A stretch of DNA of 64,000 nt, taken from Blepharisma japonicum. Taxonomy: Eukaryota; Ciliophora; Heterotrichea; Heterotrichida; Blepharismidae. The notes under the pieces are model-generated. The model searched no databases. It was not told the origin of the DNA and saw only the letters and a list, made by a program, of their open reading frames with translations. Both the position numbers and the translations under genes were made by a program. Positions 1 through 64,000 of the stretch are shown piece after piece. Numbering within the stretch: position 1 is the stretch's first letter; each line of letters opens with the position of its first letter. Location: NCBI GenBank assembly GCA_949751835.1, contig CATKHK010000062.1, positions 186,001-250,000 of the forward strand, read 5' to 3'.

Positions 1-130
1 TAGCGACAGTTCGATTATCTGGGTCAAAAGTCACACAAACTGACTCTTCTATAAGTTTTTCTTTTTCGTTGAGAGGCCTAAAACGACAAACCACTCGTAT
101 ATTACCTGAAGATTCATCAGATGGATCCAT
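1..130 (-). CDS. Kinesin motor protein, N-terminal fragment
   Basis: This is the first 43 codons of a gene that runs off the left edge of the window. Translation from the ATG at 130 gives MDPSDESSGNIRVVCRFRPL followed by NEKEK. The string NIRVVCRFRPLN is the first beta strand of the kinesin motor domain, where the ATP-binding head begins. Kinesins are microtubule motors that hydrolyse ATP to carry cargo or organise spindles and cilia. The short acidic leader and the RVVCRFRP form are most like kinesin-1 type motors, but the subfamily cannot be decided from so little. The start is well placed because the motor domain begins only about ten residues later. The P-loop, switch regions and tail lie outside the window. 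Confidence 0.85.
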   Translation of the reverse strand, partial: MDPSDESSGNIRVVCRFRPLNEKEKLIEESVCVTFDPDNRTVA

Positions 131-662
131 TTTTGAAAGAATAAGGTCAACATTAAAGATTGAGCAATGGGGATATTCTTTTTGAGTATTATGCTTATTT
201 AGATATTAGGATAGGTCAGTAATGTAATGTTAAGACTTTTAAAAGAAGATAAAACTGGAAAATATACTAACTATAATAAGCATTATAAAGAAGGAGAAAT
301 TATGAGCGATAAGGAAATTGATTGCTTTTTCCTATATAGAGAGCATCGAAGTTATAAATAAATCATATACTAATTGAAGATCAAAATTTAAAATAAGCTT
401 TATTTGCTGAAAAAGTTAGAAGAAATATGAAATTTCACAAGAATTATTGAGATCCATGTATTGGACAATTTAGAGCTAGTAATTTTAAAAATATCTCAAT
501 AGTAAAATCAAAGTTTTTGAATTAGAGAATATTTTTCCAAAGAATCTTTTATAAATGATATAAAATTTTGAAATTCAAATATTTAGGGTCATTTTTTTCA
601 ATAACCTCTAATATTCGAATTATTCCATATCCTTCAATAAAATCATTTTTTAATCGAAACTT
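131..662. other. Intergenic stretch with weak, broken coding-like frames
   Basis: This lies between the divergent kinesin and coiled-coil gene starts. A 44-codon frame begins with ATG at 227 and ends at TAA 359-361. A second frame further along (about 363-522) reads like protein, with ALFAEKVRRNMKFHKNYW, but has TAA within it and no ATG at its head. I could not join the two with a 15-16 nt intron. It may be a small unrecognised gene, a decayed host gene, or chance. The part next to 662 is probably the promoter of the downstream gene. Confidence 0.3.
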
Positions 663-1853
663 ATGTCAAAGAGAGTTGATTTTTCTTCCAAGTCTTATTT
701 TAACTCGTCAGATTCAGATAAAATTATCAGTAGAGAAGATTCCATCGATCAATTACCAAATTTTGAGGAAAAAAATTACACACCCAAAAGCACAACAATT
801 AAAACAGAATTCCTTCAAAAATTTAGAGGTGACATGAAAGAAGCTTCTCGAACTATCAAAAAGCTGCGTACAGAAAATACAAAGCTTAAAGAAGCTCTTT
901 CAGAATCAGTTGAAAAATGCAATGACCTTTATCAGCAATCAATGAAATATCACAAAGCATTTTCACAAGAACTCGAAAGGAACAAAAAGCTTGAAGAGTC
1001 TGCAGTTGAATATAATTATTCAAAGCAGCAGTTTAAAGAGCTTGAAATAATAATAAGCGAAAAAGATAGAAAAATAGGAGATTTACAAAAAAAGAATGAG
1101 GAGCTAGTTAGGAATATGGAAAAGCTGAATCTCGAAAATGATAAGTTTTTCAGTGAACTTATAAATGCAAATAAATCATTAGAAGGAGAGCTGTATTTAG
1201 CTAACCCAGCATTGCATGATGCAAAAAGCTGGCAGGAAATTTTAATCCAATTTGAGACTTTAATTTCAGAAATTAATGACCAAAACGAGTTTTGCAGCAT
1301 TTTAAAAAAAAATCTAGGGCCTTTTGGGCTGTTTAAAGAGCTTATTAAAGCTCAAAAAAGCAATGAAATAATTACCAAACTTATAAAATTTATAAGAGAA
1401 GCTAATAAAGCTGGGGAAAATAACTCAAATTCTCTATATTCCCCAATTTTCACAAATTCTATGCATAAATCAAGAGCTTCTCTCTGCTTAAATATTCATA
1501 ATTGTAATGAATCCTCATATCGCTTAGCATCAGAAGAGTCAGGACTAAATTCAAAAAATCAAAGAAACGCCAGCACCAGCATAATAGGAGAAGAGTCCTC
1601 GCTCCAGCTCAGTAGATTTGCCAGGCTAAATCAAGAGATCTCCGATCTCGTCACAAACAACACTTCTCATGTATCATTTCTCAAATCCAAAGGACAAGAC
1701 AAAGCCTTGTCATTCACAAAATCACTCAGTTCAAGCACTCTGCCTATAAAAGAAACCTCTCACCGAATTGCTTCCCAAGCTTCCTTAGTAAACCACAAAT
1801 CCAACCTCTCAAATCATGAGAGAAAAAGCCATATCCAGACTAAATTTAAATAA
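663..1853 (+). CDS. Coiled-coil protein of unknown function
   Basis: The product is 396 residues, ending at TAA. Residues 1-45 are polar and serine-rich. About residues 50-170 form a long charged coiled coil rich in Lys, Glu and Leu, with heptad-like stretches such as KKLRTENTKLKEALSE and KDRKIGDLQKKNEELV. A mixed region follows with LGPFGLFKELIKAQ. The last 170 residues are low in structure and full of Ser and Asn. No enzyme motif or membrane segment is visible. The ATG at 663 is the first in frame after a run of stops. The gene is convergent with the SAXO-like gene, with only 25 bp between the two stop codons. A structural or cytoskeletal role is plausible but not shown. Confidence 0.75.
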   Translation: MSKRVDFSSKSYFNSSDSDKIISREDSIDQLPNFEEKNYTPKSTTIKTEFLQKFRGDMKEASRTIKKLRTENTKLKEALSESVEKCNDLYQQSMKYHKAFSQELERNKKLEESAVEYNYSKQQFKELEIIISEKDRKIGDLQKKNEELVRNMEKLNLENDKFFSELINANKSLEGELYLANPALHDAKSWQEILIQFETLISEINDQNEFCSILKKNLGPFGLFKELIKAQKSNEIITKLIKFIREANKAGENNSNSLYSPIFTNSMHKSRASLCLNIHNCNESSYRLASEESGLNSKNQRNASTSIIGEESSLQLSRFARLNQEISDLVTNNTSHVSFLKSKGQDKALSFTKSLSSSTLPIKETSHRIASQASLVNHKSNLSNHERKSHIQTKFK

Positions 1854-1878
1854 TTATAAAAATCGTTCCATAATTAGA

Positions 1879-2748
1879 TTATGTCTTGCCAATCCTGTTC
1901 CCAGTTCTTGACATCAAGGAAAACTTCATTAGCCTCGGATCTTTATACTCAGGCTTCACATTCTTGAAAAATGACCCTGAGGTAGTCCTGAAATGGGTGG
2001 ACACTGCTTTTACTTGAGTCGGATCTTCTGCTTTTACAATGATTTTTGAATTCAGTGGGGAGCATGAGTAAAATCTCATGTGATCTCCATATGTAGTGTT
2101 TGGATTTAATTTATCTTTTGGTGCAATTGAAATTGTTGAGTTGAATGCTTGAGAAACTGTATAGTCAGTTCTGTAAATGTCAGCTTCATCTCTTGATACT
2201 GGCCGATAGTATTCGCTGTATGAAGTCCTCCCTCTAAAAGGGATCTCGCACGACCTTACTGGAGGATGGAACCGCTTTTCGTAAACTGGAACTTGAGTTC
2301 CCCAGTTAGGAAATTCGCTTGCATAGGCTGTCCTGCAGGAAAAGTTTGCTTTAACTGGAGATACAGGAGACTCTTCAGCTTGCTTCGGAGTGACAGTAAA
2401 CGGCTTAAAGTCATGCTGGTTTGTCGTTTGAAAGTCCATTTTTAGCTTGTTAGGGCGAAATCTTTTAGGCTCATGCTTTATTGGTGAATCAAAGCCTAAA
2501 TGTTGATAATCATGGCTGTATTTGGTTTTAAAGGTCGATCTAAGAAAAAGATCTTGCTTGTTGCCTGGACAAACATGCTGTCCGCATTCACAATATTTGC
2601 AAAGACAAAGACCTACTTTGTGGTCGTTTTCTGAAACTATCCCAATTGATGGGTCTGATAATGGACAGTTCTTCATGTCAGGCATCATTTCTGCTTGTGG
2701 AGAGGAAAACGATCGCCTTTTATTCGGATTTGCTGTACTTGGAGGCAT
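1879..2748 (-). CDS. SAXO-like stabiliser of axonemal microtubules
   Basis: The product is 289 residues. Around residues 46-62 it carries LCLCKYCECGQHVCPG, which matches the cysteine-rich N-terminal motif of the SAXO/FAM154 family (CICELCxCGRHHCP). Downstream are spaced modules of the Mn-repeat type, for example FHPPVRSCEIPFRGRTSYSE and FKPFTVTPKQ, with the family's alternation of Pro, Phe, aromatic and Thr/Ser residues. SAXO proteins bind axonemal, basal-body and cytoplasmic microtubules and protect them from cold or drug depolymerisation, some as inner-lumen proteins. The protein is shorter than human SAXO1, with fewer repeats. The start is the only ATG ahead of the Cys motif. The family call rests on the Cys motif plus the repeat style. 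Confidence 0.75.
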   Translation of the reverse strand: MPPSTANPNKRRSFSSPQAEMMPDMKNCPLSDPSIGIVSENDHKVGLCLCKYCECGQHVCPGNKQDLFLRSTFKTKYSHDYQHLGFDSPIKHEPKRFRPNKLKMDFQTTNQHDFKPFTVTPKQAEESPVSPVKANFSCRTAYASEFPNWGTQVPVYEKRFHPPVRSCEIPFRGRTSYSEYYRPVSRDEADIYRTDYTVSQAFNSTISIAPKDKLNPNTTYGDHMRFYSCSPLNSKIIVKAEDPTQVKAVSTHFRTTSGSFFKNVKPEYKDPRLMKFSLMSRTGNRIGKT

Positions 2749-2818
2749 TTTATATAATAATTATAAGGCAGTTATTAATAAAACACTACAGAGAATTATT
2801 CTTTAACTTTTAAAGTTT

Positions 2819-4051
2819 TTATTTAAGCCATTGCATGATAGCTACTGCCTGGTCCATTGAAGTACTTACAAAACCACTTACACGTTGCGAGTTGTTTATA
2901 TATGATGAGAGCGATGTGACACGTTGCTTAAATAAATGGACTGGAGAAACATATTTCGCTTCTGTACCTTGAAGAGCAAAGATGTGGATTTTCCCGTTTG
3001 CGTCTCCTAATAATAAATGTAGATCGTTTCTTAAGTTTGACATAATAAGCAAGGATGATATTTCTGAACGTGCTTTTCCTGTATTTGCTAATTCCCAGCC
3101 GGAAAAGTTGTTTTCAGAATCCCAACAGAGAACTCTTCCGTCTTGTCCGCCGCTTAAAACATAACGATCAAAAGTAATTAGACAATTTGAGGGGCCATTG
3201 TGGAATGGCTCGAGAGTTCCGAGATATGAAGCACTATTTTGTTTAAAATCATATGTTCAGCCAATTATATAGCCTAAGTTAGTTGCTGCTAATAATGTTT
3301 CTCCTATGATTTTTACTGACGTGATAAAGTTCTGGTTGATTATAGATGGATCTGGTCTTATTAAGGTTCCAAAATTATATTGCGTTCCATTATAATACCA
3401 AACTCCTATAGAACAATCTAAAGAGCCTGTGAAAATTAGCCCGTTCGACTCTGTAATATCTGTAATTCCTCCTGCATGCCCTTGAGGAAATAATTCTGGA
3501 TTCCCAGTTTGTGTATTGATTCCTCCCAGCAATTGTGACCCGTCTTGGTTGACTCCTCCAAACAATAAATAATTAAAATTCTGCGGCATGTTATTGATGA
3601 CAATATTAGCTGTGTAATAGAGTTTTTGGATTTGCCCATTCACTGGAAACTCCAAAACTTGGCTACCACTGTAGACGTTTATGATTTTGATTGAACCATT
3701 CACTAAAGCCACAGCAATCTGCTCCTCATTAATGACTAAAGCTGAAGTAATAGGAGCGTTCACTGCAAAGCGCTGAAGTCCTGTTATGCTGTCATTATAT
3801 GAGTACTTATGAACAAATCCACAGTTTGGCTTGTTGCATGTTCCTTGCTGGAAAAATTTGCATAACTTTTGGTTTCCCTGGGGCTTATTTCTGCTGTCAT
3901 GTCTTGGCCGATAATCAGAATGTCCTCTTCCTCTGCCTGAACCTTGGTCTCCGCCTCGTCCTCTGCCAAATCCTCCTCTTTGATTCCTAAACCCTCCTCT
4001 ACCACCAGGAGTGTAGTTATTGTAGTTACCTTGATTTGGGAAAGGGTTCAT
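2819..4051 (-). CDS. RGG-CCCH zinc finger WD40 protein (ZFWD-like)
   Basis: The product is 410 residues, read through a TGA tryptophan codon at 3257-3259. The N-terminal 60 residues are rich in Arg, Gly and Gln (GRGGFRNQRGGFGRGRGG), typical of RNA-binding RGG regions. Next comes a CCCH finger, CKFFQQGTCNKPNCGFVH, spaced C-x7-C-x4-C-x3-H. The remaining 320 residues form WD40-type repeats, with GLIFTGSLDCSIGVWYYN and YVLSGGQDGRVLCWD as clear blades. This order (RGG, one CCCH finger, WD40 propeller) is that of the plant ZFWD family, which is thought to bind RNA. The function in ciliates is unknown. The gene is on the same strand as its upstream neighbour, 106 bp away. Confidence 0.8.
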
Positions 4052-4157
4052 TTTATTATTAACTTAGACATTAAAAACACATTTTATTACTCAAAATTTA
4101 TAAAAATCAGATTTTTATATGATTTTTTTGGTTTTTGTAGTGAAAAAAATTCATTGA

Positions 4158-5252
4158 TTAGTGCTGTTTTCGGCATAGCTCAAGCTCTTTTCTCAAAGAT
4201 TTTTGGAGCTCGGGTTCTGGCTTAGGTTGTTGGCTTAATACTTCAATTTGTTTTTCCAAAGCTTCAATTAGTAAACTCTGAAGCTCTTTTTTAGATTTCT
4301 TAAAATAAAAATCAAAACATGGGCAAGTTTCTGCGGGCCTTAAATCATGGATTTTCCCTAAATGAGTCATATATAGTCCTGGGTAGCCTGGGACTTCTTT
4401 CACCTTTTCTAAGCCATCAATTTCGATAGGCTCGATACTCCAATTTTCTTTGCTGACAAGCCTCAAATTCTTTTGCCTTAGTCCTGGATTATAATTATAA
4501 TTTGCTGGCGGCCAATCTTCAGTGATGTACCACCATCTTACTAATATTTTTGTCACAATTTCAGCCTTTTCTCTATCTTCTCTTGACGAATATTCTTTAA
4601 ACTGTATATATTTTTTAGAATTATCAATGGCTTTTGGCTTCTTTTTCTTCTCAACTATTTCTTCATATTTTTCCTTTATTTTCTTTTCCTTTTTCTCATG
4701 TTTTTTGTCATGCTTTTTTGACTTTTTTTCTCTATCTGATTTTTCTGTTTTAGGGACTCCAGGGATTAGCCCTCGCGCCCTTTTCTCTTCTAATGCTTGT
4801 TTACCGACCAAGATTTTTTTGGGTTCTTCGTTTTCGTTGCGATCTTCATTTTCAGAGGCAGATCTGATTGATTCTGATACACTGCTGGTCTCTGAAGCAC
4901 TTTCTTCACTATCACTTGAAGGTTTGCGCTTATGGGCTTTGCGTGCCTGACCTTCTTCATCAGTTGAATGTGCAGACTCTGAGGAACTAACTGGAGGTCC
5001 ATATTTGTCATATTCTACTTTGTCAGTGATTCAATCTTCTAGGGAGGAATCGTCTTCATATAATGGTTTTGCATTCGGAGATCCCATTATCTTGCCGATG
5101 CTATCTTTAGATAAGGAAGCTCCAGATTTTTTGGGTATGAAATCTTCTTTGAACGTAGGAGATTCATCCTTTACACGTTTTAGCTTTTTTAATCTTTTAC
5201 GAGGTTTGGAATCTGCCATTGATAAGATTGTGGCAAATTTTATTATTGACAT
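4158..5252 (-). CDS. Lysine-rich protein with a conserved C-terminal module
   Basis: The product is 364 residues, read through TGA at 5031-5033. The first 240 residues are charged and disordered: basic patches (KPRKRLKKLKRVKD), an acidic serine-rich stretch, then a Lys/Glu helix (KKHDKKHEKKEKKIKEKYEE). The last 120 residues look folded and contain ILVRWWYITEDWPPANYNYN and GYPGLYMTHLGKIHDLRP, followed by ETCPCFDF. This W-rich segment looks like a conserved eukaryotic module, but I cannot name the family. The basic regions suggest a nuclear protein. The start could be 5252 or the next ATG at 5219 (MADSKPRK), which is 11 codons in. No catalytic motif is recognised. Confidence 0.75.
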
Positions 5253-5846
5253 TTTGTATGTATTTGCGGGAAATGAGTAATTTAATTTTAAAGATATAAC
5301 TGAGTAAAATTATAGCTAAATCAAAATTTAAGGCTATCTTATTATATCTGAATTTTAGTGTTGATTATTCCAAAATAATTTTACAGTTAACTTTAATTAT
5401 AAATCATAGCAATTTCAAAACAAATCTATAGAAAAATTGGGGATCTATTGTTATAGGATTTTTAATTTTAAAAAACAGAAGCTTAATCTTAAATTTCTAA
5501 ATATTCTGTTCAATATTTCCTTATGGAAAATGTAATTTTAATTATATTTTAAAGTTTCATATTTATTCTAAAAATAAGGTAGATATCACTAATATAATTT
5601 TTTATTGATTTCTATCAAAAAATAAACTTCCAAAACAAATTCGGGAGTCAATAGATATTAACGGCTTGACCTAAACAATAAAAATTTTTCATAAAATGGA
5701 CACCATTTTATAATCCCAAGGCACGACCTTTTTCCTTAATTCTTTACCATTTTATGTTCTAAGGCTATATATCAGATTATTCTTAGCTGCTAATGTAAAA
5801 GACACTTAAATTAAAATTTAATTTAGATATAGATTTAAATTATATA
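5253..5846. promoter_or_regulatory. Divergent intergenic region with a small hairpin
   Basis: These 594 bp separate two gene starts that point away from each other, so the stretch should hold both promoters. It is AT-rich and no reading frame in it looks coding. A perfect 9-bp inverted repeat with a 3-nt loop lies at 5691-5711 (see separate entry), and its right half, ACCATTTTAT, recurs at 5746-5755. I see no RNA gene. Confidence 0.5.
5691..5711. repeat. Short perfect inverted repeat (9-bp arms, 3-nt loop)
   Basis: ATAAAATGG at 5691-5699 is followed by ACA and then CCATTTTAT at 5703-5711. It lies about 140 bp upstream of the SNF2 start. It could be a binding site for a dimeric regulator or a chance feature of AT-rich DNA. 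Confidence 0.5.
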
Positions 5847-8800
5847 ATGAATTTCTCGATACCAAAGCCTCACATCAGCCCTTTATCTCCCAACCTGAAC
5901 TTCACTCCAGAGCAGATCCATCAGCTTCACCAGCAAATTCAAGCATTCAAGACCCTAAACAACAGTCAAACCTTATCCTCTAGCCAAATCACCCACATAA
6001 AAAGACTCAGCTCAGAAGAGTGAGAAAAATTCAATTTTGCCCACTCAAGGCTGCTGACTCAATCCAAAGCTCGCCAAGTCCAAGAAACCTATGATACATC
6101 CAACCGCCAAGTTCCAGGTAAAATTGAGCCTAAAACAGTTTCGTTTTACTATGAACTTCGCCTAAAAGAGCTTGATCGTCTTTTACTGGGAGAGATGGAT
6201 CCTGAAATGCGAGATGAGATCATGAAAGAAAAATACATGATCAAGCTGAGGGACCTTCAGAATAAGCTCAGGAAAAAAGTCCTTGAAGAATGGCACATGA
6301 GAGGGGAAACCCAAAAAGATCAGAGCCATAAAGCATTGGAGCTAAGTCTTCTAGATAGAGATTTCTATATGAGAGTTGGGCAGAGACCTGATATCCGAGC
6401 TAAACAAGAAGCAAAAATCATCAGCAGATATGAGCAATCTATGCGAAATGGCCTTGAGCACAAGAAAAAAACCCGCGAAAGAGAGTTTTTGTGTGAGCTT
6501 ATGAATCATCATCGCGAGTTTTTTGAGTTCCATAAAAAGAAACACTCTATTTATAGGAAAAATATTTATGGAAGCAAAAGCCAGTTAGATTTAGCTGACA
6601 GAAAAGAAATGGCTGAACAAGAAAAAGCAGATCGGGAAAGACTTAGGATTTTGAGAGAAAATGATATGTCGACGTATATTGATATGCTTGCGACAGCTAA
6701 GAATGAAAGACTGCTGAAAATTCTTGAGCAGACTGATGGGTTCTTGAGAAAATTAGGTGCAAAAGTGCTAGTACAAAAAGGAGAGACAAAAGAAGATGAT
6801 TTGATCCCTGAGGAGCAGCAAACTGAAAGCATCACAGATAAGCTTAAAAAGTCGTCCAGCATGTATTATGAAATTACACATACTATTAATGAAGAAATCA
6901 AAGAACAGCCTAAAGGAATTGAAGGGGGACAGCTGAAGTCTTACCAGCTTATAGGCTTGCAATGGCTGATATCTCTTTATAACAACAAGTTGCATGGAAT
7001 TTTAGCAGATGAAATGGGGCTGGGGAAAACTATACAAACAATTTCGCTTTTCCAGTATTTGATTGATAGTAAAAACAACCATGGTCCATTTTTAGTCGTA
7101 ACACCTTTGTCGACTGTTTCAAACTGGGTGTTAGAGTTCAAAAGATGGACACCAAAAATCAAAGTCGTGATATACAAAGGACCACCAGCTCATAGAAAAC
7201 AAATTATTAACACTGCATTAACTTCACGCAAGTTCAACGTATTATTAACTACATATGAGTATATAATTAAAGACAAGCAGCAGCTCAGCAAAGTCCACTG
7301 GTCTTATATTGTAGTCGATGAAGGCCACAGAATGAAAAATGCCAAATCAAAATTTGCACAGATTTTAGGTCTCCAATACCAGTCTGACCATAGACTCTTA
7401 CTGACTGGAACTCCTCTTCAAAACAACTTAGCTGAGCTCTGGGCTTTGCTTAACTTTTTGCTTCCCAGCATTTTTAATTCATTGGATGATTTTGAAAAAT
7501 TCTTTAACCAGCCTTTTTCGAAAATTCCTGGTGAAAGAAGTCTTGAGTTAAATGAAGAAGAAAGCTTGTTGGTCATTAACCGTCTTCATCAAGTCCTCAG
7601 ACCCTTTTTGCTTCGAAGAGTCAAAAAAGAAGTCGAAGCTGAGCTGCCTGACAAAGTTGAATTCGTGCTCAAAGTAGAGCTCAGTTCCTGGCAGAAAAGA
7701 CTTTACAAAGATATTCAGGACAAAGAGTTCATTAGCAGAGAAAGCAGTTCATGGAAATGCAAAACCCTTAACAACTCTGTGATGCAGCTTAGAAAAGTCT
7801 GCAACCATCCTTACTTGTTTTTGAACCCTGACCAGATAAATGTCATAGATGATGAAATTTGGCGATGCTCAGGGAAATTTGAACTTCTGGACAGAATGCT
7901 GCCGAAATTTATAGCAGCTGGACACAAAATTCTGATTTTCACACAAATGACTCAATTAATGGATATTATGGCTCTTTATTTCGATTACAGAGGATTTCGA
8001 TATCTCCGCTTAGATGGGTCTACTAAAGTAGAGGACCGTGATGCACGAATGTCCATGTTTAATGCTCCTAATTCAGAATACCGCATTTTCTTGCTGTCAA
8101 CAAGAGCTGGCGGTTTAGGTCTAAACTTGCAGACAGCTGACACAGTAATTATATATGACTCTGACTGAAATCCTATGATGGATTTACAAGCTCAAGACCG
8201 AGCTCACAGGATTGGCCAAAAGCAAGTAGTGAGGGTCTATAGACTAGTAACAAACACAAAAATTGAAGAAACTATCCTCACTAAGGCAGCTTATAAAAAA
8301 GACGTTGACGCCAAAGTTATCCAAGCTGGGCTTTTTAACACCAAAGCAACTGATAAAGAAAGAAACGAAAGGCTAAGAAACTTATTAAGAAGCGAAGAAA
8401 GCGATGAAAGTAACGACGAAGACGAATTCCTCGACGACGCCACTTTAAATAAAAATATTGCAAGAAATGAAGACGAGCTGAATATATTCGAACAGATGGA
8501 CTATGAAAGACGGCAAAAAGAGCCTTATAAAGTCAGACTTATACAAGATGAAAAACTACCTGAATGGCTAACTATTCAGGAAACGTATAGAAAAGATATT
8601 TTTGAATATGGTAGAGGAATGAGGCAGAGGAAAAATATTGTATATACTGACTTTGGAGATTATGATATACCACGAGAAGGTAGAAAAAGAAATGGGTCAC
8701 CACTAGAGGATAGTGGAAGCAAAAGGTCGAAGTATTCGGAGTCTGAAGAAGTATCTGAAGTAGGGTCTGAAGTTTCTGAAGGAGCAAGCTCAGGGATGAA

Positions 8801-8948
8801 AATTACAATATCCAATGGAAAATTGATGAACGAGACTGAATCAGATCTGAGTGGCATTGAAGAAGGACTAATAGAAGAAGATGAAATATATGAACCAATG
8901 GATAATGATAGCAATATGGACAATGATACGAATCAAGCAATGGCTTAA
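5847..8948 (+). CDS. SNF2-family chromatin remodelling ATPase (Brahma/STH1-type)
   Basis: The product is 1033 residues, read through TGA Trp codons near 6019 and at 8166-8168. The second sits in VIIYDSD-W-NP ahead of DLQAQDRAHRIGQ, where the family always has Trp. Domains in order: a QLQ motif near residues 20-50 (FTPEQIHQLHQQIQAF); an HSA helix near 195-245, which binds actin-related proteins; the ATPase with DEMGLGKT near residue 388 and DEGH near 491; the helicase C lobe with LLSTRAGGLGLNLQ; and a SnAC region near 910-940 (YGRGMRQRKN). QLQ, HSA and SnAC together mark the catalytic subunit of SWI/SNF or RSC complexes. The tail is acidic and ends without a recognisable bromodomain, unlike yeast and animal members. 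The ATG at 5847 is needed to include QLQ. Confidence 0.93.
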
Positions 8949-9034
8949 TACATAATAATAGTCTTTACTTGAGGTTAAAATTGCATATATTTAAATGATA
9001 AATTCATCAAATATTTTTTTGGCTTATGTGTACT

Positions 9035-9892
9035 TTAAATTAAAATAGCGGATGGATTCCAAGAGACGTAAAAATTTTGATTCAATGAGTCAATCCTTGT
9101 CATATCTTCTGTGCTTAAGCTGAAAAAATCCAAGTTTATATTTTCTTTCATTCTAGATAGATTCACGCTTTTTGGGATTATTACAAAGTCTTTTTGTGCA
9201 GCCCATTTCAGTACTACTTGGGCAACTGTAGCCTTTTTGTCTTCCGCAATGCTTTTTAGGATTTCATTATTGAGTAATGATTCATTTCCTTTAGCTAAAG
9301 GTGATGACGCTACTATTTGTATGCTATTTTCTCTACAAAATTCGATTAATCCTCGATTTTGACAATAAGGGTGATGCTCAATTTGGTTTACATCAGGCTT
9401 TACTTTTGCTCCTTCAAATAATTTTTCTAAATGGTTTACCAAAAAATTGCTTACACCAATGCTTTTCACTTTCCCTTCTTCTAGCAAAACTTCTAATGCC
9501 TTTCAGCTTTCTAACCTTAACTTAGGTATTCTAGGATCATCAGGCCTAAATCCATCAACCCCTGGCCAATGAAGAAGCACCATATCAAAATATTTGCAAT
9601 GCATTGCTTCCAAAGACTTCATAACTTTCACATAAGTAAATTGAAATCCTTTGCTGGAAGGCACAATTTTGGTAGAAATAAAAACTTTTTCCCTTGGGAT
9701 TTGATTCACAGCGATTTTTAGGACATTTTCGTTCTTATAGGCAAGTGCTGTATCTACATACCGGTATCCCATTTTAAGTGCGCTTAAAACAGCAGTTGTA
9801 CACTCAGTGCCTTTCATGTCAAAAGTCCCTATTCCTATCTGTGGAATCTGCACTCCTGAAGCAAGTTTGATAGTTTTATTAAAAATAGCCAT
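9035..9892 (-). CDS. Aldo-keto reductase
   Basis: The product is 285 residues, read through TGA at 9503-9505. It is an NADPH-dependent oxidoreductase of the TIM-barrel aldo-keto reductase superfamily. The catalytic residues are visible: Asp and Tyr in GYRYVDTALAYKNE, Lys in VFISTKIVPS and His in DMVLLHWPGV. Also present are GVSNF after the fourth strand, a QIEHHPYCQ strand and the cofactor loop VIIPKSVNLSRMKENI. The pattern is closest to the class with 2,5-diketogluconate reductases and prostaglandin F synthase-like enzymes; the substrate cannot be told. The start MAIFNKTIKLASGVQIPQIG matches the family's usual N-terminus. It begins only 13 bp after the stop of the FHA gene on the same strand. 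Confidence 0.9.
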
Positions 9893-9905
9893 ATTATTAA
9901 AGAAA

Positions 9906-10913
9906 TTACACAATAGATACTTGAAACAAGGTATGATTGGATTTAAACATCATCCCATTGGATAGCTCATGGTTTTCGTTCAAGTAAAGTCAGGTGCCAT
10001 TTGTGCTTGTTCTATCATTTTCTAGGTCTCCGTCTACTAAAATTCATCCTTCTAATGAGTAATAAATAGTGCATTGTACCTTAGAAATCAAAGAATCTTC
10101 TATTTGGATTTCACATTTTGTAGTCCTCCCTATCCTTATCACGCTTTCATTATAATCTGAAGCGTTAAAATAAAAAACATCCCCAGAGCATGGGGCACCA
10201 AATAGCTTGAGCCTTAACCTTGGGGAGTTATGATCAGGACTTGCTACAAGATTTACTAAAATGAAGTTATCTCCCATATGCAGCAAATAGTTTTCCTTCA
10301 AAATAAGCTGAGATGAAAGTCTCAAGAACGTCCCAAACCCTACACCTAAATCTTTTACATAATAAGCGTCTTTGATAAGATCATAATAAATCTGAAAATG
10401 CTGCCCTCTGTGTTTTTCTGCTAAATACTTGTCTTGTGATGGGATTACAAAATCATTGATAACTGGTCCTTTTGCTATCCCTTGTGACTTTGCTCTTTTT
10501 TTGCACCCGAAATAAGTAATCCCGTCCTTCACATCTCTTAACGAATTTTCATGACCCAGCGCATTGATAGAAATAACCAAATTCTTGGGAAGTGTAGCGG
10601 AGCTTAATACTTTTAATCTCAATAATTTCGCATAATGCATAGCGCTTTCCAGTTTTTGGATTCTAGACCTATCAAAGCTTGTGTCTCGATACTGTGAGTC
10701 TAGCATAATAGACTCTCTAATAGCTGACATTTGTTCTTTCAAAGGCTCAGCTTCTTGAAGATCATTTTTGTTCCTTTTTGTTAACGCTGTTTCAGGATTT
10801 TGAGAAGGTAGATTTTCACGATCTGCCACATATATTTCGAACTGCGGGGCACACAAGCTGTTTCCGCAGCAAGTCTATATAGAAAATACTCTCATTGCTG
10901 TATAGTTTCCCAT
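9906..10913 (-). CDS. FHA-domain protein with an acylation-like N-terminus
   Basis: The coding sequence is 9906-10874 plus 10890-10913, split by a 15-nt intron, giving 330 residues. The C-terminal third is a forkhead-associated domain, a phosphothreonine-binding fold: SVIRIGRTTKCEIQIED, then SKVQCTIYY, then STNGTWLYLN, with the conserved GR, Ser and NGT of the family. The Trp in NGTWLYL and another in LEGWILVDGD are TGA codons. The middle contains FGCKKRAKSQGIAKGP and GVGFGTFLRL, which may be a second, degenerate FHA-like unit. The spliced N-terminus reads MGNYTAMRTCCGN, with Gly2 and a nearby Cys pair, which suggests N-myristoylation and palmitoylation and so a membrane site. Without the intron there is an in-frame TAG, so the splice decides the start. 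Confidence 0.85.
10875..10889 (-). other. 15-nt intron in the FHA gene
   Basis: The sequence on the minus strand is GTATTTTCTATATAG. Retained, it puts TAG in frame; removed, it links MGNYTAMR to TCCGNS. Confidence 0.85.
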
Positions 10914-10994
10914 ATTAAAATTTACATTTCAAAAAGCATAGTATTGAGAGTTATTTTTATCTGATTAAAATATAAAGCAGCAAAATTCATATAA

Positions 10995-12566
10995 ATGTCA
11001 GTTCAAGATTTTGAAATTTTGTCAAAGCTTGGGGAAGGAGCATTCTCAACAGTTTTTAAAGTCCGTCGAAAATCTGATGGCCAAGTATATGCCCTGAAAA
11101 AAGTCAAATTCTCCTCACTTAATCAGAAGGAAAAAGAAAATGCTGTAAATGAAATCAGAATTATGGCTTCGTTTAGCCATCCTAATATTATCAGCTATAA
11201 AGAAGCATTTATTGATGAAGAAACTAATACTCTATGCATTGTTATGGAACTAGCTGAAAACGGAGACTTGCTAAATAAAATAAAGACTCATAAAGAAGAA
11301 GGCACACATTTTCCAGAAACAGAAATTTGGGATATTCTAATTCAAATCACAAAAGGGCTCAAAGCTCTGCACGACTCAAAGATACTGCATAGAGACCTAA
11401 AAGTAACTATTATTTAGTGTGCAAATATATTTTTAGCGAAAGACGGAGTTGTTAAGCTTGGAGATTTAAATGTTTCTAAGGTAAACAACGCTGGAATGGC
11501 CCACACACAAACAGGGACTCCATATTATGCCAGTCCTGAAGTTTGGAAAAATCAGCCTTATACATATTCTTCAGATATATGGTCATTCGGCTGTGTATTA
11601 TATGAAATGGCAGCTTTATTGCCTCCGTTTACAGCAACTGATATGCAAGGGCTCTATAGGAAAATTATAAAAGGACTGTATCCTAATATCCCTCAGATTT
11701 ATTCTTTGGATCTTGCAAATGTTATTAGGGTCACTCTACAAGTAAATCCTAGCTTAAGGCCATCATGTGACAAAATTTTGGAAATGCCAATAGTAGTTAA
11801 ACATATGAATCAGAAAGAAATAAAAGAAACTGAAAGCGCAGGAGCTCTACTTGGGACGATAGCTCTTGCCACAAACTATAAGAATTTGAAGTTGAATCTT
11901 CCAAAAGCAAAGTATGAACTGAAAGAAAGAGGGCTGAGTGCTGATGCTCCAAGGCCTATTGAGTTTTCTCATAGAGATTTAGCTGATATTGAATGGAAAC
12001 CAAGGGTTTTAGTCAGTGCTAGAAGACATGATAGGCCGAAGCTTGGAAAAAATATTGTAGAAGCCTTGAATTTGCAAAAATTACCACCTTTAAGTGATAA
12101 AGACGCCCCTTTATCAAGCAGAAGGAATATGCTTCAAAAGCCGTCACCAAGAGGTATAGCTATTCCTACTGCAGAGTTATTGGAACAAAACAATATTCCT
12201 CTATACAGAGCTGCATCTAAGCCAGAGATGCCTTCAAATTTTCAGCACAAAATCAATGCTGAAGAAGCACCTCTTCCAATACATGATAGGAAATTAAGTC
12301 CTATCGAGCAAAATCCTTTGAGTTTATTAGTGTCACCACCAAAAATTGTATTGCCAAGCCCTGCAAGTCTTCATAAGAATATGAATAGAGTTGCTTCCTT
12401 AATTTTAGGGACACCAAAAGAAAATCACCCTAAGCCTGAGCCACCTCCTTTTCCAAATCCAAATGAAGTCAATAAACTTGTGAATGGGCAAAATCCTATA
12501 TTCATTCCGCATCCTGTGATTCATCATCGAGCAGGCAGACCAGGCAGAGTAGTATGGTGGAACTAG
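10995..12566 (+). CDS. NEK-family serine/threonine kinase
   Basis: The coding sequence is 10995-11402 plus 11418-12566, giving 518 residues. The kinase domain fills about residues 5-265: glycine loop LGEGAFSTVF, VALK-type lysine in YALKKVKF, catalytic loop HRDLKCANIF (residues 132-141), and activation segment GTPYYASPEVW. The order and the HRDLK-x-ANIF and TGTPYY signatures are those of NIMA-related kinases, which act at centrosomes, basal bodies and cilia. The metal-binding motif is D-L-N (residues 152-154, in LGDLNVSKV) in place of DFG. The Asp is kept, so activity is expected. The C-terminal 250 residues are proline-rich and unstructured. The 15-nt intron falls exactly between HRDLK and CANIF. 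Confidence 0.93.
11403..11417 (+). other. 15-nt intron in the NEK kinase gene
   Basis: GTAACTATTATTTAG. Its removal restores HRDLK-CANIF in the kinase catalytic loop; retained, it gives an in-frame TAG. Confidence 0.95.
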
Positions 12567-12838
12567 TGTATAAAATTTTACATTAACAAATAATATATTT
12601 GAAAGCATCAGCAGTATATTGAAAGATAAATTAAAAGTTAATCATTTATATATGGCTTCTTTGTTAATAATATTAATAAATCTGAGGAGTGTTTTAGGAA
12701 TAAATAAAAAACTCATAAAATGCATTATTTTTGTTTAATTTGAATTATTTATTTTTGGGTGCTTTTTTGAGTTAAAGAGACTCTATTGCTGAATATCACA
12801 TATATTTAATCAAATTTATGATATAAATAGAGAAATAA

Positions 12839-13949
12839 ATGGTTTTAGAACCAAATACTGTCAATATTTTCAATAGTCCAGTCCTTTCAGTGCACATCCT
12901 TGCAAAGCTTGGAGGCAGGCTGCTGCTCAAATGCCTCAACTACTTTTTTAAGAACTCAATTCTGATCATGAGCTGCACAAGCTTTCTTTTTTCCATTTAC
13001 TTCATCCCTGGCCTGCACCAACCTGTAATTTTCTATTCAGTACGTCGCTCATGTGGAAGAAGTGCTTATTTTTATATTATGATGAATAGGACTTGGAGTT
13101 TTGTCATCAATAGGGCTAGGCACAGGATTACACACTTTTATATTGTACTTAGGACCTCACATTGCTAAAGTTACACTAGTAGCATATCAATGCAATTATA
13201 TTCCCGCCATGATTCCAAGCCGATGAAATTATAAGTCCTTTGAAGATTGTCCTAATCCGAAATCGGAAGAAATTTCATTCTGGACAATTCTTCTTTCAGT
13301 TCAGCTCGAAAGCTTTTTGTGGGGATTTGGGACTGCGCTAGGAGAACTACCTCCTTATTTTTTGGCGAGAGCTGCTAGGGCATCAAATGTGAAGACAGAA
13401 GAAATAGAAGAGTTGGAGCATTTGAATACGAAAAGCTTTATGGATAGAGCTAAAGAATTTATGGCGAGATCATTAAAAAGACATGGATTTATTACCATTT
13501 TGATATGCGCTTCGATTCCAAACCCTTTATTTGATTTAGCAGGAATCTTGTGCGGGCATTTTGGAGTATCTTTGTTGGTATTTTTAGGAGCAACAATTAT
13601 AGGGAAGGCTTTTATAAAAGTTCACATACAGCTTATTTTTACAATTTTTTTATTCAGTAAAAATCATATCAAATCAGTGCTAGCATTTATTGAATCTGCA
13701 ATACCTGTGCTAAAAGGAAATCTAAGTAACTGATTAGAAGCACAACAAAAAGTATTAAGAGATCCAACATCACAAAATCATTCTAGACCACTGATAAATA
13801 TGATTTGGGAAATTATCATTATTTTGATGTTTGCGTTTTTTTTAGTTTCAATTTTGAATTCGCTGATTCGGTCAGAAATATCATCAAATAACCAGAAAAG
13901 AGAGATTAAAAAGAGCCAGATAAAAATCAGTCTAAAACACGTAAGTTAG
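12839..13949 (+). CDS. VMP1: VMP1-like autophagy membrane protein
   Basis: The coding sequence is 12839-13024 plus 13041-13949, giving 364 residues, with a TGA-TGA pair (WW) and further TGA codons read as Trp. After splicing the core reads [20 protein letters not shown] followed by [15 protein letters not shown], nearly word for word the VMP1 signature. Further along are [20 protein letters not shown] and the VTT-type helix [20 protein letters not shown]1 is a multi-pass ER membrane protein with lipid scramblase activity, needed for autophagosome formation and ER contact sites. Several hydrophobic segments and a C-terminal membrane anchor with a basic tail are visible. The 16-nt intron shifts frame, so it is essential. 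The stop is TAG at 13947-13949. Confidence 0.95.
13025..13040 (+). other. 16-nt intron in the VMP1 gene
   Basis: GTAATTTTCTATTCAG. Removing it joins GLHQP to [11 protein letters not shown] and brings the VMP1 core into frame. Confidence 0.93.
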
Positions 13950-14104
13950 ATTTATTTCTGATTATAATTATTATAATCATATTTTAAATTATATGAGATT
14001 CTGGATCTTCAACATAATATAAATTAATTACTTAAAATTTATTATTCCAATTTAAATGCTTTGCATCCCTATTTATTTATACACAATTTGCTTTAGAAAG
14101 ACAG

Positions 14105-15412
14105 ATGACCCAAAAAGAAGGAAGAAATTTTTCATATAACTATGAATTTATTGGGCAGCGATTTATCACAAACCTTGACTTTTCCCAGCAATACCTACAC
14201 ATTTATCATGCCCGATTAAATGGGCTTCGTTCAAGGACATTAGAAAATGCCGCCCATGAAAACAAAATTAAACCTCTCGAAAATCTTATGGATCTAAAAC
14301 AAAACAAAAAAGCAGTAATATATGGAACTATTGCAAGATATCACAAAGCCAAGCCTTCAACAATTCAAAAATATCTCTCTGTAGTAGGTTCTATTGAATC
14401 CCGTCCTAGTGATTTTGGAAATTATTGATCAGAAAATGATGAGATATGGCTTGAAGATATGAGTGGCAGACTTTTACTTAATTTTACTGATTGTCACGAT
14501 GATTGAATAAACTTAGTTACAGGCGTACAAGTTGGATTATTTGGAATTATCGAACATACAGGGACATTTTCTGTTGAAAAGCTTTATTTTCCTCAAATTG
14601 AAAAGCCTATTCAATTAAAAGGCAGAGGCGAAGAGTATATTTGTTTTGTGTCAGGCTTAGAAATAGGAAGCCTTGGATATGATCATGTTTTATTGAATTT
14701 ATTTTCACAATATATTATGGGGAACTTAGGCCAAGAATCATTGGAGGACTCTCGAAAAATCATAAGACTTGTAATATTGGGAGATTCAATTTACAAACAT
14801 GATGAAGCTAGAATTATTGACAGAAAAGCAATTGGTGATGCAAGCTTAAGAGGAACAGCTGAGTTAGCTACTTCAATTAGGTTTTTAGATACATTTTTGT
14901 CAGAGCTCGCAGGAGTTATACCTGTTGATTTAATCCCTGGAGATATGGACCCCTCAAATTCATCATTGCCTCAGCAACCTATTAACCCTCATTTGCTGCC
15001 TTCTTCATCTCGATATTCAGCTCTTCATTCTTATCCGAATCCTTATGAATTCATGATTGATAATTGCCGAGTTTTATGCACATCAGGCCAAAATATAAGT
15101 GTCTTGTCCCAGTTCACTGACCCTAATTTATCTTTCACAGACTTAATGGCGCTAACATTGAAATTTAGACATTTAGCCCCGATTGCTCCAGATGCATTAG
15201 CCTGTATTCCTATGCAAGACTATGATCCTTTTATTATTGATAGTTTCCCCCATTTATACGTAGTGGGAAACTTGGGGAGCTATAGAACATCAGCATATGA
15301 AGGAGTCAAAATTATTTCAATTCCAAGATTTTCAGCACCTGGTCATAATATTGTCTTGGTAAACCGATTCAACTTGGAATCTAAAATTGTGTCATTCGAC
15401 TCAATGATTTAA
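14105..15412 (+). CDS. POLD2: DNA polymerase delta small (B) subunit
   Basis: The product is 435 residues, read through TGA codons at 14426-14428 and near 14504. The N-terminal half is an OB fold (EIWLEDMSGRLLLNF, VTGVQVGLFGIIEHTG). The C-terminal half is the inactivated calcineurin-like phosphoesterase fold of polymerase B subunits, with FVSGLEIG, LVILGDSIY, IPGDMDPSNSSLPQQPINP, CTSGQNISVL, RHLAPIAPDALACIP and PHLYVVGN. These blocks match POLD2, which holds the catalytic subunit and the accessory subunits together at the replication fork. Length is close to the human protein (469). The transporter gene begins only 12 bp after its stop. Confidence 0.95.
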
Positions 15413-15424
15413 TATAAAATAATT

Positions 15425-16519
15425 ATGTCTAACTACTATAAGCAAATAAATGAAATTGAGCTTAGAGATTTCATCAATGATAAAGGTGGAATCAATATTG
15501 CAGCAAAGCCACTCTTAAGCAAAGAAAGTAAAAGCTATGAATCTTTGAATTCCCTGACCTATTTTTCTATGATTGTATTTTCCATCGGAATCAAATGTTG
15601 GCAGCCTTTAGCAATTACAGCTTCTCAACAGCCTGACGGAACTTATGCGTACAATAAAACGATGATGGTGCTGCTAGGAGAAATTTTCAAGTTTTCAATA
15701 AACACCTTTGTCTTCCTATTAATTTTTTCCACAGCTGACTTACCCAAAAGAGCATCGCTCACAAACATTAGCCTGAAACAAAGTATCCATTTATTAATCC
15801 CAGCAATTTTTTATGCAGCATCAAATACCCTTGTGTATTATGGATTAAGCTATATCAATCCTGGTGTTTTCCACGTTCTGGGGAACGTCAGGATAATTAT
15901 TGCAGGAATATTATATCGGGTTATTATGAAAGTCAAACTGGCTGATATTCAATGGCTTTCTTTATGTTTGCTAACTAGTGGTGCAGTCCTATCAACCCCT
16001 CCTTCTGATGATGGAAATGGCAGCTCTAAGTTAAGTGACTCTTTATTAGGCTCAGTCTTTATAACACTTATGGTTACAATGAGCACTTTTGCAAGTGTCT
16101 ATACTGAAATGTATTATAAGAAAACAAAAGATGTCAGTATATGATACCAGAATGTTATTTTATCTATTTATGGGATTATAGTAAATGCGATTTATTTAGG
16201 ATTGACAGAGTTGATTGGCAGTGGAGAATCAGGGATTTTTGAAGGGTGAGATTTTTATGCATTTCAAGCAGTTTTTGTGCAAGCTATAATGGGGATGAGC
16301 CTTTCATTTTTGTTCAAATATTTAGATAATATTGTTTATGTGATTTCTTTGACAGTTTCGATGCTTCTGACTGCGTTTATTAGCATGCTTTATTTTGAGT
16401 TTAAAATCACTCCACCGTTTTTATGTGCAGTAGTTGTGATCATTGCCTCCATTTACCTTTACAATCGACCAAAAATTATTCAAAATTACCAGATTGATGA
16501 GAAAACATTTAACTTTTAG
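15425..16519 (+). CDS. Nucleotide-sugar transporter, SLC35A type
   Basis: The product is 364 residues, ending in TAG, with TGA Trp codons after KDVSI and in FEGWDFYAFQ. About ten hydrophobic segments are visible. Diagnostic strings for the CMP-sialate/UDP-galactose/UDP-GlcNAc transporter family include MMVLLGEIFKFSIN, IPAIFYAASNTLVYYGLSYI, NPGVFHVLGNVRII, TMSTFASVYTEMYYKK, QNVILSIYGIIVNAIY and FKYLDNIVYVIS. These Golgi or ER antiporters exchange a nucleotide sugar for the matching nucleotide monophosphate. The exact substrate cannot be told. The first 45 residues are a polar cytosolic leader. The spacer to the upstream stop is only 12 bp and reads TATAAAATAATT, so its promoter probably lies in the end of POLD2. 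Confidence 0.9.
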
Positions 16520-17116
16520 TGGTTCTCATAGACTAGAATTTGTTTAATGTATTAAATTAATTTCTGTCATTAAAATTACTTAAGCTTATAGCAATGATAT
16601 TTTAATAAATAATAAAAAAGTTCAAAATAACTAAATAAGAGTTTTATTGCTGATATTTTAATAAGAATATATTATAATAAATCGATCAAAGGATATATAG
16701 CCATGCCATCTGTCAACTTAAATTGGTAGGCAAACCTATAAATGATAAATTCAGCTAAAAAAATAGAACTTACTATATATGATTAGACTCGCTAAATTAA
16801 TTTACGAATCAGATATATAACAGAATGGCTATACCTTCGTAAATCGACCAATTAATTGTGGTGGCTATACAGATATTAAACGAAGTTCTGATCACACAAT
16901 AATTAAATACCTTCGCTAATTACATTTTTCGAGACAATTTATTTAAGATTTTTTAGCCCGAATAGTTTAGTTTTCTATTTTATTCTGCATAAATTTGAAT
17001 AAAAATCAATTTCTCACTAATTATAATTTTTATATTCACATTAGGGGTTGTCTTCAATTTACCATATTTTTCCGCCATTAAATCCTTAAATTTGGGTAAT
17101 AATTTCCTATTTATAA
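16520..17116. promoter_or_regulatory. Intergenic region upstream of the first inositol synthase gene
   Basis: These 597 AT-rich bases have no coding-like frame. There is a 9-bp inverted repeat, ATTTACGAA at 16800-16808 and TTCGTAAAT at 16836-16844, and short repeated words (GGCTATAC twice, ATACCTTCG twice) between 16825 and 16915. The last 110 bases share blocks with the upstream region of the second copy (about 19400-19510), including a CCATTaAATCCtTAAATTT-like block, so they are the likely core promoter. Confidence 0.5.
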
Positions 17117-18664
17117 ATGTCTGAAACAGGATTTGTAGGAGAACCTATTGTAGTGGTTAGCCCTAACGTCGATTATAGCAAGAATGAGATCATCTCTCGC
17201 TACGAGTATCGTGAATCAAGGGTAACTGGGAACCTTGTCACACCATTGAATGAACATCTGACTTTCAAAACTCAAAGAAGAATACCTAAGACTGGTGTTC
17301 TTTTCGTCGGATGGGGAGGAAATAATGGTACGACGCTGACTGCTGGCATATTGGCTAACAAACTGAAGACCACCTGGATGACAAAAGAAGGAGAGCACCA
17401 TGCGAATTTCTTGGGAAGCATTTGCCGATCAGTTACTATGAGAATAGGGATTGACAATAACCTTCAGCCTGTATATGCCCCTTTATTCGGTGTAATTCCT
17501 ATGCTTAATCCTACCGATTTAGATGTCTGGGGATGGGATATCTCAAGTATGAGCATTGCCAATGCTATGGTTAGAGCTAAAGTTTTTGATTACGACCTTC
17601 AAAGAAAGCTTTATCCTGAGCTCAAAGACATGATTCCATGGCCATCTGTTTATTCAGAAGATTTCATTGCTGCAAATCAAAGCGAGAGAGCTAATAACGT
17701 CATTCATGGTACTAAGCAAGAGCAACTTCAAACTCTGAGACAAAATATTAGAGACTTCAAGCAATCAAGAGGGATTGAAAATGTTATTGTTCTCTGGACT
17801 GCCAACACTGAAAGATATGCAGAAGTTCGTGAAGGTCTTAATGATACTGCTGATAACCTCTTAAGATCAATTGAGGCTGATGAATCAGAAATTGCTCCTT
17901 CAACACTTTTTGCAGTTGCTAGTATATTGGAAGGTTGTACATATATTAATGGATCCCCTCAAAATACATTCATCCCTGGTGTGATAGAACTCTCTGAAAG
18001 GCATCAAGTCCTTATTGCTGGAGACGACTTCAAAACTGGCCAGACTAAAATAAAGACTGTGCTTTGTGACTTTTTAATCAACTCTGGTCTGAAGCTGGCT
18101 TCGGTAGTTAGCTATAACCATTTAGGTAACAATGATGGGAAAAACCTCAGTGCTCCAAAGACCTTCAGATCAAAAGAAATTTCAAAAAGTGGAGTCATTG
18201 ACGATGTTATTAAAGCCAATAGGCTTATTTATGGAGAAAATGAGCATCCAGACCATTGTGTAGTAATAAAATATGTCCCATATGTAGGTGACAGCAAGAG
18301 AGCTATGGATGAGTATACAAGTGAAATTTTCATGGGTGGTAGAAACACTATTGTATTGCATAATACTTGTGAGGACTCATTATTAGCTGCTCCAATTATT
18401 TTAGATCTCATTCTTTTAGCAGAACTTTGCACTCGAGTGCAAATTAAAAGAACGCAAGATGGAGAGTTTTCAAGAATGCACCCGGTTTTGAGCATTTTAA
18501 GTTTCTTATTGAAATCACCACAAGTTCCATCAGGATCGCCTGTAGTTCATTCTTTATTCAATCAAAGGTACTCAATCACCAACTTTATTCGAGCACTTGT
18601 GGGTCTTCCACCTGAAACCTTTATGCTTTTGGAGCACAAGATTCCCTCTCTTCAAAAATCATAA
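17117..18664 (+). CDS. INO1: Inositol-3-phosphate synthase, copy 1
   Basis: The product is 515 residues, ending in TAA. It converts glucose 6-phosphate to myo-inositol 3-phosphate, using NAD in an internal redox cycle, and so starts inositol and phosphoinositide synthesis in the cytosol. Signatures: the dinucleotide loop GWGGNNGTT (residues 65-73), LNPTDLDVWGWDISSM, VLWTANTERY, EGCTYINGSPQNTF, AGDDFKTGQTK, SYNHLGNNDGKNL, SKSGVIDDVI and DSKRAMDEYTSEIFMGG. These cover the whole family, and length fits (yeast 533). No intron or TGA codon disrupts the frame. It is followed 846 bp downstream by a second copy on the same strand with about 45 amino-acid differences by eye, roughly 91% identity. Confidence 0.97.
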   Translation: MSETGFVGEPIVVVSPNVDYSKNEIISRYEYRESRVTGNLVTPLNEHLTFKTQRRIPKTGVLFVGWGGNNGTTLTAGILANKLKTTWMTKEGEHHANFLGSICRSVTMRIGIDNNLQPVYAPLFGVIPMLNPTDLDVWGWDISSMSIANAMVRAKVFDYDLQRKLYPELKDMIPWPSVYSEDFIAANQSERANNVIHGTKQEQLQTLRQNIRDFKQSRGIENVIVLWTANTERYAEVREGLNDTADNLLRSIEADESEIAPSTLFAVASILEGCTYINGSPQNTFIPGVIELSERHQVLIAGDDFKTGQTKIKTVLCDFLINSGLKLASVVSYNHLGNNDGKNLSAPKTFRSKEISKSGVIDDVIKANRLIYGENEHPDHCVVIKYVPYVGDSKRAMDEYTSEIFMGGRNTIVLHNTCEDSLLAAPIILDLILLAELCTRVQIKRTQDGEFSRMHPVLSILSFLLKSPQVPSGSPVVHSLFNQRYSITNFIRALVGLPPETFMLLEHKIPSLQKS

Positions 18665-19510
18665 CTAAAAAGACTAGGTCTTTCTTTTAATTTGTGCTAT
18701 TTAATTATCTAAAATCCCTTATTAAATAATAATATTTTTATATTTGATAATAAATTTGAGACTTTTGGTGCTTTGAATGTTCAGCTGGATTCTGATGAGT
18801 TTTAAAACTTGGTTAAAATAGGTCTGAACCAAAAACTACTCATTTTCATCATAGAAATCGAAGTTTTAGCTTACAAATAGAGGAAAATAAAATTATTCAA
18901 AAATTCAACAAAAAACCAGACTTTCTTGCCAACTTCTAAAGGTATTTTTTTTACTCAATTCTTTAAACCTCTTTTTCTTATCACCCAATACATATAAAAA
19001 TAAATCAAATAATAATTCAGTAATAAATACAACTCGTAAATGTCTATGTCTGGCTATAATCGATAGCTTATATTACATTTCTAAATTAAATATGCCGTAT
19101 CGTATTCGGCTTAAAATCAATAAAAAATTGATGCTGAAGCTTTTCTATACTTAAAAGCCTTACTAATAAAATTATCGCTATTCCTCAAGGCGAAATCGAT
19201 AAACTTTTTAAATTTTTGCTTAATTTTGTCCAGTAAAAACTAAACAATAATATGCATATTAGACATAATTTTAGACATAAAATTATTAGTTTCTTACATT
19301 GAGGTTTTGGTTAAATATTTTACCTATCACTAAAATCTTTGCTCAGGCTAAGACCTAAAATGAGCCTGAACTTCAATTTTAAAAGTTGCCATATAATGGA
19401 ACCACATTTTTCTTAGATTATAATTTTTATATAATCATAAGCCTTTCTATTTCTTCACCTATTTTCTGCCATTGAATCCGTAAATTTAAGAATAAACGTC
19501 CTACTTACAA
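18665..19510. other. Intergenic stretch between the two inositol synthase copies
   Basis: These 846 bp are AT-rich and show no coding-like frame or RNA gene. The last 110 bp resemble the sequence just upstream of copy 1 and probably carry the promoter of copy 2. The rest does not visibly resemble the 16520-17000 region, so the duplication either covered little more than the gene and its promoter or the outer flanks have diverged. Confidence 0.5.
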
Positions 19511-21064
19511 ATGTCTGGAACAGGATTCGTAGCAGAACCTATTGTCGTAGAAAGCCCAAATGTCGAATATAGTAAGAATGAGATCATTTCTCGCTATGAG
19601 TATCGTGAATCAAGAGTGGTGGGCAATCGTGTGACTCCGTTAAACGAAAATCTCGTTTTCAAAACTCAGAGACAAATACCTAAGACAGGTGTCCTTTTGG
19701 TTGGATGGGGTGGCAACAATGGTACCACGCTTACAGCTGGTATCTTGGCCAACAAATTGAAAACCACCTGGATGACTAAGGAAGGCGAACATCATGCCAA
19801 TTTCTTGGGAAGCATCTGTCGTTCAGTTACCATGAGGATTGGAATTGATGATAATCTCCAGCCAGTCCACGCTCCTCTCTACGACGTCGTGCCAATGCTA
19901 AATCCTATCGACTTAGAAATCTGGGGATGGGATATTTCAAGCATGAACATCGCAGATGCCATGGCAAGGGCCAGAGTTCTGGATTATGATCTCCAAAGAA
20001 AACTTTACCCTGAGCTTAAAGACATGGTCCCATGGCCTTCAATTTATTCAGAAGATTTCATCGCTGCTAACCAAAATGATAGAGCTGATAATGTCATTCA
20101 AGGGACAAAACAAGAGCAACTCCAGGCATTGAGACAAAACATAAGAGAATTCAAGCAGTCAAAAGGAATCGAAAATGTTATTGTTCTCTGGACTGCTAAC
20201 ACTGAAAGATATGCAGAAATTCGTGAAGGCGTGAATGACACAGCTGATAACCTCTTAAGATCAATAGAGGCCAATGAATCAGAAATTGCTCCATCAACAA
20301 TCTTTGCAGTGGCGAGTATATTAGAAGGATGTACTTATATTAATGGATCCCCTCAAAATACATTCATACCTGGTGTGATTGAACTCTCTGAAAGACATCA
20401 AGTTCTTATTGCTGGTGATGACTTCAAAACCGGACAAACAAAGATTAAGACTGTGCTTTCTGACTTTTTAATCAACTCTGGTCTTAAGCTGGCTTCGGTA
20501 GTTAGCTATAACCATTTAGGTAATAATGATGGGAAAAACCTCAGTGCTCCAAAGACCTTCAGATCAAAAGAAATTTCAAAAAGTGGTGTCATTGACGACG
20601 TTATTAGAGCCAATAGGCTTATTTATGGAGAAAATGAGCATCCAGACCATTGCGTAGTTATCAAATACGTCCCATACGTAGGAGACAGTAAGAGAGCTAT
20701 GGATGAGTATACAAGTGAAATTTTCATGGGTGGCAGAAACACTATTGTGATGCACAACACTTGTGAGGACTCACTATTAGCTGCTCCTATTATCATGGAT
20801 CTTATTCTCTTAGCCGAACTTTGCACCAGAGTGCAAATTAAAAGAGCACAAGACGAAGAATACACCAGAATGCACCCTGTTTTGAGTATTTTAAGTTTCT
20901 TATTGAAATCACCTCAAGTTCCATCAGGATCACCTGTGATTCACTCTTTATTCAATCAAAGGTACTCAATTACTAATTTCCTGAGAGCTCTTGTTGGACT
21001 TCCGCCAGAAACATTCATGCTTCTTGAGCACAAGATTCCTTCACTACAAAATCGTAAATCATAA
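19511..21064 (+). CDS. INO1: Inositol-3-phosphate synthase, copy 2
   Basis: The product is 517 residues with the same signatures as copy 1: GWGGNNGTT, EGCTYINGSPQNTF, AGDDFKTGQTK, SYNHLGNNDGKNL and the MDEYTSEIFMGG block. All residues in these motifs are kept, so it should be active. The two genes align without gaps until the last residues, where this copy ends LQNRKS instead of LQKS. Differences cluster in the first half and near the C-terminus, while residues about 265-385 are nearly identical in protein and DNA. Copy 2 has more G and C in its first third. Two kept copies may give higher dosage or separate regulation. Confidence 0.97.
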   Translation: MSGTGFVAEPIVVESPNVEYSKNEIISRYEYRESRVVGNRVTPLNENLVFKTQRQIPKTGVLLVGWGGNNGTTLTAGILANKLKTTWMTKEGEHHANFLGSICRSVTMRIGIDDNLQPVHAPLYDVVPMLNPIDLEIWGWDISSMNIADAMARARVLDYDLQRKLYPELKDMVPWPSIYSEDFIAANQNDRADNVIQGTKQEQLQALRQNIREFKQSKGIENVIVLWTANTERYAEIREGVNDTADNLLRSIEANESEIAPSTIFAVASILEGCTYINGSPQNTFIPGVIELSERHQVLIAGDDFKTGQTKIKTVLSDFLINSGLKLASVVSYNHLGNNDGKNLSAPKTFRSKEISKSGVIDDVIRANRLIYGENEHPDHCVVIKYVPYVGDSKRAMDEYTSEIFMGGRNTIVMHNTCEDSLLAAPIIMDLILLAELCTRVQIKRAQDEEYTRMHPVLSILSFLLKSPQVPSGSPVIHSLFNQRYSITNFLRALVGLPPETFMLLEHKIPSLQNRKS

Positions 21065-21182
21065 GACTAAGTCAATTCTATTTTATCGTTGCAGTAATAC
21101 ATATTAATTTATATTCTGGTTTTTATTATTGTTATTATTATTTATTCCCTGTTTCCTCTTCAATATACATTCTAAATTGTAA

Positions 21183-21512
21183 TTACTTCAAAGGAGTTTG
21201 CTTCACAAATTGTTGAATTTGGTCAAAAACTAGTTGAAAATAAGCTTTTTCAATAAAATTGATTCCTCTATACTTAGGGTGCATGAGCCAGATGCAGAAT
21301 ATTGGCTTCACTAATAAAAATAGATAAAATCTAGATATTGATTACAAAGGCAAAAGACTCAGAACTGAAGTTTCAAAATAAGTAATTATTCCTAGCAGGA
21401 GCCAATATGAGATCCAGGATTTCTGACTTTCAGCGGTTCCTCTAAAAGATTGAGAAATAGGATATCCCAAACATATTGCAAAGCTTAAGAAAAATAATAA
21501 AACTCTGAACAT
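21183..21512 (-). CDS. REEP/DP1/Yop1-like ER membrane protein
   Basis: The coding sequence is 21183-21330 plus 21346-21512, giving 104 residues; each exon alone is very short. The spliced product has FFLSFAICLGYPISQSFRG, then KSWISYWLLLGIITYFETS, then LPLFYLFLLVKPIFCIWLMH followed by PKYRGINFIEKAY. The YWLLL...E pattern and the IWLMHPKYRG motif are those of the TB2/DP1/HVA22 family, which uses hairpin membrane segments to bend and shape tubular ER. It is short: the family's extended C-terminal tail is missing. The 15-nt intron puts TAA in frame if retained. The start MFRVLLFF is the first ATG. It is convergent with the inositol synthase gene 118 bp away. Confidence 0.88.
21331..21345 (-). other. 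15-nt intron in the REEP-like gene
   Basis: GTAATCAATATCTAG on the minus strand. Removal joins SLLPL to FYLFLLVKP; retention gives TAA. Confidence 0.88.
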
Positions 21513-21556
21513 CTTTATTTAATTTTTATTTTTTAAATAAATTTAATTTACTTACA

Positions 21557-22988
21557 TTAAGTCTTAGATTCAATCTTGCTGCTGTTTCTGGCCTTTTTCG
21601 ATTTTGGCTTTTCAGTGATTTTTATGTTTCCTTTTTTAAAAGATTTATGGAAGGCTTTTGGCTTTGCCTTAGAAATCAGGACTTTTGGAGGGACAATTTC
21701 AGATTTATTCTTTGTTAGTCTTGGAGATTTAGATAATGAATGACTACTATGTGATCTTTTCAATGATTTTGGAGTTTTCGATTGCTTTGAATTTTCTTTT
21801 GTATTTGCACTTTTCGGCCTTTCTCGCTTTACTAAATTATCAATTTCTTCTAAGCTAGGAATTACTTATGGCTTTATCATAGTCGGGTGCATCTCTAAAG
21901 CTTGGAGATTGAATTTTTAAGCTTTCAAACGTATCAAAGCTGTTCCTCATTTTGTCTTCTAAATCCGATAATGATCGATCTCTGGCTTGCACAAATGATG
22001 AAATTGGTGAGTTTGAAGGCAAAGTCTTATAATTTTTCTCATTTTGAGGTTTAGGTGTTTTTTTGCTGAACTTTTTCTCCAAGGTGTTTAATTCGAAATG
22101 TATCTTTTTTTGGTCTTTTGAGTATTTTTGCATAAGGTTTTGTAGCTTGTCAATTGATTTTGTCAGCTTCTCTTCAACTGATTTACTATCAGCTTGTACA
22201 TCCACAATTTTATTTATTTTTTCAATCGAGTGAGTTGTAATTTTTTCTAATTCTTTTACTTTACTTTCAAGCTCATTATTTTTGATTTTACTAGAATCTC
22301 CTTTGATTTCTGGGCTTTTTTTTCTTGTCCTAATTAATTCATCAATCTCTGACACTTTTTTTTGAAGTTTTGATAATTCATTTGTTTCATCGGCGCTATG
22401 TCGTCTATATCCGAATTCATATGAATTTTCATGAGTCCATTTATTGCTCAATATTTCTTCTATTCCTTTAATTTTATTATCTACCTCTTTTAAACCATTT
22501 GTAAAAAGCTCAAATAGTTTAGCTTCTGAATTTGCCATTGCCGAATTTACCTCTTTAGCAAAAGCATCTAAATCGCTCATTTGGTTTTTGACTTTAAGCT
22601 TCATTTCTAAATCTTCTAGTCTTTTGTCAAAGTTACTAAAATTCTGGGTAAAGCGCTCAAGTTTTGTTAGCTTTTGATTTATATCTGGGTCATATAGTAT
22701 AGATTTTTCATCTTCTTGAATTTCACTGTAGTCTTTTTGTAGCTTTAAAAGCCTATTTGTGTTAATTAAGCGGTCTTCTAAAATGTTCATTTGATTTTGA
22801 AGCTGATCTACTCGATTTGATAAGCCTTGAGTGAGAATTGCATTTTGAGTGGCTTTTTCTACCTGAACTTCTAAAAATGAAACATATGTTTGTCTATCAG
22901 TCATGAGATGCTGAGTATCAGAGATCTTAGCTGATGGACTTTTATTACGCTGGCGGTATTTTTCCCAATAGTGAGTAGCACTTGACAT
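21557..22988 (-). CDS. Coiled-coil protein with a basic C-terminal tail
   Basis: The coding sequence is 21557-21849 plus 21866-22988, giving 471 residues. Residues about 40-330 form a broken coiled coil rich in Lys, Leu, Glu and Asn (LQNQMNILEDRLINTNRLLK; KLEKITTHSIEK-like heptads). The C-terminal 100 residues, mostly from the second exon, are very basic with Ser-Pro and Lys-Pro repeats (KSKKARNSSKIESKT at the end). No catalytic domain, membrane segment or known family is recognised. The basic tail could bind microtubules or nucleic acid. The exons are in different frames, and the 16-nt intron joins them cleanly. The N-terminus MSSATHYWEKYRQRNKSP is the first ATG. Confidence 0.78.
21850..21865 (-). 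other. 16-nt intron in the basic coiled-coil gene
   Basis: GTAATTCCTAGCTTAG on the minus strand. Removal joins YDKAI to KEIDNLVKRERPKS. Retained, it leads to TAG and changes frame. Confidence 0.75.
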
Positions 22989-23425
22989 TTTTAAAATTCT
23001 TAGATTGAATTCGACTCTAGCAACTAAAAAATTCTAGAGCATTAATACTTCTAATACGCAAATAAAGACTTTAAAGATTGAATGGTTTTTATTAACTATA
23101 AATTTTTACAGGATAAAAAATTAAAATTGGATAGTTTCGTTTTAAATTTATCATAAACCGCCTGATGAAATTTGGCTAATTTAATGGTAAAATGCATATT
23201 TGGTTTTATAGAAAAAATATAAAAGAGGCATGCAATCTTAAGAGTATTAAATTTTCGCATCATCTATAATAAACAAATTAAATCTATTTATTTGTTTGAT
23301 TGATCTAAGTTAATAATTTTAATCTTCTTTCATCTCAAAGTTAATTGGATTGGCTACACTTATATCACTTTAAAATTTAAATTTATATGGTGATTCTTTA
23401 CAAACTTGATTAATTTAATAATTTC
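22989..23425. other. AT-rich intergenic stretch
   Basis: These 437 bp hold the promoter side of the minus-strand coiled-coil gene and the leader of the small plus-strand gene at 23426. I see no coding frame, RNA gene or repeat in it. Confidence 0.5.
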
Positions 23426-23602
23426 ATGGTAAAAGGAGCAAAAGATATCACAAAAACAACAAAAAAGTCAAAGATACCCAATCGAGAAGTTATTATACAT
23501 AATTTCACTATCTCTGAAGACCTTAAAACAATTGATGAAATAAGGATAAAGGTCCATTCGCAAGCTCCCAAGAGAAGAAGTAAAGCAGCATCCTTTAAGT
23601 AA
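23426..23602 (+). CDS. Small basic protein, hypothetical
   Basis: This is a 58-codon frame from ATG to TAA. The product is MVKGAKDITKTTKKSKIPN, then REVIIHNFTISEDLKTIDEI, then RIKVHSQAPKRRSKAASFK. It is rich in Lys and Arg at both ends with a more ordinary middle, and its base composition is higher in G and C than the surrounding DNA, which favours real coding. No family is recognised. It stands alone in a 1.5-kb gap, so it could also be a chance frame or one exon of a longer gene. Confidence 0.45.
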   Translation: MVKGAKDITKTTKKSKIPNREVIIHNFTISEDLKTIDEIRIKVHSQAPKRRSKAASFK

Positions 23603-24490
23603 TGAATATTTTACTAAAATGTGTGAGTTATGCATGTTACTTCTTTAAATAATGGCGATAATTGATAAGCGAATAACAAGTTATGTGCGCCAAGGCTTCG
23701 ATTAATTATTTTTGATGGCTTCAGATTGCCTAAAATAAATCATTATGCTTTTATAAATCGTTTTCCTAAAGAAATTTATTTGGCTCTATTGCATATATTA
23801 AATAAGGGGGTACATAAGCTATATGTAATTTTAACTTAAAAACGCTTTAATATAAGAGTATTCATTGAAATAACAGCTATATAAAACTAAATTGTCAATG
23901 AGTATAGACAAAGCTATATTGGCTGCCATCTTTTAAACTTCTGTATCTATCAAGTTTGCAAGCCATTGCGCTTTCAATGCATTTAAATAATTGCTAAAGC
24001 ATTATATTAAATCTTTTAATAATCATATATATTTAATATGAATCATTTATTAATTATTCTATTGCTAATTTTTAGCAACCAAATCGATTTCATATTACCA
24101 TTTTTATTCAATCGATAGATACATTATATGAATTAAGTTAAAAATAAACTTATAAATGAGATAAACATAATAGAACACTTTAAACAATAATTTTTAAAAT
24201 TTCTGAGATGTTTTGGCTTACTTGCAGTCTTTTTGAAATATCTTACTTCCAAAAGTGAATTATTTATTTAAATTTGTAAACACCCTATATTTATAATATA
24301 TCTCTAAATCAAATTTTATTAATAGGATTTACTTCTAAATGCGTAATTTTCCTAAATAAATGCGTCAGTTAAATACAAGTATCCGCATTTATTACATTTC
24401 AAAGTAGTAATTTTGTCATAAATAATATTCTAGAGCCCATCGCTTCGCAAACTTTGTTAAAAGGTCAATTCCAAATTTAAATCCATTTTA
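23603..24490. other. AT-rich intergenic stretch
   Basis: These 888 bp are very AT-rich and hold the promoter of the RING/B-box gene at the right end. A 57-codon open stretch near 23675-23840 reads protein-like (PRLRLIIFDGFRLPKIN) but has no ATG at its head and no splice partner that I could find. No RNA gene or repeat is seen. Confidence 0.45.
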
Positions 24491-25645
24491 ATGTCCGAGT
24501 CTTCAATCTTTGAATGCAGTCTATGCTTCAATTTCTATAACAACTCAACACGAGCTCCTCAATCTCTGCCTTGTGGTCACGTCTTTTGCAAATCCTGCAT
24601 ACTTTCTTATTCCTCTATGTATCTAGCATGCCCAGTTGACAAAAGTCCTCATCCAGGAGTTGATAAGCTGCCTTTATGCTTGAATATCCTTCACAACTTG
24701 CCGAAAGCAACAGCAAAAATAATTTACTGCTCAATCCACCCAAAACGGCAAATAAAATACAGATGCAGAATTCATAACGTTTATATATGCTCAGAATGTG
24801 TAATCCAGCATGCTGGATCTGGTCACGATCTCCAACAGTTTAAAGTAAACACAGACAAAATTAAAGATGACGTAAAAAGACTCTCAGAAAGCGCAAGCTT
24901 GGTTATGAGAAGCTCTGAAAGAGCGATTAAAGAGATTGAGGGGGTTCATAAAAGAGTTTCAAGGTTTTATGAAAACCAAATGTATAAAGTTACTACAGCT
25001 TTTGACTCAGCAATAAAACAGTTAATTAATAAAAAGACTGAGTTTACAGAGACTTTGAACAAAATGCTCAAAGATCAACTTGCAGCTATTGACACAAAAA
25101 GAATGAAATTTAATAAAAATTTAGAAAAATCCTGCGCTTGAAGTACAAAACTTCAGTCTTTAAATATAGAAATGATGGACCAAACTTATGAACAGTTTTT
25201 AAAAATCACATCAGAACTGATGAGAGAAATAAGTGCAACTACACCTGCCACTCCAAGCGAATTTGACTTGAAATTTTACCTCTTCAATGACCAAATCAGT
25301 CTGGGCGAGTTAGGCACTTTAAATCTTATGAAAGAACCGCTATGAACTTGTTCAAAATGCAGTTTTAAAAACTCAGAAGTTTCTTCAGTCTGCCAAGTCT
25401 GTTTTTCTGCTAAGTCTTCAAAATCATTCACAACAAACAACTCAGACTCACTTAAATCTCTTTCCAGCAGCAGTCGTTATCAGCATCAAGAAGAATCTTC
25501 ACCAACCCACAGCCCAACCCAAACCAATTTTGCTCGAAGTGTTGGGCCTAATCAAGCTCACTCTCCAGAAAAACCCAATCACAAGCCAAGAGGCAAATCC
25601 AAAGCAGCTGATCCTCAAAGCCACAAATCCAATGTAAGCTTTTAA
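24491..25645 (+). CDS. RING/B-box/coiled-coil protein with a RanBP2-type zinc finger
   Basis: The product is 384 residues, read through TGA at 25139-25141 and near 25343. Domains in order: a C3HC4 RING at residues 9-55 (CSLCFNFY, PCGHVFCKSCI, CPVDKS); a B-box type 2 near 80-115 (CSIHPKRQIKYRCRIHNVYI then CSECVIQHAGSGH, with all eight metal ligands in spacing); a helical region to about 215; a RanBP2/NZF finger, WTCSKCSFKNSEVSSVCQVC, whose leading Trp is a TGA codon; and a polar tail. RING plus B-box plus coiled coil is the TRIM plan, so a ubiquitin ligase is likely, and NZF fingers often bind ubiquitin or RNA. The substrate is unknown. CFAP20 follows 36 bp later. Confidence 0.88.
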
Positions 25646-25681
25646 TTAATTCCTCTAATAGTAATCCATATTATTTCGGTT

Positions 25682-26257
25682 ATGTTCAAAAACACCTTCC
25701 AGTCAGGATTTTTATCAATTTTATACAGCATCGGAAGCAAGCCACTACAGATCTGGGACAAGAGTGTGAGAAATGGGCATATAAAACGTATCACAGACCA
25801 AGACATTCAGAGTTCCGTCTTAGAAATTATGGGGACAAATGTGAGCACCACTTTCATTACATGTCCTGCAGATCCTAACCAAACCTTAGGGATAAAACTG
25901 CCCTTCTTAGTCATGATCATAAAAAATCTCAAAAAATATTTTACGTTCGAAGTGCAGGTGCTTGACGATAAAAACATACGAAGAAGATTTAGGGCGTCGA
26001 ATTATCAGAGTACTACGAGAGTAAAACCGTTCATATGCACAATGCCGATGAGGCTAGATGAAGGATGGAACCAGATTCAGTTTAACTTGTCAGATTTCAC
26101 GAGAAGAGCGTATGGGACAAACTATATTGAAACTTTAAGAGTGCAAATACATGCCAATTGCAGAATGAGAAGAATTTATTTCTCCGATAGACTTTATTCA
26201 GAAGAAGAGCTGCCGCCAGAGTTTAAATTGTTTTTACCTCTTCAAAAACAAGCTTAA
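25682..26257 (+). CDS. CFAP20: Cilia- and flagella-associated protein 20 (BUG22)
   Basis: The product is 191 residues, the normal length for the family (human 193), and the sequence is highly conserved throughout: [20 protein letters not shown], then [19 protein letters not shown], then [17 protein letters not shown], and later [44 protein letters not shown]20 is an inner-junction protein that links the A and B tubules of ciliary doublets. In ciliates (Paramecium Bug22) it is needed for normal cilia movement and shape. No intron or TGA codon is present. It lies 36 bp after the RING/B-box gene on the same strand. Confidence 0.97.
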
Positions 26258-26413
26258 ATATTTAATTGCTAATTTGAGTAAATTCGCTTAGTCATTTTCT
26301 TTGCCTAACTTTAAAAATAAAATAATAATCTCTAAGAAAATTATTATTACTGGATTTTTCGAGCATAATGTAATTTAATTTGAAAAGAGAGAAAATTCAC
26401 CCTCGATTAAAAT

Positions 26414-27766
26414 ATGGTGTCAGTGGTAAGGGTTTCTAAGTTCAGACACGTCTTCGGTGAAGAATTGCAAGAAAAATTTGAAGACCTCAGACCAAGCACT
26501 CTGTCCTCTGAAAGCACCCTAATCAAATCTAACGGGACTAACATTGTGTTTCCATGGGAATCTGGTGGTGCAGGTGTATTAGCGGTATTTGCAATGTCCG
26601 AAATAGGCCGAATTGCTCCAAGCCACCCTTTCATCAAAGGCCACGCAGGAAATATTTTAGATTACGAATTCAATCCGTTTAATGATTTCCAATTATTAAG
26701 CTGTGGTGATGATGCAACTTTGAAGCTCTGGGATATTCCTGAAGGTGGATTAACCTCAGATCTTACATCTCCACGAGTCACCTTACACGGTCACGGGAAA
26801 AAGGTCACTCTTCTCAATTTCCATCCTTCAGCAGCTTTTCTATGTGCCAGTGCATCATTTGACAAGTCAATTAAAGTTTGGAATATTGAAAATGGTAGCC
26901 CAGCTCTTGAAATTTCAACTATTAGCGATGTGATTCTTTCTTTACAATGGAGTCCTATTGGAAGATCTATTGGATACACAACAAGGGATAAGTATGTCAG
27001 AGTGTCTGACCCAAGAACTGGGAGAAATGTATTCGAGACCTTAGCACATGACGGCTCAAAGCCAAGCAAAATGGGCTGGATCGCTGAAGACACCATAGTA
27101 ACTTGTGGCTTTTCCAAAATGAATGATAGACAAGTCTCAGTTTGGGATTTAAGAAACCATTCAGCGCCAGTTAAACTTGTCAATGTTGATCAAGGATCAG
27201 GAGTTTTGTACCCATTTTATGATCCTGATACAAAAATTTTGTTCGTAGCTGGCAAAGGTGACGGTAACATTCGATATTATGAAGTAGTTGGAGATAGCCA
27301 ATATATGTATTACATTGAAGCTTTCAGATCAAATGTGCCTTGTAGAGGAGTTAGCTTTATTCCAAAGAGAAAAGTAAATACAGATTCTTGTGAAATTATG
27401 AAAGCTGTAAAGCTGACCAACAATACTATTGATTTGGTAAGCTTTAAAGTCCCAAGAAGAAGTGAAACTTTCCAAGATGATATATATCCTGACTGTGTTT
27501 GTGGACAACCTTCAATGAATTCTACTGAATGGCTTGGTGGAGCGGATCGAGAGCCTAGAAGAGCACCTATTAAGCAAATCGAGAATTCTCCTGCACATGT
27601 TGAACTGCATATGCAAGCCACTCCTTCATCGCATGTTCACCAAGGTCACAAAAGTGTTAATGAGTATGAAAAAGAGTTAAATGAAGCTAGGGCTCTAATC
27701 AAGAGACAGCAGCAAAGAATTGCTGAGCTGGAGGCACAACTGGAGTCAAAAAATAAATTAGGATAA
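26414..27766 (+). CDS. Coronin
   Basis: The product is 450 residues. It opens with the coronin N-terminus VRVSKFRHVFGEELQEKFED and continues as a seven-blade WD40 propeller: GHAGNILDYEFNPFNDFQLL, CGDDATLKLWDIPEGGL, GHGKKVTLLNFHPSAAFLCA, ASFDKSIKVWN, and a C-terminal extension containing VPRRSETFQDDIYPDCVCGQ. The last 40 residues are a coiled coil (EARALIKRQQQRIAELEAQL) for oligomerisation. Coronins bind F-actin and control Arp2/3 and cofilin action in motility and endocytosis. The length matches short (type I) coronins. No intron or TGA codon breaks the frame. Confidence 0.96.
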   Translation: MVSVVRVSKFRHVFGEELQEKFEDLRPSTLSSESTLIKSNGTNIVFPWESGGAGVLAVFAMSEIGRIAPSHPFIKGHAGNILDYEFNPFNDFQLLSCGDDATLKLWDIPEGGLTSDLTSPRVTLHGHGKKVTLLNFHPSAAFLCASASFDKSIKVWNIENGSPALEISTISDVILSLQWSPIGRSIGYTTRDKYVRVSDPRTGRNVFETLAHDGSKPSKMGWIAEDTIVTCGFSKMNDRQVSVWDLRNHSAPVKLVNVDQGSGVLYPFYDPDTKILFVAGKGDGNIRYYEVVGDSQYMYYIEAFRSNVPCRGVSFIPKRKVNTDSCEIMKAVKLTNNTIDLVSFKVPRRSETFQDDIYPDCVCGQPSMNSTEWLGGADREPRRAPIKQIENSPAHVELHMQATPSSHVHQGHKSVNEYEKELNEARALIKRQQQRIAELEAQLESKNKLG

Positions 27767-28068
27767 ATAGGAATTATGATTAATGTATTCGTCTCAATTA
27801 TTTCTATCAATTTAATCAAATAGCAACAAAATGGCTGATTAATTTGAATTTATCTAATGGTGAGAATTTTGTTCCTCAAGCATTAGCTCGAATTGCTTTT
27901 TTTTTTATCAACCCTTTAATAAATAACCAAATAAAATAAAATCGTTTCAATTTTCTCAAAGTCAAATAGGCTCGATTTACGCATTTCTCTAAATATAATT
28001 TCTAGATCTTTTGGCTCTCTAGCTGCCTTCTTCCTATAAAAGTATATAATATTTCATAATTTTAGAAA
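27767..28068. other. Intergenic stretch, 302 bp
   Basis: AT-rich DNA between the coronin stop and the ion-channel start. It has an 11-T run near 27900 and no coding-like frame or structure that I can see; it presumably holds the channel promoter. Confidence 0.5.
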
Positions 28069-31000
28069 ATGAAAATAACTCCTGCAGACTCAACCCTTGA
28101 TATATCAAGGAACCAAAACAGAAATGACGCAATGAAAAACTTTCATACAAGCCCCTATTCCAATGTGTCCAAATTCAGATCACCAGACAGCACAGGAAAC
28201 CCTGAAGATGATTATTCAAACTATCAGTCTTATATTGCAGAAGAGCTGAACGAAGTTTATGTTGGAGCCCTTCCAAAAGTCACCACAAATCTTATCCGAA
28301 TAAGTCGACCGTTTAGACTGCGCTGGGATTTGTTTATGATTATTGTAGCCTTATACAATACGATCACTATCCCTTTTGTGATCGCCTTTTTCAATGCTAT
28401 AGACCCATGATTTTTGGAGTTGAATATCGGGCTTAACTTTTTGTATTACATCGATATTGGGTTTAATTTCTTTACCACTTATATAGACTCCAAAGATGAT
28501 GAAATTTTTGAGCGCAGAAAAATAGTTTGGCATTATTTGACAAGGCTATTTATTTTTGATTTACTATCAGCGCTGCCTGTTGGGGAGATTATGATTCTTA
28601 CAGAAAAAAATATTGGAGAGAGGAAAAAACTTTGGCTTGCTTTAAATATGCTTAAAGTAATTAAGATATTGACGAGGCTTGGGAGGATGCTTAGATTTGC
28701 AAGGACTAAAGATTATGTTAAAGTAATGATGAGGCTTGCACAGTTGACCTTGTATTTAATGATGTGGGTTCACCTCACTGCTTGTGTGTGGTTTTATGTA
28801 ATTCGGGATGATGAAGAATGGATCCCGACTTCGGATTTCTTAACAGGCGTCACAGATTTATATACTTCAGATACTGTGAAGAAGTATGTGGTGCTATTTT
28901 ATCATGCTGTATGGTTGCTGGTTGGAAATGATGTTGTCCCAAGAGATGCAACGCAAGCTTGTCTTGGATCATTTTTGATTATCATTGGAAGTATAATTAC
29001 TGCAGTTCTCTTTGGTGAAATGGTCGTCCTCATGTCAAATCTGAGCAGAAAGCAAGACCAATTCCAAGAACTTCTTGATGGAGCTATGACAACGATGAGT
29101 AGTATGAAGCTCCCTGACAGGCTAAAAGGCAAAATTTTGGATTATATAGCCGCCACACATATGTCTTCAAGTTCTCAAGAAGAATATGAAACTTTCAAGA
29201 AGTTTATTTCTCCATCATTACAGCAAGAAGTGTCAGCTTGTATTTATGATCCAATTATTTCAAAAAATCATGTCTTACAAAATGAAGAAAGAATGTTTTA
29301 TATGCTAGTCCACAAGCTTAGTAATCGATTTACTAAGCCTGAAGATGAAATCATTACTGAAGGAGCTGAGCCTGACAATATGTATTTTTTAGTTAATGGA
29401 GAAGTTCAAGTTTTTGTGACGGATAAAAATTTGAAAAAAAATTCAGTCTGCTTCTTAAGTCCTGGTGCTCAGTTTGGAGAACTTGGCTTGATTTATAATA
29501 TACACAGAACAGCTTCAGTAAGTGGCTATGGATACTGCACTATTGCAGAACTCAGCAAGAAAAATTTTCAGTCTTTAGTGCTGTCATTCCCAACCCTTGA
29601 AAATAAGCTTATTAGAGCTAGTGAAGTATATGATGACCCATGGAAAAAGTTTTTATTGGATTCCCTCTCACAAGCTGAATATTTTGAAGCTTTACCTAAA
29701 CACGTTTTCAGTGAACTTGCTTATCGCATGGAAATTCTGAAGCTTGAAAAGGGTTCTTATCTCTTTAAGCCTGGAAGCATTCCAAAATGCATATATATTG
29801 TTGCATTTGGAGATTTAGAAATTTCTGTCACAATTAACGAAAAGCATTTGCATTTATTAAAAGTGCATGAGAGATTCCCTGAAATTGAAAGTGAACCAAG
29901 AATCCCTAAAAAACACACAACTTTGGACGACTATAAGCCTTACTTTTTTGATATATTCAAAGCTGAATGTTTGAAGAAAAAAGCAGAAATTGTCCCAATA
30001 ACGAATCAAAAAGGTATAGTAGGCTCTATTCGGCTTGATGAAGAGCTTCCTGAACAAACTTCTTTAATAGGGGATTATCCACAAGAAATAATCTTAGGGA
30101 ATATTTCTCAAGGCGCTCTTATTTCTTCCAAATTCATACATGCAAATATCCCTTATCTTTTTCAATGCAAAGCATTGAATGCAGTAACTGTATATGCATT
30201 GAAAATAGACACTATTAAGGAGCTTTCACATAGCCATTCTGATTTTAAAGGAGAAATAAAAGTAATTAAAGAAGATATAAAAGGGAAAAAATGTCCAGAA
30301 ATTTTGGATGTCATTGATCCTAAGACTTCAAACTCGCAGAAAGTTAGAAGACTTTGGGTTTCAGCAATACTAAGAGTAATCTGCACTCTTAGACAAGAGC
30401 GTAGAGGAGGAGTCGCATTATTATTGCAAATAACTTCAAAGCTAAAAGCCATTATAGCTTGTGAAGAAGCAAATAATTTTGACCTTGCGGAAAAAGTAGC
30501 AAGAGGAGATATCCCACCTCATTATATTTTAGAAGATGGGACATTAGACCCAGCCGCTATCAATTCCAGTATAAATTCAACATTACCTAGAAGCCACCCA
30601 ATTATGTTGGCCTTCAAAGAAATTCTGGATTCAATTACTCAGCCAGGTGGGAATATTGTAAAGCAGTATAACTCGCTTGAAAAACGAATTTTACAGCAAT
30701 CAAAGCTTATTCAAAGCTATGAAAAAAATCTCAATGATGTAAAATCATCGCTCAGAAAAATCATTGAAAGTCTTAAAGGGAAGCCTGCAGAGTCCTATCC
30801 TAGTCAACCAAGTCAGCCAAGAGGATCTAGTCAGTCTAGAGAGCATTTTGAATCAAGAGAACCCAGAGAGCATTTCGAGTCAATAGAGCCTAGGGAACCA
30901 TCCCCTCTGCCTGAAAATATTGATAAGCCAAGAAACAAAGAAATGCTAAAGCTTGATATACAAAAAGTATATATGGCCCAAGAGGCACGACAAAAACGAA

Positions 31001-31134
31001 GAGATGAAAGAAAACAAAAAAAAATGCAAATGAAGAACGATAGAGCTAGTGTCAATGAAGCTGTAATTAGGCCAAAGAATGAAGAAAACGAGTCAAAGGA
31101 TTTACTGTCTTTTATTAAAGATAGCAAAGAGTAA
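28069..31134 (+). CDS. Cyclic-nucleotide-binding voltage-gated-type ion channel with divergent pore
   Basis: The product is 1021 residues, read through TGA at 28408-28410 (IDPWFLELN). Six membrane segments lie between about residues 85 and 330. S4 carries spaced basic residues (KVIKILTRLGRMLRFARTKD). After S6 comes a C-linker (LPDRLKGKILDYIAATH) and a cyclic-nucleotide-binding domain with phosphate cassette FGELGLIYNIHRTASV. A second, longer CNBD-like region follows (FKPGSIPKCIYIVAFGDLEI). The layout is that of CNG/HCN/KCNH channels. The pore, however, reads HAVWLLVGNDVVPRD, so the GYG filter is replaced by G-N-D (residues 286-288). The C-terminal 130 residues are charged and disordered with SREHFESREPREHFE-like repeats. 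Ion selectivity is therefore open. Family sure; ligand and ion not. Confidence 0.9.
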
Positions 31135-31364
31135 TCCCATAAGATATCAAATTGTATAATTCGTTTAAGAAACACCTTTAAGTTAAGTACATAATAAACT
31201 TAATTTGGAGATTTTCCTATTTTTTCTAAGCTCAGAGCATTAAAATCTATTTTTAGCGATATAGGTACTATTTTCTTAATAAATAATATTAGCTCATGTA
31301 AGCAAACATGTGCTTTCATTAGCAGCAATAAACAGCCAAATAAGGTAAAAATGGTTAGATAATA

Positions 31365-31868
31365 ATGCTTCCAGGAATTAAAGAAGACGAAACTTCTAGC
31401 TTTGCAGATTTTACTCCTAAACTAAAAATATCACTTCGTGGGTTTGAAAGCAGTAAAAATAACATAGGTCAGCTTAAAATAAAAGCTAAAGAGTTCAAAG
31501 CGAGGAAAATAAGAGTTCCGACTTGCCTGCTTACTTATCGAAGGAAAAAGCAAAACTTAGAATCTGAAGAAAAATCAAGAGAATTCCCCTCAATCAATAG
31601 TACAGTGAAAAGATGGATGGAAAGAAGTGTAAAGCTTCCACTGCAAAACAACTTCTTCCTTGATGAATTAGCTAAACATAGCAGAGAATCAGGCTCTAAG
31701 CATAATGCCCATAATGCTAGTAGTAACATTTTTATGTTCACTCAGCCTGAAAAGCGACCAAAATCAATGGCAGTAACTGAACGACCCAAAAAAAGTACAG
31801 TAAATTACCAATTGAAAATATTCGAAAATAAGGCATCTATAATTAAAAGAGTAATTGCTGCTTTGTAG
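31365..31868 (+). CDS. Basic protein of unknown function
   Basis: The product is 167 residues, ending in TAG. It is basic throughout, with LKIKAKEFKARKIRVPTCLL followed by TYRRKKQN, a middle segment STVKRWMERSVKLPLQNNFF, and a polar Ser/His/Asn stretch before NYQLKIFENKASIIKRVIAA at the end. No zinc ligands, membrane segment or known motif is visible. The frame is clean, and the codon use resembles neighbouring genes. The COX19 gene converges on it with 42 bp between stops. Confidence 0.65.
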   Translation: MLPGIKEDETSSFADFTPKLKISLRGFESSKNNIGQLKIKAKEFKARKIRVPTCLLTYRRKKQNLESEEKSREFPSINSTVKRWMERSVKLPLQNNFFLDELAKHSRESGSKHNAHNASSNIFMFTQPEKRPKSMAVTERPKKSTVNYQLKIFENKASIIKRVIAAL

Positions 31869-31910
31869 TAGGTATATAAATGTAATAAGAAATTTAATGT
31901 TGAAGCTTAT

Positions 31911-32264
31911 TTATTTGTTTGTTTTAGAATGCTCTTTAGCAAACTCTTTTCTTACCCTTTCTTTAGAAGCTTTAGTCATATTCTCTATATCTCTGACTAG
32001 ATCTTCTCTTGCTTTTTGTTCGTATTCCCATGTACTTTCTTCAACGAATCCAAGTTCTTCCATCGTATGTGGAGCCATTAAGCCTTTATCCATTCTGCAA
32101 ACTAAATAACTCTTTGCTTCTTCTTTGCATTTTTTAGGAATCCCTAGTTCTTTATTAAGACAGATTCTATAGGCTTCAGCTTCTTCTTCGCATTCTTGAA
32201 AGTGATCTAATGGGAAAGAGCCTTTATCAGGAGGTCCAGAATGTGGAGCATTTCTCTTTTTCAT
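31911..32264 (-). CDS. COX19: COX19, cytochrome c oxidase assembly factor
   Basis: The product is 117 residues. The N-terminus PPDKGSFPLDHFQEC matches the COX19 signature, and the twin CX9C motif is complete: C-EEEAEAYRI-C and C-KEEAKSYLV-C, then RMDKGLMAP with LGF. COX19 is a small CHCH protein of the mitochondrial intermembrane space that works with copper chaperones in delivering copper to cytochrome oxidase; import uses the Mia40 disulfide relay, which acts on the twin CX9C. The C-terminal 45 residues are an extra charged helix (KAREDLVRDIENMTKASKER). The start MKKRNAPHSG is the first ATG. Confidence 0.93.
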   Translation of the reverse strand: MKKRNAPHSGPPDKGSFPLDHFQECEEEAEAYRICLNKELGIPKKCKEEAKSYLVCRMDKGLMAPHTMEELGFVEESTWEYEQKAREDLVRDIENMTKASKERVRKEFAKEHSKTNK

Positions 32265-32346
32265 TTTATATTAAGTTCTTTAATTATCTCAATTAATTAT
32301 TTAAAACATTTACCAAAGGTCAAGACTTTTATTATGGAATTCTAAA

Positions 32347-33471
32347 ATGGAAAATCAAAGACGATTTTTACAACTTGGCCAAAGAAGAAAAGATAAACTA
32401 AGACAAGTCCTTGAACACCAATACGGTGAAGAAGTAATTATAAATTAGAAAATCCTCATAATTGAAAAAGCAATGGCTAATGTAGATCAACTTTTCGACC
32501 AAGGCCTCTCATTTACAGAAATCCTTCATCAATTGCAAAACAAAATCAATCAAGAAACATCCAATTCTCCTCAAAAATTCTCAGCAGAAAATAGATCCCC
32601 ACAGTATAATCAGCAGCAACGGGTTTATAATGATGAAAGAAAAATCCATAACGATTATCCACCCATCAATAAATCCTATTTTAATAACCAGCAAAATCAG
32701 GAGCTTACAAGCAATAACTCTTATATCCTCCCCAGAGGAAGAAGCAATTTTGATAAACAAAGCTCAGAACGATCTTTAAGTGAATGAGACGAATATGATG
32801 AAATGCGAAGCAGATTTGAGCTCGAATTTAAAGGCGTTTCTAAAAACTTTGAAGAAATACAGAAAAAAATTGTCCCTGCTGTTTCTCCATTTGAATATAA
32901 AGCTAAACAAGACGAGCTTAAAGCGCTAGAAGCTATGAAAATAGGCCAAGCTTTTTATAAAGAAAAAGAAATTTATGACAAAATGCATCATAAACAAGTT
33001 CTCACAGAAAACAGAGAGGCGTTGTTGAAACAGATGAGAGAAAAACAAGAAATCATGAATAAACAAATAGAAGAAGATAAAATATATGGCATGTCTCTTG
33101 CGGAAAGAAAGAAGCGAGGAGAGCTTAACCAAGTCTATGATAAGATGAGGACTAGAGAAAAGCAACGAGAGTATTATGTTGCGTTAAAAAATCAAGTAGA
33201 TACCAAAGAGATAGAGAAAAAAAAATTTGATGCTTTGAAAGAGGAGCTTAAAAAAATTCATATGTCAAATCCAGAAATCGGGATCAGAAACTTAAATCCT
33301 ATAGTAAAAGATATCAGCCAAGTGAGCAATCATTATTCACCAGCCAAAGGAATCAACGATAGCTTTCGGTACAACCCTGCATCAAATTACTCCTTTTCGA
33401 CAGAAAGGAGTGCAACACCTGGCCGTAGTGGATATCTGGCTCATTATGGAAGCCATGTTTTACATAATTAA
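32347..33471 (+). CDS. Coiled-coil protein of unknown function
   Basis: The coding sequence is 32347-32433 plus 32449-33471, giving 369 residues, read through TGA at 32785-32787. The first exon encodes MENQRRFLQLGQRRKDKLRQ and VLEHQYGEE, and splicing continues as KILIIEKAMANVDQLFDQ. Residues 40-150 are Asn/Gln/Ser-rich; residues 150-300 are a long charged helix (EQMREKQEIMNKQIEEDK-like, and SLAERKKRGELNQVYDKMRT). The C-terminus is Ser/Tyr-rich and resembles tails of ciliary proteins. No named family is recognised. The 15-nt intron gives TAG in frame if retained, so a shorter start at 32473 is the alternative if it is not used. Confidence 0.75.
32434..32448 (+). other. 15-nt intron in the coiled-coil gene at 32.3 kb
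   Basis: GTAATTATAAATTAG. It fits the size, GTA start and TAG end of the other introns and links the short first exon in frame. Confidence 0.75.
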
Positions 33472-33490
33472 TTTTGAAAATAAATAGAAA

Positions 33491-34864
33491 TTAAGCTACA
33501 ATTCTTTTTCTTGACAAGCTAGCAAGGCCAATCGCAAAAGCCTGGAACATTGAAAGAGGGGATCGGTAATCTAAATGGAAATTTTCTGTTGAAATTTTCC
33601 CAAACATAAAATAAATTGTGTCTGGGTCATCTGGCATGACAAGCTGGAAATTTTTAGCACTAGCCCTTGAGACCCTTCCATAAAAATTAAGTGTGTAGCA
33701 TTCAGCTCTCTCATTTCATCTTGGAGGAACATTATTTAGCGTCACTTCTTCTTTGTTTTCTTCATCTCATAGTTTGACTTCTAAACTTCTTGGTGTATCT
33801 CCCAATATATTTGATTCGTATTTGACTTTTAATTTTTCTTCTCGTAGCTTGATAAATCCTTGTGGAAATCTATTGGCAATTTTATCTTTGACTCCATGGT
33901 CAAAGAGCGTGAAATCGTTTCCTCAAAAGTTGTTTACCATAACTCCAATATATTCATCACTAAATTGTTCAGATTGAGATTTGCAAACTACGATATCTCC
34001 TGAGTCACTATACCTCTCAGCATAAAGCATTAATGCATTATCGTGCTCTCTGACTAGTCTAAATATGTGTGGATAATCACTTCCTGTGAAACCTTCTTCT
34101 GAACGAGTTCTCTCGATCCTCATCAGATTGTACATATTTTGGACAACGTGAAATACATGCCTATTACTTAGACTTTCCTTAGCTTTATAAGAAAAAATTT
34201 CAAGAGATACTTTTTGGGATTTTCCGTCCTTGGTATATATTAAAAAAGGAACTTCATATGTTAAATTTTTGTCGTCTTTGATAGTTTTTGGAAGAGACAT
34301 TTCTCCAAACCTAGAAAGCAATAAAATTCGAGTATAAACATAGCATTTTTCAAGTAATATTTCGTTTTTGATTTGAGAGGCAATTGATATTACTTCGACA
34401 AGATTAGAAGGATTGAGATATTTTGATATGTATTCCACGATTTGATCTTCAAGTTTTTGCATTTTTATAAAACTTGCAGTAACGACTAAGGAAAGCATTG
34501 TTTTAGGCTGAATGTCAAAAAAATTGAAGTTCTGATGGTCCAAATAGTCCAGGCAAGTTAAAATAGACTCAATGCTTACTTGGTTTTTTCTTGATGTCAG
34601 TTTTATCTAAATAATCTTTACTTCTATTGCTTTATTTCTTTGCAAAATGTTTTTATCTTTTATCAATATTTCTTTGAAAAATGTGCTTCTAGCGAGGATT
34701 TTAGCTTTAACTCTGACGTTGAAATCTTCTACATAAGTCAGCATGTCTAAATAAAAGCTACTGTATTGCGGACCTTCTTGCTCAGGTGGATTTAAATTAG
34801 GATGAATTGATCTTAGCATCACTTCGACCTTTTTCTCACAATTTTCAGGATCAATTCGTTCCAT
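33491..34864 (-). CDS. BTB-tubby fusion protein
   Basis: The coding sequence is 33491-34606 plus 34622-34864, giving 452 residues, with TGA Trp codons at 33923-33925 and twice nearer the end. Residues about 30-150 look like a BTB/POZ domain: VRVKAKILARSTFFKEILIK, then a strand-helix unit, then LSLVVTASFIKMQKLEDQIV and YISKYLNPSNLVEVISIASQ, which is typical BTB-to-BACK helix wording. From about residue 250 it is a tubby domain: YPHIFRLVRE, NNFWGNDFTLFDHG, LNNVPPRWNERAECYTLNF, YGRVSRASAKNFQLVM and SPLSMFQAFAIGLASLSRKR at the C-terminus. Tubby domains bind phosphoinositides and ferry proteins into cilia; BTB domains often recruit Cullin-3. The tubby part is compact, about 200 residues. The BTB call is softer than the tubby call. 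Confidence 0.85.
34607..34621 (-). other. 15-nt intron in the BTB-tubby gene
   Basis: GTAAAGATTATTTAG on the minus strand. Removal joins RNKAIE to IKLTSRKNQ inside the BTB-like region; retention gives TAG. Confidence 0.88.
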
Positions 34865-35330
34865 ATTTATATATCTTTAATGTTAAAAAACGAATAAATT
34901 AGTAATTAATTCCAGAAGATTTATCACTCTTCAATTATATATCTTTAAAAGAAGTCATTATATAAGCTTATTAAAAATTTATAATTTTGCAAAATGAAAA
35001 TATAGAGAATATTTCCATTTAGCTATTTGAATTATAAATTCATTTTATATATCTAAATTTGTAGCATTAGTATAATACAGCTTAGGCTTCAATGAGGTGT
35101 TTTTTTAAGTCACATCCTCTTAAGAAAAATCAATTTCCACTTTGATTCATTTCTTTCTTAGACGAATAGTTCAAAAAAATAGCCTACTATAAGTATTCGA
35201 TACTTTGTTTATGACAGAACTAATGTTTTTCATAAGGCACATACTAAAGGCACAACTCGCCTAGCTATAAAGAACTTGTTGCATTATCTCAGTTATCCGA
35301 TCTATTGTGATAATTTTATAATCTCTAAAA
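34865..35330. promoter_or_regulatory. Divergent intergenic region between BTB-tubby and VPS18
   Basis: These 466 bp lie between two gene starts on opposite strands and must hold both promoters. The sequence is AT-rich, with no coding-like frame, clear repeat or RNA gene. Confidence 0.5.
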
Positions 35331-38265
35331 ATGTCAATCGAGTGGCTTAATGACAGAGAAGATAAGCTTCATGAAGACGAATTCGTAACAATCTAAACAG
35401 ATAGCCGACGAACTGGGTTTTGACACCATTCACGATGAAGATGCTAAATCAGATACCTTCAGAAATGTGATGCTTTCCTCAATTCGCATAAGAACAGCTG
35501 AAGTCAAAGCAGTCGCCATTTCAATGAAAGCAATATACGTGATAACCACAGACAAGCAAGCCCTTAGATGGACTTTCCAAGAAGAGGAGCGTCTCAAAGA
35601 AGCCAATCGTGACAGCATGACTGAATTAATCATCAGGGTGACGAATTTACAATTAGAAAATGTTTTTTGTGACCCAACTGGATGGCATTGTTTGGTAACT
35701 ATGAGCAGTGGCGACACTCATTATTTCCACTTGACCTCGACTTCTTCTGTATTTATACACAAGCTTCACAGCTTTAATATTGAAAGTGTTGCTTGGAGTG
35801 GACAAACAGAGTATTATCAAACTCGAGAGATTCTGCTAGGCACTCGCAATGGAGTTATTTTAGAAATGAGCTTGGAATTTGACCAGACAACTGAGACTAT
35901 TAAGCAGCATCAGTTTTCAAGGGTCATTGAGCTACCTGGAGGTCCTTGCATAAGTGGAATATTATATGAAATGATTCCAGGCATGCCTGCTAAATATAGT
36001 GTGATGGCTGCAACGGTGAACTGTTTGTTTCAGTTTATAGGAGACGCTAATGAACAAAGAAGGCCAGATTTTCCAAAATTATTTGAAAAATATAGAACTA
36101 ACCCAACTTTGCTTCAGTCCTGCACACATGAAGTAGGAGGCTCTTTAAAAAAAAGCCAGCTGCAGTACTACTATACAAGAGGAAGAGCTGATGGTTTTGC
36201 CTGGATGTCTGGTTCTGGACTGATGTACGGAAAACTAGCCACCAACACAAGTGAAGAAATTTTTGTAACTACAATGAAGCCTGTCCCATTTCCAGCCAGG
36301 GGTAATGACAAGGTTATAGGCATTGGCATGACTGCTTATCATGTATATTTCTTATTCAGCAATGCTTTGCTGTGTGTTTCTAAGCTAAACCAGCAAGTAG
36401 TCCATACAATTGATTTTGAAATGAGGCCTGGCTACGAAATGCAAGGAATCATGTTTGATGCACAAACTCACTCATTATTTGCTTGGAGTAATAAATTTAT
36501 TTACCAAATCCTGATTGATAATGAAGACAGAGATGTCTGGAAATATTATATTGAGCAAAACCGACATGAAGAAGCTGTAAAATTCTGTGAGAGGACTGAC
36601 TCACCATTTTTGCCAAAAGTTAAAGGTCTTTATGCAGATTTTTTATTCCATGAAGGAAAAACGCTTTTGGCTGCTGACTCTTATGCTCAAAGTGACAGGA
36701 CTTTTGAAGAAATCGCATTGAAACTGATGAGTGACAGCCCTGCTTTGCAAAGATTTCTAGAAGCTAAGTTGAATCGCATGGGAAATGACATGAAGGCACA
36801 GAGGACTCTGCTGAGCACTTGGCTTGTGGAAATTCATTTGCATAACATAAATTCACTGCTTATGATTGAAGAGGACTCCTCTAAAAATGCCCAAGAAGAC
36901 CTCAGAACATTTTTATCATTACACCATCAAGATTTAGATGCAACAACCACCTATGATTTATTACAAAGCCATGGACGAATTGAGGATTGGGTTTATTTTG
37001 CTGAGCTAAAAGGAAACTTTGAGCTTGTCATGCTTCATCACATGAATCAGCAAGAATTTAAAAAAGCTTTAATGAAGCTTGAGCATGCTGAGCCAACCTT
37101 TAAGGAACCTTTATTATATCGATACTCTCCAGTATTCATGAAAAATGAGCCTAAAAAAACAGTAGACCTCTTAATAGAGTTAGCAAGAGAAAGAGGCAAA
37201 GCTTTTGAGGCTAAAAAATTATTGCCTGCTTTGATGAACGTTGAAAAGCTATATAGAGAGCAAGCTATTCGTTTTGAAGTTTTTTGCATTAATGAATTAC
37301 AAGTCAGAGAAAAATCTTTACACAATTTGTTGATTTTCCATTTAGCTGAAAGTGATGAAGAAGCATTGCTGGAGTATTTCCAGAGACAGGAAGAACAAAG
37401 TGAGCTTGATTTTGACCCTGAATATGCATTATCAGTATGCAAACAGAGCAGCAGGATTGAAGCTTTAATTTTCTTATACAGTCTGCTCAAGATGTATAGT
37501 GAAGCTGTCTCTATTGCTTTGGAAAATAATAAATTGCAGCTTGCCAAAGAAAATGCTCAAAAGCCTGAACGACAGGACGAAGATTTATCTAGGAGACTGT
37601 GGCTTCAAATAGCAATTCATTTAATCAAGATTTCTGATGTGAAAGCTGCTTTAGAAGTAATGCATGAAAGCAAACTCATAAAAATGGAAGATTTATTGCC
37701 ATATTTTGATGAATCAGTTAGCATTTCAAACTTTAAAGAAGACATTTGTAAAGCTTTAGAAGGATACAAAGAAAAAATTGACGAATTAAAAACAGAACTG
37801 GATGAGTCAAGCAGCTCTTCCCAACAAATCAAAAAGGAGCTGCACATGGTGAAACAAAGGTTTATCGAAATAGAAGGACTTCAACCTTGTGATATCTGCG
37901 GCAAAGCTGCAATGAAGAGAAACTTTTATATTTACCCTTGTGCTCATGCATTTCATAAAGACTGCTTGCTTGACACATTGCTGCCAATATTAAAAATTAA
38001 AGATTACATTAGAGCTAACAGAATCCAAACACTTCTTGAAAATATAAGCGATATAGAAGGAACTTTAAGCCAATCGTCAAGGCCAAGCAAGCTTAAAAGA
38101 TCAGAAGAGCAAAAAGATCAGCATAATAATCTTAAAGATTTAAATGAAAGACTCGACCAGATGCTAGCACCTCACTGTTATTTATGTGGAGCACTATTTA
38201 TTGAGAGCATTAGGGATAATATGTTAGAAGACGCATATGAAATTGATAGCTGGACTATTAATTAG
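35331..38265 (+). CDS. VPS18: VPS18, HOPS/CORVET tethering subunit
   Basis: The coding sequence is 35331-35384 plus 35401-38265, giving 972 residues, almost the human length (973). The N-terminal part is a beta-propeller (IYVITTDKQALRWTFQ, CDPTGWHCLVTMSSGDTHYF). The middle is a long alpha solenoid with clathrin-heavy-chain-like helices (QNRHEEAVKFCERTDSPFLP, DYADFLFHEGKTLLAA-like). The C-terminus has a coiled coil and a RING, CDICGKAAMKRNFYIYPCAH, AFHKDCLLD, with CYLCGALF completing the ligands. VPS18 is the core subunit of the HOPS and CORVET complexes that tether endosomes, lysosomes and vacuoles before fusion. The 16-nt intron near the start is needed to reach MSIEWLNDRED. The stop lies 9 bp from the end of the convergent UTP20 gene. 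Confidence 0.95.
35385..35400 (+). other. 16-nt intron in VPS18
   Basis: GTAACAATCTAAACAG. Removal joins LHEDEF to IADELGFDTI. Retained, TAA follows at once. Confidence 0.85.
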
Positions 38266-38274
38266 GATAATTAT

Positions 38275-41200
38275 TTACTCGGATAAATCTGTTTTTACTT
38301 TCTTATGTGGAGCAAATTTAAAAATTTTGTGTTTTTTGAGGAGCTTGGTTTTTATCTTGCGCTTTTCTTTAAGTTTTGCAGCGACTTCAGGGTTTGTGAC
38401 TGCCATCAGCTTGGATTTTGATTTGCGCTCTTCTCTGAGAGTGTTTAGGAGGTTTCTTGTGTTTGTGTAGGCATCAACGAATTCTTCTTGAGAAAGCTCT
38501 TTGTGGAGAATTTGGAAAATTTCATTGGCTAATTCTTTAATTGTGTTAGAAGGAGATCGTTCAGATGCAATTATCAAAGCTTTAAATAGAGATGTTTGGT
38601 CATATTGCTTTGTAGAAATATAGAATAATAAGCATTTTAGAAGTGATTCAACTCTGGAATCCTCAATATTTCTGCCAATTAATTTTCTTACTATTGTTGA
38701 TAATTTCTTAGATGCTAATAATGGGTCAGCTTTTGTGAAAAGCTCAAAAATCCCTTGCTTGAAGGTCCCATTTATTATTCCACTTGTTCCAATTTTAAGT
38801 AGTTGTGTATCACACTCTTTCAGAGGCTCAAAAAGTTCAGGCTTCAAATCAACTCCTAATTCCAGGTGTTTTAATATCATTTCTCTATACCTTGCTAAAT
38901 ACTTTTTGGATTTGTGTTTGTTTAGCCAGCAGCTCAAAAATTCAAGGATTTCTACCCAAACGTCTTCTGATTCCAATACTTTAGAAAGTATCTCATTTTT
39001 AATAAAATCGTCAGAAATAATCTTTTCATTCACACACATTATTACAAAATTGATAGCTGTTTTCCTGACTGATTCATTTTTGTGAGTGACCCATGATGCA
39101 ATTTGCTTAATAATTGGGGAATTTTGGTTCTTTTTAGCTGTTTTTGAAAGCAAGCTGAAATACGATTTCTTCATATCATCAGAATCTTCATTCGAGATTG
39201 CTGTAAATATTGCGAGCAATAAGAAATCAAAATGATCTTTAAGTTCTTCATATGGGAGCTTCTCAAGAACTGTGTCAACGGCAATTATTATGCTTTTATT
39301 TGCATTGTGGATTGTTGTTCCGAGGTTCTTTATTAAGAAATCCAAATGATATTGCTTCCTTTTGTCTGATAAAGGATAATTTAGCAAGAAGTCTACATAT
39401 AAACTTGTAGCCTGAGTGGATAGTTTAGGATTACTTAGTAAAATCTGTGGAACTTCTTCAAAACAATCATAAACAGAAGGATCCATAATCCTTTTCAATA
39501 CAAATACTCTGAGAAGCTTTAAAGCTGAACTTTGTACTTCATAAGAATGAAGAGCCAATAACACTTGCGGCAAAAGTAATGGTGCAAGGCTTTCAATATC
39601 TGCCCGAGATTTAATTAAAGAGGAAATCGTTTTCATAGCTTGAATAGTCACTTGCTCCCCAGCTCTTTCAGAAATTTCAAGAATTTTCTCAATTACTGAA
39701 GAATCCGCAAACATTTTGAGTATTTCCAAGGCTCCAGCAACCACTTCATCTTTCTTTACAGATAAGTTATTAATTGCTGTTTCTTTACACTCTTTCGCTA
39801 ATTCTTCATCAATGCCTTCTTTAGATCTTTTTATTCCTAATTTTAGCAGTCTCATTCCAAATACTTTGTCAGCTCCAACATTTACTTTTTTGACTTCATT
39901 TACAGGCCTGCTGCCTTTTGCAGCTCCGTCTTGAACTGCAAAGGTTTGAAGCTTTCTTGAAATCTTAGGATTTTCTTCCTGTTTTACTTGAACATTTCGA
40001 TTTAAAAGAATCAAAGCTAATGAAATCAAATCTTCTGGGGAAATTTTTTCGTTTTCTGCAAGACCTTGGGCTATATATTGAAGTGGCCTTGTTGACGCCA
40101 ATATTTGACCCAAATGTTCAGGCTTAATGAATTTCCCTAAATAATAAAAAGTTTGGTATTGCTCATACTCTAATAAAGTCTTAACAGCTTTATCAAGGTA
40201 TTTATCAGAAATTTCAAGCAGTCCAGAAGGGAGGATTTTAGTTAAAAAGTGAGCAAATAATTCTGCTTCTAAAAATTGGTTAAATTCTTTGACAATTTTA
40301 TTATGTGTGCTTTTAGTTTTCAGAAGTTCCAAGACACTGCTAATCACAGACTCTTTAGTTCCATCATCTTTATTTTTATAATGTCTTGCTAATATAGACA
40401 GCAATCTATAAAATTCAGAATTACCTTCATCTTTACTCTGTGTAGAAATAATAGAATACATCGCACAAACAACATATTTCCTCACCTTTGGTCTTCATGA
40501 GTCTTTCTGGTCACACATATGCATTTTTAATACTGGCAAGACTTTTGACTTTAAGGTATTATACGCAGACTCATCAAGATCATCAGGGATATTTGCTAAA
40601 ATTCCTGCAATCGCTTTAGTTGCGAGTTTTTCATCTTCTTCAAGTTTTTTCAAGTAAACTTTAAGCAGCTTATGATATTCTCTCCATGATATCTTTTTGG
40701 AAAATGCTCCAAGAGACTGTATTAGCTGGTAAATAAAATTAGACTGATAATTGCTTTTGCTTGAAGAGTATAAAAGATAGAAATTTATGAGAGGAATAAA
40801 AAGTTTTGTGATATATTGCTTTGGAAGTTCCATAGTTGTAATTGTGCTGAGTGCTCGAGCTCTTCTGTGTATTTGAAGATGCCCTAAGCTAAGCAATAAG
40901 CTTCTTTCTTCATCTTTTGTATGAGAAAGGGATTTTATATCAGAGTCTATAGAGTTCCATACTTGTAAAATCCCTCTGATATGCTCTTCATCTTTAGCTT
41001 TCTTCAGATAAATCGATAAGCATGACTCTACCTGCTTGATTTTTGTTTGCCCTAAATGAATAAATGCTTTTATGCAGGCAGATCTCAGACCTAAATCACC
41101 AATAATTAGAAACTGCCCAAGAGTATTAATGACAGCTGGCAAAAACTCCTCTTCAATTTCGCATTCAGAGATTTTGAAAATCCCATTAAGTTGGGTTTCA

Positions 41201-44200
41201 TATTCAGCTTCTTCTTCTAGCCCTTTTTTCTTCTTTGCACTTAAATCTTTCAAAATGTCTCCAGCAACTCCTGAAATACATTTGCCTAGTAAACTGGTCA
41301 ATTCAGGACGCTTTAGGACTAATTCCGTTAATAGTTTTGTGGGTAATGCTTCAGCATATGGAATTCATTGTGATAATAAATTGACTAATTCAGGCTTTTT
41401 GAAGCAAAAAGGGATCAATTTTTCAATTAATGGAGAAATCTTTGAAGATGGAGGGATTTTGTGGAAAATCAAAGATAAGTTTGTAGTCAAGCCAACTTTC
41501 TCTAAAGCAGAAATCAATGAATGTGGGTCGATTTCTATTTCTGGAGTGATAAGTGAAGCTAACACTTCAAGAGTTTTGTGGATATGCTGTGCTTCAGCTT
41601 TTGGATTAGTCAACAAATTTGTGCAAGCAGTAATCAAAACTTGATTTGTTCGTGTTTGTTGATAATTGTTCAATAATATATGAAGTGTTTCTATATATTT
41701 CGGTCTCAAGTCATGAGCAAATGTATCCAAAGCAGGCGAAATAAGTTCAATAATCCTTTCCAAGCAGTTTTCAGAGCACTCATATTTAGAAATAATTGAA
41801 TTTAAGCATCCCAATGATTTAGTCAAAACTTCTCTTTTGTCCTCTGTTCTTGCCCAATCACAGGTTTGAATTAAAAATAAAACAGCATCTTCTTTATCAT
41901 CAATACACTCTGAAACGTAATTTATTATTTTTTTGTAGCTTTTAAAGACATTGAGGATAAGCTTATGAGGAAGAATTTCCAGAACATTGAAGTGGCTTGT
42001 TTTCAATTTAAAAGGCAAAAGCTCAAGCAAATATCCAAATGTAGGGAGCCTAGAGATATAGATAAATGCAGACTTATTGTATTGACTTGTAGAAAAGCCT
42101 CTTCCTGCACATAGAGCAATACATATATTTGCAGCAGCAATTGGCTTTACGAGTGCTGCGTCTCTGAAGGTTGAATCTTTTGCTAGATTTCGTAAAAGCT
42201 CAGAGTCTGTTCTTACTGCTGGAAATAAGGCAATCAAGCATTCTACTGCTAAAACTCTTATATTTTCTTTCTTTTTAGTGCACAATCCAATCAGGATTTT
42301 TTCAATATCTTCTGCATGTGAAAGGTTTATTGGGTTTCTCTGTTCTTTCAAAGCTTTCAAAAAGCATGGCAGCTTTCTCTTCGCTTCTGATCCCTGCTCA
42401 GGAGCTTTAGGAGCCATATACCCAGGTATCCAGCTTATTTTTGCATAATCCTCATTTATGAATTTTAAAAAAATATCTATAAATTCGTTCAGATTAGAGT
42501 GAAGAGCTTTTGGACAGGCTGCTAAAACTTCACAAAGGTTAATGAAATAATGTGTGTTTGGAGTTGAGTCTCGAAAACTGTTATATTGTTCATAATAATG
42601 GGGGTATTCACTTCTCTCAGGCAATGTGAGTAATAATGGATATAAATTTTTCCAAAGTAAATCTGGATAGGACTTTCCTAAAACTGATAATGAATGAATG
42701 ATGTGAGTCCATAATGGGGAGTATCGATCCCAAAACATGCCTAAAAGGAACAGACAAACTCCTTCAGGATCCTCAGAAACTAAATGCTCAATTCTTTTTA
42801 GATTTGTAACTTTTCCCTTTTCAGTCTCAATTGTTGGACTGTCTTGTGTAATTAGCCAAGCTAAGTTCATAGCTTGACTTGTATGGCAGAGTAGCTGTGC
42901 AGCTGGAATTCTTAGCGTAGGATGTGTAAGATATTTATAAATAGGTGCAACATCCTTAACTTCTTTATTTAGTTCAGACGCAGCCCATAAGATCTCTCCA
43001 TAGATTTCATCATCAGCGATGCTCTTATTGATTGAAAATATTTCTCTTAAAAGAAATTGATTTTTTGTGTTAGAAAATGCTTGTGTATTAAAATCTGTTT
43101 CTGTTAATCTTGCCACTCTTAATCCAAGCCAAATCAAATCTTCATCCTTTTGAAGACTTATCCAATTCTTTAAATTATGAAGATTCCCTGACGATATGGT
43201 ATGATTCTTGAAAACTGTCAACAAAATTTCAAGGGCAAAAACTGCTTTGTCAGTAAGTAAAGCTTTATCTATAAGTTGGTAGATTTCCTTTGAAAATTTT
43301 AATAAGTCAAGTTGAGGATTGTGATTTGAGTATTTCTTTTTTAAAATTGATTCATGGATTTCTCTTTCTGGATGGGGATCATTGAAGTCAACCAGAATAC
43401 CGAGAGCCTCTATAGCTTGCTCTGTGTCTTGCTGCAATAAATATGAAATTTCTTCAATTAAAAATGTGTGATATTTTATGATATAAGCAAGAGTGTCAAA
43501 CTTTTTATTTTCTTTACAAAATTGTATAGATTTTTCATGGATTGATTTTGGAAAGCGATTTCCATTGCATAAAATGGCCCAATCTCTTAAAACATCAAAT
43601 GAGCTTGCTTTAGTGATGCTGTCATATAAAGAGTCAATGTGTTTTTGTTCCAAAGCAATTGCTAAATGTGCCAACTTTGCGGCTTCATAGCATTCCCAAC
43701 TGATTTCAAGAATTTCTTTACAATGAAATTCAGTGGCTGAATACTTTATGATTTCCCATATGTTTGGCCCACAATCTTTCAGTAAATCGCCAAGCACTAT
43801 TGACCCGGCTTTTTTTACCAAAAATGCAAAGCTTTGAGCCGCTAAATGCCTAATTCCTTCATTTTTATGGTTAATCATAGGAATTGCCTTAAAGAGGACA
43901 TCTCTTGGGTTGATTTCTTTGACCGAATATTTCATACAAATGGAAAGGCAATTGAAAATTTCTTCTAATAAGTCAATTCTTTCACATAGCTTAATGAATA
44001 TTGCAAGTAAATTATCAAAAAACTGGGCGAGTTCAGATCTGATTTCTCGAGCCAAAGCTTTTATTACTTGGAGGCCAGAGTTGGGGCAGCCATCAATATT
44101 TTCTTCTATTACTTTTATGACTTTAGGGAGATTATATATGAGCAATGGCAGTGAATTAGCCAATGGCTGAATGGATTTACGAATTGTCTGAAAAGCAGAT

Positions 44201-44334
44201 GACTGGTCATATTCTCTGCTAAGATACTCGCTAAGAGGAACTGGGTTTTCCTGTGATAAATTATTAAAGACGCTAACATCTGCTTGGTTGATTTGTTTTG
44301 TCCTGCTCTTGAATCGGAATCTATTTTCTTTCAT
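38275..44334 (-). CDS. UTP20: UTP20-like component of the small-subunit processome
   Basis: The product is 2019 residues, the largest protein here, read through TGA codons at 41365-41367 and 40495-40497. Nearly all of it is alpha-helical HEAT-type repeats. The N-terminal part has YNLPKVIKVIEENI and MINHKNEGIRHLAAQSFAFL followed by VKKAG, which matches the DRIM region of UTP20. The end carries KLMAVTNPEVAAKLKEKRKI, then KTKLLKKHKIFKFAPHKKVK, matching the VTNPDVAAKRK motif and basic tail of UTP20. UTP20 is a nucleolar scaffold in 18S rRNA processing within the U3 processome. It is shorter than the human (2785) and yeast (2493) proteins, with length missing from the solenoid. Identity rests on both ends. 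Confidence 0.85.
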
Positions 44335-44433
44335 ATTGATCCCAATTTATTATGTTAATTTAGGCTCATAAGATTAAAATTAAGTTCATAAAACTCCATA
44401 AATTTTCAATTAATTTTAAAAAATTTTTTAACT

Positions 44434-44985
44434 ATGAGAGGACAAAAACTTAACCGAACCCCTCAGAAGTCCTTTACATTGAAACAAGAATTTTTGAAAG
44501 AGTCACCTTATTTATCTCCAAATACATCTTGAAATCCGAAAAAAGAAGAGTATAAATTCTTTTTAGATGCAACCCATAAGCGAACTAAGATGCAATATAA
44601 CAATGAAGTACTCCAGACATATGTGCATGGAAACTGAAACATCAGAGGACACAAATTGAAATCAATAATTAAAGATGATTGAAAAAGCAATACCCCTCAA
44701 GCAATTGGATCTATACACTTTAATTTAAGGAGAAAAAGTGTTGCTTACTCACCATCACCTCCTGCAAAAACCCATACTAGAGCAAGCTCTGCTGATTCGA
44801 ATGCTTTGGAAGATTTAGGGTGCTTCGATTATATTACGTATACGTTTCAGTCTCCTCAACGAGCTGGAACTTCGAGCGCAAAACGAAGAAAGGTTATTCA
44901 TAGAGTATTTACCCCGTCATCGCATATTACTTGCATTCCTTTTTTGCCAGATCCTGGTACAAAGTCGTTAGGACTTCAGACATAA
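44434..44985 (+). CDS. Small protein of unknown function with three in-frame TGA codons
   Basis: The product is 183 residues once TGA is read as Trp (in NTSWNPKKEEY, VHGNWNIRGH and IKDDWKSNTP). With the standard code it would be broken into pieces, so it is easy to miss. The frame runs from ATG 44434 to TAA 44985. The protein is basic and polar, with HGNWNIRGHKLKSIIKDDW in the middle, a Ser/Pro stretch (AYSPSPPAKTHTRASSADS) and a C-terminal half with DLGCFDYITYTFQSPQRAG. No family is recognised. It is divergent from UTP20, with 99 bp between start codons, so the two may share a promoter region. Confidence 0.75.
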
Positions 44986-45235
44986 ATCCGAAATATCAAT
45001 CTTATGTATTAAATATATTGATTAAATTAAATAAATCTTTTATTTCTAACTAAAGAAGTGAGAAATTGATATTTTATAAAGCATTCTTGTTATCTTAAAT
45101 TTATTAATTTTAGCAAATGAAATCTTTATGATAATATTTATACTATTCTAATATCAATTTACTCCTTAAAGAACTATTGAAGCATAAAACACGATAAAAC
45201 AAACACAAAATAATTTTCTATGCAAATAATTTTAT

Positions 45236-45781
45236 TTAATTACTTTTCATTTGAGTTAATCTGATTTCAGTGTTAATTCTTTTCATTCTCTCCTTTTTCA
45301 ATCTGTCTTCAAGTTCTTTAATATAAATTTGAACAGCTGGATCAGTTGTTCTTGCCTTGGCTTTATTATTGTTTAATAATTTATTTAAATCGCACTGACT
45401 TTGATTTTCTCCAATGATTTTTTTAACTTCTTTTGGTTTTATTGGAGAACTTAAGTTGCGTTTAATTTTTTTAGGTGAAGAAGACACACTTTTTCTTATT
45501 CTTACTAATGATTTTTGTTGGCTAAAGCTGGGAGTACGATTTAAAGTGCGATCAGTCAGTGCATGGTTTATATTTTTGGTCTTATCATTAAGACTTTGGT
45601 TGAATGTTTTAGAATAAATAGACTTTGAGTAATCATTTCCGTTTGGAAATAAGGGCCTATAGAGATCAAAATCTCTTGTAGAGAAGGTTCCTAAGGTATT
45701 GTAAAATTGATAAGACCTTGACTGTTCTTGCTTAACTCTCTGCTGCCAAGCAAGATGCTCAGATTGGTATGTAAGAGACAT
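45236..45781 (-). CDS. Hypothetical protein with a C-terminal helix
   Basis: The product is 181 residues. It begins MSLTYQSEHLAWQQRVKQEQ and has a polar, basic centre with Ser-Ser-Pro and Lys-rich runs (RKSVSSSPKKIKRNLSSPIK). The last 35 residues form a charged coiled coil (IYIKELEDRLKKERMKRI). The layout of conserved short N-terminus, disordered basic middle and terminal helix is common in ciliate cytoskeletal proteins, but there is no diagnostic motif. It ends in TAA, and the next gene upstream on the same strand ends 43 bp away. Confidence 0.65.
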   Translation of the reverse strand: MSLTYQSEHLAWQQRVKQEQSRSYQFYNTLGTFSTRDFDLYRPLFPNGNDYSKSIYSKTFNQSLNDKTKNINHALTDRTLNRTPSFSQQKSLVRIRKSVSSSPKKIKRNLSSPIKPKEVKKIIGENQSQCDLNKLLNNNKAKARTTDPAVQIYIKELEDRLKKERMKRINTEIRLTQMKSN

Positions 45782-45824
45782 TATTATTTCTAAAAATTAA
45801 TGGTATGCATGAATATGGCTTTTG

Positions 45825-47009
45825 TTAATTGTTGGAAATAATGACATAAGGAGTTTCTTTCTTGGTCATAATCGACTTCGCAGCCATAAATGTTGCAGAG
45901 CCCTTCGAAGGGTCCAATTTTTCTTGCTTAATTTGGATCTTTTCTTTTTCGTTAAGTTTTTTCTGTTTATTTTTACCTGGTTTTTGGTTGTGGAAAGCAT
46001 AGCATTGATCTCTGAACGCTTGCTTTTTAGTGAGAAGTCTTCCTTTTGCGTCTCTATAATCCTTATCTTCCTCTTCTTCGGAGACTTTATCTTTTGATCT
46101 TCCAAAATAAAACTTTTTATTTAATTCTCCTCTTTCTCTTAATAAAGCTAAACATCCAGCTAGTCCTCGGTCAATTTTTGGCTCTTCTTTAATTACTGGT
46201 TCGATTTTATTATTTTCTTCTTTGGCTTTATTATTGATTTCAGAATTGTTGGCTTGAATAGTTGATGAAGAGCTTCCTTTAATTCTTTCAGTAGGAAGAG
46301 TGATATTTGACACTGAGACTGTTCCATCTCTTGCATCTTTTAATGTCAAATTTAAATTCCTAGGTTGAATTGGTTGAACTGAGCTTAAAAATTGTGAAGT
46401 TTCTGTGTATTCTTCGCCTTCTTGAGTCATTGGGGTTTCTACATTAGTCACATTTATTCGGTTTGCTTTATTTAGTGATTTTTGCAAGCTCTTATGTAAG
46501 TCTTCATCTTCATCTTCACCTATTACACTTGAAAGCTTTATTTGTTTTCTTGCTTCTATATACTTTTCTTGCCTCTCTGTTCGTGAGCCTTCTAAAAAGT
46601 CCATGGCTCTTGCTCTCTTTTTAGGAGGCTTAAAGTCTTGGTATTCTTTGGCAACACTTTTTTTAACATCAAGTGAAGTAGTGCCTTGAATTTTGGATTC
46701 TTCTTTAGAAGGAGGCTTAAAATTCCCAGATTGGTCAAGAGAAAATCCTTCTTCTTTAATAGAGGGATCATCATATTTTGAAAGAAGTGTTTTAGACTCA
46801 GAATCATCATATGAATGGTTAATTCCTTTGGTTTTTGCTATTTGCTTTATTTTTTGATTAGTCTTTGCCCGATTCAGAGCTTCAAGATGAGGGTTTATCA
46901 AGAGTTCTTCATTTTCATCTGTAATGGAAGAATCAGCAAGTATAAGTTCCATTTCTTCACCTTCATCAAGATGATCTAATTTGTGCTTAACTCTAAACCC
47001 TGATGACAT
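45825..47009 (-). CDS. SART1: SART1/Snu66-like tri-snRNP protein
   Basis: The product is 394 residues. The C-terminal part carries the family blocks: GLAGCLALLRERGELNK, then YRDAKGRLLTKKQAFRDQCY followed by AFHNQKPGKNKQKK, and at the very end ETPYVIISNN, like the TPYIVLSG end of SART1. The N-terminal half is acidic and charged, with ELILADSSITDENEE and FKPPKKRARAMDFLEGS. SART1/Snu66 is a component of the U4/U6.U5 tri-snRNP and helps load it for spliceosome activation, with splicing-linked nuclear location. It is about half the length of human SART1 (800), lacking most of the N-terminal region. It is of interest in a cell whose introns are 15-16 nt. Confidence 0.85.
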   Translation of the reverse strand: MSSGFRVKHKLDHLDEGEEMELILADSSITDENEELLINPHLEALNRAKTNQKIKQIAKTKGINHSYDDSESKTLLSKYDDPSIKEEGFSLDQSGNFKPPSKEESKIQGTTSLDVKKSVAKEYQDFKPPKKRARAMDFLEGSRTERQEKYIEARKQIKLSSVIGEDEDEDLHKSLQKSLNKANRINVTNVETPMTQEGEEYTETSQFLSSVQPIQPRNLNLTLKDARDGTVSVSNITLPTERIKGSSSSTIQANNSEINNKAKEENNKIEPVIKEEPKIDRGLAGCLALLRERGELNKKFYFGRSKDKVSEEEEDKDYRDAKGRLLTKKQAFRDQCYAFHNQKPGKNKQKKLNEKEKIQIKQEKLDPSKGSATFMAAKSIMTKKETPYVIISNN

Positions 47010-47230
47010 ATTTAGATTATTGCATTAAATTTCTAATTTAAACTGAATATGCTAATCCTAATAAGAAATTAAAGTCTTATCGTCCATACTTCAATAATTA
47101 CTGAAATCTATAATTTAAAACTAAAACTATTCGCGATCGGGATTTTATTAATAAAGATATCTTGATATTCATTCATATAACGCAATCTCATCAAATTAAA
47201 TTGGATTGTTTCAAGTTAAAAGACTTAACT

Positions 47231-47572
47231 TTAGAGTTTATAGCCTTGCTGTTTGAGGACTTCATCAGCTTTGAGTTGATCTTCCCATGGAATGCGCATT
47301 TCATAGTCCCCTTTAGCAATAAGTGCATTCTTTCTTGATCTAGCTATAAGAGGTTGATAGTGGCGTCTATATCCCCACATTTTCATATCTTCTCTCGCTT
47401 TTTTCTCATCTGGTCGGACTCTGTCCAAAAATGCCAAGGTACGTTGCGCGCTGCTACGATTGTACCAATAGACACTGTAAAAGCATAAAAAGAGGAGGAA
47501 GAAGTTGTATCCTCTGGTCTTCCTAATCATCCAAGAGTGATGCTTCTTATAAAGAGTATGCCAATAAACCAT
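47231..47572 (-). CDS. Small single-pass membrane protein, unknown
   Basis: The product is 113 residues. It starts MVYWHTLYKKHHSWMIRKTR, has one hydrophobic segment YNFFLLFLCFYSVYWYNRS (about residues 22-40) and a basic C-terminal domain with KMWGYRRHYQPLIARSRK and IPWEDQLKADEVLKQQGYKL. Small one-helix proteins rich in Tyr, Trp and Arg are often mitochondrial complex subunits, and this could be one, but no family is recognised. The ATG at 47572 is preferred; an in-frame upstream TTG exists but not an ATG. Confidence 0.65.
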   Translation of the reverse strand: MVYWHTLYKKHHSWMIRKTRGYNFFLLFLCFYSVYWYNRSSAQRTLAFLDRVRPDEKKAREDMKMWGYRRHYQPLIARSRKNALIAKGDYEMRIPWEDQLKADEVLKQQGYKL

Positions 47573-47747
47573 TTTATTGATTATCCTTCGATTAAATATT
47601 TTCAAGATAAGATATTTAACTTCAGATAGATTCTAATTATTAGTTGAAGATGAATTATTATATTTTTAAATTATTATTTAATGAAGCTAAGGCTGATCAT
47701 ATAGTAAATTATGATATGATATAAACATCATGAATTTAGAATAATAA

Positions 47748-48191
47748 ATGGAATCAATAGAAGAAACACTTAAACTTAGAGGAATTAGGCATGAAGAGCA
47801 AACAACTGTGAACTGGTTTGATGAGAAGTGGCTTAAAGACAACATTTTAGATAACAAAACTATTATGAACTACTTTTATTTTTCTATCTTTTATGATAAA
47901 GCAGCAAATAATGAAAAATGCAGAGAAGATTTAGCGAGATTAAAGAATTTAGTCGGCTTAGAATATGTATTAGACCACTCAATTCCTGAATTAGGAATTT
48001 TTCATATTAAGAAGCAATATAGACACAATGACAGAAGAGTAACTACTCTGGCTCTTTATTATGTTGTGGCTGGGAAAATTTATGAAGCTCCTTCGATTAA
48101 TAAGATATTAACGACAAGAATGAGGAATTTTGCTTTCAATTTAGATGCTTCTTTAAAATTTTTATCAAAATATGCAAAACAAACTGATTAA
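47748..48191 (+). CDS. MED6: Mediator complex subunit 6
   Basis: The product is 147 residues. It matches the MED6 core: VNWFDEKWL, NYFYFSIFYDKAANNEKCRE, then LVGLEYVLDH, LGIFHIKKQYRHNDRRVTTL with ALYYVVAGKIYEAPSINKIL, and a final helix. In the family the wording is FYDRTCNNE, VGIEYILLH, FIIRKQ and YYIIAGVIYQAP. MED6 sits in the head module of Mediator, the coactivator that links transcription factors to RNA polymerase II. Only the conserved core is present, with no C-terminal extension. The start is the first ATG, and the gene diverges from the small membrane protein gene by 175 bp. Confidence 0.92.
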   Translation: MESIEETLKLRGIRHEEQTTVNWFDEKWLKDNILDNKTIMNYFYFSIFYDKAANNEKCREDLARLKNLVGLEYVLDHSIPELGIFHIKKQYRHNDRRVTTLALYYVVAGKIYEAPSINKILTTRMRNFAFNLDASLKFLSKYAKQTD

Positions 48192-49091
48192 AATTAAAAT
48201 AAAATAAAATCAAAATTCGACAATAATTATTTGAAATGTTTAGAAATTTGCATTTCCCCTAAAAATAATTAATAAGACAAATAGTAAAAAATTTTTTTTA
48301 TATCGCAAATAAAAAAATTTAACTATCAAGCATATTTTAATCAGTATCTGCTTATTAAACTGCAATTAAATCTTTTTATTGAAAATATTTTTTGAGTTTA
48401 CCAAATTTCTTTATTATACTTATAATAAAATTTAGATTGAGATTATTTAACAATATTTGTATGAAGTTTGAAGACAAAAGATTGCTATTTTAAACTATAA
48501 TTAATAAAAGGAAGTGAGCATAGTGCATCCCATCTCAATGACAGGCTATAATTATTGTTAGAATTTGCATAGCCCCTTTTTTATTGGCCAAGCTTCCTTG
48601 CATATATCTATAGCCTAAATTGTTTCAAATAATAAGTGCAATTTCTTCCATGAAGATGATAAAAAATAGCTAGTCTTGGGTAGCATGATCTCACTCTTTT
48701 GAAGTCAACAAATTGATTTGGCTTCTGGATTGAATTTTTCGCTTGCTTACTATTTCTTTTGAGCGATTTATCCCTCTTTATTAACTAAAGGATCAATTCC
48801 AATCTTGTAATCAAAGGACTTTAGTAAAACAAATCGCTACTTGTGTAAGAATAATAAGTATGCAAAATCATTTCTGATATCAATTGCTGAGAGATCACAA
48901 TTCTTGGAGAAGGTTGAAACTTTTGGTGGGGGCTTTTATCACTAAAATATATAGGGCACAATTTTGGCTGAACTTGAGCTATAGTGCTACTATTTCAGAA
49001 GCGTTATAATCGCTATCAGGACTCGCCATTAATCAGTTGCATTCCTTAATGCAGCATTTAAAATAGCCAGCATCTTCCATCTTACCAAATA
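48192..49091. other. Intergenic stretch with unexplained coding-like frames
   Basis: The left half (48192-48640) is very AT-rich and shows nothing. From about 48670 to 49010 the plus strand looks more like coding DNA. One frame starts with ATG at 48685 (MISLFWSQQIDLASGLNFSL) and runs to 48945 with a single TAA at 48808-48810. An overlapping frame is open for about 75 codons from 48781 to 49009. No normal 15-16 nt intron joins either into a gene, and no ATG-to-stop gene could be fixed. It may be a decayed host gene or one with an unusual intron. Confidence 0.35.
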
Positions 49092-49538
49092 ATGGATGCG
49101 GCTTATGAAAGCAGGAGATTTGTCTGTGAAACCTGCAAGAGAAGATTTAGCAGAAAGCAATTGCTCACAAGGCATATGGCATCGCATAGTGATGCAAGAC
49201 CTTTGCAATGTGAAGCATGCCCCAAAACCTACAAATACACCAAGAACCTTACTCGACACGTTAAGTCAAAGCACTTCAGTGAGTGGCTTTACAAGGAAAA
49301 GTCAAGGGTCTCTAGGAAATGTAAAGAAGAAGATATAGATATCGGCAAATTCCTAGCATTTCATGATGCAGAGATTTCCAAGATGAAAGAATCTGACCGC
49401 GAAGAGGGATGAAATCAAAGGGAAGAAGCATCCAGAAGATCTGCGGGATCAGAGCACGTAGCAAACGCTTATGCGAAAGGCATGAATCTCAGTCAGTACG
49501 AAAACGTACTCAAAAAAGAATTAAAAAGTTCAGATTAA
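49092..49538 (+). CDS. Two-finger C2H2 zinc finger protein
   Basis: The product is 148 residues, read through TGA at 49410-49412. Two classical fingers lie in tandem at about residues 11-60: CETCKRRFSRKQLLTRHMAS-H and CEACPKTYKYTKNLTRHVKS, each C-x2-C-x12-H-x3/4-H, joined by a linker SDARPLQ that is shorter than the usual TGEKP type. The C-terminal 85 residues are charged and helical (KCKEEDIDIGKFLAFHDAEI; VANAYAKGMNLSQYENVLKK). It is likely a nucleic-acid-binding regulator, but C2H2 fingers in ciliates can also bind RNA or protein. The gene is richer in G and C than the large AT-rich gaps on either side. Confidence 0.88.
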
Positions 49539-50622
49539 ATCATATAAACTTATAAGCATAATCTTTCAACTAAAAGTATCCCCCCTTCATTCACCCCAAG
49601 GCTTTTAAGTTGAGTGTTCATGTAATTTCAGGTATTATTTTATGTTTAGCTTAAGTGAAAGATTTTATTTTGCGGGTTTTTTTGGAAAAATACATTCAAC
49701 AAACTAAATGCACCATTAAGAATAATATTTCGCATTGGAATTAAGAGCAAAAATGAAACTTATTTAATCTAAATTTTTCATAAATTTTTGCTTATCGCTA
49801 TAGTATCATGGCATACAGTAGATTACAACTAGTAGTGGTGATATATCAAATTTAATGTTAGAGTTGTCTATTATCCCACTAAATAATTCGAAATTTTGTT
49901 ATCTTAAGTAAGAATAAACCCTATTGGAAACTGATGGTAAGCATTTTTTAAATAGTAGCTTAATTACAAATTATTGTTACATATTTTATTTAAAATATTT
50001 AGTTTAAGTTTTAGCTATACTATGCTAAAAATTATGCTTGCACTGATATTTGAGTATAAGCATTATAATATTTTGCAAACCAAGTATATTATATGCTTAG
50101 AACTAGAGTTTTTCAAAATAGCTTATACTTTAATTAATCATTATACCTTAAGCCGAAAGAATTAAGGATGAAAAAAATCCCAATCTCCTCTCCAATAAAA
50201 GCTTCAGATAACACGCATCATCTAAAATATTAAATCTTCTTTTGCCCATTTATAAATTGAATTATTTTATTTATTAAGAGTATGTACTGCAATTAAAATA
50301 AGAAGAGCACCAGCTATAGAATCTATATGCTCTCAAATCCCATGGTGCGTTCACAAAATAGTATCATTAAATTCAAAGTATTTGATCATATAATCTGAAC
50401 TAAAAGACTAGAACTCAGTAATCTTGAGTATAACAAATATGAATAATTAAAACAAATACTATTTTTCATAATATCTAATACAATTTTATTTTAATTCATA
50501 AAATTATTATTTAGCATAACGAATTAGATAAGTCTATCTTCAATTCTTTTATTGAAATTATAAGCAATTGGGTTTATTACTCAAAGAATTAATTTTTTCT
50601 AAATTTAAAAAAGATTGTTAGG
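49539..50622. other. Large AT-rich intergenic stretch
   Basis: These 1084 bp are the longest gap in the window. I see no coding-like frame; a 63-codon frame at 49974-50165 is built of hydrophobic AT-rich codons and looks like chance. A short frame ATG 50168 to TAA gives 21 residues only. There is no tRNA, rRNA, telomeric repeat or clear inverted repeat. The right end is the 3' flank of the ribosomal protein gene. Confidence 0.5.
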
Positions 50623-51354
50623 TTAGAGCATTCTTAAAACCAAATTGTTAATCTTCTTTTCTCTGTTTCCCCAATCTCCTCCTTGAATATAAGAAGTCCT
50701 CTTGTGGCTGAATCCTCCTTTAGGTGATGAAAGTTTGTATCTCCATAAGAGGCTATTGACTTCTTTAAAGTGTGGTCCGCAGGTAGCTAACTCAGTTACT
50801 ACATCTTCAGCGCAAACAATTTTGAATTTTCCTAATTCTTTTTCAATCTGAGCATTGTCATAGAGAGGGATTCTGCTTTTATTAATCTTCAAGTATCCTC
50901 TCTTATAGACAAGCTTCTGTATGGTTTCCCTTGATGGGTAGCCATAGGTAACCCAAGGTTCCACAAGCTTGAGCATGTTTTTGGTAGCTTTGTTATTCTT
51001 AATCAAAACTGCACTGTGGAGTTGAATAAGTCTAAACAGCTTAAGAACTGACCTGACCTTAGGAGGACATCTGTTGATACCTTTGATTCTGATTGCAAGA
51101 ATCACTTTTGGCTCAGGCTCCACCCAGTAATCTCTGCTTTCATTGGCTGTTTGTTGGTTTTCTTGGCTAAGGACCTGAGATGCAACATAATCTTTAAGAT
51201 GCTTTTCAGATCTTTCAAGAGCTTCTTGAGTTGCTGCTGCACGATATTGCTCAGCTTGAGCTTTGGCTTCAGATTTTGCAGCATCATTAGCAGCAATTCT
51301 GCTTCTGAGCTTCTGAAGTGCTTCAGGGACCTTCTTAGCCTCTTTCTTAACCAT
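50623..51354 (-). CDS. RPL7: Ribosomal protein uL30 (eukaryotic L7)
   Basis: The product is 243 residues (human 248). Signature blocks: KVILAIRIKGINRCPPKVRS and VLKLFRLIQLHSAVLIKNNK, then LKLVEPWVTYGYPSRETIQK, LVYKRGYLKINKSRIPLYDN and the end NSLLWRYKLSSPKGGFSHKR with IQGGDWGNREKKINNL. It is a large-subunit ribosomal protein that contacts 5S and 28S rRNA. The basic N-terminal helix is the eukaryotic extension. The start codon is only 17 bp from the start codon of the L7Ae-like gene on the other strand, so the promoter is either extremely short or overlaps the neighbouring gene. Confidence 0.97.
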   Translation of the reverse strand: MVKKEAKKVPEALQKLRSRIAANDAAKSEAKAQAEQYRAAATQEALERSEKHLKDYVASQVLSQENQQTANESRDYWVEPEPKVILAIRIKGINRCPPKVRSVLKLFRLIQLHSAVLIKNNKATKNMLKLVEPWVTYGYPSRETIQKLVYKRGYLKINKSRIPLYDNAQIEKELGKFKIVCAEDVVTELATCGPHFKEVNSLLWRYKLSSPKGGFSHKRTSYIQGGDWGNREKKINNLVLRML

Positions 51355-51371
51355 AAATATGGATTATTACA

Positions 51372-51884
51372 ATGGATAGATCAAAGTCATATAAACTTAA
51401 AGCAATTTTTGCTAACCCGTGGCAGGTAGCATGGCCTGAGATAGGTAAAGAGCAAACTATGCAGCTGATGAACGCACTTTGAAAAGAATTCCAACAAAAT
51501 GCGATGCCAGAAATAAGAGTGGAGGTGAAAAGGCAAAAAATTGAAAATGCGAATATGATAAATTATAGTAAAAATCAACTGATTTTAGGAATCAACAAAA
51601 TTGTGGAAAATATTGATAAGATTGATTGCGTGGTAATGATGAGGAGTGATGCAAATGAGTCTATTCTTGAGCCATTGCTAATTTTGTGCAGGAATAAAGA
51701 AGTCAAAGTAATATCAGCCAGCTACGAGCTAGGTATAGAAAAATTAAGAGATATTACAGGTGTAAAAAGGTTAGCAGCTTTCGCTCTGCCTAAAATCCAT
51801 TGCTTTAAGCTAACTAGACTTTTGATTGACCAATTTCAGCCCAAACTAACACAAAGTAACCATTTAAAACCAAAATCCAAATAA
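51372..51884 (+). CDS. L7Ae-like protein, possible RNase P/MRP subunit (Rpp38/Pop3-like)
   Basis: The product is 170 residues, read through TGA at 51480-51482 (MNALWKEFQ). The core has the L7Ae/L30e alpha-beta-alpha fold wording: NQLILGINKIVENIDKIDCV, VMMRSDANESILEPLLILCR, NKEVKVISASYELGIEKLRD and GVKRLAAFALPK. In Rpp38 the corresponding parts read VGVNEVTRALER, VLVCKSVKP and GLKCVLALAFKK. The family binds kink-turn RNA. The N-terminal leader KLKAIFANPWQVAWPEI also resembles RNase P/MRP proteins. Assignment to Rpp38/Pop3 is a best guess; the fold itself is more certain. It is divergent from uL30 across 17 bp. Confidence 0.75.
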
Positions 51885-51984
51885 TTATAAATTGAATTAC
51901 ATTAATATTTAATCAATATATCTATATGAAATATCTCTTTTCTAAGAATTATTTGATTTTTATGGCTAATCATTATAATTATTC

Positions 51985-54576
51985 ATGGAACCTCACGAAG
52001 CACAAGACGATTTAGAAAGCGCAGATAGGCGCATGCGAATTGCTGAAAAAGAAATAGAGCAACTTGGGATTACACAAGGAGAGTTCGATAGCCTTGAAAA
52101 CGACTTCCAAACTGTCTTGCAAGACATCGCAGGAGATAAAACTTTGGAACGGTTTCGATTAGAATACGAGAAACTCCACAAGGCTCTCAAAACTTCTCAT
52201 GAAACTGAGAAAAAACTCATCAAAAGATGCAAAGAGCTTAACAGCGAAATTTCAGCCCATGCAGTTAAAGTTCAAATTGCCCTCAAATTAAGTCAAGAAG
52301 ACAACAACGCAATGGACCAAGTCAAGCAGGACGTTGAAAGAACATGAAAACTTGTTGACCAAACACGAGAAAGAGAAGAAACGCTAAAATCTCGCCTGTC
52401 TGATTTACGATTTGAACTTGCTGAGTTAACTCGCAGAATTGACGCTGATGAAACAGCCCCAGTTGAGCAGCAAGCTTTGCTTGAAGATTTAAAAAAACAA
52501 AAAGATGAAGCTTTAGAGGTAAATAACTTGAGAATCCAAACTTTGAAAGATTTAAGAAATTTAAATGCAGAATGTTTAAAGAAAAGGACAGATCTTGAAG
52601 ACTGTAAGAAGAATTTTGTGGATGATATAAATGAAGTTAAACAAGGAATTGATAAAGCAAACACAGATGCAGAAACTGAAGAAAAAAGGAAAAGAGACAT
52701 GGAAAAAAACCTTGAAGGGACAAAAAAAACATATGAGCAAATTCAAGATGAAGTGAAAAACAAGGAGGAACAAAAAGTGCAAATTAATAGAGAAATTGAT
52801 AATTTAAGAGCAAAGATACAGGATTTGAAAGATGAAAAGCAAAACATACAAGATAAAATAAAAACCGCAGAAAACTATAATGACAAACTAACTGAAGGGC
52901 TTAGGAACATAGAAGAAACCAACCAAAATTTGATAGGAGAGGGTCAAGCAAAAGAAACCGAAATAAAAAGAATCCAAGAAGAACTAAATAGAAAGCAGGC
53001 TGACAACCAAAGAGCGCACAAAGAAATTATCGTGATGCAGAAGAAAATAAAAACAGTTACCCAAGAAAAAACAGAAGTTGAGTATCAAAAAGACTTTGCG
53101 AAAAATAAACTTCAAGATCTAACAAATAGGAATACAGAGACGAGAAGAGAAAATGACGTGGATAAAAAAGCTATTGAAGCAATGATGAGAGAAATCAACA
53201 AAATGAATAAAGATTGCATTGACATGGAAGGCCTTGCAAGGCTTCAATCTGATGAAATTATTATGAAAAATAATGAGTTCAGGAAAATCAGCAACGAAGT
53301 AAAAGCAAGTAAAAAAGAAATCGCAAAACTCAAAGCTTTGATTTACCAACTTAAAAGGGACGAAGATAAATACTCTTTAGAAGCTTCAAATGCTTATTCA
53401 AAGTATATTCAGACCTTAGAACAAGTTAAATATAAGAATTCCATGATATCGCAGCTTCAAAGGGATAATCTAGATGCTGAAGCTAAGCTAAAGCAGCAAC
53501 AAAATTTATATGAAGCTGTAAGAAGTGATAGAAATATTTACTCAAAAACTCTTTTGGAGTCCAATGAAGAAATTGATGAACTAAGAAGGAAATACAAAAT
53601 TTTGCAACATCAGATCACAAAACTGAGGGAAGAAATTTCTTCAAAAAATAATCTCATTAGAGAGCAACGCCAAAGTCACAGTAACCTTGAAGAGGAAAAC
53701 AAAACAAATGAGCAAAAACAAAAAAGGCTCGAAGAAAAGAAAAAGGAAAAAGAAGGGTATATAAGAAATTATGAAAATCAGATATCAAAGCTTAAATATT
53801 ATATTGCTGAAGCTGAGCAAGAAAAGATGAAACAAAAAAAGGAGTATGAAATGGTTATTAATGATAGAGACATTTTAGGCACTCAGCTTATCAAGCGAAA
53901 TGAAGAATTAGCAAGCTTATATGAGAAAATCAAAATTCAGCAGTCAACACTAGCTAAAGGTGAGGTCCAATATCAAGAAAGAGTGATTGAAGCAACTTTG
54001 CTTAAAAATCAAATTGCAGGGCTTAAGCGCGAATATTTAATTGCTAAAAATCAGGTTTCAAGCACATCAGAGCTGAAAAAAGAAGTATATCGTCTCCAAA
54101 AAGACTTAATGATTGTAAGGACAAAAATTAAAGCCCTTTCTGAAGAACTTCAAAATCCTATGAATGTTCATAGATATCGTAAGCTTGAAGGAACTAATCC
54201 TGAAACATATGAGATGATAACGAAAATTCAAACTCTTCAGAGAAGGCTAATTGCAAAAACTGAAGAGGTGGCAGAAAAGGACTTTTTGATACAAGAAAAA
54301 GAAAAACTTTATATAGAACTGAAAAATATTTTAGCTCGACAGCCAAAGCCTGCAGTTGCAGAGCAACTTGGAGTTTATCAAGAAAATCTTAAAGAAAAGA
54401 CAAAGCAGATGAAAAATATGATTAATGAGCTCAATAATGCTCATGCACAAGTAAACAGGCATAGGTTTGAAATAGAGAGATTAAATAGAGATATAGCTGC
54501 GATGAAGGAGGTGTGGTTTGACCAGAGAAGAAAAGAAAAGAAACTGAAAACAATTGAAGAAGAAGCAGAAAATTAA
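51985..54576 (+). CDS. CFAP58: Cilia- and flagella-associated protein 58
   Basis: The product is 863 residues (human 872), read through TGA at 52345-52347. It is a coiled coil almost from end to end. The N-terminus LENDFQTVLQDIAGDKTLER and FRLEYEKLHKALKTSHETEK, the middle KLKQQQNLYEAVRSDRNIYS and the C-terminal ELASLYEKIKIQQSTLAKGE, LQNPMNVHRYRKLEGTNPET and IQEKEKLYIELKNILARQPK match CFAP58 (CCDC147) strongly. CFAP58 is needed for ciliary and flagellar motility and structure, and loss causes malformed sperm tails in mammals. No frame break other than the one TGA is seen. The gene has a weak Lys/Glu-biased composition as expected for a coiled coil. Confidence 0.96.
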
Positions 54577-55373
54577 TAATTTTAAATATGATTTTATAAA
54601 CGTTAGATACATAAATTTTTTGTACATAAATTAACAATCGACATTTTTTTTCAAAAGAATAAATGAATTTTTTTCTGCCTTATAGATTACTCTCTTAGCT
54701 TTAATAGTTTATTTTCATTAATTATTCAAAAAGTTCACTGCCAAGAGAAGATTTTACACTTAAACCTTAAGGCATATAGTTTATACCTAACGGTATGCGG
54801 ATAGTTAATTCCCAACAAATTGTTTTTTGATAACAAGATGTATCTCTTTGACATTGGAAACCTTTCTAGTCTTTATTTTTTAAATATAGCTATAATTATA
54901 AAAATTTTAGTTATGGGACATCAAATAGAATGAAATTAAATATTATCAAAAAAGGCTATTGAGTCAAGAGAGGATATTTAAACATAGTTATAATTTTTTT
55001 ATTTTATTATGTATAAATAGAAGAAATTAAATTACCAAAAAGGCTATTGCGCCAAGAGAAGATAGTTTTAACCTTACGGCATGTTGTTTTAGCCTTACGG
55101 CATCAACTCAGTTAATCTTTTGATTTGAAGTATCTCTTTAGCTTAGAGCCAACCTTAATAGGCTTAATTTTTTAAATATAGTTAATTTTTTTGAAATTTT
55201 GCTTATGGGATATTAAAAATTGAAAGAAATTGATTTTCTTAAGATCAGCTCTTTTGTGGAGTAAAAGCCTACACAATAAAATCGAAATATTCGCTTAAGA
55301 TTCTGTTCTTTTAGTGCCATGATTACATATTATTAAAGACGATGCTGAGTTTAGCAATATAAAATTAACATAT
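54577..55373. other. Intergenic stretch holding a diverged tandem repeat
   Basis: These 797 bp lie between the convergent CFAP58 and TTLL genes. No coding-like frame is visible. Most of the stretch is made of two diverged copies of a roughly 300-bp unit and a partial third copy (see the repeat entry). No tRNA or other known RNA was recognised. Confidence 0.6.
54724..55240. repeat. Diverged tandem repeat, about 300-bp unit
   Basis: Unit 1 (54741 to about 54960) and unit 2 (55052 to about 55233) share, in the same order, CCAAGAGAAGAT, two CCTTA(A/C)GGCAT-like words (54765, 54786; 55072, 55093), TATCTCTTT (54841; 55131), TTTTTTAAATATAG, TTATGGGA and GAAATT. Offsets are about 290-311 bp. A partial copy at 54951-54975 reads AAAAAGGCTATTGAGTCAAG, and AAAAGGCTATTGCGCCAAG recurs at 55037-55056. 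The shared words stand in otherwise freely changed AT-rich DNA, which suggests an old duplication with some conserved elements. Confidence 0.7.
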
Positions 55374-57236
55374 TTATTCAATTTGAGTCTTACTTGGATT
55401 TCTAGGTGGCTTCCTATATATAACTGCCGAGCCTCCTTGGCCTTTTCTATGAATTTTTCCAAATTTATTGCAAAGCAATGCATTATATGGTCTTTCTCGT
55501 TCAAAGAAATTTTTATAATTTATAGATATTTCTGAAGGAAAAATTCTCTCGAAGCCCCCTCTTCTTTTATACTCATAATTTGTTTCCTTTATAATCCCTT
55601 TTTCTTCGCGGCTATCAATATCTTTTAAGCTTTCGCTTGAATATGGCTTATTATCAAAATTCCAGCCTGCTTTTTTATTCTTTTTCTTATTTGACAATGT
55701 CATAAATTGTTCCATATAAGCAGCATAGTTTAAAGCTTTATTTTCGTTCGCCTTATCCCCGCCATTTCTTTGATCTGTTGGAACTACTCCAGCTAAAGTA
55801 AATAAATCAGCAATTAATTCACCTTTGATTTTTTGATCTATAGGTGCATCACAGTTAAGTGAAGGTGATAAATTTACTTCTAAAAGTCAAGGATTTAAAT
55901 TGTCATCAATTAATATGTCAAATCCTAGAAGCTCTATACAGTTATTTCTGTATGGAAGATGCATTTCGCAGGCTGAAAATACAATTCCTTCTATTGAAAG
56001 AATTGTTTTGATAGCAATATCTTTTATTTTATCCCAAATTTTGGTATCATCAATACCTTCTTGTTTAAAAAGTTTTCTCAAGGCTGTGTGGCTTCATTTG
56101 CTACCTTTTCCATCTTCTAAAGCATTAGTATTTTCTACAAAATTCGTAGAAAATTTGTTGACTGAATAGTTTGTCAAATACATAAATCTGCTTCCTTTGC
56201 CAGTTCCTTGGTATTTTTGTGTAGCAAAACGGACTAATCCATCTTTGTATATATAAATTCTTAAAGGATTGAAGCATGTAATGGCAATATAAACCCTCAA
56301 GTCAAACTTCAACCCTTGTATTAATAAAGGGTTATCAATATATTGTGATATCACATGCCCTGATTTTGGAATTTCACTGAATTTTGAGGCTAAAAATATT
56401 CCTTTTCCTTGGCTACTAGCACTTGGCTTTACAATCCAAACTGTATCTTCATTTGCCATTTCAAATTCAAGCTGTCCTGCATCTTGAGGTACAATAAATG
56501 TTTTTGGTACAAAATCATAAGCTTTTGTCCCATAAAGGACTTGCATTTTTGCTAAATTTTTATACATCAAGTCTTTTCTGGTAATTTCATAACTTCTTGG
56601 GAAGTGATTTACTTTTTGATATTTTGATAGTGCTTGATAAACATTCATTTTAATCGGCCCTCCATGCCACATAATAGTTCAATTATTTTTATTCGGTGGA
56701 GCTTCTACAAATCCATTATCTTCCAGTGTATACCTAATTAGTTTGACATCTGAATGCATCATCCTGAAAAAATAATTAGTTTCGTGATTTAATTTTGGCT
56801 GGATATTCATAGGATCAATATAAGGCCTAAACACCAAAAATCTTTTTCCTTTAATCCAAGTACCCACACCAGTTTCATTTTTGATATCATTTTCATCCCT
56901 TTTAGTAAAATGCCTCATTCACAGTATAGGAGCTCCAGTTTTTCCAGTAGTGACTGTTTTTTTGAATTCTTCGTCTTCAACTTTATAAAATTCATTGATA
57001 TTTTGGATGACGGAGTCAGGAAGATCTTCTTCCTCTTCATCAAGCTTCACATCAATTGATTTTTCAGTTTTTACTTGCACCTGGGATTTTTGTGGAGGTA
57101 ATGAATGAGACTGGCGACTTCGAATGTTGTTTGGGGAAGGTTTAGAGTTTCGAATACGAAATCGAGCTTGAGTAGATGAGACTGGAGTTGTCTTTGGATT
57201 TAAAATACTTATGATGTTGTCTAACTCTGGGTCCAT
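55374..57236 (-). CDS. Tubulin polyglutamylase/tyrosine-ligase-like protein (TTLL4/5-type)
   Basis: The product is 620 residues, assembled through five in-frame TGA codons, including the Trp in PPNKNNWTIMWHGG and in LNPWLLEVNLSPSL. The catalytic TTL domain spans about residues 170-460: KVNHFPRSYEITRKDLMYKN, FIVPQDAGQL, VWIVKPSASSQGKGIFL (ATP-binding Lys), QYIDNPLLIQGLKFDLRVYI, IYKDGLVRFATQKY, LTNYSVNKFS, IWDKIKDIAIKTI and ELLGFDILIDDNLNPW with LLEVNLSPSL. The wording is closest to TTLL4/5 glutamylases, which add glutamate side chains to tubulin in axonemes. The N-terminal 110 residues are acidic and disordered. The C-terminal 150 residues are basic. Five TGA codons make it invisible under the standard code. 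Confidence 0.94.
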
Positions 57237-57344
57237 TTATTATGATTGTTAAAAAAGTTATAGAAGGCTTTAAAAAATTTATAAGTTAGTGATTGGAGTT
57301 GTGGACAGATTTAGCGTAGAAAGCGTATATGTGAGAAAAAAGTA

Positions 57345-57773
57345 TTAAATTTTTAATTTTTGGAATAATTTTTGAAGTTCTTCTGTAACAGGACTTGTAT
57401 CAATATTTTGAGGTTTTGCTTCTTGAATCTCTTCTTGGAATTCTTTTAATGCAAAAGAATACCCATCAGGTGATTTTAAATATACAACTTTTCCACTTTC
57501 AGAGTTTACAGGCTCGCCATCCTTTATTGCCCCGTATTTAATTACATTAGCAAGTGTTTCATCAAAATTTCGTTTTTCAAATAAAAGTACTGGATTAAAC
57601 CCAGAGTTGCAATAAGCTATTGAATCTGTGTGTCTAAGCATGATCATATTCCCTTTCTCATCGTGAAATTCTGCAAATGCTTCAGAAAGATGCTGACATT
57701 TCAGTCCAAGGGCATCTGTATAAAATCCAGTACTTCTCATTATGTTAGTTGTAAAGATAATCACTCCTTTCAT
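57345..57773 (-). CDS. VOC-superfamily (glyoxalase-like) protein
   Basis: The product is 142 residues. It has one pair of the beta-alpha-beta-beta-beta units of the vicinal-oxygen-chelate fold: VIIFTTNIMRSTGFYTDALG (strand, then helix with the FY-x-DALGL motif), AEFHDEKGNMIMLRH, then PVLLFEKRNFDETLANVIKY, and GKVVYLKSPDGYSFALKEFQ at the end, with the usual DPDG/SPDG turn. Family members include glyoxalase I, dioxygenases and resistance proteins, so the reaction cannot be told. Some metal ligands may be present (His in FAEFHDEK, Glu in LKEF), but this is uncertain. The C-terminal 25 residues are a polar tail. Confidence 0.82.
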   Translation of the reverse strand: MKGVIIFTTNIMRSTGFYTDALGLKCQHLSEAFAEFHDEKGNMIMLRHTDSIAYCNSGFNPVLLFEKRNFDETLANVIKYGAIKDGEPVNSESGKVVYLKSPDGYSFALKEFQEEIQEAKPQNIDTSPVTEELQKLFQKLKI

Positions 57774-58301
57774 TTATTATAGTTTATAATTTTAACTGAG
57801 AAGTTATAATAAAGATGACTAGCATAAATGCTTTTAGCCAAAGTCATAAATTATAGTCTTAACTCAATCAAGATTTTTAGTACAAAAAAATTAAAAAAAT
57901 ATTTTTGCTTAAAAATATTGCTTTTCCCAAAAAATTAACAATTTTATTTCCTAGAAAGATAAATTCAATTTAAAATGATAGTTATATAATTTTCATTTAA
58001 ATTAATTATGATATGTAAATGGAAATTTGTTGTTAAAATGCGCCATCTTCTTATTCATATTTTGTAATTTTCTATATTTTTACGCTTTCCCAAATCATTC
58101 TATGATGCACTTTTCTATCCATTTCGTATTTCATCCTATCAGACTTAAGTTTTCCCAATTTCCTATTCCCAAAAAGGTTTTAGCCATTAAACTTCCATTT
58201 AATTCTTATTTTATTGTTTATTTTCTATTAATTAATGACTAATAATGGTCACAAGATTTCTCCATTAAAAACTATTTCATCTAAAATTTTTATTGTATTG
58301 A
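57774..58301. other. AT-rich intergenic stretch
   Basis: These 528 bp hold the promoter of the VOC gene and the 3' flank of the RING-H2 gene. A plus-strand frame at 58027-58242 begins with TTG and codes mostly Phe, Ile and Leu, and a 35-codon minus-strand frame at 58080-58187 contains two TGA; both look like chance. No RNA gene or repeat is seen. Confidence 0.5.
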
Positions 58302-58712
58302 TTATCTTACCACTGGCTTCTTATCCAAAGGGCACAAACACTTACTCTTGAGTCATTTATCAATACAAGTCTTATGAAAAATATGCTTGCAAGGCAGTTC
58401 CCTAACAATTTCATCTTGCTCAAGTTCATGCAAACAAATTGCACACTCTTTCTTCGTCCTTCGCAATTGCAGGGAACCTGGAGTTGACTTTTCAAGTTGG
58501 TACAAAAACCCTGGCCATTTCAATTCTTCGAGAGAATTTAATTGTTCTGACGTGATCCCATGAATTGCTTCTCGTCTTTGGTCTTGCTGGAGAATTTGCA
58601 CATAAATATTGACTGCATCTTCTATGTTTACATTTCTATTCTCTCCGTATATAAACAGCTGGCCGGTGCTCAATGAGATCATTGCATCTGTTATAGTTCC
58701 TCTATTAAACAT
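58302..58712 (-). CDS. RING-H2 finger protein, probable E3 ubiquitin ligase
   Basis: The product is 136 residues, read through TGA at 58353-58355. The C-terminal RING-H2 is complete only with that read-through: CAICLHELEQDEIVRELPCK, HIFHKTCIDKW, LKSKCLCPLDKKPVVR, with ligands C-x2-C, C-x-H-x2-H-x2-C and C-x1-2-C-P. The Trp encoded by TGA is the conserved Trp after the third Cys pair (CIxxW) that contacts E2 enzymes. The N-terminal 85 residues are mostly polar (AVNIYVQILQQDQRREAIHG) with no membrane segment. It is likely a small cytosolic ubiquitin ligase; the target is unknown. Confidence 0.88.
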
Positions 58713-58879
58713 TTTTACTATAAATTCTTAATTTTGATTAATTAAATATGATTTCAGCCAATCCCAGCAGATCAAGTAAATCTTAGAGGATAGAGTGCAG
58801 CACATTAAAATCTAATTTATTATAAAATAGTTGGTAAACTTAATTGATATTTTTTTATATTGATGCATTATGCACAAAA

Positions 58880-59563
58880 TTACGTGAAATCAACACTATA
58901 CGAGCGGTCGGGACGGTTTCCAGCATGATTCATGTCTCCTTGAAATGACATGCTCCTTTCCAGCTTTGTTTCATTTTGTTCTTTAATTTTAAGTCTAGCA
59001 AAAGCTTCAAGCTTTTTTACAGATCTGACTTCAGTTATGCAATTTTTACAAATAATTTGTTTGGATTTATAGCCCATTATTTCGAGATTGGCTTTATAGT
59101 GAGTGCATTTTTTACATAAAATATTTCCGCAAAATCTACAATAATTCGATCTTCTATCGTTTTGTATCTTTTGAGAACAAATTTGGCACTTTTCTAATAT
59201 TTTCACGTTAGGTCTTTTTGAAACTCTTAACGCGTAAACTCACTCTGCCATATCGCACAGCTTCTGAGCCCTTATTCTCCAAAATGTGATAGCACTATCC
59301 CTAATAATTATAATAATAAATTCTCTTAGCTGAGGATCCTGAACTGATACAAAAGTATGCTGGCTCATATTAATTGATGAATCAATTTTTTCATTGGTGT
59401 AGCATTGGAGAATTCCTTGGCTTAATTTTAATTTAATTGGTTGCCAAAATCAGCAAGGACTTGTATGACCTTGTTTCATAGTGTATCTATAAAATTGACC
59501 ATGAAAATCCTTTGCTTTGATTTCATCAGTTAATTGAATTTCTTTTGAATAATTGATTCCCAT
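58880..59563 (-). CDS. PH-FYVE-like zinc finger protein
   Basis: The product is 227 residues, read through TGA in SPCWFWQP and MAEWVYALR. Residues about 15-120 look like a pleckstrin-homology domain: FHGQFYRYTM, WFWQPIKLKLSQGILQCYTN, then strands and the closing helix AQKLCDMAEWVYALRVSKR with the single conserved Trp, encoded by TGA. Residues 124-175 are a FYVE-type double zinc finger: CQICSQKI, NYCRFCGNILCKKC, IICKNC, with eight Cys ligands, though the basic R(R)HHC motif is weakened to RSNYC. FYVE domains bind phosphatidylinositol 3-phosphate on endosomes. The N-terminus MGINYS fits N-myristoylation. The tail is Arg/Ser-rich. It is likely endosomal. Confidence 0.8.
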
Positions 59564-59660
59564 ATTTAATTATAATTTCAACTATTTTTAGTTTTGCTGT
59601 TTTATCAGATTCTATAGATAATCTCTAAAAATGATTTAGTGTTATAATTCAGAGACTAAA

Positions 59661-61076
59661 ATGAGTTTTCCAGTGAAAAGGGAGTGATTGATTAGTTCAC
59701 AATCAGATGAAATCAGGGATCATTATAAATTCACGAGCACAACACTTGGAGAAGGGTCTTATGGGTTTGTGAAGATAGCTACAAGAATAACAGACAGCTC
59801 TAAAGTTGCTGTAAAAATTATTCCTAAAAAGAAAATTAAAAGACCAGAATTACTCACACGTGAAATTGAGATAATGAAGACAGTGGATCATCCAAATATA
59901 GTCAAGCTATTTGAAACATTTGAAGATTCCAGGTTTATTTATCTTCCAATGGAACTATGTGAAGGAGGTGAGCTCTTTGACCGAATCATTAATGAAGGCC
60001 ACTTTTCAGAAAAAAAGGCTTCGTTTACATTTCTGTTTATGCTTTCAGCTGTAGCTTATTTACATAGCAGAGACATAGTTCACAGAGACCTTAAACCAGA
60101 AAACTTCTTGTATGAAACGAAAGACCCAGATTCAAAGCTAAAACTCATAGATTTCGGACTATCAAAAATGACTGGAAAAAACAAAGATCTCACAACAAAA
60201 ACTGGAACATGCTATTATGTGTCTCCTGAAACGTTATCTGGGCATTATAATGAAAAATGTGACGAATGAAGCTTAGGAGTTATTTTATATATGATGCTTT
60301 CTGGTTATCCTCCATTTGATGGTGAAAGCGATACCGAAGTGCTTCATAGCGTGAGAAATAATCAATTGGAATTTGATGGCGCTGTATGAGACGATGTTTC
60401 TCCAGGAGCAAAAGATTTAATAAGAAAATTACTTGATAGAAATACAGAGACAAGAATAACTGCTCAAGAAGCATTAGGACACGCTTGGCTACTGCAAAAT
60501 GAAGAATGTGCTTATCAGCCTCTATCACTTGATGTCCAGCAATTAAGAAGCTATCGCAATTCAAATAAGTTCAAAAAAACTGTTCTAAATTATATCGCTA
60601 CTCAATGCTCGCCAAGAGAATTAGAAGGGATGATTGATGTATTCAGGCAGCTAGATACAAACCATGATGGGAAATTAACATTATTAGAATTGCAAAACTC
60701 CATTCTCTCATCAGAGGTAAGCATACCCGAGCTCGAAGAATTAATTATTTCTATTGACACTGATGGGTCAGGTACTATAGATTTAACTGAATTCTTAGCA
60801 GCTATGATGGACAAAAGGGTATATTTAAGCCAAGAAAAATTATGAAATGCATTTAAGAGATTTGATATCAATGGAAGTGGAAAAATAACTGCCCATGAGC
60901 TGAGAGAAGTCATGGATCAAGAGCACTTGATAGCAAATCCTGAGATTTGGCACGAAATAGTGCAAGAAGTGGATGCTGATGGAGATGAAGAAATCAGCTA
61001 TGACGATTTTGTGAAAATGATGGAAAGAACTTCATTGGAAACTGCAGAAGTGGTTAGAAAAAGCTTGACCCTTTAA
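59661..61076 (+). CDS. Calcium-dependent protein kinase (CDPK)
   Basis: The product is 471 residues, with TGA Trp codons in KREWLISS, KCDEWSLG, GAVWDDVS and EKLWNAFK. The kinase domain (about 25-280) has LGEGSYGFV, VAVKII, HRDLKPENFL, DFGLSK and GTCYYVSPETL. A junction helix follows, then four EF-hands with loops DTNHDGKLTLLE, DTDGSGTIDLTE, DINGSGKITAHE and DADGDEEISYDD, all with good calcium ligands. CDPKs are single-chain kinases freed from autoinhibition by calcium and are abundant in ciliates, plants and apicomplexans. The N-terminus MSFPVKREW lacks Gly2, so no myristoylation is expected, unlike many family members. The ATG at 59661 is the first in frame. Confidence 0.96.
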
Positions 61077-61145
61077 TTTAGAACTTTATTCAGTAATTAA
61101 CCTATTAAAATATATTGAAGAGAATAATAATATTTATTAAAGCAA

Positions 61146-62675
61146 TTAGCGAGTTATACCAGATAATTCATAAATGAGGGTTTTCGAATAGTTCACTCTT
61201 TCACAAAGTTGAATGAAAAAATTAGTTGGAATAGTAGCTTCAACTGTAGTCAAGCATTCAACACACTGAGATTTTTTACAAAATTTACACAAAAAATGAC
61301 CGCATGGGATTATAATTTTGGCTTCTGAAAGAGGTTCCAAGCAGCTCATGCACAAAATTGATCGCTCTATCATGTCAATTGCATTATTGAATTTTTTCAT
61401 AGAGTCTTTTATCCTTATGCTTTGCTCAAGAGCTTCTTCAGTATTTTTTAGCTTTGAGCAGAATCTTTCTGCTTCACCTTGATATTGCTGGCATGATTCT
61501 ATTTATTAGTTACCTTGAAGGTCTTTATTTGCTTTTTCATAATATTTCACTTTTTCTTCCAAGTCATTTATTATTGTTTTATATTCGTCTTTTATTTTAT
61601 TTAATTCAGAGTCTCGGTAATTGATATATTTGTTAGAAATTTCTGTTAGTGTAGTAACCTCATTAGAAAGCCTTAGGTTTTCTGACTCTAAAGCCGAAGA
61701 TTTAGATTTTGCATAATCTAAATATTTGCTAAGATTTATATTTTCTTCGGTAAGTTTACTATTCTCTGACTCTAAATCTGAAATTTGACTATCTTGGGTC
61801 TCGATTTTCTTTATTATATCTCTACTGTTAGACTCTGCCTTTTCTTTTTCAAATACATATTCTTCTATTTTGTCTTGAAACTCTTTTATTTTTGATTTTA
61901 ATTGTTCATTTTCAATCATATATTCATTGTTTTCTAAGCTATGCTTTGCTCTGGATTGAATTTCTTTTACATTTTGAAGCTCATTTTGAAGGCTAAATTT
62001 CTCATCCGCTATTTTCCTATATAATATTTACTCTTTTTCTGACTTAAGCACACTATTTTCCTGTGCTAATCTTTTGAGTTCTTTGTTAAGCCTTCTGAAA
62101 TCATTTGATTCTTGTCCAGAAGCAATTTCAATTATTTTAATTTTCTTTTCCAATTCTTCAATATAAGAGTTTCTATTTATTATATCCCCTTCTAATTTCT
62201 TAATAACTTTCTCCTTTTCCTCCACTTTTTGCTTTATTTGATTTTTATTTTTTTTAGCTTTTTCAATTATTTCGTTATTTTCTTGTATTTTCGCTTGAAG
62301 ATTTGCTATTTCAATTTCTTTCTTTTCTTTATCAAATTCTTGAATTCTTAATTCTTGGAGTTTTTGAATTTCCATGTCCCGTTTCAGGATTTCTTCATTC
62401 ATCTTCGTTTCAAGCAATTCTATATGATTTTTATACATAATGACTTGCTCTTCAATATTTCTTAATTTATTTAGTTCATCCCTTTCTAATTTTCATTGCT
62501 TTGCAATTTCTGCAAGATTTGCTTGAAGGTTTGATATTTTTATATCTCGATCTCTGAGCATCTCTTTCATTTCATTAACTTTGTTTCTTAGAAGGTCTAA
62601 AATTTGTCGATCATCGAGATTCGATACCTGCAAATGGCCATTAACTTTTTCAAGACGTGGTGGATTTCTACTCAT
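61146..62675 (-). CDS. Coiled-coil protein with a C-terminal RING-like finger
   Basis: The coding sequence is 61146-61498, 61514-62016 and 62032-62675, giving 499 residues, read through TGA at 62493-62495. It is a coiled coil from about residue 15 to 420 (LLETKMNEEILKRDMEIQKL; EKKIKIIEIASGQE; ENSKLTEENINLSKYLDYAK). The end carries a RING-like finger, CMSCLEPLSEAKIIIPCGHF, LCKFCKKSQCVEC, with C-x2-C, C-x-H, C-x2-C and C-x2-C ligands. Both introns are 15 nt and each would leave TAA in frame if retained. The layout resembles the BRE1 and other coiled-coil RING ligases that act as dimers, but the coil is too plain to name one. Confidence 0.85.
61499..61513 (-). other. 15-nt intron, second in the RING/coiled-coil gene
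   Basis: GTAACTAATAAATAG on the minus strand. Removal joins KDLQ to ESCQQYQGEAE; retention gives two TAA codons. Confidence 0.88.
62017..62031 (-). other. 15-nt intron, first in the RING/coiled-coil gene
   Basis: GTAAATATTATATAG on the minus strand. Removal joins VLKSEKE to KIADEKFSLQ; retention gives TAA. Confidence 0.88.
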
Positions 62676-62784
62676 TTGTTCCTTCTTAAAATGCCTTTTC
62701 TATCATACTTAAATTTCGTATTTTTTATGACTCTTAATTTCAATATATTAATAAAGGAAATCTTAATCTGAAAGTTTTAATAGA

Positions 62785-64000
62785 TTATTGCTTTGGCTGT
62801 GTAGCTTGCATAATCCTTTTCGCACCCATAAGCCAGTTCGAATTTTCATCCCACGACGCATTTGTTAATGATAAATGCGCTGCCATTGCTGTCTTTATAT
62901 CCCCTGATTCAAAAGCAGTTGTCATTTGTTGGATAAGCTGCATAATAGATTCATTAAATTCCTGATTCTTCAACTTATTAAAGAAATCTTGCATGCGACC
63001 TTCCACATCTTTGTATAGCCTAGTAGTTTGCGTTATTGAAGGTTGCTGAATTGCATCTGCCCAAAATCTTGCAATTGGCATTAAATTGTTAGGAATTCCG
63101 CTCAAATTAATTCCTTCAGTTTGTTTTGTCTCAGCTTTTCTCTCTGGTGGCTTAAAAGCTCCTTGAGTTCTTACTGGAGGCCTAGGTACACTAACAGCGT
63201 GCGGGACTGGAGCTTGAACTTTTACAACAGGTGGAGGCTCTTTTGCAGCTTCATATTGCTGTCCCATTGGCTGGAAACTTGGAGGTTTTATTGGAATTTC
63301 TGGTTGGGTATGAACAGGCTGGAATACTGGAGGCTTAGAGATTACTTCAGGCTCTTTTGCAGGCGCATGAATAACTGGAGGTGGAGGTGGAGGAGTTGGC
63401 CTATTTATAGGTGGTGGAGGAATTGTTTGTTTTATAACAGTCGGAGGAGGTGGGGCAATTGTTTCTCCTGAGTGAGTATCGCTGTGTACATTTCCTTGAT
63501 TTCCAAATGGAGAAGACATTATGTTAGTTGGAGGTGGAGGGACTTCTTCTCTTGTCCCTGGAAATGGAGATGCATGAGATTTACCAAAAGGTGAAGTTTT
63601 AGGCTCATTTGGAGGTGGAGGAACCATACTACCCTGAAATGCTTGATTTTTGACTGGTTGAGGAGGAGGGGGAAGAATAGGAGGACTAACAATTTTTTGG
63701 TGTGGAGGTTCTGGAATGGACCCTTTCCTAGTAGGAACTTCATTATATGGAGGAGAAGTTCTAGAAACAGGAATTGGGAAAGGATCATGCTTAGCATCTT
63801 TTGTCTTTGGAATTGGCTGCTCAATTGTTTTCCTTTTTTGAGTTACAGGAACAACATTAGCAACTTGCCATGGAGCTCTTGAATTTCCTGTAGCATTTTT
63901 TGTAACTCTATCAAGTAAAACTAACAAATTCATGCAATGCTTTACAGGTGGTAATTTCTTAATAATTTCATCTGCTTCTTGATAAAGCCCTGAAGAATAA
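62785..64000 (-). CDS. SEC31: SEC31, COPII coat outer-layer protein, C-terminal part
   Basis: At least 404 codons are visible, and the gene runs off the right edge, so its N-terminal WD40 part is not seen. Visible are the end of the alpha-solenoid (SSGLYQEADEIIKKLPPVKH then CMNLLVLLDRV), a long proline-rich middle (PPPPPPVIHAPAKEPEVISK-like), and a C-terminal helical domain near the end: SGIPNNLMPIARFWADAIQQ, EGRMQDFFNKLKNQEFNESI, MTTAFESGDIKTAMAAHLSL and WDENSNWLMGAKRIMQ. This matches the SEC31/SRA1-like C-terminal domain. SEC31 forms the outer cage of COPII vesicles leaving the ER, and the proline-rich part binds SAR1-SEC23. The stop is TAA near 62785. Confidence 0.88.
   Translation of the reverse strand, partial: YSSGLYQEADEIIKKLPPVKHCMNLLVLLDRVTKNATGNSRAPWQVANVVPVTQKRKTIEQPIPKTKDAKHDPFPIPVSRTSPPYNEVPTRKGSIPEPPHQKIVSPPILPPPPQPVKNQAFQGSMVPPPPNEPKTSPFGKSHASPFPGTREEVPPPPTNIMSSPFGNQGNVHSDTHSGETIAPPPPTVIKQTIPPPPINRPTPPPPPPVIHAPAKEPEVISKPPVFQPVHTQPEIPIKPPSFQPMGQQYEAAKEPPPVVKVQAPVPHAVSVPRPPVRTQGAFKPPERKAETKQTEGINLSGIPNNLMPIARFWADAIQQPSITQTTRLYKDVEGRMQDFFNKLKNQEFNESIMQLIQQMTTAFESGDIKTAMAAHLSLTNASWDENSNWLMGAKRIMQATQPKQ

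Follow-up and report, generated by a model that had tools for sequence, protein, structure and literature searches.

Does a single ciliate gene join a BTB domain to a tubby domain, and what would such a protein do? The locus that raises this question lies within the window, the whole 64-kb stretch of DNA that was analysed (C62:186001-250000), which belongs to a Blepharisma japonicum assembly of 45.2 Mb in 224 contigs. The gene occupies 34864..33491, as the first-pass annotation had it, and runs on the minus strand, which that annotation had left unstated. It has two exons around a 15-nt intron and encodes 452 residues with TGA read as Trp. Exon 1 (34622..34864, minus strand) starts with an ATG at 34864, just downstream of in-frame TAA codons at 16-18 and 22-24 nt, and encodes residues 1-81; exon 2 (33491..34606, minus strand), whose frame is open under table 4, encodes residues 82-452 with three TGA codons as Trp and ends in TAA. 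In spliced numbering the TGA codons give W309, W361 and W378; the last two are aligned with Trp of the tubby paralogues on C64 and C73, and W309 is aligned with Trp in neither. The proposed intron, GTAAAGATTATTTAG (34607..34621, minus strand), has GT...AG ends and is like, in its length of 15 nt, the introns GTAAATATAATTTAG, GTAAACTGTATTTAG and GTAAATGATATTTAG, which lie at a site common to three tubby paralogues of the genome. Unspliced, the frame is closed by a TAG at the end of this intron, the sole stop within 34864..33491 under table 4. The BTB profile described below scores 22.9 bits on the spliced protein versus 19.4 bits with the intron read in frame. We also counted GTAW...TAG 15-16-mers, but this count is no proof, as the motif is rarer in the window than expected (31 versus a mean of 57.2 in 50 mononucleotide shuffles). 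It is from the frame, the BTB score and the paralogue introns that we infer splicing of 34621..34607. In Blepharisma stoltei, tiny introns, mostly of 15 and 16 bp, the use of UGA for Trp and a somatic genome of 41 Mbp have been reported (PMC9942806), and the window agrees with a heterotrich of this kind.

Both neighbouring genes lie on the plus strand. The tail-to-tail neighbour is a coiled-coil-like gene (32473-33471) with a weak TPH match (E 4.5e-4, under the cut-off), and 19 nt separate the two stop codons (33471..33491). On the other side, an ORF for a Vps18 beta-propeller (35467-38265; Pep3_Vps18, E 1.6e-55) runs in the opposite direction and starts about 600 nt from the start of the BTB-tubby gene.

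The C-terminal tubby domain that had been called from the letters is certain. It covers about residues 243-448 (33506..34123, minus strand), with a Pfam Tub match at E 7.3e-40 and 137.7 bits (cut-off 27), and is matched over almost its full length, in two stretches. A PDB sequence search returned TULP1 and tubby chains at E 6e-30 to 7e-29 and TULP3 at E 5e-25, and contained no BTB match. The BTB domain, residues 38-143 (34421..34753, minus strand, split by the intron), gives a weak match with Pfam. When the whole protein was searched, Pfam BTB aligned to residues 37-143 at E 0.096, and when only the first 191 residues were searched it reached E 0.018 with 15.7 bits, under the cut-off of 20.5; the gene was also not among the matches listed in a Pfam BTB scan of its own genome (at least 23, at E of 0.01 or less). 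Since Pfam BTB alone stayed under its cut-off and the gene was unlisted, we built profiles from the 23 listed BTB domains of the genome (from 21 genes, of which two contribute a pair each), with the BTB-tubby gene itself excluded. The resulting BTB profile matched at 22.9 bits (single-target E 4.9e-9), while the best of 2000 shuffles reached 14.1 bits, and among 120 window ORFs of at least 100 residues the best score, 13.6 bits, belonged to the gene's own exon 2. The hhalign probability for BTB was 83.8%, compared with at most 1.4% in 100 shuffles. Single-sequence AlphaFold models, made with five intron residues read in, had a mean pLDDT of 32.4 for the full protein and 40.0 for the first 200 codons. 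The full-protein model has strands followed by a run of helices, but this BTB-like look carries no weight because the 200-codon model is all helix. The idea of a BTB and a tubby domain in one spliced frame is thus borne out by the own-genome profiles, hhalign and Pfam Tub, and the predicted architecture is very probably real.

The profile search of the N-terminal region against BTB and BACK models that had been suggested as a check gave a divided answer, as the own-genome BTB profiles match, Pfam BTB falls short as described above, and a Pfam scan of the protein returned no BACK match. A BACK-like signal does appear when the 23 listed domains are each extended by 45 residues: the joint profile of BTB and the start of BACK aligned to residues 38-173 at 37.6 bits (single-target E 1.2e-13), about 15 bits more than BTB alone, and its controls were low (13.2 bits for the best of 2000 shuffles, 4.8 bits for the best other window ORF). 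This would extend the predicted BTB match into the start of BACK, at the 3-box position, which the first-pass annotation had not seen. The putative BACK-like helical stretch occupies residues 144-173 (34331..34420, minus strand), includes the start only and is too short to make a full BACK. Taken alone, the BACK-like piece (residues 137-195) scores a marginal 10.6 bits, with the best controls at 10.5 bits in 1000 shuffles of the N-terminus and 9.0 bits in 1000 shuffles of the piece.

The tubby half had been expected to bind phosphoinositides, and its residues do not support this. In mouse tubby numbering, which agrees with the letters expected in the 1i7e chain when that chain is numbered from 241, K330, N310 and R332 are replaced by Val, Ile and Val, and R363 is retained; we take N310 and R363 to be residues of the lipid pocket as well. 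The lipid-binding K330-L-R332 corresponds to V303-M304-V305 of the predicted protein (33935..33943, minus strand). The alignment is poor near position 310, where the phmmer and MAFFT placements differ slightly and neither puts Asn there. All four residues (K330, R332, N310 and R363) are kept in three of three tubby paralogues. R332 of mouse tubby has been placed in the canonical PI(4,5)P2 pocket, with affinity reduced by R332H, and a second site has been described at 301-305 (PMC10445746). The RKRKK of this second site is AERYS in the BTB-tubby protein, and the paralogues read K, K, R followed by a pair of small residues, which leaves their second site only half basic too. Judged by these residues, the predicted phosphoinositide pocket of the BTB-tubby protein is lost, and with the loss of the residues that grip the lipid its tubby half is probably protein-binding.

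The explanation we prefer, with confidence evenly divided for and against, is that this one gene encodes an adaptor in which a dimeric BTB domain and the start of BACK are followed by a protein-binding tubby domain, possibly serving CUL3. The BTB domain would dimerise the protein; the tubby barrel, its PI(4,5)P2 grip gone, would have become a protein-binding module; and the assembly would carry a bound partner to another complex, the likeliest single one being CUL3, engaged through the BTB/3-box face. A stricter form of this explanation, in which the protein is a true CUL3 substrate receptor whose BTB and 3-box recruit CUL3 while the tubby domain selects the substrate, is a serious candidate to which we give somewhat less than even credence. 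It is favoured by the 3-box-like continuation after the BTB domain in the joint profile and by the cullins of the genome, which has nine long and five shorter cullin matches. The one examined (L047) matches PDB Cullin-3 at E 5.2e-84 and Cullin-4A next at E 3.5e-50, and by this comparison a CUL3-like gene is present (C5:366236-368029). The human TULP3-Cullin-3 link is a further point in its favour: TULP3 is reported to co-precipitate with Cullin-3, and Cullin-3 knockdown to raise TULP3 (PMC7948452). Because it rises upon knockdown, TULP3 reads as a CUL3 substrate and not as an adaptor, and the association suggests that a tubby protein and the CUL3 ligase can come together even when they are separate chains. 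Against a true receptor, the BACK part is short and marginal alone, and a contact motif is missing. BTB-BACK receptors are described as contacting CUL3 via phi-x-E and the 3-box (PMC3616122, PMC13061254), but by profile alignment phi-x-E is absent from the CUL3-contacting site of the BTB-tubby protein, where N72-I73-L74 (KNILQ) is found instead; F63-K-E65 fits the pattern nine residues too early. Among the 23 listed BTB domains of the genome, phi-x-E occurs in 14 and is missing from nine, and many KCTD proteins are reported to serve CUL3 with neither phi-x-E nor a 3-box (PMC13061254). On these residues, recruitment of CUL3 by the BTB-tubby protein is possible, and we lean slightly against its actual use of CUL3.

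The missing phi-x-E speaks for a dimeric scaffold outside any ligase, in which the BTB domain only dimerises or binds other partners and the tubby domain binds proteins, a reading that we hold as tentative and well short of even. It draws further on the kind of BTB domain involved. In a pairwise comparison with the N-terminus, which left out L031 and L039 as second domains of genes already included, two SANBR-like proteins ranked first, weakly (9.5 and 8.2 bits), with L026 (8.2 bits) and L033 (8.1 bits) level with the second of them, and the BTB domain of SANBR is reported to be a homodimer that binds HDAC1 and SMRT (PMC8141524). Removing the two SANBR-like domains from the joint profile, however, lowered its score only from 37.6 to 35.3 bits, and a joint profile from the 14 phi-x-E domains alone still gave 27.8 bits; a profile from the nine BTB domains lacking phi-x-E did not separate from its control (14.4 bits versus 13.4 for shuffles). 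Since the score scarcely drops when the pair is removed, the BTB domain does not appear specially SANBR-like, and we dropped the idea of a special kinship. The genome does contain SANBR-like genes at C79:167500-172500 (L045) and C179:14500-19500 (L046), with Pfam BTB_SANBR scores of 104.5 and 107 bits. In mouse B cells SANBR is reported to regulate antibody class switching (PMC8141524), and the presence of two such genes in a ciliate makes the family look far older than this role.

A membrane-tethered adaptor, whose tubby half would bind phosphoinositides through other residues, is improbable. Retention of R363 and the almost full-length match of the tubby domain, in two stretches, are consistent with it, but K330 and R332 are both Val, and in mouse tubby the double change K330A/R332A is reported to abolish PI(4,5)P2-dependent clustering almost entirely (PMC10445746); the basic second site is replaced as well. 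A chance resemblance to BTB in an unrelated helical N-terminus, which the sub-cut-off Pfam score, the absence of the gene from the genome matches listed (at least 23), the lack of a BTB match in PDB and the low-pLDDT models might suggest, is very improbable, because 2000 shuffles and the other window ORFs all fall far below the observed score and the hhalign control agrees.

The preferred reading, an adaptor with a protein-binding tubby domain, can be set against the other tubby genes of the same cell. We found four in the genome, namely the BTB-tubby gene and the paralogues on C64, C9 and C73 (L042-L044). On the suggestion that the architecture may be lineage-specific, the comparison covered this genome, where BTB is present in only one of the four tubby genes found. 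By eye, the roughly 370-430 residues that precede the tubby domain in the three paralogues look disordered, and among 113 further sequences from the 7-kb stretch of each paralogue (the paralogue N-termini and six-frame ORFs of at least 60 residues) none scored above 3.4 bits with the BTB-BACK profile, compared with 37.6 bits for the BTB-tubby protein. C64, C9 and C73 all have an intron directly behind VLY of the tubby domain, a site where the BTB-tubby gene has none; C64 and C73 have two further intron sites in common. Intron loss would fit the missing intron, as would insertion of a retroposed tubby cDNA downstream of a BTB gene. We also looked for BTB-tubby relatives elsewhere, and none of three pattern matches in viral contigs and none of 26 in genome contigs, collections that may exclude this genome itself, was confirmed. 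Weak matches on C87 (to residues 124-211, E 0.1 to 0.4) were dismissed because three ORFs there looked F-box-like by eye, and one on C18 (L015, E 0.67) was dismissed because its ORF resembles a tubulin-tyrosine-ligase-like protein by eye. The C87 region (19246-25906) holds three similar ORFs of ~310-330 residues (L011, L013 and L014), on one strand within 7 kb, each with an F-box-like start by eye.

Several known protein families share parts of this architecture. Animal tubby and TULP1-3 have a homologous tubby domain (E 6e-30 to 5e-25) but differ from the BTB-tubby protein in K330, R332 and N310, which it does not retain, and to our knowledge they have no BTB domain. The paralogues on C64, C9 and C73 resemble this animal form in their long N-termini and their intact pocket. 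TULP4 joins a tubby domain to a different cullin-linked box, the SOCS box, which works with CUL5, and has WD40 repeats, compared with BTB and a possible CUL3 link here. BTB-BACK proteins such as KLHL and SPOP, together with SANBR, have BTB followed by BACK, an order that the BTB-tubby protein appears to follow as far as the start of BACK, but their partner domain is kelch, MATH or SANT instead of tubby, and the BTB-tubby protein lacks phi-x-E. A parallel in design is offered by the plant tubby-like proteins (TLPs), which are described as having a C-terminal tubby domain and, ahead of it in most members, an F-box, which is a cullin-ligase adaptor domain (PMC11900523, PMC5107566). The plant adaptor domain is an F-box (SKP1-CUL1), whereas the ciliate protein has BTB and a putative start of BACK, and no F-box family was present among its Pfam matches up to E 10. 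The tubby domain of AtTLP3 reportedly quits the plasma membrane in a phospholipase-C-dependent manner (PMC11900523), while the lipid residues of the BTB-tubby protein are lost. Our literature search found no report of a BTB-tubby protein, and protein-architecture databases may well list one. That the gene records a separate tubby-adaptor fusion made with BTB and CUL3 in a ciliate, with tubby turned from lipid sensor into protein receptor, we consider rather unlikely as a complete account.

Taken at the level of its predicted domains, the BTB-tubby protein is a variant of a known adaptor-plus-tubby design, and its lipid pocket is degenerate, which the first-pass annotation had not foreseen. With an F-box before tubby in plants and BTB before tubby in a ciliate, this design would have been reached more than once. 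The loss of the pocket in one copy, while three paralogues of that cell keep it, would also make a natural test of tubby function without PI(4,5)P2 binding. If the separate fusion with BTB and CUL3 is the true account, one chain would unite the contact between TULP3 and the Cullin-3 ligase that is made between separate proteins in humans.
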